Origin: Serratia liquefaciens
GTDB lineage: Bacteria; Pseudomonadota; Gammaproteobacteria; Enterobacterales; Enterobacteriaceae
DNA length: 55,201 bases
Direction: 5' to 3'
NCBI GenBank assembly: GCA_012719855.1
Contig: JAAXZN010000037.1
Coordinates: 1-55,201, forward strand
The translations under genes and the position numbers were made by a program. The notes below the pieces were generated by a model. It was not told the DNA's origin and did no database searches. It saw nothing but the letters and a program-made list of their open reading frames with translations. Shown in pieces: positions 1 to 55,201 of the stretch; the first letter of the stretch is position 1, and every line of letters starts with the position of its first letter.

Positions 1-83
1 AGGCTGGCACCTTTGCCGATCGATGCGGCAAACGCATCCATAGACATGCCAAAAGCGAGAATGAGTGTAGCTGACAAGTTCAT
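1..83 (-). CDS. mntP: Manganese exporter MntP, N-terminal fragment
   Basis: MntP pumps Mn2+ out across the inner membrane. Only the first 27 codons are inside the window; the rest lies beyond base 1. The minus-strand reading starts at the ATG whose complement is 81-83 and gives [20 protein letters not shown] followed by SIGKGA, the first membrane helix of MntP (YebN) with the family's conserved Met/Asp stretch. The yybP-ykoY riboswitch directly upstream and the neighbouring yobD and manZYX genes, as in E. coli, support the name. The fragment is too short to judge whether the gene is intact. Confidence 0.9.
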
Positions 84-280
84 GTAAAATAGCCTCGGCC
101 GGGCGGCTCCATATACACGTAACCCACCCCCAACCATACGACGGAGTTACGTGTCTATGGTCTCGCCAACCTTACCTGGCTGCCCGCACCACGTTTTAAT
201 GAATAAAACGAGTATGTTGATACGGGCGTTTCTGGCGTTTAATTGTCCAGAAACCGGCTACTCCCCAATGACGGCGCAAC
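84..280 (-). promoter_or_regulatory. yybP-ykoY manganese riboswitch in the mntP leader
   Basis: The minus-strand leader of mntP carries the two conserved loops of the Mn2+-sensing yybP-ykoY class: GGGGAGTAG (complement of 258-266) and GGCGAGACC (complement of 159-167), about 90 bases apart, followed by pairing segments down to the start codon. Members of this class switch on Mn2+ exporter genes when Mn2+ is high. The 5' boundary is approximate; I placed it just upstream of the first loop. Confidence 0.88.
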
Positions 281-340
281 CATACCATATTATTTCCGTT
301 GGCAACAACCCTTATTCCCCATGGATATTTATTTGGAATT

Positions 341-359
341 GATAATTATTTTCATTAAT
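341..359. promoter_or_regulatory. Possible Fur-like operator upstream of mntP
   Basis: GATAATTATTTTCATTAAT matches the 19-base Fur consensus at 14 positions by eye. It lies about 75 bases upstream of the riboswitch, where the mntP promoter is expected. No MntR-type palindrome was recognised nearby. The AT-rich surroundings make a chance match possible. Confidence 0.3.
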
Positions 360-499
360 GAAATATGCAAGACGGAATATAATGTAGGCGAGTGCAATAA
401 TGTTGCATAAATAATAATCAGGTAGCCTGGTGCGCTGGTGATTAATTATCCACATTCAGCGCGTGGTGAGAAAAGAGATTCTATTGGGATTGCTTTTAC

Positions 500-958
500 T
501 TACTGATTTTCAACAAAAAAATGGTAGATCTTTTCAAGATCGTCTAATTGAGTGACCTGAATCAGCAGTCTGCGCCGCTCGAGATCTATGACCAGGATAC
601 CATCCTCGGATAAATTCATGGCTTTAATGCGGTTATATTCAATAAACGCATTAGCATAAAAGAAACCCTGCGCTTTAAACAGCAGCTTGGGCCAGCGGAT
701 ATAGGATATGTAGACGGCGATCAGTGCTAAAGAAATAAGCAGATAGGTGGTTAATGCAGCACCCTGCGTCGTGACATTACGATAAATCAGAATGGCAATC
801 AGGCCGACAAAGATCAGACAATCAATCCGGTTACGTCGCTTTAGCTGTACCTTGAGCAGCGTTTTGCCCTTCAGCAGGTTCATCCCGAATTCGTCGTAAA
901 TCGCATACAACAGCATCAGCGCGGTGAAAATCAGTAATACGCCATCGGTCAGCGACAT
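500..958 (-). CDS. yobD: UPF0266 (DUF986) inner-membrane protein YobD
   Basis: A 152-residue membrane protein of unknown function that matches E. coli YobD in sequence and position (manZ-yobD-mntP). Three hydrophobic segments are visible at about residues 4-20, 46-62 and 68-86, followed by a soluble C-terminal half ending FFVENQ. The start at 958 is preceded by GGAG seven bases upstream. The gene is separated from manZ by a module ending in an intrinsic terminator, so it probably has its own promoter or depends on read-through. Confidence 0.9.
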
Positions 959-978
959 CTTTCAACTCCACAAATAAA

Positions 979-1162
979 AAACCGGGGGCTTGCCCCCGGC
1001 GAGACTGCTGACAAACATATAATGTTTGGCGGCAGGCGCTAAAGGTTTTGAAAATAAACCAGGAAAATCAATTTATTGGTTTTCGACTGATAACACAAAG
1101 GGGGAAAAACCACGCTTTTATCCCCCTTTGTCAATAACCTGGCCGGGGGTTGCCCCCCGGCG
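979..1162. repeat. Hairpin-bounded intergenic module, copy A (manZ-yobD)
   Basis: Read on the minus strand after manZ, the module has a GC hairpin without a U-tract (1143-1160), about 140 bases of insert, then a nearly identical GC hairpin with a U-tract (982-999). The insert opens with TTGACAAA and closes with TTTGTCAGCAGTCT, which can pair over 7 bp. Inside, arms at 1096-1110 and 1115-1130 enclose the loop GCGTGG. A second small stem, CAAACAT/ATGTTTG, sits at 1012-1028. Copy B at 7864-8040 has the same architecture with different stem sequences. The family is unknown to me. Confidence 0.7.
982..999 (-). terminator. Intrinsic terminator at the distal end of module A
   Basis: An 8-bp stem (CCGGGGGC/GCCCCCGG) with a 2-base loop is followed on the minus strand by TTTTTTATTTG. 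It would end transcripts coming from manXYZ and the module before yobD. Confidence 0.75.
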
Positions 1163-1172
1163 GTTAATCGTC

Positions 1173-2015
1173 TTACAGGCCCAGCAGGCCAACCCAGTAG
1201 CCGAAGATACCGATGACGAAGAAGCCGATGATGATCCACAGCGCATTCACTTTCCTGCGCAGCAGCCACATACAGCCAAAGGTCAGCAGCAACGGCACCA
1301 GACCCGGCATCAGCTGGTCGAGGATGGTCTGCACCGTGGTCACCGTGGTATGCCCGGTCTGGTCGGTGATTTTAGACACCACCAGCGGGATATTCACGTG
1401 CGTCCACTTGTTAACCAATGCCCCCATGACAAACAGGCCGAGAATGGACGCTCCTTCCGTCAGTTTTTGCAGGAAGCCGCCGCCCATATCGTTAACGATA
1501 TCCACCCCTTTGCGGTAGCCGTAGGCCACGCCGTAATAGCGGGTCAACAGGCGCACCAGGTTGAACAGGACGAAGAACAAAATCGGACCCAGTAGGCTGC
1601 CGCTCATGGCGATACCGGCGCCGAGCGCGGCGAATACCGGACGAACGGTCCCCCAGAAAATCGGGTCGCCTACGCCGGCCAGAGGCCCCATCAAGCCGAC
1701 TTTGATGCCGTTGATGGCCGCATCGTCGATCGGCGCACCGTTAGCGCGCTGTTCTTCCATCGCCATGGTAACGCCAAGCACCGGCGCCGCCACGTAAGGA
1801 TGGGTGTTGAAGAACTCCAGATGGCGTTTAATCGCCTGTTTGCGATCGTCGTTATTTTCCGGGTACAGGCGACGGATCACCGGCACCATGGAGAAGCAAA
1901 AACCCAGCGCCTGCATACGTTCGAAGTTCCATGAACCCTGGAACAGGTTCGAACGCATAAACACACCGCGAATATCGGCTGGCGTGAGTTTCTTTTGAGC
2001 TGTTGTATCAACCAT
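1173..2015 (-). CDS. manZ: Mannose-specific PTS component IID
   Basis: ManZ is the IID membrane subunit of the mannose permease. Together with ManY it forms the channel for mannose, glucose, glucosamine and related sugars; in E. coli the pair is also the receptor used by lambda DNA and some bacteriocins. The sequence is collinear with E. coli ManZ, including the DIRGVFxRSNLFQGSWNFER start and the GLMGPLAGVGDPIFWGTVRP core, and ends in hydrophobic helices. An upstream in-frame GTG at 2024 would add three residues. I prefer the ATG at 2015 because it matches the family N-terminus MVDTT and has GGTGAGAG just before it. It is the last gene of manXYZ. Confidence 0.95.
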   Translation of the reverse strand: MVDTTAQKKLTPADIRGVFMRSNLFQGSWNFERMQALGFCFSMVPVIRRLYPENNDDRKQAIKRHLEFFNTHPYVAAPVLGVTMAMEEQRANGAPIDDAAINGIKVGLMGPLAGVGDPIFWGTVRPVFAALGAGIAMSGSLLGPILFFVLFNLVRLLTRYYGVAYGYRKGVDIVNDMGGGFLQKLTEGASILGLFVMGALVNKWTHVNIPLVVSKITDQTGHTTVTTVQTILDQLMPGLVPLLLTFGCMWLLRRKVNALWIIIGFFVIGIFGYWVGLLGL

Positions 2016-2030
2016 TTCTCTCACCTATTC

Positions 2031-2831
2031 CTAGTCCAGTTCGTTATCGAGGTCGTTGGCGTTAGCCGGGCCGGCTTGCACAACTTGTGACTTGTTGTAT
2101 TTCGGGCTGAGCTGGATATACAGCACGGCCATCACCACGCCGATAACGCCGAGCGCGACCAGGTTAAAGTTGGTGAAGGCGGCAGTAACGAAGCCGAGGT
2201 AGAAGAATGGCATCAGATAACCGGCACGCATCATGTTGATCACCATGGCGTAACCGACCACCACGATCATCCCGCCGGCGATGTTCAGGCCGCTGGTGAC
2301 GACTTCCGGGATCGAGTTAAGCAGCGCGTGAACGCCAGAGGTGCCGACCGAGATAGCGACGATAACCGCCGGGATAGCTATACGCATCGCCTGCAACAGC
2401 AGGGCGGAAATATGCAGCCAGGTGATGGCGCGCAAACTGCCGCGTTCTGCCGCGCTGTCCGCTGCGTGCTGGAAGGCGACGGTCAGGGTACGCACGATGA
2501 TGGTCAGAACTTGTCCGGCCGCCGCCAGCGGGATGGCCAGGGCGATACCGGCACCGACGCTTTGTCCGCCGGCAATAACCAAAATGGTGGAAATGATGGA
2601 CGCCAATGCCGCATCTGGCGCAACCGCCGCACCGATGTTCATCCAGCCCAGGGCGATCATCTCCAGCGTACCGCCGATGATGATACCGGTTTTCATGTCT
2701 CCGAGGATAAAACCGATCAGGGTACAGGCGACCAGCGGACGGTGAAATTGAAACTCGTCGAGAACGGAACCCATCCCGGCGATACAGGCAACGATAAATA
2801 TCAGTACAATCTGAAGAGTGGTAATCTCCAT
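2031..2831 (-). CDS. manY: Mannose-specific PTS component IIC
   Basis: ManY is the IIC membrane channel subunit of the mannose permease, 266 residues as in E. coli. Hydrophobic helices span most of the chain, with the family's GxxxALGWMNIGAAVAPDAA segment near residues 55-75. It lies 15 bases upstream of the manZ ATG and 55 bases downstream of manX, which supports co-transcription. The start at 2831 gives the family N-terminus MEITTLQIVLIFIVAC. No abnormality seen. Confidence 0.95.
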   Translation of the reverse strand: MEITTLQIVLIFIVACIAGMGSVLDEFQFHRPLVACTLIGFILGDMKTGIIIGGTLEMIALGWMNIGAAVAPDAALASIISTILVIAGGQSVGAGIALAIPLAAAGQVLTIIVRTLTVAFQHAADSAAERGSLRAITWLHISALLLQAMRIAIPAVIVAISVGTSGVHALLNSIPEVVTSGLNIAGGMIVVVGYAMVINMMRAGYLMPFFYLGFVTAAFTNFNLVALGVIGVVMAVLYIQLSPKYNKSQVVQAGPANANDLDNELD

Positions 2832-2886
2832 TGCACTTCTCCTATGACCAAAGATCTCTGAGTAAAATAATTACTGGCTGTCGCCA

Positions 2887-3858
2887 TTAATTGAGTTTGT
2901 TAATCAGGTCCATCATTTTTAACCGGCTGTCGGACGAGACTTTACGCACTTCCAATTCAATACCGCGCTCGTTTAATTTCTTAAACGCTTCGATATCTTT
3001 TTCGTCAACCGACACGGCATTGTTCACCTGAGTTTTGCCCTGACGGAACGCCATGCCACCGATATTCACCGATTTGATATCCACACCGCCTTCAACCAGG
3101 CGCCAAACGTCGGTCGGGTTGGTAAACAGCAGCATCACGCGATCGCCGGCGTATTTCGGGTTGTTCCACACGCGAATGGCTTTCGCTACGTCAACCACGT
3201 GTGCGGTGACGCCCGGCGGAGCAACCTGAGTCAGCAAGGTTTTGCGGACGTGGTCGGCGGCAACTTCGTCGCTGACCACGATAATGCGGCTGACGTCGGT
3301 TTCCTTGGTCCAGCGGGTCGCTACCTGGCCGTGGATCAAGCGGTCATCGATACGGGCCAGGCCGATTTTCATATGGTCATTGGGCCCCAGCGGCACTTGC
3401 GGAGCAGCGGGTTTGGCGGCGGGAGAACTCTGCGGTGCCGCGGGCTTAACACTCTCTTCTGCCGGTTTTTTCAGCGCTTTCACGCCCTCACGGCCGGTTT
3501 CCAACGCCAGGGCGACCAATTCGTCGAAGCTGGGGTTGTCGTCTCGTGCCATGAACGTTTCCACCAGCATGGGAATGTTAACCCCGGTGACGACCTCATA
3601 GTTTTCTTTATCGACGGCGATGCGGCTGGCCGCATTGAACGGGCTGCCGCCCCAGGTATCCACCAGGAACAGGACGCCACCGCTGGTGTCGAGCCCGCTG
3701 ATTTTCCCGTTGTATTTCTCGATTAACGTTTCGGCATTTTCACCGGGGACGAAATCTATAAAAGCGACGTTGTCCTGTTCGCCCAATAGCATCTCCGTCG
3801 TTTTCAGCAATTGTTCCGCTGCGGTCCCGTGTGTGCCGATGATAATAGCTATTGCCAC
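2887..3858 (-). CDS. manX: Mannose-specific PTS component IIAB
   Basis: ManX is the cytoplasmic phosphotransfer subunit of the mannose permease. The IIA domain (about residues 1-130) carries the phosphorylated histidine H10 in IIGTHG. An Ala/Pro-rich linker (about 130-158) joins it to the IIB domain, which has the second active histidine in RIDDRLIHGQVATRW, near residue 175. The length of 323 residues matches E. coli. It is the first gene of manXYZ and diverges from yoaE. In E. coli the operon is controlled by Mlc, NagC and CRP; I could not assign those sites here with confidence. Confidence 0.95.
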   Translation of the reverse strand: MAIAIIIGTHGTAAEQLLKTTEMLLGEQDNVAFIDFVPGENAETLIEKYNGKISGLDTSGGVLFLVDTWGGSPFNAASRIAVDKENYEVVTGVNIPMLVETFMARDDNPSFDELVALALETGREGVKALKKPAEESVKPAAPQSSPAAKPAAPQVPLGPNDHMKIGLARIDDRLIHGQVATRWTKETDVSRIIVVSDEVAADHVRKTLLTQVAPPGVTAHVVDVAKAIRVWNNPKYAGDRVMLLFTNPTDVWRLVEGGVDIKSVNIGGMAFRQGKTQVNNAVSVDEKDIEAFKKLNERGIELEVRKVSSDSRLKMMDLINKLN

Positions 3859-4434
3859 TCGCTACCTCCTCATTGAACTTCGTGCACGGATTGTGTCGGT
3901 CTTTAGTTCATTTGCTTCCTGGCAGTCACTTCCGCGGTTCAGATACATTATGGTAGAAATCTGGAAACCCGCTCTTAACATTTCTCGCGCAGTTTCAAAT
4001 GCCTGTGCGCGTTGTTCCACGTTAGCGCCATTTATTTTAGTGAGTGAAAAAATAAATTTTGTGACGTTGCTCTGTTATTGAGCGCTCGGATAAGTCCTAA
4101 CGGGGGTGTTTGCGGAATTAAACAACAGAGCTGTTACAAGAGAATGCAGAAGGTAAAAAAGCTTCTTTGCCGCCCAAAAAATTCCTGCTAGAGTATTTCC
4201 TCTTTCATATTTAGGAGTGAAGGGCCTCAGCCCACCCTATGGACTGTCACCGAAGTTACTGTTTTTCAAGGTTCCACCCGCCACCCGCTGGCGTTGCAAA
4301 AATCACACGGCCGCTCGGTCATTCCCCGGTACTACAATCCCGTTATCTTGCTGTTGCTGTCTGCGCTTATTCTGCGTTGGCATTCTCACGCCTGAGCCTT
4401 GCTCGGCAATCCTGTCTTTTTTCCGGAGTCTGAT
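3859..4434. other. Divergent promoter region between manX and yoaE
   Basis: A 576-base gap with no supportable gene. It must hold the manX promoter (minus) and the yoaE promoter (plus). TGTGA at 4060-4064 is a CRP-type half site, but its partner TCTGT is poor. The stretch 4200-4400 is C-rich and little structured by eye. Short ORFs here lack ribosome binding sites and family similarity. Confidence 0.6.
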
Positions 4435-5979
4435 ATGGAATTTTTAATGGACCCCTCAATTTGGGCTGGGTTACTGACACTGATCGTGTTGGAAATTGTA
4501 CTGGGCATCGACAACCTGGTGTTTATCGCCATTCTGGCCGATAAGCTGCCGCCGAAGCAGCGTGATAAAGCGCGTATCCTCGGATTGTCGCTGGCGCTGT
4601 TTATGCGTTTGGGCCTGCTGTCGGTGATTTCCTGGATGGTTACGCTGACCACGCCGCTGTTTAGCGTCGCGGACTTCAGCTTCTCCGGCCGCGATCTGAT
4701 CCTGCTGTTCGGTGGTGTGTTCCTGTTGTTCAAGGCCACCATGGAGTTGCACGAACGGCTGGAAGGGCAGACGCATCAGGATGGCGCCAACCGTGGTTAC
4801 GCCAAGTTCTGGGCGGTGGTGGTGCAAATTGTGATCCTTGACGCAGTGTTCTCGCTCGACGCGGTGATTACCGCCGTGGGGATGGTGAACGACCTGCCGG
4901 TGATGATGACCGCCGTGGTTATCGCTATGGTGGTGATGTTGGTGGCCTCCAAACCGCTGACTAACTTCGTGAATGCGCATCCGACTATCGTGGTGCTGTG
5001 TCTGAGCTTCCTGTTGATGATCGGCCTGAGCCTGATCGCCGAAGGCTTTGGCATGCATATTCCGAAAGGTTATCTGTACGCTGCGATTGGCTTCTCGATC
5101 CTGATTGAGCTGTTTAACCAAATCGCGCGCCGTAACTTTATCAAGCACCAGGCACATCGCCCGATGCGTGAACGTACCGCTGAGGCGATCATGCGCCTGA
5201 TGGGCCAACAGCGGGCGCAGCAGACGGATGAAGCGGCACCGTTGCCGGTGAATGAAACCTTCGCGGAAGAAGAGCGCTATATGATCAGCGGCGTGTTGAC
5301 GCTGGCTTCGCGTTCCCTGCGTAGCGTGATGACTCCGCGCACCGAAATTTCATGGGTGGATTGCGATCGTTCCCGCGAAGAGGTACGCGAACAGCTGTTG
5401 GATACCCCACACAGCCTGTTCCCGGTTTGCCGTGATTCTCTGGATGAAATTATCGGCGTGGTTCGCGCCAAGGATCTGCTGGTGGCGGTAGAACAGGGCG
5501 AAGATATCGCCGAGTTCGCTGCGCGCACGCCGCCGATCGTGGTGCCGGAAACCATGGACGTGATTAATCTGCTGGCAGTACTGCGTCGTGCCAAAGGGCG
5601 ACTGGTGGTAGTCACCAATGAGTTCGGCGTGGTGCAGGGGCTGGTGACGCCTTTGGACGTGCTGGAAGCCATTGCCGGTGAGTTCCCCGATGAGGACGAA
5701 ACGCCGGATATCGTGGTGGAAGCCAACAGCTGGCTGGTAAAAGGCGGTGCCGATATGCACTCGCTGGAGCAGGCGTTGAACTGCGAAGATCTGGTCAGCC
5801 CGACGGCGGATTACGCCACCTTGGCGGGGTTCCTGCTGGCCCATTACGGCCAAATGCCGGTGGTGGGTGACGTGGTGGAGCTGAACCGGCTGCGCTTCGA
5901 AGTCATTGAGGTATCAGAGTACCGCATTGAGCTGGTGCGCATCACCAAAGTGGAGCCTCACGACGAGGAACATCAGTAA
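4435..5979 (+). CDS. yoaE: TerC-family membrane protein with CBS and CorC_HlyC domains (YoaE)
   Basis: A 514-residue inner-membrane protein. The N-terminal TerC domain (about residues 1-240) has the family motif [13 protein letters not shown] and the [15 protein letters not shown] segment, both with acidic residues that probably bind a metal. A CBS pair follows (about 290-410; [15 protein letters not shown], then [18 protein letters not shown]), and a CorC_HlyC domain ends the chain. The exact function is not established; relatives are linked to Mn2+ and metal export at the membrane. The start at 4435 has GGAG seven bases upstream and matches the E. coli N-terminus [16 protein letters not shown]. 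Confidence 0.93.
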
Positions 5980-5985
5980 CACAAG

Positions 5986-6014
5986 CCGGAGGCATCACGC
6001 CTCCGGTTTTTTTT
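5986..6014 (+). terminator. Intrinsic terminator of yoaE
   Basis: An 8-bp stem CCGGAGGC/GCCTCCGG with a 5-base loop and a run of eight T. The hairpin overlaps the last codons of the convergent pdeD gene, which stops at 5995. Confidence 0.9.
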
Positions 6015-7611
6015 CCTGCGCTGCCTTTTGCTCCTCCCGCTGACTCCCCGTCCGTAACCGCGATTCGTACTGCTGTAGCCACAGTGGGAAAACATGGATC
6101 GGCATGGGCTTGGCAAAATAGAAGCCTTGCAGGGCATTCACGTCGTGCGATCGCAAATATTCAACCTGTTCGGCGGTTTCTACCCCTTCAGCTACCAGTT
6201 TCAGTTTCAGGCGCTGCGCCAAGGTAATAATGGTATCGGTGACCGTAGCGTTAATGGCATCGGTACCGATGGCGGCGGTAAACCCGCGATCGATCTTCAA
6301 CACGTCCGGACTGAGTTTTTTCAGGTAGCTGAGCGAGCTGTGCCCGGTGCCAAAATCATCGATCGCCAGCATGATGCCCATTTCCTTCAGCGTTTTGATC
6401 TGCTCATACTGAATTTCCGACAGCGCGGTACGTTCGGTCAGCTCCAGCATCAGCGACGGCATCGGCTGGGCAGGCAGCCACAGACGGCGAATGTCATCGA
6501 TAATGGTCACCGCGTTGAAATGCTCGGCGGCGACGTTGATGCTGATATAAAACGACGGCCGCGGCGGGAATAACTGCAGGTTTTCCACCACGGTGCTCAT
6601 CAGGTAGCGGGTCAGGGGGATGATTAACCCATGCTGTTCCGCCAAGGGGATGAACACGTCCGGGGAGATCCAGCCCTGGCGTTTGTTTTTCCAGCGCAGC
6701 AGGGTTTCAACCCCAACGCAGCGACCGGTTTCTGCGTTGATGATCGGCTGACAGTAAACGCGGAATTCGCGATGAGAAATGGCATGCCCTATATGGTATG
6801 ACAGACTCATGCGGTTGGCGGTGAGCAGGTACACCACGTAGGCTGCCAGCAGGCTGATCAACAACGACAGCGGAATATGGCGCGGCAGCGCCGCCAGTGC
6901 CAGCATATTGGTCTGGGGCCCGTACAGCGAGATAGAAAAGGGGTATTGCGTCGACTTTGCGGTATAGCGCAGGTCGTTCGTCAGGCTGGCACTGCGCAGG
7001 ATCTCGCGGCGGCCGTATTCCAGACTGTAGTCACCCACGTTCAGCACCACCCGTTGTGCATAGGGCTCCTGAGGCTCGAGTAGAAAGTTTGCCAGCAGTT
7101 CAATATTGAAGACATGCAAGACGCCGTTACGGTGATTGTTGTCCTCTTCTGGCGTCCACATGATCAGGGTGGGGACACCTTTGGCGACCGACAGCGAAGG
7201 GCGCAGCGCCAGCTTCGCGCCATCGTTTGCTATTGTGGGCAAAATAGCACTGAAAATATATTTGCGGGAACCAAACAGGCTGGAACAGTAAATAACGCCA
7301 TCCTTGACCAGTAGCATTGCCCGAAGCGCCTGGTTTTGCGCGGCGCGAAAGCGCAGCGTTGGCATTACGGTTTCACAAGTGGAGGTCAGCAGGGGCATGG
7401 AGCGTTTGGCCTGTTGTTCAGCCGGGACAAGCAGATTGTTGATCTTGGTGACGGTGCGGTGGGCAAGCACCTGACGATTGTGCTCGATGCTGCCGATTTC
7501 CTGGTAATAGCGGGTGTACAGCGACAGCAGCAGAATAGCCAACCCAACCGCCCCGGCCAGCAGCCAACGGTAATAGCGGTATTTGGTCACGGTAAGTTGG
7601 GTCATCAACAT
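5995..7611 (-). CDS. pdeD: CSS-motif/EAL cyclic-di-GMP phosphodiesterase
   Basis: The protein hydrolyses c-di-GMP to pGpG, lowering the signal for sessile life. Membrane helices at about residues 16-32 and 246-264 flank a periplasmic CSS domain with the redox-active CSS at 109-111. The EAL domain follows; its signature reads ETL (302-304, GVETLLRW), keeping the metal-binding Glu. Other catalytic motifs are present: ISINVAA, LELTER, IDDFGTGHSSL, LKIDRGF, VAEGVE and LQGFYFAKP, so it is probably active. The position next to yoaE matches E. coli yoaD (pdeD). AAGGA stands seven bases before the ATG at 7611. Oxidation of CSS cysteines by DsbA controls relatives of this protein. Confidence 0.88.
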   Translation of the reverse strand: MLMTQLTVTKYRYYRWLLAGAVGLAILLLSLYTRYYQEIGSIEHNRQVLAHRTVTKINNLLVPAEQQAKRSMPLLTSTCETVMPTLRFRAAQNQALRAMLLVKDGVIYCSSLFGSRKYIFSAILPTIANDGAKLALRPSLSVAKGVPTLIMWTPEEDNNHRNGVLHVFNIELLANFLLEPQEPYAQRVVLNVGDYSLEYGRREILRSASLTNDLRYTAKSTQYPFSISLYGPQTNMLALAALPRHIPLSLLISLLAAYVVYLLTANRMSLSYHIGHAISHREFRVYCQPIINAETGRCVGVETLLRWKNKRQGWISPDVFIPLAEQHGLIIPLTRYLMSTVVENLQLFPPRPSFYISINVAAEHFNAVTIIDDIRRLWLPAQPMPSLMLELTERTALSEIQYEQIKTLKEMGIMLAIDDFGTGHSSLSYLKKLSPDVLKIDRGFTAAIGTDAINATVTDTIITLAQRLKLKLVAEGVETAEQVEYLRSHDVNALQGFYFAKPMPIHVFPLWLQQYESRLRTGSQREEQKAAQEKKPEA

Positions 7612-7806
7612 CGCTAAATCCTTGTTCGGTAAGCCAGCCCAGGATCACCGTCAGGCCAAACAGTCCCAAATGATACTCGGCTAATTCTAGCCTGTTGTTA
7701 TACAAGAAGTGATGGTAACCCAGTAAATTATTTAAATTTGGCGAAACAGAGGGTGAAATTGCAGGTTAACCGCAGGATCAATGTGACGTTGCCAACAGTT
7801 TTTATG

Positions 7807-7821
7807 TGTGACATTGTCACA
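7807..7821. promoter_or_regulatory. Perfect 15-bp palindrome upstream of pdeD
   Basis: TGTGACATTGTCACA is a perfect 7-1-7 inverted repeat about 195 bases upstream of the pdeD start. It resembles a CRP site, but the half sites are five bases apart instead of six, so it may bind another dimeric regulator. No protein can be named from the sequence alone. Confidence 0.45.
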
Positions 7822-7863
7822 TGATCGGCGTTAGCGGATTGATTATCAACGCATCGCACTAAG

Positions 7864-7887
7864 AAAAACCCCGCCGGAAAGGCGGGG
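7864..7887 (-). terminator. Intrinsic terminator at the distal end of module B
   Basis: A 7-bp GC stem CCCCGCC/GGCGGGG, loop TTTCC on the minus strand, followed by TTTTTC. It ends the sdaA transcript after the module. Confidence 0.8.
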
Positions 7888-8040
7888 TCAGACTGCTGAC
7901 AGAGTTCTTTGCAGTGAAAAGTTCTGATCTGAGGACTAATAAAAACAAAGGATTAGGTCTTCAGGTTTACCCCAAACATCCGAAAACCACGCTTTTCGGG
8001 TGTTTGTCATCAGACTAACCCCGCCGGAGAGGCGGGGTTG
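7864..8040. repeat. Hairpin-bounded intergenic module, copy B (sdaA-pdeD)
   Basis: It has the same architecture as copy A. On the minus strand after sdaA comes a hairpin CCCCGCC/GGCGGGG without a U-tract (8017-8039), about 128 bases of insert, then the same hairpin with TTTTTC (7864-7887). The insert opens with CTGATGACA and closes with TGTCAGCAG, pairing at 8 of 9 positions. An internal 14-bp stem (7973-7986 with 7993-8006) encloses the loop GCGTGG, the same hexamer as in copy A. A further imperfect stem lies at about 7929-7964. Confidence 0.7.
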
Positions 8041-8043
8041 GGA

Positions 8044-9408
8044 TTAATCGCACTGAACTTTGATGGCCAGACCGCCACGAGAGGTTTCTCGGTATTTGGC
8101 GTTCATGTCTTTGCCGGTTTCGTACATGGTTTCGATCACCTTATCCAGTGACACGCGAGGTTCGCTGGTGCGTCGCAGGGCCATGCGCGCCGAGTTGATT
8201 GCCTTCACGGAGGCAATGGCGTTACGCTCGATGCAAGGCACCTGAACCTGGCCGGCAACCGGGTCACAGGTCAGCCCCAGGTTGTGTTCCATACCGATTT
8301 CTGCCGCGATGCAGACCTGTTCCGGGCTGCCGCCCAGCAGTTCAGCCAAACCGGCTGCCGCCATCGAACAGGCCACACCCACTTCCCCCTGGCAGCCCAC
8401 TTCGGCGCCGGAGATAGAAGCGTTCATTTTGTACAGCGCACCGACAGCACCCGCCGCCATAAAGTAACGGATGTAAATATCCGGGCTGACGGATTCGATA
8501 AAGTGGTCATAGTAAGCCAATACGGCCGGTACGATGCCACAGGCGCCGTTGGTTGGCGCGGTGACCACACGGCCACCCGCCGCATTCTCTTCGTTGACCG
8601 CCAGCGCGAACATATTGACCCAGTCAATAACGTTCATTGGATCGCTGGACAGCTTGTCGGAGGAGACCAACAGACGACGTAATGCGGAAGCACGACGCGG
8701 TACACGCAGTGGACCAGGCAGTACGCCTTCGGTATTCAGGCCGCGGTCGATACAGGCGCGCATGGTCTGCCAGATGTTGCCGAAGTAGGTTTCGATATCC
8801 TGCTTGCTGTGCAGCGCCAGTTCGTTCTGCATCACCATGCCGGACAGCGACAGCCCGGTTTCACGGCAATGCTCAAGCATTTCACGCGCAAAATTGAACG
8901 GGTAAGGAACGCTCAATTCATGTGCATCGGTTTTGCCGAAATTCTCTTCATCGACGATAAAACCACCGCCGATAGAATAGTAAGTCTTGCTGTAAACTTG
9001 TTTATCCCCGGCGAAGGCGTGGATTTGCATGCCGTTCTCATGCAGCGGCAGGTTATCGCTGCGGAATACCATGCCGCCGTCACGCGGGAAATCTACCTCA
9101 TGCAGGCCGCTGGCCAGCATCAGTCTTTGACGTTGTTCTACATCGCGAATAAAACCCGGGATGCTATCGATATCAACGGTATCAGGCATATTGCCCGCCA
9201 GGCCGAGGATGATAGCGATATCGGTATGGTGACCTTTACCGGTCAATGAGAGTGAGCCGTAAACATCTACGGCAACACGCGTGATAGAAGGCATCAGGCC
9301 TTTATTTACCAGATCGTCGACAAACTGTTTGCCGGCTTTCATCGGTCCAACCGTATGAGAGCTGGACGGGCCGATGCCGATCTTAAACATGTCGAAAACG
9401 CTAATCAC
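8044..9408 (-). CDS. sdaA: L-serine ammonia-lyase (serine deaminase I)
   Basis: SdaA is a cytoplasmic 4Fe-4S enzyme that deaminates L-serine to pyruvate and ammonia. The 454 residues match E. coli SdaA in length. The sequence has GPSSSHTVGPMKAG near the N-terminus and, in the catalytic domain, the iron-sulphur cysteines in VACSMAA, GLTCDPVAG and VQVPCIERN. I chose the GTG start at 9408 over the ATG at 9429 because AAGGAG sits seven bases before it and the protein then begins like the family (ISVFDMFKIGIGPSSSHT). It is followed by module B and pdeD. Confidence 0.95.
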   Translation of the reverse strand: MISVFDMFKIGIGPSSSHTVGPMKAGKQFVDDLVNKGLMPSITRVAVDVYGSLSLTGKGHHTDIAIILGLAGNMPDTVDIDSIPGFIRDVEQRQRLMLASGLHEVDFPRDGGMVFRSDNLPLHENGMQIHAFAGDKQVYSKTYYSIGGGFIVDEENFGKTDAHELSVPYPFNFAREMLEHCRETGLSLSGMVMQNELALHSKQDIETYFGNIWQTMRACIDRGLNTEGVLPGPLRVPRRASALRRLLVSSDKLSSDPMNVIDWVNMFALAVNEENAAGGRVVTAPTNGACGIVPAVLAYYDHFIESVSPDIYIRYFMAAGAVGALYKMNASISGAEVGCQGEVGVACSMAAAGLAELLGGSPEQVCIAAEIGMEHNLGLTCDPVAGQVQVPCIERNAIASVKAINSARMALRRTSEPRVSLDKVIETMYETGKDMNAKYRETSRGGLAIKVQCD

Positions 9409-9853
9409 GCTAAAACTCCTTAGAGGCATATTGTTATGGCTGCATCGGTTAAAAACCGTGCAGGGAACAGCGATATTGTAAAAGGGCCGTACGGGTTCGG
9501 TTGCCTTTTTCGCATGAAATAAAATAATCCTTGGTGTCAGTCCTGTTTATGATTGCCGCAGGCGTTCGGCCAGTCGTAGAACCGCCGCTGCCTAAACTCG
9601 GTTAATGGCAATCGCGCCAGCTTCCGTTGCTGAACGCGGCCGGCTTAAACCCTGCTGAAATAGTGGTTTATTCCGGACGGCGGTATTTTACAGGTATTTC
9701 GTAAGGTTGAAGAGAGGGTTTACAGTTTTTTTAAAACTCTGATAGCCAGAACGGTAGTTGAAAAAGCAAACAAATGAAGTGATGCCGATCGCTTTACCCG
9801 TGCCGCTGGTGCAGGTAACCGTTTGGCTTGTGATCGGCGTCACGAAATTAGCG
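9409..9853. other. sdaA upstream region
   Basis: A 445-base gap between nudL and sdaA, both on the minus strand. It must contain the sdaA promoter. I see no gene and no convincing operator. TTTTTTTAAAA at about 9726-9736 is the only strong AT-rich tract. The GC-rich segment 9600-9660 has no strong hairpin by eye. Confidence 0.5.
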
Positions 9854-10431
9854 CTAAATGCTGACCTGTTGCGCCAGTCGGCGAATGATGGCGGCGGTCA
9901 ATCCCCAGACAAATTGGCTCTGGTACCAGGACAAATAAATACGGTGCGAATGGCCGGCGCGCTGAATATCCAGCGGGTAATAGCGTGAGAGCGTCAGCGC
10001 TTCGTGCAGAGGCATTTCGAAAACGTCGGCCACTTCGTCTTCATTGGCGCTAAATTGTACGTCGGGTGAGATCAGACCGACAACCGGGGTGACCTGGAAA
10101 CCGGTGCTGCTGTCGAGCGGGGCCAGCTGGCCAAGGATGGTCACCGCCTGGGGGGGATTGCCACTTCCTCCTGGGCTTCACGCAGGGCGGTAATAATCGC
10201 CGACCCGTCTTCGGCATCGGTTTTACCTCCGGGAAACGCCACCTGGCCCGGATGTTTTCGCAAGGAATCGGCACGTCGGGTGAGCAGCAGCGTGGGCTCA
10301 GGTCGGCAGATAATGGGTATCAGTACCGCCGCCGGGCGGACGTTATGCGAAATCTGCGATGCCTGCGGCAGTTGCAGTTGGAAGCGGCTGATAAAAGCCG
10401 CCAGCGAGGTAGGGTAACTCGGTGGGTTCAC
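9854..10431 (-). pseudogene. nudL: Nudix hydrolase NudL, split by a frameshift in a run of seven C
   Basis: NudL is a predicted CoA-type Nudix hydrolase. The first frame (10431 to about 10141) reads to EEVAIPP and covers the Nudix box [11 protein letters not shown]...LREAQEE. After a run of seven C on the minus strand (10150-10156) it hits a stop within three codons. The second frame continues exactly where the family does, [24 protein letters not shown], to the normal C-terminus. One extra C would restore a 192-residue protein, the E. coli length. The GTG start overlaps the pabB stop by four bases, as expected for an intact pair. It may be a true pseudogene, a phase-variable gene or a homopolymer read error. 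Confidence 0.85.
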
Positions 10432-11801
10432 GAAGCGATGACCTCCCCCAACTGCGGCAAAATGCGGCCGACTTTATCGAAGGTTTCCTGATATTCCGCC
10501 TGTTCCTGGCTGTCGGCCACGATACCGCCGCCGGCCGCACAGTAAATGCGGCCCTTTTCGGTAAACAGCGTGCGGATGGTGATGTTGGTGTCCATGGTGC
10601 CGCAGGCGCTGATATAGCCGATACTGCCGCAGTAGGCATTGCGCCGCTGTGGTTCCAGCTCTTCGATAATTTCCATTGCCCGTACCTTGGGCGCACCGGT
10701 AATGGATCCACCCGGGAAGCAGGCGCGCAATAGCTCAGTCGCCGGCGTGTGTTCGGGCAGGATGGCGGTAATGGTACTGACCAAATGATGCACCGCCGGG
10801 AAAGGCTCTACCACGAACAACTCGGGAACTTTGACGCTGCCCGGCTCGGCGACGCGGCCGATATCGTTGCGCAGTAGATCGACAATCATCAGGTTTTCGG
10901 CGCGATCTTTGGTGGAATTCGCCAACCGTTGCGCCTGTTGCGCATCTTGCTCGGCATCGGCCAGCCGCGGCAGGGTGCCTTTGATAGGTCGGGTTTGGAT
11001 TTGCCGGTTCTCCAGCCACAAAAAGCGCTCGGGCGAAACGCTCAGTACGGCGTTGTCCGGCAGACGTAAAAAGGCAGAGAAGGGGGCGCGATTGCTGGCG
11101 TTCAGTTGCAGAAAGGCTTGCCATTCATCACCCTGATAATCTGCGGAAAATCGCTGCGCCAGATTGATTTGGTAGCAATCGCCACTGCGCAAATAATGCT
11201 GGATGCGCTGGAATTTTTCGCCGTACTGCTGCCGCGTCATGTTGGCTTGCCAACGGCTGACCAAGGCAAAAGCTTGTCGGGGTTCAGGCTGCTGGCTGCA
11301 TAGCCACAGCCAGCGCTGTTCAACGTCCTCATAGCTAAGTAACGTCAGCGTCTTCCTGTGGTGATCGGCAATCAGCGCCCAGTCATATATTCCCACCGCC
11401 ATGTCCGGCAGCGCGATATCCACCTGCGCCAACTGCGGCAGTTGTTCCACCCTGCGGCCCAGATCGTAACCAAACAGCCCAAGGGCTCCTCCCTGGAACG
11501 GCAAGCCGGCATTCGCTGCCGGCTGCCAGTTTTGCCGTTCCAACTGCTGTTGCAGCAACTGGAAGGGATCTTCCTGTGATTGCTGCTCATCCGCGCCGCG
11601 GCAAATTTCCGTGATTTGCCCTCGGGTAGTCAGAGTGACCTTGGGGGCCGCGACCAAAATATCGAAACGGTTATGCGAATGTTCGGCAAAGCCGGAATGC
11701 AGCAGCATTGCCCAAGGGCGTTGAGCAAGAGGAGCAAACAGCTCCAGCAGGGTGGTGGGGGTGTAGGGCAAAGATTTTAGATTCGGTGCAGTTGCGCTCA
11801 T
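10428..11801 (-). CDS. pabB: Aminodeoxychorismate synthase component I
   Basis: PabB converts chorismate, with ammonia from PabA, to 4-amino-4-deoxychorismate in the folate pathway. It belongs to the anthranilate synthase I-like fold. Family motifs are visible: [55 protein letters not shown] and [11 protein letters not shown]. The reading frame extends 33 codons further upstream, but the ATG at 11801 has GAGG before it and gives 457 residues, close to the 453 of E. coli. The stop overlaps the nudL start by four bases (GTGA), so the two are probably translationally coupled. Confidence 0.93.
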
Positions 11802-12302
11802 GGGCCTCAATAAACCTGACTGACGGGGCGGCTGTTTATGATGGCTATTCTGCCATATTCGGCCGATGGGCGCATGTCCTGGCATGTGCGTACAAAGCAC
11901 AGTTCACATAAACAATGAATCAACAAATTTGCAAATGAAGCATTTTTTGCGACTTCAACTATAATCCAATATGTTAAAAACTGCGTTATCAATTAAAAGC
12001 TCGGATATATCCTATCCTTTGGAATCGGTTTTTATAAAGTAAAACCCGTAATTAGTTTTATTGCGTTATTACTTTTGATTGAGATCACAAAAATATCAGA
12101 CGAACTTATGTCATCGCCTGAAAATACCGACATCTGAACGATAAATGCCTAAAAACGAGCACGTTTCGACTAAAACTATAAACAGTAACAAGACGCATTT
12201 AGACCCGTTTTATCGCCGGGCCACTGCGTTCTAATTTAATTGCACCCTGATATTTTTAAAAAATAGAAATATTCATTCGTTACTTTTTGCGAAGAGCTGC
12301 CT
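11802..12302. other. AT-rich divergent region between pabB and the glycosyltransferase gene
   Basis: About 500 bases, clearly more AT-rich than the flanking genes from about 11890 to 12290. It must carry the pabB promoter (minus) and the glycosyltransferase promoter (plus). I looked for a Pho box, because E. coli waaH is PhoB-controlled, and saw only an isolated ATGTCAT at about 12109, with no second repeat. The AT-rich base composition and the added gene suggest acquired DNA. Confidence 0.5.
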
Positions 12303-13310
12303 ATGCCCCTAATGCTGAGTGTCATCGTCCCGCTACATAACGTGGGTGAACTGTTTGAGCCGTTTTTGGCCTCGCTGTTAGCCCAACAGGAGCGGCGGCT
12401 GGAGGTGATCATCGTCAACGACGGATCCACCGACGGCTCTGGTGATATCGCCCACCGCTATGCCCAACGGCATCCTCATATTACCGTTATTGACCAGCTC
12501 AATGCGGGCGTATCCTGTGCGCGCAATGCCGGGTTGGCTGTGGCACGCGGAAAATATGTGGCTTTTCCTGACGCCGATGATTTACTGGCGCCGGAAATGT
12601 ATGCAATCCTGATTGAAATGGCTGAAGAAAATCAATTGGATGTCATGCAGTGCAACGGTGAACGTTATTTCACCGGTCAAGATGAACTGCAACCAATTAT
12701 TCCGCAAAACCGCTTGGGCGACACCGGCGTTATTAGCGGAGTGAAATGGTTGGAACGTGCGCTGAAATCGAGAAAATTTATTCATGTGGTCTGGCTGGCG
12801 GTATATCGCCTCGATTTTATTAAACAGCATCGATTGTATTTTGAACCGGGTTTGCACCACCAGGATATTCCCTGGACCACCGAGGTGATGTTCAATGCAC
12901 AGCGGGTGAAATATCTCAGCAAAGCGTTATATCGCCAACGAGTGCACGATAAATCGATCAGCAACCGTCGTCGAACCGGTCAGGCCAACGTCGAATATCA
13001 ACGCCATTATATGAAAATAGTGGAGATGCTGGTGGCGATGAACCAGCGCTATGCGCGGAAAATCAGTATCCGTCCGGCTTTTCACTGGCAGATCACCCGT
13101 GAAGCCCTGGGCATTTGTCACAGCATTCGCCGCGAACCCGAACTGGCGGCGCAGTGCCGGATCACCGATGAGTTCTATCAGCGGGGTATCGATCGGGCGA
13201 TGGCCACCAATGCGCGCGGCCTCAAGCAGAATTGGCACGTCATGCTCTGGTTACACCGCCTGAAACAGTGGCGACATGGCGATCATTGCTCACAACCCGC
13301 CGCTGAATAA
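12303..13310 (+). CDS. waaH: Family 2 glycosyltransferase, WaaH (YibD)-like
   Basis: A GT-A fold glycosyltransferase of 335 residues. The nucleotide-sugar site is seen in LSVIVPLHN, IIVNDGSTDGS and the metal-binding FPDADD (about residues 91-96). The second half strongly resembles E. coli WaaH: HHQDIPWTTEVMFNA, YQRHYMKI and a segment ending ICHSIRREPEL. WaaH adds glucuronic acid to heptose III of the LPS inner core. The acceptor here cannot be read from sequence. GAAGAG precedes the ATG by about seven bases. It sits between pabB and yoaH, which are adjacent in E. coli, so it is an insertion relative to that order. Confidence 0.8.
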   Translation: MPLMLSVIVPLHNVGELFEPFLASLLAQQERRLEVIIVNDGSTDGSGDIAHRYAQRHPHITVIDQLNAGVSCARNAGLAVARGKYVAFPDADDLLAPEMYAILIEMAEENQLDVMQCNGERYFTGQDELQPIIPQNRLGDTGVISGVKWLERALKSRKFIHVVWLAVYRLDFIKQHRLYFEPGLHHQDIPWTTEVMFNAQRVKYLSKALYRQRVHDKSISNRRRTGQANVEYQRHYMKIVEMLVAMNQRYARKISIRPAFHWQITREALGICHSIRREPELAAQCRITDEFYQRGIDRAMATNARGLKQNWHVMLWLHRLKQWRHGDHCSQPAAE

Positions 13311-13373
13311 CAGACGTTGGGATCCGCCGGTTTAAGGGGTATACTCGCCCTCCATTTTACCGGAGAGAAACAC

Positions 13374-13619
13374 ATGCTTGCAGGTATGCCGTCGTTAAGC
13401 CATCTAGAGCAGCAGGAAGCTGCGGATCGTATCCATCAGCTGATGGAACAAGGCATGAGCAGTGGTGAAGCCATCGCGCGCGTCGCGCAGGAAATCCGCG
13501 AAAAACATCAGGGTGACCAGGTCAGCGTAATGTTCGATGACGAAGATGACGATGAAGAGTATCAGGAACGCCCGGAAGACCAGGGTGATGACGACTCGGA
13601 AGAAGACGAAAACTATTGA
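13374..13619 (+). CDS. yoaH: UPF0181 family protein YoaH
   Basis: A small 81-residue cytoplasmic protein of unknown function. The N-terminal half is the conserved helical UPF0181 domain ([31 protein letters not shown]). The C-terminal third is almost entirely acidic (DDEDDDEEY to the end) and probably disordered. The start at 13374 has GGAGAG upstream. It lies on the plus strand, convergent with purT. Confidence 0.9.
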
Positions 13620-13626
13620 TGTTGCA

Positions 13627-13646
13627 GGGGCCGGCCCGCCGGCCCC
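13627..13646. terminator. GC-rich hairpin between convergent yoaH and purT
   Basis: A perfect 8-bp stem GGGGCCGG/CCGGCCCC with a 4-base loop. There is no U-tract on either side, so it may act as a weak bidirectional terminator or a 3' end stabiliser. Confidence 0.5.
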
Positions 13647-13652
13647 AAAGCC

Positions 13653-14831
13653 TTAACCTTCGATGACCACCGCAGCGGCGGCCTGCTTAGCCGACTCTAC
13701 CGCCAACTCGATATTTTCAGCTGTCGCCAGCGCGACGCCCATTCGACGTTGACCTTCAATTTCCGGCTTGCCGAACAAACGTAGCTGATTGTGACCGGTC
13801 AGTGCACGATCCAGCCCGCTGAAACGCAGGTCGCTGCTGGTAAGCTGTGGCAGGATCACCGCCGAGGCCGAAGGGCCGAACTGACGGATCGCGCCAATAG
13901 GCAGACCGAGGAAGGCACGCACATGCAGCGCAAATTCAGACAGGTCTTGTGAAATCAGAGTCACCATGCCGGTATCGTGCGGGCGCGGTGAAACCTCGCT
14001 GAAAATCACTTCATCACCACAGACAAACAGTTCGACGCCGAACAGGCCAAAACCACCCAGCGCCTTCACCACGTTTTCCGCAATTGCCTGCGCGCGGCTG
14101 AGCGCCAGTTCGCTCATCTGCTGCGGCTGCCAGGATTCGCGGTAATCCCCGTCTTCCTGACGATGTCCGATCGGTGCGCAGAAATGTACGCCATCGACGG
14201 CGTTGATGGTCAGCAGAGTGATTTCAAAATCGAACTTCACCAGGCCTTCGACAATCACCCGCCCCCCGCCGGCACGGCCACCCTGTTGGGCGTAATCCCA
14301 GGCGGTTTTCAGCTGTTCCGGGCTGCGGATCAGGCTCTGGCCCTTGCCGGAAGAACTCATGACAGGTTTGATAATGCACGGGTAGCCGATTTCGTCGACG
14401 GCCTGACGGAAGGCATCTTCACCGTCGGCAAAACGGTAGCTGGAGGTCGGCAGACCAAGGGTTTCTGCCGCCAGGCGACGGATGCCTTCGCGGTTCATGG
14501 TCAGGCGCGTCGCTTCTGCGCACGGCACCACGCGGTGCCCTTGCTGCTCCAACTCAACCAGCATGCCGGTGGCGATAGCTTCGATCTCCGGCACGATGTA
14601 GTCAGGGCGTTCCTGTTCAATTACGGCTTTCAGCGCGTTGCCGTCCAGCATGTTAATAACGTGGCTGCGATGGGCCACGTGCATGGCTGGGGCGTTGGCG
14701 TAACGATCTACGGCAATCACTTCCAGCCCCAAACGCTGACATTCGATGGCAACTTCTTTACCCAGCTCGCCGGAGCCGAGCAGCATAACGCGGGTGGCGG
14801 AGGGGCGCAGGGCGGTTCCAATAGTTAACAT
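13653..14831 (-). CDS. purT: Formate-dependent GAR transformylase (PurT)
   Basis: PurT makes formyl-glycinamide ribonucleotide from GAR, formate and ATP, the folate-independent version of the third purine step. It is an ATP-grasp enzyme of 392 residues, the same as E. coli. Visible segments are [16 protein letters not shown] at the N-terminus, the ATP loop [12 protein letters not shown] (near 155-166), and the metal-ligand region [15 protein letters not shown] PurR operator stands about 60 bases upstream of the start. The gene is convergent with yoaH and divergent from dbpA. Confidence 0.96.
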
Positions 14832-14889
14832 AGTCTCGTACCTGGATCTGTGGAGAGTAACGCGGTCTGATTGTGGGCGAAGATTATAT

Positions 14890-14905
14890 ACGAAAACGTT
14901 TGCGT
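14890..14905. promoter_or_regulatory. PurR operator upstream of purT
   Basis: On the minus strand the site reads ACGCAAACGTTTTCGT, a full match to the PurR box (ACGCAAACGTTTTCNT). It lies about 60 bases before the purT start, the usual place for repression by PurR with hypoxanthine or guanine. Confidence 0.9.
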
Positions 14906-15072
14906 GTGCAGCCTACGGCAAACGCGTTGCCGGTTTCTGGGTTAAAACCCCGGTTGGCGGCTTTTTTTATGCGTGAAATCCGTAATCCTGACTATCTCTG
15001 TTATCATCTGCGGTTGATTCGGTGCTGCCGTGGGCGCGCCGCCATTCCATTTGCCATATAAGAGTTATCGCC

Positions 15073-16455
15073 GTGAGCACAGTTTCTTTTTCTTCCCTGC
15101 CGCTGCCAGCCGAACAGTTGGCCAACCTCAACGAACTGGGGTATGCCGAAATGACACCGGTGCAGGCTGCTGCACTGCCCGCCATCCTGAAAGGGCAGGA
15201 CGTACGTGCCAAAGCAAAAACCGGCAGCGGTAAAACGGCGGCGTTCGGCATTGGCCTGCTGGACAAAATCAACGTTTCCCAAGTGGCGGCCCAGGCGCTG
15301 ATCCTGTGCCCGACGCGTGAGCTGGCGGATCAGGTCAGTAAGGAATTGCGTCGTCTGGCGCGCTTCACTCAGAACATCAAAATTCTGACCCTGTGCGGGG
15401 GCCAGCCGATGGGCCCGCAGCTCGATTCGCTGGTGCATGCGCCGCATATCGTGGTGGGCACGCCGGGGCGTATTCAGGAACACCTGCGTAAGAAAACGCT
15501 GGTGTTGGATGAGCTGAAAGTGCTGGTGCTGGACGAAGCCGACCGCATGTTGGACATGGGCTTTGCCGACGATATCGACGATGTGATCAGCTACACGCCG
15601 CCGCAACGTCAGACGCTGCTGTTCTCCGCAACCTATCCGAGCGGGATCGAACGCATCAGCGCTCGCGTGCAGCGTGATCCGCTGAATGTGGAAGTGGACG
15701 ACGGTGAAGAGCAAACCACCATCGAACAACGTTTCTACGAAACGACCCGCGATCAACGCCCGGCGGTATTGGTGTCGGCGATCCGTCATTACCAACCTTC
15801 TTCTTGCGTGGTGTTCTGCAACACCAAACGCGATTGCCAGAGCGTGTATGAAGCGCTGGAAGCACGAGGCATTAATGTCCTGGCGCTGCATGGCGATCTG
15901 GAACAGCGCGATCGCGACCAGGTGCTGGTGCGTTTTGCCAACCGCAGCTGCCGTGTGTTGGTGGCGACTGACGTTGCTGCGCGCGGTCTGGATATTAAAG
16001 AGCTGGAGTTGGTGGTCAACTACGAGCTGGCGTTCGATCCGGAAGTGCACGTGCACCGTATCGGTCGTACCGGCCGTGCCGGTTTGAGCGGCCTGGCGAT
16101 CAGCCTGTGTACGCCACAAGAAATGACGCGCGCGCATGCGATTGAAGAGTATCTGCAGATCAGAGTTAACTGGGCCCCGGTATCCGAGTTAAGCGGTGCA
16201 GGAAATACCACGCTGGAAGCCGAAATGGTCACCCTGTGCATCGACGGCGGGCGTAAAGCCAAAATCCGCCCCGGCGATATTCTCGGCGCACTGACCGGCG
16301 AGGCTGGGTTGACGGCGGCAGAAGTCGGAAAAATCGACATGTTCCCGGTGCATGCCTACGTGGCGATCCGCAAGGCCAGCGCGCGCAAGGCACTGCAGCA
16401 GCTGCAGCAAGGTAAAATCAAGGGTAAGAACTGCAAGGTGCGGTTGTTGAAATAA
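15073..16455 (+). CDS. dbpA: ATP-dependent RNA helicase DbpA
   Basis: DbpA is a DEAD-box helicase that is activated by hairpin 92 of 23S rRNA and helps late 50S assembly. Motifs in order: Q motif region (GYAEMTPVQAAALPAIL), AKTGSGKT, PTRELADQ, DEADRMLDMGF, SATYP, HGDLEQRDRD, TDVAARGLDI and HRIGRTGRAG. The C-terminal RNA-binding domain ends KGKNCKVRLLK, as in E. coli. I chose the GTG at 15073 because the protein then starts at the family position; the ribosome binding site is weak. The divergent neighbour is purT. Confidence 0.94.
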   Translation: MSTVSFSSLPLPAEQLANLNELGYAEMTPVQAAALPAILKGQDVRAKAKTGSGKTAAFGIGLLDKINVSQVAAQALILCPTRELADQVSKELRRLARFTQNIKILTLCGGQPMGPQLDSLVHAPHIVVGTPGRIQEHLRKKTLVLDELKVLVLDEADRMLDMGFADDIDDVISYTPPQRQTLLFSATYPSGIERISARVQRDPLNVEVDDGEEQTTIEQRFYETTRDQRPAVLVSAIRHYQPSSCVVFCNTKRDCQSVYEALEARGINVLALHGDLEQRDRDQVLVRFANRSCRVLVATDVAARGLDIKELELVVNYELAFDPEVHVHRIGRTGRAGLSGLAISLCTPQEMTRAHAIEEYLQIRVNWAPVSELSGAGNTTLEAEMVTLCIDGGRKAKIRPGDILGALTGEAGLTAAEVGKIDMFPVHAYVAIRKASARKALQQLQQGKIKGKNCKVRLLK

Positions 16456-16499
16456 GTCGCGTCAGGGGTGCGCTTGCATCCCTGCGTAAAATCACCTTA

Positions 16500-16519
16500 T
16501 ACTGTATATAAATACAGCA
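16500..16519. promoter_or_regulatory. LexA operator (SOS box) of yebG
   Basis: TACTGTATATAAATACAGCA contains the CTG-N10-CAG core and matches the LexA consensus at nearly every position. It is 25 bases upstream of the yebG start, overlapping the expected promoter. Confidence 0.93.
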
Positions 16520-16543
16520 CTCTAACCTTTGAGGAATGCACAC

Positions 16544-16867
16544 ATGGCGGTTGAAGTTAAATATGTGGTGGTGAGAAACGGTGAGGAAAAGATGACTTTC
16601 GCGACCAAGAAAGAAGCCGACGCTTACGACAAAATGCTGGATCTGGCCGACAGCCTCGGTGAGTGGCTGCAGCAGGCTCCGCTTGAGCTGGATGACGAAC
16701 AGCGAGAAGGCCTGAGCTTCTTCCTGGCGGAAAACAAAGACGCACTGGGGCAGATTTTGCGCGGTGCGACGCCGACTGAAACACCGAAGAAAGCGGCCAA
16801 AGTGAAAACGGAAAAACCTGCTGCTACCCCAAAAGAGGGATCTGCGTCAGAAAAGCAGGCAGCATAA
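16544..16867 (+). CDS. yebG: SOS-induced protein YebG
   Basis: YebG is a small DNA-damage-induced protein of unknown biochemical role. The 107 residues begin MAVEVKYVVVRNGEEKMTF and continue KKEADAYDKMLDLAD as in the family. The C-terminus from about residue 78 is Lys/Ala/Pro/Thr-rich and low in complexity, longer than in E. coli. The start at 16544 is the family start. A strong LexA box directly upstream shows SOS control. yqfB follows 39 bases later with no terminator between, so it may share the transcript. Confidence 0.93.
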   Translation: MAVEVKYVVVRNGEEKMTFATKKEADAYDKMLDLADSLGEWLQQAPLELDDEQREGLSFFLAENKDALGQILRGATPTETPKKAAKVKTEKPAATPKEGSASEKQAA

Positions 16868-16906
16868 TGACTTATGTTGCGGTAATGTGATGAAAAAGGA
16901 TCTAGA

Positions 16907-17215
16907 ATGAGCCGTGAAATAACTTTCTTCACTCGCTTTGAGCAAGACATTTTGGCCGGGCGCAAGACCATCACCATCCGGGACGCCAGTGAGTCTCACT
17001 TTCAACCCGGTGAGGTTTTACGCGTTAGCCGCAATGAAGACGGTGTTTTCTTCTGCATGATTGAAGTGTTGTCGGTTACGCCGGTGCGTTTGGATGCGTT
17101 AACCGAGCAGCACGCCCAGCAAGAAAACATGTCGCTCAGCGAACTGAAGCAGGTGATCAAGGAAATCTATCCGGGGCTCGATGAGCTGTTCGTCATCACC
17201 TTCGTCAAACGCTGA
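16907..17215 (+). CDS. yqfB: N4-acetylcytidine amidohydrolase (ASCH domain, YqfB)
   Basis: YqfB hydrolyses N4-acetylcytidine to cytidine and acetate. The single ASCH domain covers the whole chain of 102 residues. The catalytic residues known from E. coli (K21, T24, E74) map here to K20 and T23 in [10 protein letters not shown] and E73 in QQENMSL. AAGGA lies about seven bases before the ATG. The position behind SOS-controlled yebG differs from E. coli, where yqfB is elsewhere. Confidence 0.9.
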
Positions 17216-17227
17216 TCTTTTGCCAGA

Positions 17228-17278
17228 CCAGTTGTGAGCCAAGGGCTGGCGCCCGCGGGTAGCGTAAATCACAACTGG
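17228..17278 (+). promoter_or_regulatory. Inverted repeat in the yebF leader overlapping its ribosome binding site
   Basis: CCAGTTGTGA (17228-17237) and TCACAACTGG (17269-17278) form a perfect 10-bp stem. An inner GGGC/GCCC stem is possible at 17243-17254. The last GG of the right arm is the first part of the yebF Shine-Dalgarno GGAGGGA (17277-17283). The folded leader could limit translation of yebF. Confidence 0.55.
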
Positions 17279-17285
17279 AGGGAAT

Positions 17286-17645
17286 ATGAAAGCAACGGGA
17301 CTGAGTTTGGCCGTAGCACTGTTGGCCACGGTAGGTTTTACCACCACGGTGCAGGCGCAGGAACAACGTAGCGCAAAGGTGGCGCAGTGTGCAGGATTGC
17401 AACCGACAGACGTCGCCGCTCAGGTGAAACGCGATTACCTGCAGAACCGCATCACGCGCTGGGAATCGGATAAAAAACTGTTGGGGACGGCCACCCCGAT
17501 AGCCTGGATCAGTCCGGAGGCGATTACCGGCAAGGATGCAGTCTGGCAAGTGCCGTTAACGGTACGCGGCACCAAGCTGGATAAAACCTACAACGTCACC
17601 CTCGACTGCAACGCCGGTAAAATCACCTACAGCGAACCGCAATAA
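17286..17645 (+). CDS. yebF: Secreted protein YebF (colicin M immunity-like family)
   Basis: YebF is exported by Sec and, in E. coli, appears in the medium via outer-membrane porins. The 119 residues start with a signal peptide (about 1-24, cleavage likely after VQA). The mature domain carries KRDYxQNRxxRW, PIAWISxxxIxGKD and VPLTVRG, which are close to E. coli YebF. The two cysteines C35 and C107 of the family disulphide are present. GGAGGGA precedes the ATG. The function is unknown; the fold resembles colicin M immunity protein. Confidence 0.9.
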   Translation: MKATGLSLAVALLATVGFTTTVQAQEQRSAKVAQCAGLQPTDVAAQVKRDYLQNRITRWESDKKLLGTATPIAWISPEAITGKDAVWQVPLTVRGTKLDKTYNVTLDCNAGKITYSEPQ

Positions 17646-17683
17646 TCTCACCGTTTTCCGGCGTATTAGCGTCTGAAAAATAT

Positions 17684-17708
17684 CAAGCCCGCCTTAACAG
17701 CGGGCTTG
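17684..17708. terminator. Bidirectional terminator between yebF and yceB
   Basis: A 9-bp stem CAAGCCCGC/GCGGGCTTG with a 7-base loop. On the plus strand it is followed by TTGTTTTTT, on the minus strand by ATATTTTT. Confidence 0.85.
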
Positions 17709-17727
17709 TTGTTTTTTAGCGTCAGTA

Positions 17728-18291
17728 TCAGTCCGTAAACGGAATAACCAGTTCACCAGGCTTCACTTCCAGCCCTTTAGCCAACTTCTTGGCCATGGCT
17801 TCCGTTTTACTGTTATCCGGGTTCAGCACATAGGCCGGTTTTTGGTCGAAATAGGATTTCAGCGACTGATTCAGGTAAGGGGTCAGGGCCTTCATCACCG
17901 TCTGCATTTTCTCCGGCTGCACGCTGTAGTCGGTCAACTCCATATCTTTGAAGAACACCGCGCCTTGCTCACGGTCATACACCGGCTGCGCCTTCAGCGT
18001 CAGCTTCAGGTCCGCAGTCTGCGGGCCGAGAATGGAGGTGATGTTCACTTTTGCATCGCCGGAAAGGGTAACCTTGCCCGGTTCGCTTCGCCCAATTTGG
18101 CTCTGTAGCTGAGTCAGCACAATATTGGCGTCCAACAGCCCCGGCACGCCGATCTGCTTCTGGTAATCGTTGTGCTTTTGCAGGTAATCATTCACTTCCT
18201 GCTCGCTGAGCGTGTACTGGGTCAGCTGATTGCAGCCGATTAATGCGCCGGCGAACAGCAGGGCGGCTGCGCCCATCAGGATCTTTTTCAT
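17728..18291 (-). CDS. yceB: DUF1439 lipoprotein YceB
   Basis: A 187-residue lipoprotein with a signal peptide and lipobox LIGC (acylated C20), followed by NQLTQYTLSEQEVNDYL. It matches E. coli YceB to the end (KLAKGLEVKPGELVIPFTD). The mature residue after Cys is Asn, not Asp, so outer-membrane sorting is likely. Relatives have a tubular lipid-binding (TULIP-like) fold, but the role is not settled. It is the last gene of a minus-strand series with grxB and the kinase gene. Confidence 0.9.
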   Translation of the reverse strand: MKKILMGAAALLFAGALIGCNQLTQYTLSEQEVNDYLQKHNDYQKQIGVPGLLDANIVLTQLQSQIGRSEPGKVTLSGDAKVNITSILGPQTADLKLTLKAQPVYDREQGAVFFKDMELTDYSVQPEKMQTVMKALTPYLNQSLKSYFDQKPAYVLNPDNSKTEAMAKKLAKGLEVKPGELVIPFTD

Positions 18292-18445
18292 TTGTGCCTC
18301 ATAGCTACTGCCAACGAAAATGCTGCAGATAATTGATTTATCATTATAAACACTCGCTGACGGCGAAGGAAACCGTTGATGTCAGCAAACAGGGGGATAG
18401 TGCGCGCGAAATGCCCAGGTACCTATCGGATAACGCTGAAACTGT

Positions 18446-20086
18446 TCAGCGTCGCAGGCGCAGCACCAACAGCAAGACGCCGCCCAGGCAAGCGAGGGCT
18501 CCCAGCGCCGGAAACAGCGGAATGCCCCACAACCGCAGCGAGGAGTGCATCAGATAAGGGGCCAGGCCCAGTGCGAAGGCGGCTGTGACAATGGCAATAG
18601 CCAGGGTGAGGGCGGCCCGTTCCAGCGCCTTGCTCAACTGATCGATGTTTTTGACGTTGATATCGGCGCTGATTTTCCCGCCTTTGAGGCGACGCATCAG
18701 CAGGCGTAAGGTTTGCGGCAGCTCTTCACTGGCATCCAGTGCCTCGCCGCCCAACGCCAGCATGCGCCGACGCACCGCCTCCGGGGTATAACGCTGCAGC
18801 ATCACCTGTTGCAGCATAGGTTTCAGGGTGGCGATGATATCGAAATGGGGATCCAGCCGATGCAGCACGCCGTCGGCCGTGATTAACGCCTTGAACAGCA
18901 ACACAAGGTCCGGCGGCAGTGCCAACTGATGTTCACGCGCCATCACCAACAAATCGGTCAGCGCCTTGCCCAGCGTGAGAGTGGAGGAAGCCTGCTTATC
19001 GAGAAAGTTTTGCGCCGCCAGCTCCAGATCCAACAGATCCAAAGGATCGCTGTCCGACCAGGCGATCAAAGTGTTGATGATGCCGGCGGATTCTCGTTCG
19101 GCGATGGCCTGCAGCAACAGCAGCAATTGATTACGTCGCCGTTCGGAAAGCTGGCCGACCATACCGAAATCGATAAAACCGACGCGATTATCCGCTAACG
19201 CCATTACGTTACCCGGATGAGGATCGGCATGATAAAGACGGTGCTCCAGCACCATTTTCATAAAGGCCTGTGCGCCATGTCTTGCGAGCAAGGGGCCATC
19301 TAATCCTGCCGCCGCCAGTTGCTGCGGATTTTCCGGCGCGATACCCGGCAGAAATTCCTGTACCAGCAGGCGTTGGGACGACCATTGCCAATAAATCTTG
19401 GGGATGATCACATTGGGCTGCTGGGCAAACTGTTGGGCGACCCGTTCGCAGTTGTTGCCCTCGTGAGTCAGGTCCAGTTCATGAGTCAGCGCGGTTGCCA
19501 GGGCTCTGACCATCTGCCGCGGACGATAACGGGCCAACGCCGGGCTCTGTTGCTCCACGGTTTCCGCCAGATAGGTCAGCAGGCGCAGGTCGGCCTGAAT
19601 GGTTTTGGCCAGGCCGGGACGTAACACCTTGATCACTACCGCTTCGCCGCTGTGCAGGCGGGCGCGGTAGATCTGTGCCATCGAAGCAGCGGCCAGCGGC
19701 GTTTCGTCAAATTCGGCGAACAGACTGTGCGGATCACCCTTCAAGTCTGCCCGGATCTGCGGTGCCAGTTGCTCCCACGAAAGGGTGCTTGCCTGGCTGT
19801 GCAGACGGTCAAGTTCGTCGGTCCAGCTTGAGTCCAACAGATCTGAACGGGTTGCCAGGATCTGGCCGAATTTGACAAAGGTCGGCCCCAAGGCTTCCAG
19901 CGCCGCACGCAGACGCTGCGGCAACGTTTGGCCGTCTTGCTGCTCGCTGCCGCCATCACCACCGCTCAACAGGCTGCTCAGCCCCAGCAGACGAATCACA
20001 TCCTGCAATCCATAACGGATCAGCACGGCGGAGATTTCTTTCAGCCTTGCCCGATCGCGGGCAGTGACCAGCACCATTTTCAACAT
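18446..20086 (-). CDS. UbiB/ABC1-family atypical kinase paralogue
   Basis: A 546-residue protein of the UbiB (AarF/ABC1/ADCK) family. Family motifs are visible: KxGQ-like FVKFGQILATRSDLL (about residues 70-84), the Ala-rich loop LAAASMAQIYRARL, catalytic ExD in THELDLTHEGNN, DPHPGN and IDFG. Two hydrophobic helices close the chain (about 495-515 and 521-541), as in UbiB. It is not the ubiB gene itself, which normally follows ubiE and ubiJ. The family acts in coenzyme Q or lipid metabolism; the substrate here is unknown. It lies 26 bases after grxB, inside a pair (yceB-grxB) that is adjacent in E. coli. The start is weakly supported by AGGA at a long distance. Confidence 0.85.
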   Translation of the reverse strand: MLKMVLVTARDRARLKEISAVLIRYGLQDVIRLLGLSSLLSGGDGGSEQQDGQTLPQRLRAALEALGPTFVKFGQILATRSDLLDSSWTDELDRLHSQASTLSWEQLAPQIRADLKGDPHSLFAEFDETPLAAASMAQIYRARLHSGEAVVIKVLRPGLAKTIQADLRLLTYLAETVEQQSPALARYRPRQMVRALATALTHELDLTHEGNNCERVAQQFAQQPNVIIPKIYWQWSSQRLLVQEFLPGIAPENPQQLAAAGLDGPLLARHGAQAFMKMVLEHRLYHADPHPGNVMALADNRVGFIDFGMVGQLSERRRNQLLLLLQAIAERESAGIINTLIAWSDSDPLDLLDLELAAQNFLDKQASSTLTLGKALTDLLVMAREHQLALPPDLVLLFKALITADGVLHRLDPHFDIIATLKPMLQQVMLQRYTPEAVRRRMLALGGEALDASEELPQTLRLLMRRLKGGKISADINVKNIDQLSKALERAALTLAIAIVTAAFALGLAPYLMHSSLRLWGIPLFPALGALACLGGVLLLVLRLRR

Positions 20087-20112
20087 TTGCGGGCTATATC
20101 CTTATCGCGGGG

Positions 20113-20760
20113 CTACTGTTCCATATCGAACAGCAGTGGGATGTCACTGCGTTGCGCCATACGGTTGCGATAGGCTTCCACGTTTTCCGGCAGCGTCAGT
20201 CCGGCGACGATCGACAGCGATCGCAACAAGGGGAACAGATGGATATCGTCTTCCGACAGCGTGCCATTCACCGCGTCTGCTGAGACGACCAGACCGGAAA
20301 GTGTCTGCAGATCACCCTCCAGTTGGGCAATCAGATCGGCGCTGTCGGCAAGGTGCTCGGAAAAATCCCCGATCGAGGCCTGCTTTTTGTCGCTAAAGTA
20401 CTGGCGTGCACTGTCAGTGGCGAACTCTTCGAAGTCGGCATTGGCAAAGCGCGGCAGCAGTAGATTGATGCTGTAACCTCCGACCCGTTGCAGCCAGTCG
20501 GCGATTGCCGGGTTGGTTTTGCCGGTCAGCAGCGGCTTGCCGTCGAGGTTATCGACGTAATGCACGATATCCATGCTTTCCGGAAGATAGCTACCGTCAT
20601 CCTTTTGTAAGATCGGCGCCATTTTTTTGCCAATCATGCCGACAGGCGTCGCTTCATCGTCGTTGAGCAGGGTGACCAGGCGGACGGGCAGGTTTTTCAG
20701 GCCGAAAATCATGCGGGCTTTAACGCAGAATGGGCAATGATCGTAGATAAACAGTTTCAT
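20113..20760 (-). CDS. grxB: Glutaredoxin 2
   Basis: Grx2 is an abundant glutathione-dependent thiol oxidoreductase with a GST-like fold. The N-terminal thioredoxin-like domain has the active site CPFC (residues 9-12). The C-terminal helical domain runs from about residue 85 to 215, and the length of 215 equals E. coli. Neighbours yceB and mdtH are those of E. coli grxB. The protein should reduce glutathionylated and disulphide-bonded cytoplasmic proteins. Confidence 0.95.
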   Translation of the reverse strand: MKLFIYDHCPFCVKARMIFGLKNLPVRLVTLLNDDEATPVGMIGKKMAPILQKDDGSYLPESMDIVHYVDNLDGKPLLTGKTNPAIADWLQRVGGYSINLLLPRFANADFEEFATDSARQYFSDKKQASIGDFSEHLADSADLIAQLEGDLQTLSGLVVSADAVNGTLSEDDIHLFPLLRSLSIVAGLTLPENVEAYRNRMAQRSDIPLLFDMEQ

Positions 20761-20889
20761 GCTTGCTCCGGTTGTCAGGTTTTAACAGCAATAGTTATCA
20801 CAGCATACTGAGGCTGTCGCGAAAAGTTCTTGCTGGAAGGTGCGTAATTGTTGTTTGGCCCGTACAGACTGCGCGGGCCAAAGCAGGGA

Positions 20890-21138
20890 TTATTTTTTTG
20901 TCGGAACGGAATTGATCACTTCTATCAAATGCATGCGTGCTTCTTCCAAATCGATTTTATCACGCTCGTTGCTGGCGTTGACTATCTGCAGCTGTTTGAT
21001 GATGTCGCTTTTTAAAGTGGCATTGTCAGCGATGACGTGGGCCAGCGCTTTTTCTACCAATGTTGATCGCGCGTAGATCATGCGCAGGTTCAATACCATG
21101 TGTTCCAACAGCTGCGGTAATTTGTCTTCATCACTCAT
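20890..21138 (-). CDS. Small helical protein of unknown function
   Basis: An 82-residue protein that I do not recognise. It is predicted largely helical and charged (LLEHMVLNLRMIYARSTLVE, then KQLQIVNASNERDKIDLEEA), has no cysteine or signal peptide, and ends SVPTKK. The reading frame opens with a TTG two codons upstream; the ATG at 21138 is preferred because GGGAG lies at a good distance. It is located between grxB and mdtH, where E. coli has no gene. Codon use resembles its neighbours, so it looks like a real gene. Confidence 0.7.
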   Translation of the reverse strand: MSDEDKLPQLLEHMVLNLRMIYARSTLVEKALAHVIADNATLKSDIIKQLQIVNASNERDKIDLEEARMHLIEVINSVPTKK

Positions 21139-21224
21139 CGCCAACTTCTCCCGTTTATGTTTTTACTATCAGGATAGCAGCTGTGGGTAATTCGGCTGAT
21201 TTTCTGGCAACTTAGAGAAAAATC

Positions 21225-22775
<1,551 letters not shown>

Positions 22776-23360
22776 ATGTTTGGCTACCGCTCTGCATCAC
22801 CAAAAGTACGCCTGACCACCGAACGGCTGGTTGTCCGTTTAGTTCATGAACGCGACGCCTACCGGCTGGCGGAATACTATGCCGATAACCGAAGCTTCCT
22901 TAAACCCTGGGAACCGGTACGGGATGAAAGCCACTGTTATCCTTCCGGCTGGCAGGCGCGGCTGGGGATGATCACCGAAATGCAAAAGCAGGGCAGCGCC
23001 TACTATTTTATCCTGCTCGATCCGGAAGAAAATGAAGTGCGCGGCGTGGCCAACTTCAGCAATGTGCTGCGTGGCTCATTCCATGCCTGTTTCCTCGGGT
23101 ATTCACTGGCCGAGAAATGGCAGGGCCAGGGGCTGATGTTTGAAGCGCTGCAGTCCGCCATCCGCTATATGCTGCGTCAGCAGCGTATGCACCGCATCAT
23201 GGCCAACTATATGCCGCACAATCAGCGCAGCGGCGCGTTGCTGACCCGCCTGGGATTCGAACGTGAAGGCTATGCCAAGGACTATCTGCTGATCGACGGG
23301 CAGTGGCAGGATCACGTACTGACGGCTTTAACCAATAAAGAATGGCTACCGCCACGCTGA
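22776..23360 (+). CDS. rimJ: Ribosomal protein S5 N-acetyltransferase RimJ
   Basis: RimJ is a GNAT-fold enzyme that acetylates the N-terminal Ala of ribosomal protein S5 and is also linked to 30S assembly. The acetyl-CoA loop region is [35 protein letters not shown] and [33 protein letters not shown] are family signatures. Two adjacent ATG codons exist (22773 and 22776). I chose the second, which gives the E. coli start MFGYRS, the E. coli length of 194 and a better distance to GGGGG. Confidence 0.94.
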
Positions 23361-23369
23361 GGCAAAATA

Positions 23370-24014
23370 ATGAAATACGAATTAAGCGCCAAAGAGGCCA
23401 GGGTGATTGGCTGCCTGCTGGAAAAGCAGGTCACCACCCCGGACCAGTATCCCCTTTCCCTCAATGCCATCGCCCTGGCCTGTAATCAGAAAACCAACCG
23501 CGAACCGGTGATGGATCTTGCTGAAAACGAAGTCCAGCAGGTGCTGGATCTGCTGTTAAAGAAACACTTTCTGCGCACCCTAAGCGGTTTTGGCAACCGG
23601 GTGGTCAAATATGAACAGCGTTTTTGCAATTCAGAGTTTGGTCAGCTCAAGCTGAGCGCCGCTGAATTGGCGGTGATCGCCACTTTACTGCTGCGTGGCG
23701 CGCAAACCCCTGGGGAATTGCGCACCCGAACCAACCGCATGCATGAATTTAATGATGTTACCGAAGTGGAGCAGGTGCTGGCGCAGCTGAGTGCGCGTGA
23801 GGATGGCCCCTTTGTGGTGCGACTGGCGCGGGAGCCGGGCAAGCGTGAAAGTCGATTTATGCATTTGTTCAGCGGCCAGATTGACGAGGCTCCTGCGGAA
23901 GCATCGCTGGCCAATGACAGCGATTTGCACGAGCGCGTGAGTGTGCTGGAAAACGAAGTGGCGCAGCTTAAACAGCAGGTGCAGGCGTTATTGGAGCGGG
24001 GATTGCATGAGTAA
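23370..24014 (+). CDS. yceH: UPF0502 (DUF480) protein YceH
   Basis: A 214-residue cytoplasmic protein of unknown function. DUF480 proteins consist of two winged-helix-like domains (about 1-85 and 90-165), followed here by a leucine-zipper-like coiled coil at the C-terminus ([20 protein letters not shown]). It follows rimJ by nine bases and overlaps mviM by eight bases, so the three are one operon. Confidence 0.92.
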
Positions 24015-24927
24015 ATTACGCGTTGGCGTGGTGGGGTTGGGCGGTATCGCGCAAAAGGCTTATCTGCCGATCCTCAGCCAGGCCGCAGACTGGACGTTAG
24101 TCGGCGGTTTCTCTCCGAATCAGCAAAAGGCACAGCCTATTTGCGACAGCTATCGCATGGCCTGTTTTTCAGGGCTCGACAGCCTGGCGCAGCAGTGTGA
24201 CGCGGTGTTCGTACACAGCAGCACCGCCAGTCATTTTCAGGTGATTGGCGAGCTGTTGCGAAATGGCGTTCACGTTTATGTCGACAAGCCGCTGGCGGAG
24301 ACCGTGGAGCAGGGCGAACAGCTACTGGCCCTGGCTGGAAAACAGGGCAAGGCGCTGATGGTCGGGTTTAACCGTCGCTTTGCACCGCTGTACCGTCAGT
24401 TGAAGCAGGACATGCAGCAACCGGCGTCGATTCGCATGGATAAGCACCGTGCCGACAGCGTCGGACCTAACGATGCGCGCTTTACCCTGTTGGACGATTA
24501 TCTGCACGTGGTGGACACCGCTCTGTGGTTGGGTGGGAATGCAGGGCAATTGCTCAGCGGCAGCCTGCGGACTAACGATGCCGGTGAGTTGGTTTATGCC
24601 GAACATCATTTTGAATGCGGAGAAACGCTGGTGACCACCAGCATGCATCGTCGGGCAGGCAGCCAGCGTGAAAGCGTTCAGGCGGTGACGGACGGCGCGG
24701 TTTATCAGTTGAACGATATGCGTCAGTGGCTGCGGGAAGACTCGCAGGGCGTGCTGGAGCAACCGGCGCCAGGCTGGCAAACCACGCTGGCGCAGCGCGG
24801 TTTTGACGGCGCGATCCGCCATTTCCTTGCCTCCGTCAGTAACCAAACGCTGCCGGACACCGCCGGAGAGCAGGCAATCGCAGCCCAGCGGGTGATTGAA
24901 CGCCTGTTGCGAGACGCCAATTTGTAA
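24007..24927 (+). CDS. mviM: Gfo/Idh/MocA-family oxidoreductase MviM
   Basis: A 306-residue putative NAD(P)-dependent oxidoreductase. The Rossmann nucleotide site is [17 protein letters not shown] (about 7-23), and VYVDKPLAE (near residue 95) carries the family's EKP-like lysine. The C-terminal alpha/beta domain follows. The substrate is unknown. The reading frame extends upstream into yceH; the ATG at 24007 gives the family start [10 protein letters not shown]. It sits in the same operon order as in E. coli, directly before murJ. Confidence 0.92.
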
Positions 24928-24997
24928 CATAACTCCATGTAACATATGAGAGTAGCTATTCTGCGACGTAAGGGTAAACTTAGCCGATAGTTTTACT

Positions 24998-25019
24998 GAC
25001 GCCTGCTGATGCAGGCGTC
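24998..25019 (+). other. Strong hairpin between mviM and murJ
   Basis: A perfect 9-bp stem GACGCCTGC/GCAGGCGTC with a TGAT loop, 30 bases before murJ. No U-tract follows, so it is not a classical terminator. It could be a partial attenuator or an mRNA processing or protection site. Confidence 0.5.
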
Positions 25020-25049
25020 GACATTTACAGGGCACATCAGAAAAACCAC

Positions 25050-26585
25050 ATGAACCTACTAAAATCACTGGCAGCCGTCAGCTCTATGACGATGTTTTCA
25101 CGGGTGCTGGGCTTTGCCCGTGACGCCATCGTGGCGCGGGTATTTGGTGCCGGTATGGCAACGGACGCCTTCTTCGTGGCGTTCAAACTGCCTAACCTGC
25201 TGCGGCGCATCTTTGCCGAAGGGGCCTTTTCGCAAGCCTTTGTCCCGATCCTGGCCGAATACAAAAGCCAGCAGGGAGAAGAGGCCACGCGCACCTTTAT
25301 CGCTTACGTTTCCGGACTGCTGACGCTGGTGTTGGCCGTGGTGACGGTGTTGGGGATGCTGGCCGCCCCATGGGTGATTTACATTACCGCGCCGGGCTTT
25401 GTCGATTCTCCGGACAAATTCGCGTTGACCTCGTCACTGCTGCGGGTCACCTTTCCATATATTCTGCTGATCTCGCTGGCGTCATTGGTGGGGTCAATCC
25501 TCAATACCTGGAACCGTTTTTCGATCCCGGCGTTTGCGCCGACGTTGCTTAACGTCAGCATGATTGGTTTTGCGCTGTTTGCCGCACCTTACTTCAATCC
25601 GCCGGTGATGGCGCTGGCCTGGGCGGTCGTCGTGGGCGGCGTGCTGCAGTTGGGTTATCAGCTCCCGCATCTGAAGAAGATCGGCATGCTGGTGCTGCCG
25701 CGTCTCAAGCTGGGCGACGCCGGCGTATGGCGAGTGATGCGACAGATGGGGCCGGCGATTTTCGGCGTCTCGGTCAGCCAGATCTCACTGATCATCAATA
25801 CCATTTTCGCTTCCTTCCTGGTCTCCGGTTCGGTGTCCTGGATGTATTATGCCGACCGCCTGATGGAGTTTCCCTCCGGCGTGCTGGGTGTGGCGCTGGG
25901 GACCATCCTGTTGCCATCGCTGGCGAAAAGTTTTTCCAGCGGTAACCACGATGAATATTCACGTTTGATGGACTGGGGTCTGCGCCTGTGTTTCCTGCTG
26001 GCGTTGCCGAGCGCCATCGCTCTGGGCATTTTGGCCAAACCGCTGACCGTCTCTTTGTTCCAGTACGGCAAGTTCAGCGCTTTCGACGCTGCGATGACCC
26101 AGCGCGCGCTGGTGGCCTATTCGGTAGGGTTGATGGGGTTGATCGTCGTGAAGGTGTTGGCGCCAGGGTTCTATTCGCGTCAGGACATCAAAACACCGGT
26201 TAAGATTGCCATTATCACGCTGATTTTGACCCAGGTGATGAACCTGATGTTTATCGGCCCGTTAAAGCATGCCGGACTTTCGCTGTCGATTGGTCTGGGG
26301 GCCTGTCTTAACGCTTCGCTGCTGTATTGGCAGTTGCGCAAGCAGAAGATTTTCCACCCGCAGCCGGGTTGGGCGATGTTCCTGACCAAGCTGGTGATCG
26401 CGGTGATCGTGATGTCGGTGGTGCTGGTTGGCGTAATGTGGCTGATGCCGCCCTGGGATCAGGGCAATATGTTGGCACGTTTGCTGCGTTTGGCGCTGGT
26501 GGTGGTTACCGGTGTGGTGGCTTACTTTGGCGTATTGGCCGGGCTGGGCTTCCGTCCGCGCGACTTCGCCCGGCGAGTAGCCTAA
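25050..26585 (+). CDS. murJ: Lipid II flippase MurJ
   Basis: MurJ flips lipid II across the inner membrane for peptidoglycan synthesis and is essential in E. coli. The 511 residues form 14 predicted helices of the MOP superfamily. Conserved functional arginines are visible in [18 protein letters not shown] (R18 and R24 by E. coli numbering) and [20 protein letters not shown]. The ribosome binding site is weak, but the start [15 protein letters not shown] is identical to E. coli. It ends convergent with argS, where E. coli has flagellar genes next to murJ. Confidence 0.96.
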
Positions 26586-26614
26586 ACGGCTTTCTCCGCC
26601 GTCAGAGCATAAAA

Positions 26615-26636
26615 AAGGGTCGCCTCGGCGACCCTT
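26615..26636. terminator. Bidirectional terminator between murJ and argS
   Basis: A 10-bp stem AAGGGTCGCC/GGCGACCCTT with A-rich left and T-rich right flanks, so that both converging transcripts get a short U-tract. Confidence 0.85.
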
Positions 26637-26656
26637 TCTCGTTATCAGCCAGCGGC

Positions 26657-28387
26657 TTACATACGTTCGACGGTTTCGATACCCAACGTATCCAGACCGA
26701 TTTTCAGCGTTTTGGCGGTTAGCAGCGCCAACTTCAGGCGGCTCTGACGCGCTTCTTCGCTGTCTGCATTCAGGATCTGGCAGTGCTCGTAGAAGCCGGA
26801 GAACAGGCCCGCAAGATCGTACAGGTAGCTACACATCACGTGCGGAGTACCTTCGCGCGCCACGGTGGTGATCACTTCTTCAAACTGCAGCAGGCGGGTC
26901 GCCAGCGCAATTTCGCGCTCTTCGGTCATCACCAGCGGCAGGGTCAGATTGCTTTCGTCGACACCGGCACGTTTGAATACGGAGGCCACGCGGGTATAAG
27001 CATACTGCATATAAGGCGCGGTATTGCCTTCAAACGCCAGCATGTTATCCCAGTCGAAGATATAGTCGGTGGTACGGCTTTTTGACAGGTCGGCGTATTT
27101 AACTGCCCCGATGCCCACGGCGTTAGCCAGGTTCTGCATCTCTTCTGCCGGCATGTCCGGGTTTTTCTCGGCGATCAGCTTGCCTGCACGATCAACCGCT
27201 TCATCCAGCAGATCGGACAATTTCACCGTGCCGCCTGAGCGGGTTTTGAACGGCTTGCCGTCTTTACCCAGCATCATGCCGAACATGTGGTGCTCCAGCG
27301 AGAGGCTGTCCGGGATATAACCGGCTTTGCGCACGATGGTCCAGGCCTGCATCAAATGCTGATGCTGACGGGAGTCGATGTAATAAAGCACGCGATCGGC
27401 ACCCAGCGTTTCATAACGGTATTTTGCGCAGGCGATGTCGGTGGTGGTGTACAGGTAGCCGCCATCCTTTTTCTGGATGATGACGCCCATAGGGTCGCCG
27501 TCTTTATTCTTGTATTCGTCGAGGAACACCACGGTGGCGCCTTCGCTTTCCACCGCCAGCCCCTTGGCCTTGAGATCGGCCACGATACCCGGCAGCATCG
27601 CGTTGTACAGGCTTTCACCCATTACGTCGTCTTCGGTCAGGGTGACGTTCAGACGGTTATAGGTCAGCTGGTTTTGTGCCATGGTGATGTCGACCAGCTT
27701 GCGCCACATCTTCAGGCAGTATTGATCGCCGCCTTGCAGTTTTACCACGTAGGCACGGGCGCGTTCGGCGAACTCGGCGTCTTCATCATAGTGTTTCTTT
27801 GCTTCACGATAGAACTGTTCCAGATCGGACAGGCCCATATCGCTGGCGTTTTCGTTCTGCATTTTTTCCAGATAGGCAATCAGCATGCCGAACTGGGTGC
27901 CCCAGTCACCCACGTGGTTGGCGCGGATCACTTTATGCCCCAGGAACTCCTGAGTACGTGCCGCAGCGTCACCGATAATGGTAGAGCGCAGGTGGCCGAC
28001 GTGCATTTCTTTCGCCACGTTGGGCGCCGAGTAGTCAATGACGATGGTTTGCGGTTTGACGGGCGCAATGCCCAGTTTTGGCGCGCCAAGCACCCAATCA
28101 GTTTGCTGCGCGACCCAGTCGCTGTTCAGGAAGATATTGATAAAGCCGGGACCGGCAATTTCCACTTTGCTGGCGACGTCGCCGAGATCAAGCAGTTGCA
28201 CCACTTTTTCTGCCAACTGGCGTGGCGGCATGCCGAGTTTCTTGGCAACGGACATCACGCCATTGGCCTGATAGTCGCCAAACTGCGCTTTTGCGGACTG
28301 ACGGACTTGCGCTTCGCAATCGGCTGGCGCGCCTGCGGCAATCAGCGCCTGGCTGACTTTATCTGAAAGAAGAACCTGAATATTCAC
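26657..28387 (-). CDS. argS: Arginyl-tRNA synthetase
   Basis: A class I aminoacyl-tRNA synthetase charging tRNA-Arg, 576 residues. The N-terminal ArgRS additional domain (about 1-110) is followed by the HIGH-type signature [20 protein letters not shown] (near 122-141). A canonical KMSKS is absent, as is usual for this enzyme in bacteria; [13 protein letters not shown] occupies that region. The C-terminal DALR anticodon-binding domain ends [16 protein letters not shown]. The neighbour yecM on the other side is the same as in E. coli. Confidence 0.97.
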
Positions 28388-29307
28388 CGGGTTACCTTAA
28401 TGACGAACGAGGGGCCGTATGCCATGCCCCTGCGGGATTCAAAGGTGGTTTTACTGGCCTTGCGTCAACACGCCGACCCACCACAAAACAGCCTGTAATT
28501 GTAACCGATCTGATGGGGTACGTCAGCAGTTGGCTCGGGGGAAGGTGAAAGTCGGCGTGATAAAGCATTGCGTTGTGTCTGGCCCACCAAGGGGCGAAGA
28601 GGATGGGTCACGAAGCGGATAATTCAGACGAGCAAAAAGAATAGGCTGATGGAAAAATCAAATAGCAAACTTAGTGTTTTTTGTTTCTGCGCCCAGCGTC
28701 CAGCGTATTATTACGGCGCGATTTGAAGTGACGATATATCGCATAGGCAGCAATAATCACTAATAACAGGGATATTATTAAAAGGAACATAATGGAGGGT
28801 CTCTGGCTCAATTTTCACTAAAGTAGCCCAATTGATATTTTCACGCAATTACCCACGGGGTGTTTAGGAGGATTCTCATGTTGGGTGTAAAATAAATCCA
28901 TTTAAAACATATTGTTAATTTGTCTGTTTTTAGTTGTCTTGTTTTTTAATGTCTTTTTACTACGCTGGCGTTAACTATTTTTTAAGCATTTATGAACGAC
29001 GGATTAGGTGAATTATCAGGCTTAATAAGTTAGTAAAATTCTCAATCCATCAGTCATAAGAAAAAGCTATAAACTTATGCGTTAACTTTCATCTGAAATT
29101 GGATTCGGGTAGGTGTCAATTGGTGCGGTAATAGCGTCTTCGTTAATATTCATTTTGTACTTTTGGCGGGCTTAACGGGAGGGGATTTTACCCTTTTGCA
29201 CTTTGCGGTTAAAAATTTCAGTTTCCCGGGCCGGTCGGGTGGATAGCAACGTCTCAGGCGTGTAAATTACTTCCCCTGAAAACCGCTTTTGTTGTTTCGA
29301 GGACCCT
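28388..29307. other. Long AT-rich intergenic region between argS and yecM
   Basis: A 920-base gap. The first 280 bases are of normal composition and hold the argS promoter. The remainder (about 28630-29160) is strikingly AT-rich. It contains a possible 39-codon membrane-protein ORF on the minus strand (28671-28790). It also has a strong Shine-Dalgarno TAGGAGGA before a five-codon ORF (28878-28895, MLGVK) on the plus strand. The last 140 bases carry the yecM promoter. Nothing else could be supported. Confidence 0.55.
28671..28790 (-). CDS. Candidate 39-aa single-span membrane protein
   Basis: The minus-strand ORF reads MFLLIISLLLVIIAAYAIYR, then 19 mostly basic and polar residues (HFKSRRNN...GRRNKKH). 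One hydrophobic helix at 2-18 followed by a positively charged tail is typical of enterobacterial small inner-membrane proteins, with the tail cytoplasmic. No good Shine-Dalgarno is seen (the bases before ATG are CCCTCCATT), which lowers confidence. I recognise no homologue. The surroundings are AT-rich and otherwise empty. Confidence 0.4.
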   Translation of the reverse strand: MFLLIISLLLVIIAAYAIYRHFKSRRNNTLDAGRRNKKH

Positions 29308-29871
29308 ATGACTAGCTTCCCGGCCATTGCCGAACTTCACGATTTAGCGCTGGATCTGCCGCGTTTTGAACAGGCGCTGAGCCAGTTTGCCGAAAAACTG
29401 CATCTGGATCTGTCCCAGTTCACGGCAGACCATGTTTCGCTGCGTTGCCATCAAAACACCACCGCTGAACGCTGGCGACTGGGGTTACAGCAGTGTGGTT
29501 CACTGCTGTCGGAGGCGATGATCAATGGCCGTCCGATTTGCCTGTTTGATCTCCAGCAACCGCTCAAGGTGGGACCTTGGCTGATCGACTGCGTGGAGCT
29601 GCCTTATCCCGGTGACAAGCGCTACCCGCACGAAGGTTGGGAACACGTAGAGTTGGTGCTTAGCGGCGAACCGGCCACGCTTTATGCGCGTGCGTTGGCC
29701 CACTTGCCGGATGAAGCGCTGCTGGCGCCGGGCATCAAACTGAAACAAAGTTCACCTAAAGGGGAAGGCGAACGTTTACCGAACCCAACGCTGGCGATTA
29801 CCGACGGCACCGTGACGATCAAATTCCATCCTTATTCCATCAGGGAAATTGTCGCCAGCGAACAGGGTTAA
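29308..29871 (+). CDS. yecM: VOC-fold protein YecM
   Basis: YecM is a 187-residue protein with a glyoxalase/VOC-like metalloprotein fold (DUF991); its function is unknown. Segments HVSLRCHQNTTAERWR and GRPICLFDLQQPL, and the possible metal ligands in KRYPHEGWEHVELVL and VTIKFHPYSIREIV, match the family. It lies between argS and cutC, as in E. coli. The last four bases overlap the convergent lyase gene. Confidence 0.9.
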   Translation: MTSFPAIAELHDLALDLPRFEQALSQFAEKLHLDLSQFTADHVSLRCHQNTTAERWRLGLQQCGSLLSEAMINGRPICLFDLQQPLKVGPWLIDCVELPYPGDKRYPHEGWEHVELVLSGEPATLYARALAHLPDEALLAPGIKLKQSSPKGEGERLPNPTLAITDGTVTIKFHPYSIREIVASEQG

Positions 29872-31019
29872 TTGGGCTGCAGCGAGCGGGTGGCCAGCAG
29901 CATGCGGTCTAACGCCTGGCTGAGCAGTTCGCGCCGACAACCAAAATTCAACCGGACAAAGCGCCGGTTGCCAAAATCCAGACCCGGGCTTAATCCTACG
30001 CCGGCCTGTTCAAAGAAGGCGTGCGGGTTATCGACCGGCAGCTGGCTGCAATCAATCCAGGCCAGATAGGTGGCTTCGACAGGCTGCAACGCCAGGCCGG
30101 GCATGGCATTAATACGTTCGGTCACCCAATCACGGTTGGCACGCAGATAGATCAACAACGCGTCCAGCCACTCTTGCCCATGTTGGTAAGCGGCCTGTGC
30201 GGCAACCAATGCGAGCACGTCCACCTCTGGCACAATGCCGCTGCGCGCCCGGACCAGCTTCTTGCGCAGCTCCGGGTTGGGAATAATCGCCATTGAGGCA
30301 CCGAGACCGGCGATATTGAAGGTTTTCGACGGCGACATCAGCGTGACGCTGCGTTGGGCGGCATCCTCATTCAACGTGGCGAAGGGGATGTGTTCACAAC
30401 CCGCTTCAAGCAGCAGATCGCAATGAATTTCATCCGAACAAACAACCAGATTATGGTTTTTGGCAAACTGATGCTGTTGCAACAGTTCCTGCCTGCGGTA
30501 GACGGTGCCGCCCGGGTTTTGCGGGTTGCACAACATCAATAATCTCTCTGTACCGCTGAGTTGCGCTTCGACAGCGCTGAAATCCAATAGCCAGCGCCGG
30601 TCCTGCAGCGTCAACGGCACCGGCAGCTGCGTGCGGCCGGCAAATTTCGCTGCTTTGCGAAACGGTGGATAGATAAGTGAGGGAGCCAGCGTGCCTTCTC
30701 CCTCGGCGGTAAAAGCCCGCACGCATAAATTCAGGCCGCAAACCAGGCCAGGCAGGAAAACCAACCATTCGGGATTGATACGCCAGCCGTAGCGCTCTAG
30801 CATACGGTGGGTAAAAACCTCAATCAGCTCAGGGGAGGGATGACCGTAGCCGAACACGGCATGCGCAACGCGCTGCTGTAAGGCATCGATAATCGCTGGC
30901 GGTGACGGGAAGTCGGTATCGGCGACCCAGAGTGGAATAATATCGCGTCCACGATATTTATCCCACTTAACGCTGTCACTGTGACTGCGGTCTACCCACA
31001 GATCAAAATTGAATGCCAT
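29868..31019 (-). CDS. PLP-dependent C-S lyase/aminotransferase, PatB/MalY type
   Basis: A fold type I PLP enzyme of 383 residues. The PLP lysine is in SPSKTFNIAGLG (about residue 233), with CNPQNPGGTVY and VVCSDEIHCDLLL (Asp binding the pyridine N) before it, and RFVRLNFGCRRELL near the C-terminus binding the carboxylate. The start NFDLWVDRSHSDSVKWD is typical of PatB/MalY cystathionine beta-lyases, which split cystathionine or cysteine conjugates to a thiol, pyruvate and ammonia. The precise substrate is unknown. This gene is extra relative to E. coli yecM-cutC and converges with yecM. Confidence 0.82.
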   Translation of the reverse strand: MAFNFDLWVDRSHSDSVKWDKYRGRDIIPLWVADTDFPSPPAIIDALQQRVAHAVFGYGHPSPELIEVFTHRMLERYGWRINPEWLVFLPGLVCGLNLCVRAFTAEGEGTLAPSLIYPPFRKAAKFAGRTQLPVPLTLQDRRWLLDFSAVEAQLSGTERLLMLCNPQNPGGTVYRRQELLQQHQFAKNHNLVVCSDEIHCDLLLEAGCEHIPFATLNEDAAQRSVTLMSPSKTFNIAGLGASMAIIPNPELRKKLVRARSGIVPEVDVLALVAAQAAYQHGQEWLDALLIYLRANRDWVTERINAMPGLALQPVEATYLAWIDCSQLPVDNPHAFFEQAGVGLSPGLDFGNRRFVRLNFGCRRELLSQALDRMLLATRSLQPN

Positions 31020-31119
31020 AGTTATTACCCTGAGCTGGCTTATGGTTACTATGAGCCTACGTGAGAAATCGAAAAATTAACAATGGCCGTCGCAAGTTAG
31101 CCGTCATCTGGGGGGGACA

Positions 31120-31878
31120 ATGATTAAACTGGAAGTTTGCTGCTATAGCGTCGATTGTGCGCTGACGGCCGAGCGGGCAGGAGCCGATCGCATAGAACTG
31201 TGCGCCAGCCAAAGTGAGGGAGGTTTGACACCGAGCTACGGTTCTTTGCGCCTGGCGCGCGACAGAGTCAGCGTACCGGTGCATCCTATTGTTCGTCCGC
31301 GCGGCGGGGATTTTTGCTACGGCGCGGTGGATTTTGACGTGATTAAGCATGATATCGCCCAGATCCGCGATATGGGCTTTGCCGGTGTGGTGGTGGGCAT
31401 GCTGGATGAAGAAGGGCATATCGATCTGCCGCGCATGCAAGAAGTGATGCGTTTGAGCGGTAATATGGCGGTGACGTTCCACCGCGCTTTCGACATGTGC
31501 CAAAATCCGCTGGTGGCGCTCGATCAACTGACTCAGTTGGGCGTGGCGAGAATACTCACCTCGGGCCAGCAGCAAAATGCGGAATTGGGGTTGCCCTTGC
31601 TACGCGACCTGGTGCAGGCCAGCCAGGGGCCGGTCATTATGGCCGGTGCCGGCGTGCGGCTCAGCAACCTGCACAAGTTTGTCGATATCGGTATTCAGGA
31701 GCTGCACAGCTCCTCCGGTCATGCGGTGCCTTCGACCATGCGCTATCGCAAAGCCGGTGTCACCATGTGTTCAGACAGTGAGTTTGACGAGTTCAGCCAC
31801 TATTGCGTAGACGGCGACATGGTAGAGGCGATGAAAAACTCGCTGGCCCTGGTTGATCCTCTGGCGCAAAGCGCCTAA
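31120..31878 (+). CDS. cutC: CutC-family protein (copper homeostasis, TIM barrel)
   Basis: A 252-residue TIM-barrel cytoplasmic protein. Family motifs seen: [65 protein letters not shown] and a segment ending [10 protein letters not shown]. CutC was first linked to copper tolerance in E. coli, but later work attributes part of that effect to neighbouring sequence, so the biochemical role is uncertain. It is followed by a clear terminator and then the small lipoprotein cluster. Confidence 0.92.
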
Positions 31879-31897
31879 AGCGCATTGCTAACCCGCA

Positions 31898-31926
31898 AGC
31901 CCCGGTTTTCCAGCCGGGGCTTTTTT
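31898..31926 (+). terminator. Intrinsic terminator of cutC
   Basis: An 8-bp stem AGCCCCGG/CCGGGGCT with an 8-base loop, followed by six T. Confidence 0.92.
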
Positions 31927-32073
31927 ATTTCCAGATCCCCCACGGCCTTGTCCTGCCAGCGCTGGTACTGATGGCGTACAATGACAGCACCATGACAAGT
32001 GCAATAACCTCTGTCGTCAGCCAGCTCGCATGGCTGCATAAAACACAGGGAATTGTACGGTTATGGAGGAGTC

Positions 32074-32148
32074 ATGAAGTGTTATTTGATTTTGATGTTG
32101 ATGGCCTGTCTTGCATTGTCCGGCTGCGTCGCAGCTTATTACCGCTAA
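32074..32148 (+). CDS. Micro-lipoprotein A (24 aa)
   Basis: The ORF starts at an ATG preceded by GGAGGAGTC and encodes 24 residues: MKCYLILMLMACLALSGC then VAAYYR. It has a complete lipoprotein signal peptide with lipobox LSGC. After cleavage the mature lipopeptide would be only seven residues, CVAAYYR. The stop TAA overlaps the AAGGAGAG ribosome binding site of the next ORF, so the two should be coupled. The function is unknown. I have no knowledge of a described family; the near copy downstream argues that it is a real gene. Confidence 0.72.
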   Translation: MKCYLILMLMACLALSGCVAAYYR

Positions 32149-32158
32149 GGAGAGTGGC

Positions 32159-32227
32159 ATGCGTTATCTGATGATTTTATCGCTGATTTGTTGTTTAAGC
32201 GCCTGTGCCTCTTTGTATTACAGGTGA
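32159..32227 (+). CDS. Micro-lipoprotein B (22 aa)
   Basis: A second tiny ORF, 22 residues: MRYLMILSLICCLSAC then ASLYYR. The lipobox is LSAC and the predicted mature lipopeptide is CASLYYR, the same length and the same YYR end as micro-lipoprotein A. AAGGAGAG lies about five bases before the ATG. Its stop region AGGTGA doubles as the ribosome binding site of the larger lipoprotein downstream. It is probably a tandem duplicate of A. The function is unknown. Confidence 0.72.
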   Translation: MRYLMILSLICCLSACASLYYR

Positions 32228-32233
32228 ATGACG

Positions 32234-32731
32234 ATGAGAAGACTAACCGCTATTGCATTGCTGATGCTGACAGGCTGCGTGTCGGTGTATGGGCCGACAA
32301 AAACCGGTAATCAACCCGCCGAGGGCACGACAGGTGATGCATCCGTTCCCTTAGCAGCCGATGACGGCAGCCTGATCGGCAACAGAAAGCCGGATGAGCT
32401 GTTCACGCGAACCCTCGCCATTTTAAGCGCGAAAGGGATAACCCCGACGTTGACCGACAGTCGCCTTGGCGTTATCGGGGCTGCCGGAAGCGAGGCCGAA
32501 CTGGCGGGGCTTTATCTGGATTGTACCGACCAGGCGACCCCGTCGAATCTGACGGAGGAATACCGAATTCTGGTGCAGATTTACAGCGCCGGGGAGGGAA
32601 GTCACGTTAAGGTGCAGGTCAACGGCATTGCCGGGCTGACGACCGCGGATGGCAATGACAAAGTGAAACCTTTTGAATGCAAATCCAGCGGCATGCTGGA
32701 AAAGGACTTGCTGGAGGCCTGGCGAAAATAA
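32234..32731 (+). CDS. Lipoprotein of unknown function
   Basis: A 165-residue lipoprotein: signal peptide MRRLTAIALLMLTGC with lipobox LTGC (C15), then CVSVYGPTKTG and a low-complexity Gly/Thr/Ala linker (about 22-40). A globular domain follows, with the segments LFTRTLAILSAKGITPTLTD and EYRILVQIYSAGEGSHVKVQ. Two cysteines (in LYLDCTD and FECKSS) could form a disulphide. An ATG two codons upstream (32228) is less likely, because AGGTGA is better spaced from 32234. The mature start shares the Cys-x-x-x-Tyr pattern with micro-lipoproteins A and B just upstream. No family recognised. Confidence 0.75.
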   Translation: MRRLTAIALLMLTGCVSVYGPTKTGNQPAEGTTGDASVPLAADDGSLIGNRKPDELFTRTLAILSAKGITPTLTDSRLGVIGAAGSEAELAGLYLDCTDQATPSNLTEEYRILVQIYSAGEGSHVKVQVNGIAGLTTADGNDKVKPFECKSSGMLEKDLLEAWRK

Positions 32732-32738
32732 CGGGCGT

Positions 32739-32778
32739 AACGTCATCACCCCGATGGGGGCGAGGTGATGACGTTTTT
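32739..32778. terminator. Bidirectional terminator between the lipoprotein gene and cmoB
   Basis: A perfect 12-bp stem AACGTCATCACC/GGTGATGACGTT with a 13-base loop and a T-run on the plus strand. It separates the lipoprotein operon from convergent cmoB. Confidence 0.9.
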
Positions 32779-32782
32779 CGCT

Positions 32783-34503
<1,721 letters not shown>

Positions 34504-34597
34504 TCAGTTCAGAATTCGAAGGGGCATATTCTAACAGATAATGGCGAGAAAGCGCAGCGGAAGCAGGCGGCCTAGCCGCCTGAGGACGAGCTGGGGA

Positions 34598-34993
34598 TTA
34601 ATGCAGGCTAAAAATAAGATCCCAGGGAAGATAGAAAATATTGGCCAGCACCATTAACACTAACGAAATGTAGGTGGCCGCCATGCCCGAACGACGCCAG
34701 CGCACCTCGCGGTTACGCAGACCGTAGTAATGCACCAAACGGCCGGCCATCAGCATCAGACCACAAATATGGATCATCCATATTTCAGCGCCGTTCATCT
34801 CCATGATCACCAACAGCACTGTGGCGATAGGAATGTATTCTACGGCATTGCCGTGAACGCGGATTGCAGTTTGCAGCTCATAGAAACCGCCGTCCCCGTA
34901 GGCGACACGGTATTGCATCCTTAACCTAACCACGACATAAGAGAGTTTGATCAACAACAATGCGCCGAGCACTACATAAAGCGCGCTTACCAT
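34598..34993 (-). CDS. yecN: MAPEG-family membrane protein YecN
   Basis: A 131-residue inner-membrane protein with four predicted helices (about 2-20, 52-70, 73-90, 108-126). It belongs to the MAPEG superfamily (membrane-associated eicosanoid and glutathione metabolism); the core RVAYGDGGF...AIRVHGNAVEYIP is diagnostic. The bacterial function is unknown. I chose the ATG at 34993 over the one at 35005 because GGAG is well placed and the protein then matches E. coli MVSALY. Neighbours cmoA and yecE are as in E. coli. Confidence 0.93.
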   Translation of the reverse strand: MVSALYVVLGALLLIKLSYVVVRLRMQYRVAYGDGGFYELQTAIRVHGNAVEYIPIATVLLVIMEMNGAEIWMIHICGLMLMAGRLVHYYGLRNREVRWRRSGMAATYISLVLMVLANIFYLPWDLIFSLH

Positions 34994-35095
34994 TTTTAAC
35001 TCCATTCCCTAACCAAAACTGGCAGCCAGCATCATAGCCGCCATTGCAATCACTGTCGCGAGGAAAAATCTGATGTAATTGGTCAGATTAATCGG

Positions 35096-35911
35096 TCAAA
35101 ACAGCGCATCCTGCTCCGGCCAGTCCGGAGGCAGGGGTAAATTCGGAATAGCCTGATACAGTTGCTGCCAGATTTTCTGTGCCTGCTGGGGCGAGTCGCC
35201 GTTATCCGGCGTATGTATAAACAGATAAGGGCGGTGTTTTTGCTGCCAAAGCGGCAGTTTCTGCTGCCAGGCGTCGAACCAGCGCAGGTTATCTTGCAGC
35301 ACATCGCCGCCGATGAAACGCACCAGCGGGTTGTTGGCGGTGACCAGAGCATGCACCGGCAGCTTGGGTTTTTTCTGCTGGGCATCGCGCACGGCGGCGC
35401 TGTTGGGAAGGGCGTGATGCACCGGCCGGCTGTCGAGGATAACCCGGTTGATACCCCGTTGATGTAACCCCTGATTCAGCAGCCGCTCTTCTTCACCCTT
35501 ATCGAAAAACGCCGGATGTCGCACCTCTACGCCGTAGGTGAATTCTTTCGGCAAAGCGTCGAAAAACTGCCACATCGCCGGTAATTCCGCCGGGCCGAAC
35601 GCCGCCGGTAATTGCAGCCACAGCTGGCCTATGCGCTGATGCACCGGGCCCAGGCAGTGGTAAAATGCCTGCAGGTCGGCGGCGCAGTTACGCAGCGCGG
35701 CCTGATGGCTGATGGTGGCGGGGAACTTGAAACAGAAGCGAAAATCATCGGTGGTCATATCGCGCCAGCGCTGGACTATTTCCAGTTTGGGCAACGCGTA
35801 GAAGGTGGTATTGCCTTCCACGCAGTTAAAATAGCGGCTGTAATCCGCCAGATCGCGCAGGCCGATACGATTCCAGGCCGGGTGTTGCCACTGTGGGAGT
35901 CCGATATACAT
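35096..35911 (-). CDS. yecE: DUF72 protein YecE
   Basis: A 271-residue DUF72 protein with a TIM-barrel-like fold and no established function. Family hallmarks seen: YIGLPQWQHPAW, FNCVEGNTTFYALP, FKFPATISH, LQLPAAFGP, VEVRHPAFF and a C-terminal PYLFIHTPDN. The reading frame begins with TTG; the ATG one codon later (35911) gives the family start MYIGLP. It follows yecD on the same strand, as in E. coli. Confidence 0.93.
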   Translation of the reverse strand: MYIGLPQWQHPAWNRIGLRDLADYSRYFNCVEGNTTFYALPKLEIVQRWRDMTTDDFRFCFKFPATISHQAALRNCAADLQAFYHCLGPVHQRIGQLWLQLPAAFGPAELPAMWQFFDALPKEFTYGVEVRHPAFFDKGEEERLLNQGLHQRGINRVILDSRPVHHALPNSAAVRDAQQKKPKLPVHALVTANNPLVRFIGGDVLQDNLRWFDAWQQKLPLWQQKHRPYLFIHTPDNGDSPQQAQKIWQQLYQAIPNLPLPPDWPEQDALF

Positions 35912-35989
35912 CAAGCTTGCATCTTCCTTAATTAATTTTCCCTGCCAGTCAAAGGTGGGCGCAGCATACGGCGCCCCTACAAGTTAGCG

Positions 35990-36568
35990 TTACTGGTCGA
36001 GTGCGGCAACAATTTCACTGGTGCTGCGAACACGTGCCAGCCGCGGGAAGATATTGTCGAAAGCAAACTGGTGCATTTCCGCATTTTGCGCACTGCACAG
36101 ATCTTCGGCTATCACTAATTCGTAGCCGTGTTCCCAGGCGGCGCGAGCCGTGGATTCCACGCCAATGTTGGTGGAGATACCGCCCAACACCACCGATTTA
36201 ATGCCGCGGCGACGCAGTTGCAAGTCAAGATCGGTGCCGTAAAACGCACCCCATTGGCGCTTGGTCACCAGAATGTCGCGGTCGCTCACCGCCAGGGATT
36301 CCGGGAATTCCCACCAGTTGGCAGGCAAGCCGCCGGCAGGGGCGGGAGACGGCTTGTCCACCGGCTGTTTCAGCGCTTCGGCGAAGGAGTCGGACCAGCC
36401 GACGCGTACCAGGATCACCGGCGCTCCCAGCGAACGGAAATGTGCCGCCAACTGTGCGCCATTGGCCACCACGCTTGCGGCGCTGTGTGGGCCACCGGCG
36501 AAGGGCAGGATGCCGTTTTGCAAATCGATTAACACCAGGGCGGTGGTTTGAGCATCAAGTTTCAACAT
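35990..36568 (-). CDS. yecD: Isochorismatase-family hydrolase YecD
   Basis: A cysteine hydrolase-fold protein of 192 residues. The catalytic Asp is in VLIDLQNG, the Lys in [15 protein letters not shown], and the position of the catalytic Cys is [16 protein letters not shown]. This family has Cys just before the TxxGVxxTAR segment in active enzymes. Here the preceding residues read LGGIS, and E. coli YecD, as I recall it, has LCGIS, so the nucleophile appears to be replaced by Gly. The substrate is unknown. The start at 36568 matches the E. coli N-terminus. Confidence 0.88.
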
Positions 36569-36809
36569 GGAAATATCTCGTGACAAGGTGAATGAAATAC
36601 GCACAGCTTAGATAGCGCGCTAAACAAGCATCGATTCAGGCTACGTGAAAAAAGCATCACCGGTTAATGGGAAATTTGTTAATCAATGTGTTACTTCGGT
36701 GAAAAACACGTCATTTAGTGCTGCAACAAAGCTGTGTTCGCACTTATCTGTCGCATGAATTTCCTTTATAATGATCGCCTTTTTTCAACTCACTTTACTC
36801 CAACGACCT

Positions 36810-37001
36810 ATGCCGATTTATGAATATGCATGTGGTGCTTGCAGCCACCGGTTAGAGAAGTTGCAAAAATTTTCCGATGCGCCGCTGACGGATTGTCCGG
36901 CGTGTAGGCAGCCCGCGTTAACCAAGCTGATTTCTTCCACCGGTTTCCAGTTAAAGGGTACCGGGTGGTATGCAACCGACTTCAAACCGGGTAATAAGTA
37001 G
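36810..37001 (+). CDS. FmdB-type zinc-ribbon protein
   Basis: A 63-residue protein with two CxxC pairs: CGAC (about residues 8-11) and CPAC (about 29-32), spaced as in the FmdB/CxxC_CxxC_SSSS putative regulatory family, which bind zinc. The start MPIYEYAC is typical. The C-terminus [12 protein letters not shown] is also common to the family. It is probably a regulatory or rRNA-linked protein, with no proven role. A TATAAT at 36767-36772 gives a likely promoter. It stands directly before aspS and may be co-transcribed. Confidence 0.85.
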
Positions 37002-37075
37002 AGTTCATCAGAAAACAGCCGCGTGGCAGGCGCCAAAAGCCCGCGCGGCATCGGCTTAAGCCAAAAGGATAGCGT

Positions 37076-38851
37076 ATGCGTACTGAATATTGCGGGCAGT
37101 TGAATCTGTCCCACGTGGGCCAGGAAGTCACTCTGTGTGGTTGGGTCAACCGTCGTCGCGATCTGGGCGGCCTGATCTTTATTGATATGCGCGACCGCGA
37201 AGGCATCGTGCAGGTGTTCTTCGATCCGGACCAGAAGGCCGCGTTCGACAAGGCGTACGACCTGCGCAATGAATTCTGCATCCAGATCGTCGGCACCGTG
37301 CGTGCCCGTCCGGACAGCCAGATCAATAAAGATATGGCCACCGGCGAAGTGGAAGTGTTCGCCCATGCTCTGGAGATCATCAATCGCTCCGAGCCACTGC
37401 CGCTGGACTCCAACCAGGTCAACACCGAAGAAGCGCGCCTGAAATACCGCTACCTGGATCTGCGTCGCCCGGAAATGGCAGACCGCCTGAAAACCCGCGC
37501 CAAAATCACCAGCTTTGTTCGCCGCTTTATGGACAGCCATGGCTTCCTCGATATCGAAACCCCGATGCTGACCAAAGCCACGCCGGAAGGCGCCCGTGAC
37601 TATCTGGTCCCGAGCCGCGTACACAAAGGCAAGTTTTATGCGTTGCCGCAGTCGCCTCAGCTGTTCAAACAGCTGTTGATGATGTCCGGTTTCGACCGCT
37701 ATTACCAAATCGTCAAATGCTTCCGCGACGAAGACCTGCGTGCCGACCGTCAGCCTGAATTTACCCAGATCGACGTGGAAACTTCCTTCATGACCGCCGA
37801 TCAGGTGCGTGAGGTGATGGAGAAACTGGCGCGTGAGCTGTGGCTGGACGTGAAGGGCGTAGACCTGGGCGACTTCCCGGTGATGACCTTCGAAGAAGCC
37901 ATGCGTCGCTATGGCTCGGACAAGCCGGATCTGCGTAACCCGCTGGAACTGGTGGACGTTGCCGATCTGGTGAAGGATGTGGAGTTCAAGGTGTTCTCCG
38001 GCCCGGCTAACGATGCCAAAGGCCGCGTTGCCGCGATCTGTGTCCCAGGCGGCGCGCAGCTGACCCGTAAGCTGATCGACGAGTACGGCGCTTTCGTTAA
38101 CATCTATGGTGCCAAAGGCCTGGCCTGGCTGAAGGTCAATGACCGCGCCGCCGGCATGGAAGGCGTGCAGAGCCCGATTGCTAAATTCCTCAGCGCGGAA
38201 GTGCTGGAGGCAATTCTGGCGCGTACCAACGCGCAGAGCGGCGACATTCTGTTCTTCGGCGCCGACAGCTTCAAGATTGTGACCGATGCGATGGGCGCGC
38301 TGCGTCTGAAGCTGGGCCGCGATCTGGAACTGACCAAGCTGGACAGCTGGGCACCGCTGTGGGTCGTGGACTTCCCGATGTTCGAAGAAGACGGCGAAGG
38401 CGGTTTGTCAGCGATGCACCATCCGTTCACCGCGCCGCGCGACATGAGCCCGGAAGAGCTGGCCAGCACGCCAATTAACGCTATCGCCAATGCCTACGAC
38501 ATGGTGATTAACGGTTACGAAGTGGGTGGCGGTTCCGTGCGTATTCACCGTAGCGAAATGCAGCAGACGGTGTTCGGCATTCTGGGGATTAATGAACACG
38601 AACAGCGCGAGAAGTTTGGCTTCCTGCTGGACGCGTTGAAGTACGGCACACCGCCGCACGCCGGTTTGGCGTTTGGCCTGGATCGTCTGGTGATGCTGCT
38701 GACCGGCACCGACAACATTCGTGACGTTATCGCTTTCCCGAAAACCACCGCCGCGGCCTGCTTGATGACCGAAGCGCCAAGCTTCGCGAACCCTGCGTCG
38801 TTGCAGGAGTTGGCCATCCGAGTGGTGAATAAACCAAGCGAGAACGAGTGA
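37076..38851 (+). CDS. aspS: Aspartyl-tRNA synthetase
   Basis: A class IIb aminoacyl-tRNA synthetase charging tRNA-Asp, 591 residues. It has an N-terminal OB-fold anticodon domain (about 1-105), class II motif 1 around [19 protein letters not shown], motif 2 [18 protein letters not shown], the bacterial GAD insertion (about 290-420), and motif 3 [15 protein letters not shown] near the C-terminus. AAGGATAGCGT precedes the ATG. The stop shares its last A with the start of nudB. Confidence 0.97.
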
Positions 38852-39297
38852 TGAACTACAAGCGTCCCGAGTCAATTCTGGTAGTGATTTATGCCAAATC
38901 CAGTGGCCGGGTGCTGATGTTACAGCGGCGCGATGATACCGAATTCTGGCAGTCGGTGACCGGCAGCCTGGAGGAAGATGAGTCGCCGCCGCATGCCGCG
39001 CGGCGTGAGGTCATGGAAGAAGTCGGCATCGATATCGAAGCAGAGAAACTGCCGTTGTTCGATTGCCAGCGCTGTGTGGAGTTTGAACTCTTTGTCCATT
39101 TGCGACATCGCTATGCCCCGGGAACCACGCGCAATAAAGAGCACTGGTTCTGTCTGGCTTTGCCTGAAGAGCGCGATCCGGTGATCACCGAGCATCACGC
39201 CTACCAGTGGCTTGAGGCGGCGCAAGCCGTGAAGTTGACCAAGTCCTGGAGCAATCAGCAGGCGATTGAAGAGTTTGTGATTAATTCAGTCCAGTAA
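38851..39297 (+). CDS. nudB: Dihydroneopterin triphosphate pyrophosphatase
   Basis: NudB removes pyrophosphate from dihydroneopterin triphosphate, the committed step of folate synthesis after GTP cyclohydrolase. The Nudix box is [20 protein letters not shown] (about 36-55) and is complete. The reading frame could start at GTG 38848, but the ATG at 38851 overlaps the aspS stop (TGATG) and fits the family; the protein has 148 residues. It is followed by yebC, as in E. coli. Confidence 0.94.
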
Positions 39298-39316
39298 TTT
39301 TTTTCGGAGATTTTTT

Positions 39317-40060
39317 ATGGCAGGTCATAGTAAGTGGGCCAACACAAAGCACCGTAAAGCAGCGCAGGATTCCAAGCGCGGTAAAATTTTCACCAAAATT
39401 ATTCGCGAGCTGGTGACCGCCGCGAAACTGGGCGGTGGCGATCCGGGGGCTAACCCGCGTCTGCGTGCGGCGATCGACAAGGCGCTGTCCAATAACATGA
39501 CGCGCGACACCCTGAACCGTGCCATCGCGCGTGGTGTAGGCGGTGATGATGATTCCAACATGGAAACCATCATTTATGAAGGCTACGGCCCGGGCGGTAC
39601 TGCCGTCATGATCGAGTGCCTGAGTGACAACCGTAACCGTACCGTGGCCGAAGTGCGTCATGCCTTCACCAAGTGTGGCGGTAACCTCGGCACCGACGGC
39701 TCCGTGGCTTACCTGTTCACCAAGAAGGGCGTGATCACTTACGCACCAGGCCTGGACGAAGACGTGGTGATGGAAGCGGCGCTGGAAGCCGGCGCTGAAG
39801 ATATCGTCAGCTACGACGACGGTGTGATCGACGTCTTCACCGCCTGGGAAAACCTCGGCGAAGTGAAAGACGCGCTGACCGCAGCCGGTTTCACCGCCGA
39901 CTCGGCAGAAGTTTCCATGATCCCATCGACCAAGGCCGATATGGATGAGGAAACCGCGCCTAAGCTGTTGCGTCTGATCGACATGCTGGAAGACTGCGAC
40001 GACGTGCAGGAGGTTTACCACAACGGTGAGATCTCCGACGAGGTTGCTGCGACGCTGTAA
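39317..40060 (+). CDS. yebC: YebC/PmpR-family protein
   Basis: A 247-residue protein of the YebC/TACO1 family. The start [20 protein letters not shown] and the segments [20 protein letters not shown] and [21 protein letters not shown] are strongly conserved. Members were annotated as transcription regulators. Recent work shows YebC-type proteins helping ribosomes through proline stretches. CGGAG lies ahead of the ATG. Confidence 0.95.
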
Positions 40061-40133
40061 TGGGGTTGAAGTACGGCGCTGCCTTGTGGCAGCGCCTGGC
40101 GAAGTTAATGCTTAACGCAAGGTGGGTGTAGGG

Positions 40134-40655
40134 ATGACGATCATTCTCGGTATCGATCCCGGATCGCGCGTCACCGGTTACGGCCTGGTTCGTCAGCAGG
40201 GCCGCCAGTTGAGCTATATTGCCAGCGGTTGTATTCGCACCGTGGTGGACGACATGCCGACGCGCTTGAAGCTGATTTATGCCGGCGTCAGTGAGATCAT
40301 TACCCAGTTTAAACCTGATTTTTTCGCCATTGAGCAGGTGTTTATGGCGAAAAACCCGGATTCGGCGCTCAAGCTTGGGCAGGCGCGCGGCGTGGCGATT
40401 GTCGCTGCCGTGAACCAGGATTTGGAAGTGTTTGAGTATGCGGCACGCCAGGTAAAGCAAACGGTGGTCGGTACCGGCGCGGCGGAAAAGGCGCAGGTAC
40501 AGCATATGGTGCGTTCGCTGCTTAAACTGTCGGCCAATCCCCAGGCCGATGCCGCCGATGCGCTGGCGATCGCCATTACCCACTGTCACCTCAGCCAAAA
40601 CGTGCTGCGGATGAGCGAAGGGCGATTGAACCTGGCGCGTGGACGTTTAAAGTAG
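40134..40655 (+). CDS. ruvC: Holliday junction resolvase RuvC
   Basis: RuvC cuts Holliday junctions after RuvAB branch migration. The 173 residues equal E. coli. The acidic active site is visible: Asp in LGIDPGSR, Glu in [12 protein letters not shown], and the paired Asp in [17 protein letters not shown]. The start at 40134 is chosen because it gives the family N-terminus [10 protein letters not shown] and has GTAGGG ahead. It ends just before a hairpin that is also the ruvAB SOS box. Confidence 0.96.
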
Positions 40656-40672
40656 CGCTTAATCAGTTCTGA

Positions 40673-40697
40673 GGCTGGATATTCATCCAGCCTTTTT
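40673..40697 (+). promoter_or_regulatory. LexA operator of ruvAB, doubling as the ruvC terminator
   Basis: CTGGATATTCATCCAG (40675-40690) has the CTG-N10-CAG core of a LexA site and closely resembles the known E. coli ruvA box. With its flanks it is a palindrome GGCTGGAT/ATCCAGCC followed by TTTTTT, so the RNA form is a good intrinsic terminator for ruvC. Confidence 0.88.
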
Positions 40698-40763
40698 TAT
40701 GTTATAAGCTTTAGCAGCACGGCATGGCAGAAGGTCATGCTCAGGAATTCAGCAGGAGGGTAA

Positions 40764-41378
40764 ATGATAGGTCGTCTCAGAGGTTATATTCTGGAAAAGC
40801 AGCCGCCACTGGTGTTACTGGAGGCAAATGGCGTGGGCTATGAAGTGCATATGCCGATGACCTGCTTTTATGAACTGCCCGAACTGGGGCAAGAGGCTAT
40901 CGTGTTTACCCAATTTGTGGTGCGCGAAGATGCCCAACTGCTGTATGGCTTCAACGATAAACAAGAGCGTGCGCTGTTTCGCGAGTTGATCAAAGTGAAC
41001 GGCGTAGGCCCTAAGCTGGCGCTGGCCATTCTGTCCGGCATGTCGGCGCAGCAGTTTGTCAGTGCGGTTGAGCGCGAAGAGATCACTTCGCTGATAAAAT
41101 TGCCGGGCGTAGGCAAGAAAACCGCAGAGCGCCTGGTGGTCGAAATGAAAGACCGCTTCAAAGGGCTTAATGGCGACCTGTTCAACAGCAGCAGTGAAAT
41201 CACGCTTCCTGCCACAGCGGCGAAAGCTGCCGAACTGGATGCGGAAGCCGAAGCAGCCTCTGCGCTGGTGGCGCTGGGCTACAAACCGCAGGAGGCCAGT
41301 CGCATGGTCAGCAAAATTGCCAAGCCGGGTGCAGATTGCGAAACCCTGATCCGCGACGCGTTGCGTGCCGCGCTGTAA
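40764..41378 (+). CDS. ruvA: Holliday junction DNA helicase subunit RuvA
   Basis: RuvA binds the four-way junction and loads RuvB. The N-terminal OB-fold domain (about 1-63, [20 protein letters not shown]) is followed by two helix-hairpin-helix motifs ([16 protein letters not shown] and [19 protein letters not shown]). An acidic Ala-rich linker leads to the RuvB-binding domain III (about 157-204). The length of 204 is normal. It forms an operon with ruvB 20 bases downstream. Confidence 0.96.
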
Positions 41379-41398
41379 GCGCCGATAAGGGGTAGAGA

Positions 41399-42403
41399 AT
41401 GATTGAAGCCGATCGCCTGATTTCTGCCGAGCCGATCAATGAAGAAGAAATTCTTGATCGCGCCATCCGGCCGAAGCTGCTGACGGAATACGTCGGTCAG
41501 CCGCATGTCCGCGAGCAGATGGAAATCTTTATTCAGGCCGCCAAGCAGCGTGGCGACGCTCTGGACCATTTACTCATCTTCGGCCCGCCCGGGTTGGGGA
41601 AAACCACGCTGGCCAACATCGTTGCCAATGAAATGGGCGTGAACCTGCGTACCACATCCGGGCCGGTGCTGGAAAAGGCGGGCGATCTGGCGGCGATGCT
41701 CACCAACCTGGAACCGCATGACGTTCTCTTTATCGATGAAATCCACCGCCTGTCTCCGGTAGTGGAAGAAGTGCTGTATCCGGCGATGGAAGATTATCAA
41801 CTGGATATCATGATCGGTGAAGGCCCGGCCGCACGCTCGATCAAACTCGATTTGCCGCCGTTCACGCTGGTGGGGGCAACCACTCGCGCCGGCTCTTTGA
41901 CTTCGCCTCTGCGCGATCGCTTTGGCATTGTGCAGCGTCTGGAGTTTTATCAGGTCGCCGACTTGCAGCACATCGTTTCACGCAGCGCTAACTGTCTGGG
42001 GCTGGATTTATCGGACGAGGGCGCTCATGAAGTGGCTCGCCGTGCACGCGGGACTCCGCGTATTGCCAACCGGTTACTGCGCAGGGTGCGTGATTTTGCC
42101 GAAGTCCGCGCCAATGGCGTGATCAATGGTGAGGTGGCGATGCAGGCGCTGGACATGTTGAACGTTGACGCCGAAGGGTTTGACTACATGGATCGCAAAC
42201 TGTTGCTGGCGATAATCGACAAGTTCACCGGCGGCCCTGTGGGCCTGGATAACCTGGCGGCAGCGATAGGCGAGGAAAGGGAAACTATCGAGGACGTTAT
42301 CGAGCCGTTCCTGATCCAGCAAGGTTTCATCCAGCGCACGCCGCGCGGGCGCATGGCCACCAATCATGCCTATAAGCACTTTGGCATGGTGCGCGAAGAG
42401 TAA
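41399..42403 (+). CDS. ruvB: Holliday junction DNA helicase subunit RuvB
   Basis: RuvB is the hexameric AAA+ motor of branch migration, 334 residues. Walker A is [11 protein letters not shown] (about 61-71), Walker B is LFIDEIHRL, sensor 1 lies in [10 protein letters not shown], and the arginine finger region is SPLRDRFGI. The C-terminal winged helix ends [13 protein letters not shown]. It is SOS-controlled through the LexA box upstream of ruvA. Confidence 0.97.
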
Positions 42404-42420
42404 ATATTGCTCCGTAATCC

Positions 42421-42450
42421 ATATTAAAAAGGGCCGCTAGTTGCGGCCCT
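42421..42450 (-). terminator. Terminator between ruvB and znuB
   Basis: An 8-bp stem AGGGCCGC/GCGGCCCT with a 5-base loop. On the minus strand it is followed by TTTTTAATAT, so it ends the znuCB transcript. On the plus strand the U-tract is poor. Confidence 0.8.
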
Positions 42451-42472
42451 TGTGCTATCTGCAAGAGGGAGG

Positions 42473-43258
42473 TCAGGCTTGCTGCTTCCTGGACAAGCTC
42501 AGGACGAACAGCACCGCCGCGCTCAGCACCACCGATGGGCCGGCCGGGGTATCGTAAAAGGCCGAGAAGGCCAATCCGCCGGTCACTGCCAGCACACCCA
42601 CCAAAACCGCGTAGGCGGCCATTTGCTCAGGGGTCCGGGCGAAGCGTCGTGCGGTCGCGGCCGGAATAATCAGCAGAGAGGTAATGATCAGCGCGCCGAC
42701 GAATTTCATCGCCAGGCCAATGGTCAGAGCGGTAACCAGCATCAATACGGTGCGCGCACGAACCAGATTGACTCCGTCGACGTGGGCCAGTTCTGGGCTG
42801 ACGGTCATCGACAGCAGGTTGCGCCACTGCCACCACAGGATCAACAGGACGACGATGACCCCAATGGCAATCATCCAGATATCGGTGAAGGTAACCGACA
42901 GCAGATCGCCAAACAGATAGGCCATCAGATCGACCCGCACGTTGGACATCAGCGCCACCACCACCAAACCCAACGACAGCGCACTGTGCGCCATAATGCC
43001 GAGCAGGGTATCAACGGAAAGTTGCGGACGACGCTCCAGCCAAACCAGCACCAGCGCCAGCACCAGCGTCACGGCAATCACCGCATAGAAAGGATTAACG
43101 TCCAGCAGCAGCCCGAAGGCCACCCCCAGCAAGGATGCGTGCGCCAGGGTATCGCCGAAATAGGACATCCGGCGCCAGACCACAAAGGAGCCTAATGGAC
43201 CGGCGGCAGCGGCCAATAACACCCCAGCCAGCCAGCCGGGTAATAACAGTTCGATCAT
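42473..43258 (-). CDS. znuB: Zinc ABC transporter permease ZnuB
   Basis: ZnuB is the membrane subunit of the high-affinity Zn2+ importer ZnuABC. The 261 residues form about seven to eight helices and match the ABC-3 family. The conserved coupling region is [38 protein letters not shown] and [14 protein letters not shown] are typical. It overlaps znuC by four bases. Confidence 0.96.
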
Positions 43259-44013
43259 GCCTCACGGCCCCCGGTTTTCTTCAACACAATTCGTCCTTGC
43301 AGGTCGTGGCGGTGATTATGGTGGTGACGATAGACCGCCAATTGTTCCGCACCGCGGTTGCCGAACATGGCGATAAATTCAGGATGCATCGAGACCACTT
43401 CCGGTGCGCCGGAACAGCAGATGTGTTGGTTGAGGCACAGCACTTCATCGGTTTTCGCCATGACCAGGTGCAGGTCATGGGAAACCATCAGGACCGCGCA
43501 GCCCAGTTCTTTGCGCAGTTGGTCGATGAGATCGTACAGCGCCAGTTGGCCGTTGACGTCAACCCCTTGCGTTGGCTCATCCAGTACCAGCAGTTGCGGC
43601 TTGTTCAGCAGCGCCCGCGCGAGCAGTACGCGCTGATTCTCGCCGCCGGAGAGTTTTTGCATCGGTTGATCGAGCAGGTGCGCTGCCTGCACGCGTTTGA
43701 GCGCGGGCAGAATATCGGCTTTCCTGACGCCGGGTTTCAGACGCATAAAGCGGCTGACGGTGAGCGGCAGGGTGGCGTCGAGGTGCAGTTTTTGTGGCAC
43801 ATAACCGATGCGCAGGCCCGGTTCGCGTTCAAGCGTACCTTCCGTTGGCGCAACCAGCCCGAGAACCACGCGGACCAGCGTGGATTTGCCCGCGCCGTTT
43901 GGACCGAGCAGCGTCAGAATACGGCCCGGCTGCAGGCTGAGCGAAATATTCGACAGCACCTTGCGGTTACCAAAGGAGACGGAGATATTTTTTAGCGTTG
44001 TCAGTGTGGACAT
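43255..44013 (-). CDS. znuC: Zinc ABC transporter ATP-binding protein ZnuC
   Basis: ZnuC is the ATPase of the Zn2+ importer. Walker A is [11 protein letters not shown], the signature motif is [16 protein letters not shown], Walker B is [12 protein letters not shown] and the switch His is in [12 protein letters not shown]. The C-terminal tail is His-rich ([10 protein letters not shown]), which suggests zinc sensing or storage. The 252 residues match E. coli. It diverges from znuA around a Zur box. Confidence 0.97.
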
Positions 44014-44042
44014 CTCATGATTACATTTTGCAGAACTAACCG

Positions 44043-44061
44043 AATGTTATAATATCACGCC
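44043..44061. promoter_or_regulatory. Zur operator between znuCB and znuA
   Basis: AATGTTATAATATCACGCC fits the Zur core TGTTATANTATCAC. It overlaps a TATAAT -10 element (44048-44053) for znuA and lies about 30 bases before the znuC start. Zn-loaded Zur should repress both directions. Confidence 0.9.
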
Positions 44062-44091
44062 TCGCTGATGAAAACGACGGGATTACTGATA

Positions 44092-45045
44092 ATGGCACAT
44101 AAAAATAAATGGCTGCAGCGCACGTTGCTGGCTACTGCACTGATGATGGCCGGACCGCTGAGCAGCGCCTCTGCGGCGGTTGTGACCTCCATTCGCCCAC
44201 TGGGCTTTATCGCATCCGCCATCGCCGACGGCGTAACGCCGACCGAGGTGCTGTTGCCGGATGGCGCCTCGCCGCACGATTTCGCTTTGCGACCTTCCGA
44301 TATCCAACGCCTGCGCGCCGCCGATCTGGTGGTGTGGGTAGGCCCGGACATGGAAGCTTTTCTGACCAAATCCCTAACGCCGGTATCGGCGAATCGTCAA
44401 TTGGCCATCAGCGAACTGAGCGGAGTAAAACCGCTGTTGATGAAGGGAGAAGACGACGACCACGACCATGATCATGCAACGGATGCGCATAATCATGCCG
44501 ATCATGATGAGGGCGATGGACACCATCATGGCGAGTATAACATGCACGTTTGGCTGTCTCCGGAAGTGGCAAAAGTGACCGCGATCGCGATTCACGACAG
44601 GTTATTGGAACTTATGCCGCAGAATAAGGACAAATTAGACGCAAACCTGCGCCAGTTCGAGAATCTACTGACGCAAACTGACAAAAATGTTGGTAACATG
44701 CTCAAGCCTGTGCAAGGCAAAGGATATTTTGTTTTTCATGATGCTTACGGCTATTTTGAGAAACATTTCGGTTTGAGCCCGCTGGGCCATTTCACCGTGA
44801 ATCCCGAAATCCAACCTGGAGCACAGCGCTTACACCAAATTCGAACACAGTTGGTTGAGCAGAAAGCAGTCTGCGTTTTTGCTGAGCCACAATTCAGGCC
44901 GGCCGTAATCAATGCCGTTGCCAAGGGGACCAAAGTGCGTTCTGGAACGCTGGACCCGTTGGGCACCGGTATCGCACTGGGGAAAGACAGCTACGGGAAC
45001 TTCCTGACTCAGCTGTCGAACCAGTACGTGAGCTGCCTGAAGTAA
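44092..45045 (+). CDS. znuA: Zinc ABC transporter periplasmic binding protein ZnuA
   Basis: ZnuA captures Zn2+ in the periplasm for ZnuBC. It has a signal peptide (to about residue 28, cleavage near SASA/AVV), the cluster A-1 fold and a His/Asp-rich flexible loop ([20 protein letters not shown] and following) that binds extra zinc. Zinc ligands are expected in the SPHDF, HVWLSPE and HDAYGYF segments. I chose ATG 44092 over 44068 because the latter would lie only about eight bases from the predicted transcription start. The protein has 317 residues. Confidence 0.94.
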
Positions 45046-45066
45046 AGATTATGAGGATAAAATCGA

Positions 45067-46389
45067 GTGCAGCAGATAGTCCGAACTATCGCTCTGGCGT
45101 ATAACAATCTGCCACGGCCCCACCGCGTCATGCTGGGGTCGCTGACAGTGGTTACATTGGCCGTTGCCGTCTGGCGGCCTTTTGTTTATCACCCAGAACA
45201 TAACCCCATCGTTAAAAGCATTGAGTTAGAATCCAGCCAATTACGATCCTTGCTGCCAGAAGCCAGCGAACCGATCGATCTCGACCAAGCCACCCCCGAT
45301 GATGACATCCCACAGGATGAGCTGGACCAGAAGGTCGCCGGCGAGGATGGCGTGCATGAATATGTCGTTTCTACCGGTGATACGCTGGGCAGTATTCTGA
45401 CCCAATACGGCATAGATATGTCGGATGTCACGCTGTTGGCATCGCAAAACCGCGATCTGCGTAACCTGAAAATCGGCCAACAGCTGTCATGGACGGTGAA
45501 CGATGCCGGCGATCTGCAGCGTTTGACCTGGGAAGTTTCCCGGCGTGAAACCCGCACCTACGACCGCGTTGGTAACAACTTCAAAGAAACTCAGGAATCG
45601 CAGCAGGGCGAATGGCGCAACAACGTGATCAGCGGTCGGCTGAACGGCAGCTTCGTCAGCAGCGCCGGCGATGCCGGTCTGAGCCGTGCAGAAATCAATG
45701 CGGTGATCAAAGCGCTGCAGTGGCAGCTGGATTTCCGTAAACTGCGCAAGGGCGATCAGTTCTCGGTATTGATGTCTCGCGAACACTTTGACGGCAAGAG
45801 CGCACAAAGCCAGCTGTTGGGGGTGCGTATGCGCACCGGCGGCAAAGACTATTACGCCATCCGTGCCGAGGACGGTAAATTCTACGATCGTCAGGGTTCG
45901 GGCCTGGCGCGTGGCTTTATGCGTTTCCCTACCATGAAGCAGTTCCGCATCTCTTCAAACTTCAATCCGCGTCGGGTGAATCCGGTCACCGGGCGCATTG
46001 CACCGCACAAAGGCGTTGACTTCGCGATGCCGGTCGGTACTCCGGTGCTGGCCGTGGGCGACGGTGAAGTGTTGATCGCCAAACGCAGCGGTGCCGCGGG
46101 CAACTACGTGGCAATCCGCCATGGTCGCCAGTACACCACGCGTTATATGCACCTGAAAAAGCTGCTGGTTAAGCCTGGGCAGAAGGTGAAACGGGGTGAC
46201 CGTATTGCGCTATCCGGCAACACCGGACGCTCTACCGGCCCGCACCTGCACTTCGAAATGTGGACCAACCAACAGGCGGTCAACCCGCTGACGGCGAAAC
46301 TGCCGCGTTCAGAAGGGCTGAGCGGCAAAGATCGCAGCGATTATCTGGCGCAGGTGAAAGAAGTGGTGCCTCAGCTGCAGCTGGATTGA
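45067..46389 (+). CDS. mepM: Murein DD-endopeptidase MepM
   Basis: MepM cuts peptidoglycan cross-links so that new strands can be inserted. The 440 residues equal E. coli. An N-terminal membrane anchor (about 21-38), a LysM-like domain (VHEYVVSTGDTLGSIL to about residue 145), and a C-terminal M23 domain with the zinc ligands in PHKGVDFAMP and GPHLHFEMW are visible. The start is GTG at 45067 with AGGAT upstream, giving MQQIVRTIALAYNNLPRPHR. It lies 21 bases after znuA, as in E. coli. Confidence 0.96.
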   Translation: MQQIVRTIALAYNNLPRPHRVMLGSLTVVTLAVAVWRPFVYHPEHNPIVKSIELESSQLRSLLPEASEPIDLDQATPDDDIPQDELDQKVAGEDGVHEYVVSTGDTLGSILTQYGIDMSDVTLLASQNRDLRNLKIGQQLSWTVNDAGDLQRLTWEVSRRETRTYDRVGNNFKETQESQQGEWRNNVISGRLNGSFVSSAGDAGLSRAEINAVIKALQWQLDFRKLRKGDQFSVLMSREHFDGKSAQSQLLGVRMRTGGKDYYAIRAEDGKFYDRQGSGLARGFMRFPTMKQFRISSNFNPRRVNPVTGRIAPHKGVDFAMPVGTPVLAVGDGEVLIAKRSGAAGNYVAIRHGRQYTTRYMHLKKLLVKPGQKVKRGDRIALSGNTGRSTGPHLHFEMWTNQQAVNPLTAKLPRSEGLSGKDRSDYLAQVKEVVPQLQLD

Positions 46390-46425
46390 TCCCTTTGCCC
46401 CGGCGCGTTACTGCGCCAGTGATTC

Positions 46426-46454
46426 CATCGGCCTGATTACGGGCCGATGTTGTT
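46426..46454 (+). terminator. Terminator of mepM
   Basis: An 8-bp stem CATCGGCC/GGCCGATG with an 8-base loop, followed by TTGTTTT. Confidence 0.85.
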
Positions 46455-46538
46455 TTATATTGGTGCTTCGCCGTTGTGAATTGCAAAATCACCCTTTGCA
46501 ATTATGATTAGCCGAACCGCTATGTTAAGAGCTTGTGC

Positions 46539-47507
46539 ATGCAAAACGAGAAAAAATCGAACTCAGAGTTCATCCCGCAATTTCAGAAAGCCTTTTACCA
46601 TCCGCGCTACTGGGGCGTTTGGCTGGGAACCGGGTTAATGGCCGGTATTTCACTGGTGCCTGCACGCCTGCGCGATCCGGTGCTCGGCGCCGTGGGCAAG
46701 TTGGCCGGCAAGGTGGCAAAAGGCGCTCGACGTCGTGCACGCATCAACCTGCTGTACTGCCTGCCTGAGCTGCCGGAAAACGAGCGTGAACATATCATCG
46801 ACGAGATGTTTGCCACCGCGCCGCAATCGATGATCCTGATGGCGGAGCTGGCCTGTACCCAACCTGAGAAAGTGTTGAAGCGCGTTCGCTGGCACGGTGA
46901 AGAGGTGCTGGATAAAATCCGTGAAGAAGGGCGTAACGTGATTTTCCTGGTACCGCACGGGTGGGCGGTGGATGTTCCGGCGATGCTGATGGCCGCACGT
47001 GGTCAGCCGATGGCAGCGATGTTCCATAACCAAAGCAACCCGCTGGTCGATTATCTGTGGAACACCGTACGTCGCAAGTTTGGCGGTCGCATGCATGCGC
47101 GCAATGACGGTATCAAGCCGTTTATCAGTTCAGTACGCCAGGGGTATTGGGGCTATTATCTGCCGGATCAGGATCACGGAGCAGAGCACAGCGAATTCGT
47201 GGATTTCTTTGCGACTTATAAAGCTACGTTGCCTGCGGTCGGGCGTCTGATGAAGGTCTGTCGTGCGGCCATTGTGCCGTTGTTCCCGGTGTATGACGGT
47301 AAAACCAGCATGCTCGATATCTATATACGACCGCCGATGGACGACCTGGCTACGGCCGACGATCACACTATTGCCCGCCGGATGAATGAAGAAGTAGAGA
47401 ATCTGGTCGGTCCCAACCCGGAACAGTACACCTGGATCCTCAAACTGCTGAAAACGCGCAAAGAAGGGGAAATCGAACCCTATTCACGCGACGATTTATA
47501 CCGCTAA
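46539..47507 (+). CDS. lpxM: Lipid A myristoyltransferase LpxM
   Basis: LpxM adds the last secondary acyl chain to lipid A at the inner membrane. The 322 residues have one membrane anchor (about 28-45) and the LPLAT motif H-x4-D in VPHGWAVDVPAML (about 146). The strings FHNQSNPLVDYLWNTVRR and DQDHGAEHSEFVDFFATYKA are nearly identical to E. coli. The frame opens with TTG at 46533; the ATG at 46539 is the family start. Confidence 0.96.
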   Translation: MQNEKKSNSEFIPQFQKAFYHPRYWGVWLGTGLMAGISLVPARLRDPVLGAVGKLAGKVAKGARRRARINLLYCLPELPENEREHIIDEMFATAPQSMILMAELACTQPEKVLKRVRWHGEEVLDKIREEGRNVIFLVPHGWAVDVPAMLMAARGQPMAAMFHNQSNPLVDYLWNTVRRKFGGRMHARNDGIKPFISSVRQGYWGYYLPDQDHGAEHSEFVDFFATYKATLPAVGRLMKVCRAAIVPLFPVYDGKTSMLDIYIRPPMDDLATADDHTIARRMNEEVENLVGPNPEQYTWILKLLKTRKEGEIEPYSRDDLYR

Positions 47508-47526
47508 GCTCAGTTTTGGCGTCAGG

Positions 47527-47564
47527 CAAGGGGCAGTCATCTTCGGGTGGCTGCCCCTTGGTGT
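47527..47564 (+). terminator. Terminator of lpxM
   Basis: A 10-bp stem CAAGGGGCAG/CTGCCCCTTG with a 14-base loop, followed by GTGTTTT. Confidence 0.8.
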
Positions 47565-47574
47565 TTTAAGGGCC

Positions 47575-48459
47575 TTAAATATGCACCAGGCAGCCTTGGG
47601 CAATCAGCGGGTCCAGCACGGCAGGCATTTCGGCAAAGTTGTTCCAGCGCAGATCCAACCGCTGTAGCTGGGTCAACTCGACCAGGTTGTCGGGCAGGGC
47701 GCTTAGGCGGTTAGCGCGCAGATCCAACGTGGTCAGTGCCTTAAGCTGCCCAAAGGACGCCGGTAGCTGTTGCAAGCGGTTGGTTCTGAGGTTGAGGTGA
47801 GTCAGGTTGACCAGCCGCCCAAAAGTGGTGGGTAGCTGGCCGATAGCGTTATTTTCCACATCCAGCACCCTGAGCGCAGAGAGCTGGGCTATTTGCTCTG
47901 GCAGGGCAACCAGACGATTGTTCATCAGGTGCAGTTCCCGAAGAGCGCTCAACTGCCCGAACGTCTCAGGCAACGAGGCAATCTGGTTATTGTAAAGCCG
48001 CAGTTCCTGCAGCGCACCGAGTTGCATAATGGCCGCAGGCATTTCACTGAGCTGATTATCCGTCGCATTCAAATACCGGAGTTTATGTAATCGCCCCAGT
48101 TCGACGGGCAGATCGCGAAAGGCGTTATCGCTGAGGTATAAATAAGTCAGTTCCCGCAGCTCACCGATCCCGGCGGGCACCTGGTTGGCCTGGTTGTGAC
48201 CGCAATCGAGCATGGCCAGCTGTTTCAACAGGCCTATTTCAGTGGGCAGTTCGCTGAGTTGGTTGCAAGAGATGTTCAACACCTGCAGATCGGCATGCTG
48301 CAAAATCTGCCGTGGGAATTGCCGTAGCCGATTGTCGTACAAACTGATTTTCAGCAGTGAGTTGCCTTGTAGGCAGGCATCGTCCAGGTTTTCCAGCCCC
48401 TGACCGTCCAGATCCAGACTTTGTGCCGTGCGGTTTTGCTGTGGGTGTTGATGAAGCAT
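47575..48459 (-). CDS. Leucine-rich repeat protein, eleven 23-residue repeats
   Basis: A 294-residue protein made almost entirely of leucine-rich repeats. Eleven units of 23 residues follow LxxLxLxxNxLxxLPxxIxxL (about residues 34-290), for example LQVLNISCNQLSELPTEIG. There is no signal peptide, membrane helix, or E3 ligase or other catalytic domain, unlike IpaH/SspH effectors. The start at 48459 is chosen over 48480 because GGAGAG precedes it by six bases. It lies between lpxM and pykA, adjacent in E. coli, so it is an added gene. The function is unknown; it is probably a protein-binding scaffold. Confidence 0.88.
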   Translation of the reverse strand: MLHQHPQQNRTAQSLDLDGQGLENLDDACLQGNSLLKISLYDNRLRQFPRQILQHADLQVLNISCNQLSELPTEIGLLKQLAMLDCGHNQANQVPAGIGELRELTYLYLSDNAFRDLPVELGRLHKLRYLNATDNQLSEMPAAIMQLGALQELRLYNNQIASLPETFGQLSALRELHLMNNRLVALPEQIAQLSALRVLDVENNAIGQLPTTFGRLVNLTHLNLRTNRLQQLPASFGQLKALTTLDLRANRLSALPDNLVELTQLQRLDLRWNNFAEMPAVLDPLIAQGCLVHI

Positions 48460-48524
48460 CGAAGGCTCTCCGTTTGCCATGGCGGCGACAGGAGACGAGT
48501 TTAACAGGGGGAAAGGGCGGTGAG

Positions 48525-48556
48525 GGAAAAAATGCCGACCGCGTTAACGGCCGGCA
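48525..48556 (-). terminator. Intrinsic terminator of pykA
   Basis: On the minus strand a 9-bp stem (48548-48556 with 48533-48541, with G-U pairing) is followed by TTTTTT. It directly follows the pykA stop. Confidence 0.85.
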
Positions 48557-48566
48557 GCAGGACAGA

Positions 48567-50009
48567 TTACTCGACGCGCAGAATGCGGCTGGTGTTGGTG
48601 GTGCCAACGGTTTCCATCACGTCACCCTGGGTGACGATCACCAGGTCGCCCGAGACCAGGAAGCCTTTATCACGCAGGCGGTTAACCGCGTCATTAGCGG
48701 CGATGACGCCATCTTCGTGGCTGTCGAAGTACACAGGGGTAACGCCACGATACAACGCGGTCAGGTTCAGCGTGTGTTCATGGCGCGACATGGCGAAGAT
48801 CGGCAGGCCGGAGCTGATGCGCGACATCATCAGCGCGGTGCGGCCAGATTCGGTCATGGCGATCAGCGCGGTAACCCCTTTCAGGTGGTTGGCCGCGTAC
48901 ATTGAAGACATGGCGATAGCCTCTTCAATGTTGTCGAACTGTACGTCCAGGCGGTGCTTGGAGACATTGATGCTTGGGATCTTCTCAGCACCGAGGCAAA
49001 CGCGCGCCATGGCCGCCACGGTTTCTGCCGGGTATTGGCCAGCAGCGGTTTCGGCAGACAGCATCACGGCGTCGGTACCGTCCAGCACGGCGTTTGCCAC
49101 GTCCATCACTTCGGCGCGGGTCGGCATTGGGTTGGTGATCATTGACTCCATCATCTGGGTCGCGGTGATCACGGCACGGTTCAGGGTGCGGGCGCGGCGG
49201 ATCAGCTTTTTCTGGATGCCGACCAGCTCAGGATCGCCGATTTCGACGCCCAGATCGCCACGGGCAACCATCACTACGTCGGAGGCCAGAATGATATCAT
49301 CCATGGCTTCGTCGCTGCAGACGGCTTCGGCACGCTCAACCTTGGACACGATCTTGGCGTGGCAGCCAGCATCGCGCGCCAGACGGCGGGCATAGTTCAG
49401 GTCTTCGCCGGTGCGCGGGAAGGAAACCGCCAGGTAATCGACGCCGATTTTGGCTGCGGTGACGATATCGGCCTTGTCTTTCTCGGTCAGGGCCTCTGCG
49501 GACAGGCCGCCACCCAGTTTGTTAATGCCCTTGTTGTTGGACAGCGGGCCGCCAACGGTCACTTCGGTAAAGACTTTCATGCCCTGAACTTCGAGCACCT
49601 TCAACTGTACGCGGCCGTCGTCCAGCAGCAGTACGTCGCCCGGCACCACGTCGGCAGGCAGGCCTTTATAGTCGATACCGACTTTTTCTTTATCGCCTTC
49701 GCCCTTGGACATGTTGGCATCGAGCAGGAATTTATCACCGATGTTAAGGAAGATTTTGCCTTCCTTAAAGGTGGAAACACGAATTTTCGGCCCTTGCAGG
49801 TCACCCAGAATAGCGACGTGACGTCCCAACTTGGCAGCGATTTCGCGCACTTTGTCGGCGCGAGCCTGATGATCTTCTGCAGTGCCGTGGGAAAAGTTAA
49901 GCCGAACTACGTTAGCGCCTGCGGCAATGATCTTTTCCAGATTATTGTCGCGGTCAGTAGCCGGACCCAGGGTGGTAACAATTTTGGTTCTTCTGAGCCG
50001 TCTGGACAT
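48567..50009 (-). CDS. pykA: Pyruvate kinase II
   Basis: PykA converts phosphoenolpyruvate and ADP to pyruvate and ATP; the II isoform is AMP-activated. The 480 residues equal E. coli. Segments seen: [34 protein letters not shown], the active-site region [23 protein letters not shown] and [21 protein letters not shown] HexR site lies about 75 bases upstream. The gene is followed by a terminator. Confidence 0.97.
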
Positions 50010-50082
50010 GTATTACTCCGTTGACTGGTGAAGCAAATTATTGGTGTTGCGATAACGTCGGATAACGAAACCTGGAGTGAAA

Positions 50083-50097
50083 TGTAATTTTACTACA
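50083..50097. promoter_or_regulatory. HexR operator upstream of pykA
   Basis: TGTAATTTTACTACA fits the HexR palindrome (TGTAATTAAATTACA type). It lies between pykA and hexR, close to the pykA promoter. KDPG is the HexR effector in relatives. Confidence 0.8.
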
Positions 50098-50197
50098 CTG
50101 ATGTTTCACTTGGGTTACCCGCATGAGCGTTGTAACAGGGTACTGCCTCTAATGCCGCCGTTCAGATGATCTTGAACGACAGGTTTTTTCACATCGG

Positions 50198-51088
50198 TTA
50201 CGAGTCGAAATTGTTGGGGATAACGACACCCTTATCAAAGCGCGATTCTTTCAACGCTTCCTTGACCCGCTTCAAGTTATCTCTGAATTTGGCCCCTCTG
50301 CGCAAGGTAAATCCGGTGGCGAGCACGTCTATGAGCGTTAATTGCGCAATTCGTGACACCATCGGCATATAAACGTCGGTATCTTCGGGAACATCAAGCA
50401 GCAACGCCAGGGTCGCCTCGTGAGCCAGAGGGGTATCGCGTGAGGTGATGGCGATAACCGTGGCGTCGTTTTCGCGCGCCAGCTGCGCCATTTCCACCAG
50501 GTTTTTGGTGCGGCCGGTGTGGGAGATTAACACCACTACGTCTCCCTCGCTGGAATTCATGCAGCCCATACGTTGCATGACGATGTCGTCGAAGTAGACC
50601 ACCGGGATATTAAAGCGAAAAAATTTGTTCATCGCGTCGTGAGCGACGGCCGCAGAGGCCCCCAAACCGAAGAAAGAGATTTTTTTTGCCTGGGTAAGCA
50701 GATCAACCGCACGATTGATTGCGGCAATATCCAAATTTGCCTTTACTGTATCCAGACTGGCCATTACCGATTCGAATATTTTACCGGTATAGGCATCGAC
50801 GCTGTCATCTTCCTCTACGTTACGGTTTACGTACGGAGTGCCATTGGCCAAGCTTTGGGCAAGATGCAGTTTAAAATCGGGGAAGCCTTTGGTATCGAGA
50901 CGGCGACAAAAACGGTTGACGGTGGGTTCGCTGACGTCTGCCATTCTGGCCAGCGTCGCGATACTGGAGTGGATTGCGGTCTGTGGGGAGGCCAGGATCA
51001 CCTCAGCGACTTTCCGTTCAGATTTGCTCAGCAGCTCCAGATGACTCTGGATTTTTTCCAGCGTATTCATATAACGAGGGTCACTCAT
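50198..51088 (-). CDS. hexR: DNA-binding transcriptional regulator HexR
   Basis: HexR is an RpiR-family repressor of zwf and other central carbon genes and responds to KDPG. The N-terminal helix-turn-helix (ATLARMADVSEPTVNRFCRR, about 45-65) is followed by a SIS sugar-phosphate domain (FFGLGASAAVAHDAMNKFFR and VVLISHTGRTKNLVE). The 296 residues from 51088 include six extra before the E. coli-like start MNTLEKIQS (51070); the true start could be either. It diverges from zwf. Confidence 0.95.
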   Translation of the reverse strand: MSDPRYMNTLEKIQSHLELLSKSERKVAEVILASPQTAIHSSIATLARMADVSEPTVNRFCRRLDTKGFPDFKLHLAQSLANGTPYVNRNVEEDDSVDAYTGKIFESVMASLDTVKANLDIAAINRAVDLLTQAKKISFFGLGASAAVAHDAMNKFFRFNIPVVYFDDIVMQRMGCMNSSEGDVVVLISHTGRTKNLVEMAQLARENDATVIAITSRDTPLAHEATLALLLDVPEDTDVYMPMVSRIAQLTLIDVLATGFTLRRGAKFRDNLKRVKEALKESRFDKGVVIPNNFDS

Positions 51089-51091
51089 GGT

Positions 51092-51162
51092 TTATACCCG
51101 TCGCATTTCAAGCTACAGCGGGGGCGATCGCACTGGCTTTAACTTGAAATCCATAGGGTATG
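51092..51162. repeat. Short ERIC-type palindromic element
   Basis: A 70-bp imperfect palindrome with ends ATACCC (51094-51099) and GGGTAT (51156-51161) and inner arms ATTTCAAG (51105-51112) and CTTGAAAT (51143-51150). The ends match those of enterobacterial repetitive intergenic consensus (ERIC) elements, but the conserved centre of the full 127-bp form is missing, so this is an internally deleted copy. It lies immediately upstream of hexR, inside its leader. Confidence 0.75.
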
Positions 51163-51448
51163 TCGATTTCAATCAAAGGAGAAATCAATGCCGGTTTAGT
51201 GGAAATATACTACGTGCTGGTAACCGTTGGCAGTGTCGACAGAGGGTATGCAGGCTTTTTTCATCAGAACATGACCTGTGTCTAACTTTCATAATGGTAA
51301 AAGAGCATCAAAAAAGACAGAAAATTACAGTTTTTGGCTCGGGCACCTACGTTTAGAGCCGGTAGCACTTAACATTGCATTTTCTGGGGCTTTTTTTCTA
51401 CTTTTGATCCGGGTTTACTGGCCGTAGTCAAAGAGAGTACATTAGTAA

Positions 51449-51463
51449 TGTAAGAAAATTACA
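51449..51463. promoter_or_regulatory. HexR operator upstream of zwf
   Basis: TGTAAGAAAATTACA matches the HexR palindrome and lies 25 bases before the zwf start. Repression by the divergent hexR product is expected. Confidence 0.85.
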
Positions 51464-51488
51464 AATATCCTGCAACGAGGAGATGAAC

Positions 51489-52964
51489 ATGGCGGTAACC
51501 TCTACAGCCCAGGCGTGTGACCTGGTTATTTTCGGCGCGAAAGGCGATTTGGCGCGTCGTAAGCTGTTGCCTTCCCTGTACCAGTTAGAGAAAGCCGGTC
51601 ATATCCATCCGGATACCCGCATCATCGGCGTCGGCCGTGCCGAGTGGGATAAAGAAGCCTATATCAAGGTGGTCAAGGAAGCGCTTGGCACCTTTATGAA
51701 AGAAAAACTGGATGACGAACTCTGGGCAACGCTGAGCGCGCGCCTGGATTTCTGCAACCTGGATGTGAACGACAGCAAGAACTTTACCAAATTGGGTAAA
51801 ATGCTGGACCAGAAACATCGCACCACCATTAACTACTTTGCCATGCCGCCAAGTACCTTCGGCGCGATTTGCAAAGGCTTGGGCGAAGCCAAGTTGAACC
51901 ACGAGCCGGCGCGCGTGGTGATGGAAAAACCGCTCGGCACCGATCTCGCTTCTTCACGCGTGATCAACGACCAGGTGGCGGAATACTTCAACGAGAGCCA
52001 GGTTTATCGTATCGACCATTATCTCGGTAAAGAGACGGTATTGAACCTGCTGGCGCTGCGTTTCGCCAACTCGTTGTTCGCCTCCAACTGGGATAACCGT
52101 ACCATCGATTCCGTACAGATCACCGTAGCGGAAGAGGTGGGTATTGAAGGGCGCTGGGGCTACTTTGACCAGGCCGGTCAGATGCGCGACATGATCCAGA
52201 ACCACCTGTTGCAAATCCTGACCATGATTGCCATGTCGCCACCGGCGGACCTGACAACTGACCGTATTCGCGACGAGAAAGTGAAGGTACTGCGTTCACT
52301 ACGCCGCATCGATCAGACCAATGTACGTGAAACCACGGTGCGTGGTCAGTACACCGCCGGCTTCGTGCAGGGCAAAAAGGTACCGGGTTATCTGGAAGAA
52401 GAAGGGGCGAATAAAAGCAGCAACACTGAAACCTTCGTCTCAATCCGCGTAGATATCGACAACTGGCAGTGGGCCGGCGTGCCATTCTACCTGCGTACCG
52501 GTAAGCGTCTGCCGACCAAATGTTCTGAAGTGGTGGTCTACTTCAAGAACCCGCCGTTGAACCTGTTCAGCGATTCTTACCAGCAGTTGCCGCAGAACAA
52601 ACTGACCATTCGTCTGCAGCCGGATGAAGGCATCGAAATTCAGGTGTTGAACAAGGTGCCGGGTCTGGATCACAAGCACCGTCTGCAAACCACCAAGCTG
52701 GATCTGAGTTTCTCCGAAACCTTCAACCAGGAGCATGTGGCTGACGCCTATGAGCGTCTGTTGCTGGAAACCATGCGTGGCATCCAGGCGCTGTTCGTGC
52801 GCCGCGACGAAGTGGAAGAAGCCTGGAAGTGGGTTGACTCCATTATGGACGCGTGGAAAGCGGATAACGAGGCACCTAAGCCGTACCAATCCGGCACCTG
52901 GGGCCCGGTCGCTTCAGTGGCGATGATCACCCGTGACGGCCGTTCCTGGAACGAGTTCGAGTAA
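51489..52964 (+). CDS. zwf: Glucose-6-phosphate dehydrogenase
   Basis: Zwf oxidises glucose-6-phosphate to 6-phosphogluconolactone with NADP+, the entry to the pentose phosphate and Entner-Doudoroff routes. The 491 residues equal E. coli. The nucleotide site is VIFGAKGDLARRKLLPSLYQ (about 13-32), and the substrate motif RIDHYLGKE carries the catalytic region. The ATG at 51489 is preferred to 51483 because GAGGAG is then eight bases away. A HexR site lies upstream, and a terminator follows before eda. Confidence 0.97.
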   Translation: MAVTSTAQACDLVIFGAKGDLARRKLLPSLYQLEKAGHIHPDTRIIGVGRAEWDKEAYIKVVKEALGTFMKEKLDDELWATLSARLDFCNLDVNDSKNFTKLGKMLDQKHRTTINYFAMPPSTFGAICKGLGEAKLNHEPARVVMEKPLGTDLASSRVINDQVAEYFNESQVYRIDHYLGKETVLNLLALRFANSLFASNWDNRTIDSVQITVAEEVGIEGRWGYFDQAGQMRDMIQNHLLQILTMIAMSPPADLTTDRIRDEKVKVLRSLRRIDQTNVRETTVRGQYTAGFVQGKKVPGYLEEEGANKSSNTETFVSIRVDIDNWQWAGVPFYLRTGKRLPTKCSEVVVYFKNPPLNLFSDSYQQLPQNKLTIRLQPDEGIEIQVLNKVPGLDHKHRLQTTKLDLSFSETFNQEHVADAYERLLLETMRGIQALFVRRDEVEEAWKWVDSIMDAWKADNEAPKPYQSGTWGPVASVAMITRDGRSWNEFE

Positions 52965-52970
52965 TCACCC

Positions 52971-53000
52971 TGCCGGCAGCTTATCTGCCGGCATTTTTTT
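52971..53000 (+). terminator. Intrinsic terminator of zwf
   Basis: A 9-bp stem TGCCGGCAG/CTGCCGGCA with a 5-base loop and seven T. It separates zwf from eda. Confidence 0.93.
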
Positions 53001-53118
53001 GCCCGCAGTACCGGGGCGCAACATCACTTGGGGTACGGCCGGACGCCTGCGCTTTAATGCGTGGGGCCCTGTGGCAGGGGCGTGCCATTGATAACCCGTA
53101 AGTAATGGAGAAGTAACG

Positions 53119-53760
53119 ATGAAAAACTGGAAAACCAGCGCAGAACAGATCCTGACCGCAGGCCCGGTGGTTCCGGTGATAGTGATCAACAAGCTGGAAC
53201 ATGCGGTGCCGCTGGCCAGGGCGCTGGTAGCCGGTGGCGTGCGCGTGCTGGAAGTCACATTGCGCACCGACTGCGCCATGGAGGCGATCCGCGCTATCGC
53301 GGCAGAGGTGCCTGAGGCGATCATCGGTGCAGGTACGGTGATTAATCCGCAGCAGCTGCAGGCAGTGACCGAGGCAGGCGCGCAATTCGCTATCAGCCCC
53401 GGCCTGACGGAAGCGCTGTTGAAGGCCGCTACCGCAGGGTCTATCCCATTAATTCCGGGCATCAGCACCGTTTCAGAGCTGATGCTGGGTATGGATCACG
53501 GGCTGCGCGAGTTCAAATTCTTCCCGGCGGAAGCCAACGGTGGCGTGAAGGCATTGCAGGCGATCGGCGGCCCATTCCCGCAGGTGCGTTTCTGTCCGAC
53601 CGGGGGCATCACGCCCAACAACTACCGTGATTACCTGGCTCTGAAAAGCGTGTTGTGTATCGGCGGCTCTTGGTTAGTACCGGCCGATGCGCTGGAAAAT
53701 GGCGACTACGCTCGCATCACCGAACTGGCGCGTACCGCCGTCAGCGGCGCTGCGGTCTAA
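53119..53760 (+). CDS. eda: KDPG/KHG aldolase
   Basis: Eda splits 2-keto-3-deoxy-6-phosphogluconate to pyruvate and glyceraldehyde-3-phosphate, and also acts on keto-hydroxyglutarate. The 213 residues form a TIM barrel: the catalytic Glu lies in [21 protein letters not shown] is conserved, and the Schiff-base Lys is in [12 protein letters not shown] (about residue 133). GGAG precedes the ATG. In E. coli edd lies between zwf and eda; here there is only a 154-base gap with the zwf terminator. Confidence 0.96.
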
Positions 53761-53811
53761 CCCGCGCCGGGCCTGGGGCAGGCGAATATTTGGCCGTGCC
53801 GATTTAAACCG

Positions 53812-53839
53812 AGGTTCAACAACATGTTGAGCCTTTTTT
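53812..53839 (+). terminator. Intrinsic terminator of eda
   Basis: A 10-bp stem AGGTTCAACA/TGTTGAGCCT with one G-U pair and a 3-base loop, followed by seven T. Confidence 0.88.
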
Positions 53840-54026
53840 TATTTTTAAATTACTTAACTTTCTTATTTTTAAACTTTTTTTTAATCGTTTTTGTGAAAAC
53901 GGCGGTTTGCTTTCTTTTTTTGGCTATGGTACAACTATCGCAGTTGAAAATTTTACTTGATGAGGATATTGGGCAAATCGCACTCCGTGTAACAAGATAA
54001 TGTGCGGCTGAGAATAGAGAATAATT

Positions 54027-54125
54027 ATGATGACAACTAATGGAATTACCCTCAGAACCTCTACTTGCCAGCTTTTCCTGTCTGCCATCCTTGCCAGTGA
54101 GCATCACTGGTGCAGCGAGCTATAG
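54027..54125 (+). CDS. Candidate mdtJI leader peptide (MdtU-like uORF)
   Basis: A 32-codon ORF, MMTTNGITLRTSTCQLFLSA then ILASEHHWCSEL, lies about 200 bases before mdtJ. Two ATG codons stand in tandem at 54027 and 54030; the ribosome binding site is weak (AGAG). As I recall, E. coli mdtJI has a comparable upstream ORF, mdtU, whose translation couples spermidine to transcription past the leader. The position, size and long C-rich, G-poor stretch after the stop (about 54126-54200) fit such a mechanism. I cannot compare the peptides directly, so homology is uncertain. Confidence 0.6.
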   Translation: MMTTNGITLRTSTCQLFLSAILASEHHWCSEL

Positions 54126-54325
54126 CGTCTTTCTCCCTTAACCGGTGCTGGTGACAGGCTCAGTCCTCCGTCATTCCGCGTAGCCGGGCAAACTTCTTTA
54201 TTACGTTTGGGTCAGTTTATCCCCAGGGATCTCTGCGTCGTCAGCGCCTCGTTGCGCCTGTCTGACGAGATAAATCGGGATAAATATGCCTTAGCGTGCG
54301 TTATTCGCCGTTTGGGAGAGAAATT
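54126..54325 (+). promoter_or_regulatory. Long mdtJI leader downstream of the uORF
   Basis: About 200 untranslated bases. The first part is pyrimidine-rich (CTTTCTCCC, CAGTCCTCCGTC), as expected for Rho loading. The second part contains a hairpin with TCGTCAG/CTGACGA arms at about 54238-54267. No T-run follows. The mdtJ ribosome binding site GGGAGAG (54314-54320) ends the segment. Confidence 0.45.
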
Positions 54326-54694
54326 ATGATTTATTGGATTTTTTTAGGCTTGGCCATCGTGGCCGAAATTATCGGTACCCTGTCCATGAAATACGCCAGC
54401 GTCAGCGGCGGCATGACCGGTCATATTGTGATGTATGTGATGATCACTGCGTCGTACGTCATGCTGTCGTTGGCGATAAAACGCGTCGCTCTGGGCGTTG
54501 CTTATGCGTTGTGGGAAGGGATCGGTATCCTGTTTATTACCCTGTTCAGCGTGATGTGGTTCGACGAGCCAATCTCGGCTTTGAAGGTCCTGGGTCTGGT
54601 GACGTTGATCGCCGGTATCCTGCTGGTGAAGTCCGGTACCCGCAAACCACGAAAACAGGCCAGCCCGCGTGGTGACAACCATGCAACAGCTTGA
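54326..54694 (+). CDS. mdtJ: Spermidine export protein MdtJ
   Basis: MdtJ is a four-helix SMR-family protein that works with MdtI as a heteromeric spermidine exporter. The 122 residues carry the SMR glutamate in [16 protein letters not shown] (near residue 15) and the conserved [16 protein letters not shown]. The cytoplasmic tail [10 protein letters not shown] is typical of MdtJ. The ATG at 54326 has GGGAGAG before it; the frame extends 10 codons upstream without support. It overlaps mdtI by 14 bases. Confidence 0.95.
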
Positions 54695-55010
54695 GTTGTA
54701 CCACATTGGGTTTTTGGGACTGGCGATTGTGTTGGAAATTGTTGCCAACATCTTCCTGAAGATGTCAGACGGTTTCCGTAAAATTTGGTTAGGTCTGCTG
54801 TCGTTGCTGTCGGTGCTGGGTGCATTCAGTGCCCTGGCGCAGGCGGTGAAGGGGATTGATCTGTCGGTGGCCTATGCGTTGTGGGGTGGTTTCGGTATCG
54901 CCGCGACGATTGCCGCAGGTTGGATCCTGTTCGGTCAGCGCCTGAATGCCAAAGGCTGGATTGGCCTGGTGCTGCTGCTGGCCGGTATGGTGATCATCAA
55001 ACTGGCCTAA
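54681..55010 (+). CDS. mdtI: Spermidine export protein MdtI
   Basis: MdtI is the SMR partner of MdtJ. The 109 residues equal E. coli. Helix 1 carries the conserved Glu in [20 protein letters not shown], and the strings [20 protein letters not shown] and [20 protein letters not shown] are nearly identical to E. coli. The start at 54681 lies inside the end of mdtJ, which indicates coupled translation and fits the needed 1:1 complex. Confidence 0.95.
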
Positions 55011-55034
55011 TCAGCGCAAGAGTACGAAAAATGA

Positions 55035-55064
55035 AACCGCAGGCGTCAGCGTCTGCGGTTTTTT
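55035..55064 (+). terminator. Terminator of mdtJI
   Basis: An 8-bp stem AACCGCAG/CTGCGGTT with a 10-base loop, merging into a run of T. Confidence 0.9.
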
Positions 55065-55078
55065 GTTGTCAGCCCTAA

Positions 55079-55099
55079 ACCACCTCCTGGGGAGGTGGT
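55079..55099. repeat. Perfect hairpin palindrome at the window edge
   Basis: A 9-bp stem ACCACCTCC/GGAGGTGGT with loop TGG, 88 bases before the last start codon. Such subterminal hairpins are typical of IS200/IS605-type ends and REP elements, but one copy at the edge cannot decide. Confidence 0.45.
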
Positions 55100-55186
55100 G
55101 ATTGTCCCTGTGAGGCTCTAGCCTAAAGAAAGCCCATGCCAGAAAATTCCAGCTTACTCACCACAAGTAAGAAGGAAATCACTGAC

Positions 55187-55201
55187 ATGAGCAGTTATAG
55201 A
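55187..55201 (+). CDS. Start of an unidentified gene, cut by the window end
   Basis: Five codons, MSSYR, after GAAGGA at a rather long distance. Proteins beginning M-S-x-Y-R with a palindrome upstream include REP-associated and IS200/IS605-like Y1 (HUH) transposases, so this could be one. Five residues are not enough to name it. Confidence 0.3.

Follow-up and report, generated by a model that had tools for sequence, protein, structure and literature searches.

Probable MITEs with IS1182-type ends between duplicated terminator hairpins downstream of manZ and sdaA in Serratia liquefaciens

Hairpin targeting and duplication at dyad symmetries are already published for two kinds of mobile element. 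Both hairpins and terminators are targets of IS1272, a member of the IS1182 family, which reportedly deletes or replaces the stem-loop and does not duplicate it (PMC4923244; PMC5678879). YPAL, or RU-2, is a palindromic MITE of Yersinia whose duplications are 3-26 bp long and span or lie beside dyad symmetry; in the same account, most small bacterial MITEs are listed with TA at their termini, and YPAL/RU-2 is not (PMC2229807). The RU-2 sequence starts with ttcagactgctgacaaac and ends with actttgtcaataacctca as printed in Table 1b of a further source (PMC2759123).

The DNA analyzed here, referred to as the window, is a stretch of 55,201 nucleotides from Serratia liquefaciens. A sequence-only reading had described one hairpin-bounded layout after both manZ (copy A) and sdaA (copy B) and had proposed a structured RNA module of the 3'UTR. 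We conclude that each module is very probably a MITE moved in trans by a DDE transposase of the IS1182 family and that the elements form a new MITE family, probably driven by IS1182-type transposases. The first conclusion draws on the dispersal of the copies, on their fixed ends, on their location mostly at terminator-like hairpins with that hairpin duplicated on either side, and on relatives in which the same sites lack the element; it also draws on IS1182-family insertion sequences (IS) of other bacteria, which share the terminal repeats, have a subterminal hairpin at the corresponding position and duplicate hairpins in the same way.

Layout, element types and distribution

Direct reading of the window found the described layout on the minus strand at both loci (Table 1). 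The outer hairpins are alike within a locus and differ from site to site in the copies read at many sites, and the inner stems of copies A and B are unlike in sequence while both still pair; the earlier description was accurate on each of these points. At each locus, a simple consensus scan classed only the second hairpin as terminator-like. Reading of the copies separated two element types in the window, which have their ends and GCGTGG hairpin in common and their interiors not: type A contains a near-palindrome like GAAAATCAATAAATTGATTTTC, and type B an ACACCCG stem. Terminal inverted repeats were found, with a left end like AGGTTGCTGACAAAG and a right end like TTTGTCAKCAGTCTG. Elements of 128-141 bp are too short for a transposase gene of their own, and none is present. 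The right subterminal hairpin of copy A would be the counterpart of the right-end hairpin of IS1182-family IS.

Table 1. Positions of the features of copies A and B in the window
Feature	Position	Strand	Remarks
Copy A, left target duplication: manZ terminator hairpin without U-tract	1143..1162	-	read directly; genus comparison
Copy A, TGACAAAG	1133-1126	-	read directly
Copy A, very probable MITE of type A, about 141 bp	1002..1142	-	ends CAGGTTATTGACAAAG / TTTGTCAGCAGTCT
Copy A, left subterminal hairpin	about 1095..1131	-	loop GCGTGG 1115-1110
Copy A, inner near-palindrome GAAAACCAATAAATTGATTTTC	1063..1084	-	confined to type A
Copy A, right subterminal hairpin AAACAT-TAT-ATGTTT	1013..1027	-	read directly
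Copy A, TGTCAGCAGTCT	1013-1002	-	read directly
Copy A, right target duplication, then T6 U-tract 981-976	982..1001	-	likely working terminator
Copy B, left target duplication: sdaA terminator hairpin without U-tract	8017..8038	-	read directly; genus comparison
Copy B, very probable MITE of type B, about 128 bp	7889..8016	-	same kind of ends and GCGTGG hairpin, other interior
Copy B, TGACAAA	8009-8003	-	read directly
Copy B, left subterminal hairpin	7971..8009	-	loop GCGTGG 7992-7987
Copy B, TGTCAGCAGTCT	7901-7890	-	read directly
Copy B, right target duplication, then U-tract	7867..7888	-	likely working terminator

The modules are a dispersed repeat, more than chance would give. This is concluded from genome-wide counts, as the count within the window is weak: AAAAGCGTGGTTTT has two matches there at up to 2 mismatches, both exact and one per locus, and at least 2 matches arose in 11 of 100 shuffles. 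Genome-wide, AAAAGCGTGGTTTT has 7 exact matches and TGTCAGCAGTCT has 10, against 0 for the backward control of each. AAAAGCGTGGTTTT was present in 10 of the 21 genomes searched, including its own, and nine of these ten belong to its own genus. Type A matched 8 times in the window's genome (G000; one match partial), and 11 times in the conspecific genome G025; of 30 genus genomes, 20 had matches, the window's own among them. At least 116 matching stretches were found in named genomes, and the 80 listed of these include stretches in Serratia, Cedecea, Buttiauxella, Enterobacter, Citrobacter, Providencia and Dryocola; one listed match, in a Bacteroidales MAG, was judged to be chance. The further copies in related genomes that the sequence-only reading had called for were thus found.

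E. coli genomes, searched with copy A at E 0.01, gave no match. In the plasmid collection, 10 records (9 Klebsiella, 1 Providencia) matched copy A in part, over at most 47% of the query, and none matched copy B. When the order was drawn evenly, the exact pattern of GCGTGG and TGACAAA occurred in 3 of 295 genomes, own included, so the element type is patchy in the order; the hit in one of the three (G114) was by look a plain hairpin and was rejected as an element.

Several related arrangements were also observed. Elements with the same kind of ends and other interiors were designated type C (GGTAGGGGCGC...GGGTCGAACATGTTCGACCC) and type D (GGGCCTACCG...GAGGGGCGCTCCGG); these further elements are at loci L208, L211 (own genome), L212, L213 and L282. 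At L209 and L210, contig ends of the own genome, right ends of type C are joined to one shared sequence, which resembles an IS481-type end. Two tandem copies with a hairpin between them occur at L109 and L196, as if one element had entered the duplicated terminator of another. A type A copy of the window's genome (L333, contig C66) has unlike hairpins on its left and right, as if two copies had recombined.

Duplicated hairpins, empty sites and orientation

Sites that are empty in relatives, together with fixed junctions, show that the outer hairpins match because they are target-site duplications of the terminator hairpin. Across copies the hairpin varies by site and is repeated on both sides, mostly ending 7-9 bp before TGACAAAG and restarting 14-16 bases after the start of TTTGTC. 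The copies used for counts of duplications, sites and covariation were mostly found by exact TGACAAA and GCGTGG, so these columns are fixed by selection. After four of 137 pattern hits had been removed as chance (L166, L177, L193, L194), a strict anchored rule was applied to 133 copies: 89 carried an ungapped duplication of at least 14 bp (17-34 bp) at the fixed ends, 6 one of 5-13 bp, and 38 none. A gapped repeat scoring at least 25 was present in 15 of these 38, with the first copy in L196 left out of the 15, and absent in 23. Copy A of the window itself fails the strict rule because its two hairpins have diverged, and was recovered by gapped alignment.

At 86 unique sites, which include one outlier (L196), the duplication measured 22.7 +/- 2.6 bp, and its center lay within 1 bp of the hairpin center at 72. 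Self-complementarity of at least 85% was seen in 72 of the 86 duplications and in 937 of 20000 random segments. Duplication length was correlated only moderately with the length of the GC core of the hairpin (r = 0.46, p = 8e-6); a value of r = 0.93 for the IS duplications was set aside, as the hairpin there was measured inside the duplication. A few copies off hairpins show short repeats (e.g., 6 bp at L098 and 9 bp at L179, at the exact junctions), some of which may be chance.

Comparison with the genus supplied the empty sites. Downstream of manZ, 27 genus stretches comprised 2 with the element (G000 and G025), 22 with one hairpin and 3 with other insertions; downstream of sdaA the corresponding numbers among 26 stretches, read in 26 of 27 matching genomes, were 2 (the same two genomes), 22 and 2. 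Both sets were classified by eye. Six of the 8 type A matches of G000, a 70-contig draft, are at the same site in G025, and 5 of the 11 in G025 fall off the 8 G000 sites in a comparison of the match lists. The insertions of other species include, at the manZ terminator, a degenerate element of the GGGGCGCTCC type or its remnant (L033, L037, L039) and, at the sdaA terminator, a palindromic element and a longer insertion (L087, L071), so the two terminators have been hit repeatedly.

Orientation was counted in three ways. Flanking runs at the 86 sites had T on the right at 26, A on the left at 21, both at 23 and neither at 16. A second count at the same sites, requiring a difference of at least 2 between T and A, gave 31 to 17 with 38 between (p 0.06). 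Neighboring open frames were sense only for 25 of 104 copies, antisense only for 20, both for 50 and neither for 9; this gene count is crude, using open frames only and leaving out 29 of the 133 copies for short flanks. The element enters in either orientation, with a possible mild preference for sense.

The GCGTGG hairpin and the ends of IS1182-family insertion sequences

The stem of the GCGTGG hairpin is kept by compensatory change, which upholds the claim that structure rather than sequence is conserved. After removal of two of 51 distinct hairpins without a stem (one each from L204 and L096), the remaining 49 had 42 cells with changes on both sides, where shuffles, which do not keep relatedness, gave 7.7 +/- 2.4; slid structures fell far behind the true stem. 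The informative pairs are the six middle ones; pairs with two-sided change numbered 6 against 4.4, within the shuffle range (67 of 500 reach 6). Among 41 windows taken from right-end matches (40 regions; 84 matches listed) and picked without the pattern, most have the same hairpin, some have a changed loop, and a few are other element types or misplaced windows.

A hairpin in the same place in the end, likewise with a 6-nt loop, occurs in IS1182-family IS. Eight plasmid IS with these ends are annotated as IS1182 family; in these, a 12-bp hairpin whose loop has 6 nt comes after the left end, and another hairpin lies beside the right end. A scan of viral contigs for both ends yielded locus L255, in which ends of CAGATTATTGACAAAG (left) and TTTGTCAGCAGTCTG (right) lie 1,560 bp apart and enclose two ORF pieces, and which also has a duplicated hairpin. 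The same CAGATTATTGACAAAG is found identically in 3 of the 8 type A matches of G000. In NCBIfam the two ORF pieces matched the IS1182 transposase NF033551 best, with E values of 1.8e-59 and 9.7e-64; neither by itself reached the whole-protein cut-off, as expected for a piece. In the left-end hairpins of the eight plasmid IS and L255, 99.1% of cells pair and 12 change on both sides against 3.3 in shuffles; pairs with two-sided change (4 against 2.6; 83 of 500 shuffles) and further pair types (8 against 7.3) are within the shuffle range.

The repeat pair and hairpin duplication were present together at 14 of 39 loci (L255, L285-L288, L291, L311, L313 and L316-L321), the 39 being 30 loci, L255 and the 8 from plasmids; among the other 25, several are transposase matches that are short or distant. 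The ends are also present at L314 and L315, where the hairpins on the two sides are unlike, perhaps through recombination. Transposase frames are broken in L255 and some others, and six of the plasmid IS have one annotated coding sequence. Members of the IS1182 family reportedly make long, variable duplications, as recorded in ISfinder. In a YPAL-like copy (L257), ends 1,520 bp apart enclose an ORF that resembles an IS110-type transposase.

The search of the window's genome revealed no IS1182-like transposase, and PF05598 (DUF772) was found in 0 of 30 genus genomes, a result that at first spoke against IS1182 as the driver; the driver has therefore been lost or comes from elsewhere. Tested for an IS1182-type transposase (NF033551; DUF772 and DDE domains), the window elements have none and fall outside the family, so that they are probable derivatives of it rather than members. 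What links them to IS1182 is the ends, the hairpin position and the target behavior, not similarity of the interior.

Mechanism, alternatives and comparison with known systems

In the mechanism we propose, repair after insertion would duplicate the entire hairpin, and the left copy would lose its U-tract. Transcripts of manZ and sdaA would then extend across the element and terminate at the right hairpin copy, which would make the insertion nearly harmless. The GCGTGG hairpin would be kept as part of a transposon end read by the transposase. More tentatively, and with some doubt on our part, the transposase may read shape in both partners, recognizing one structural feature in the subterminal hairpins of the element and in the extruded terminator hairpin. 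Such shape reading, if true, would explain why the donor stems vary in sequence and are constant in form, and why many different terminators serve as targets with the hairpin as the duplication. It would also mean that one IS1182-type machinery drives Enterobacterales MITEs with unrelated interiors (types A-D and YPAL), and that terminators are a safe landing site in which each insertion rebuilds a working terminator.

The original proposal of a structured 3'UTR RNA or switch, with the paired hairpins and covarying stem as alternative folds after manZ and sdaA, now appears highly improbable. It is true that the stem covaries, that both window copies are sense and downstream of a gene, and that sense is favored in one of the orientation counts (31 to 17), but the other two counts are even (26:21 for terminators and 25:20 for open frames), the outer hairpins are transposon target duplications with fixed junctions and empty sites in the genus, and the stem sits in the same subterminal place in the ends of IS1182-family IS. 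Rfam 15 gave nothing over the gathering score at either locus and nothing near it at permissive thresholds. (Elsewhere in the window, Rfam matches were obtained to the yybP-ykoY manganese riboswitch at 95-278 on the minus strand and to the KDPG-aldolase RNA at 53032-53111 on the plus strand.) Hairpin 1 can indeed pair with hairpin 2 because each duplicates the other, and a switch is not needed to account for it. Multiple copies and covariation, taken as a test, cannot tell an RNA from a structured transposon end; the case is a warning that the two together can mark such an end and not a functional RNA.

Three other explanations were weighed. Some copies could have turned useful, giving a stable 3'UTR-derived RNA or tuning decay of the upstream mRNA. 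Insertion should lengthen the 3'UTR behind a hairpin without a U-tract, and YPAL is said to be co-produced with the genes upstream of it, perhaps with an effect on how stable the transcripts are (PMC2229807); the sites are not kept across species, and we consider this unlikely. That the MITEs are moved by a transposase of another family that happens to share the end sequence would fit with the failure to find an IS1182-type gene in the own genome or genus. We find it very unlikely, given that IS1182-family IS of several genera have the same terminal repeats, a hairpin at the same position with a loop of equal length, and duplicated target hairpins, and that IS1272 is known to target hairpins and terminators (PMC4923244; PMC5678879). 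If terminators had undergone local tandem duplication or gene conversion on either side of an unrelated repeat, some copies could have come to bear unlike hairpins on their two sides, as observed (C66 of G000; L314 and L315); this explanation is strongly disfavored by junctions at a nearly fixed distance from the ends at many unrelated sites, and is scarcely credible. Movement of the MITEs by IS1182-family transposases thus remains our preferred reading, and would give YPAL-type MITEs a probable driver. A literature search that covered few subscription journals showed, among the papers listed, no work linking IS1182 to YPAL-type ends or to the present element.

Among described systems, ERIC, RUP, Correia and other small bacterial MITEs are likewise small, dispersed and structured, as compared by their descriptions (PMC2229807). 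Kristensenii39 (142 bp) and Aldovae3 (154 bp), two repeats of Yersinia that were compared by size and host, are of similar size and from related hosts (PMC2847712). IS1182-family IS carry a transposase, and the window elements do not. YPAL/RU-2, of about 168 bp, has printed ends that by reading match the right and left ends here, and a copy much like RU-2 lies between two hairpins at L250. Its interior and length differ from those of the window elements, and the RU-2 sequence, as printed, is without GCGTGG; because of the differing interior and length, the window elements are not filed as YPAL. Unlike IS1272, the elements here duplicate the stem-loop, which corresponds to branch 6b of the model described in the Figure 13 legend of an IS1272 paper (PMC5678879). 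The dozens of natural whole-hairpin duplications described here are thus the outcome drawn there as one branch of the model.
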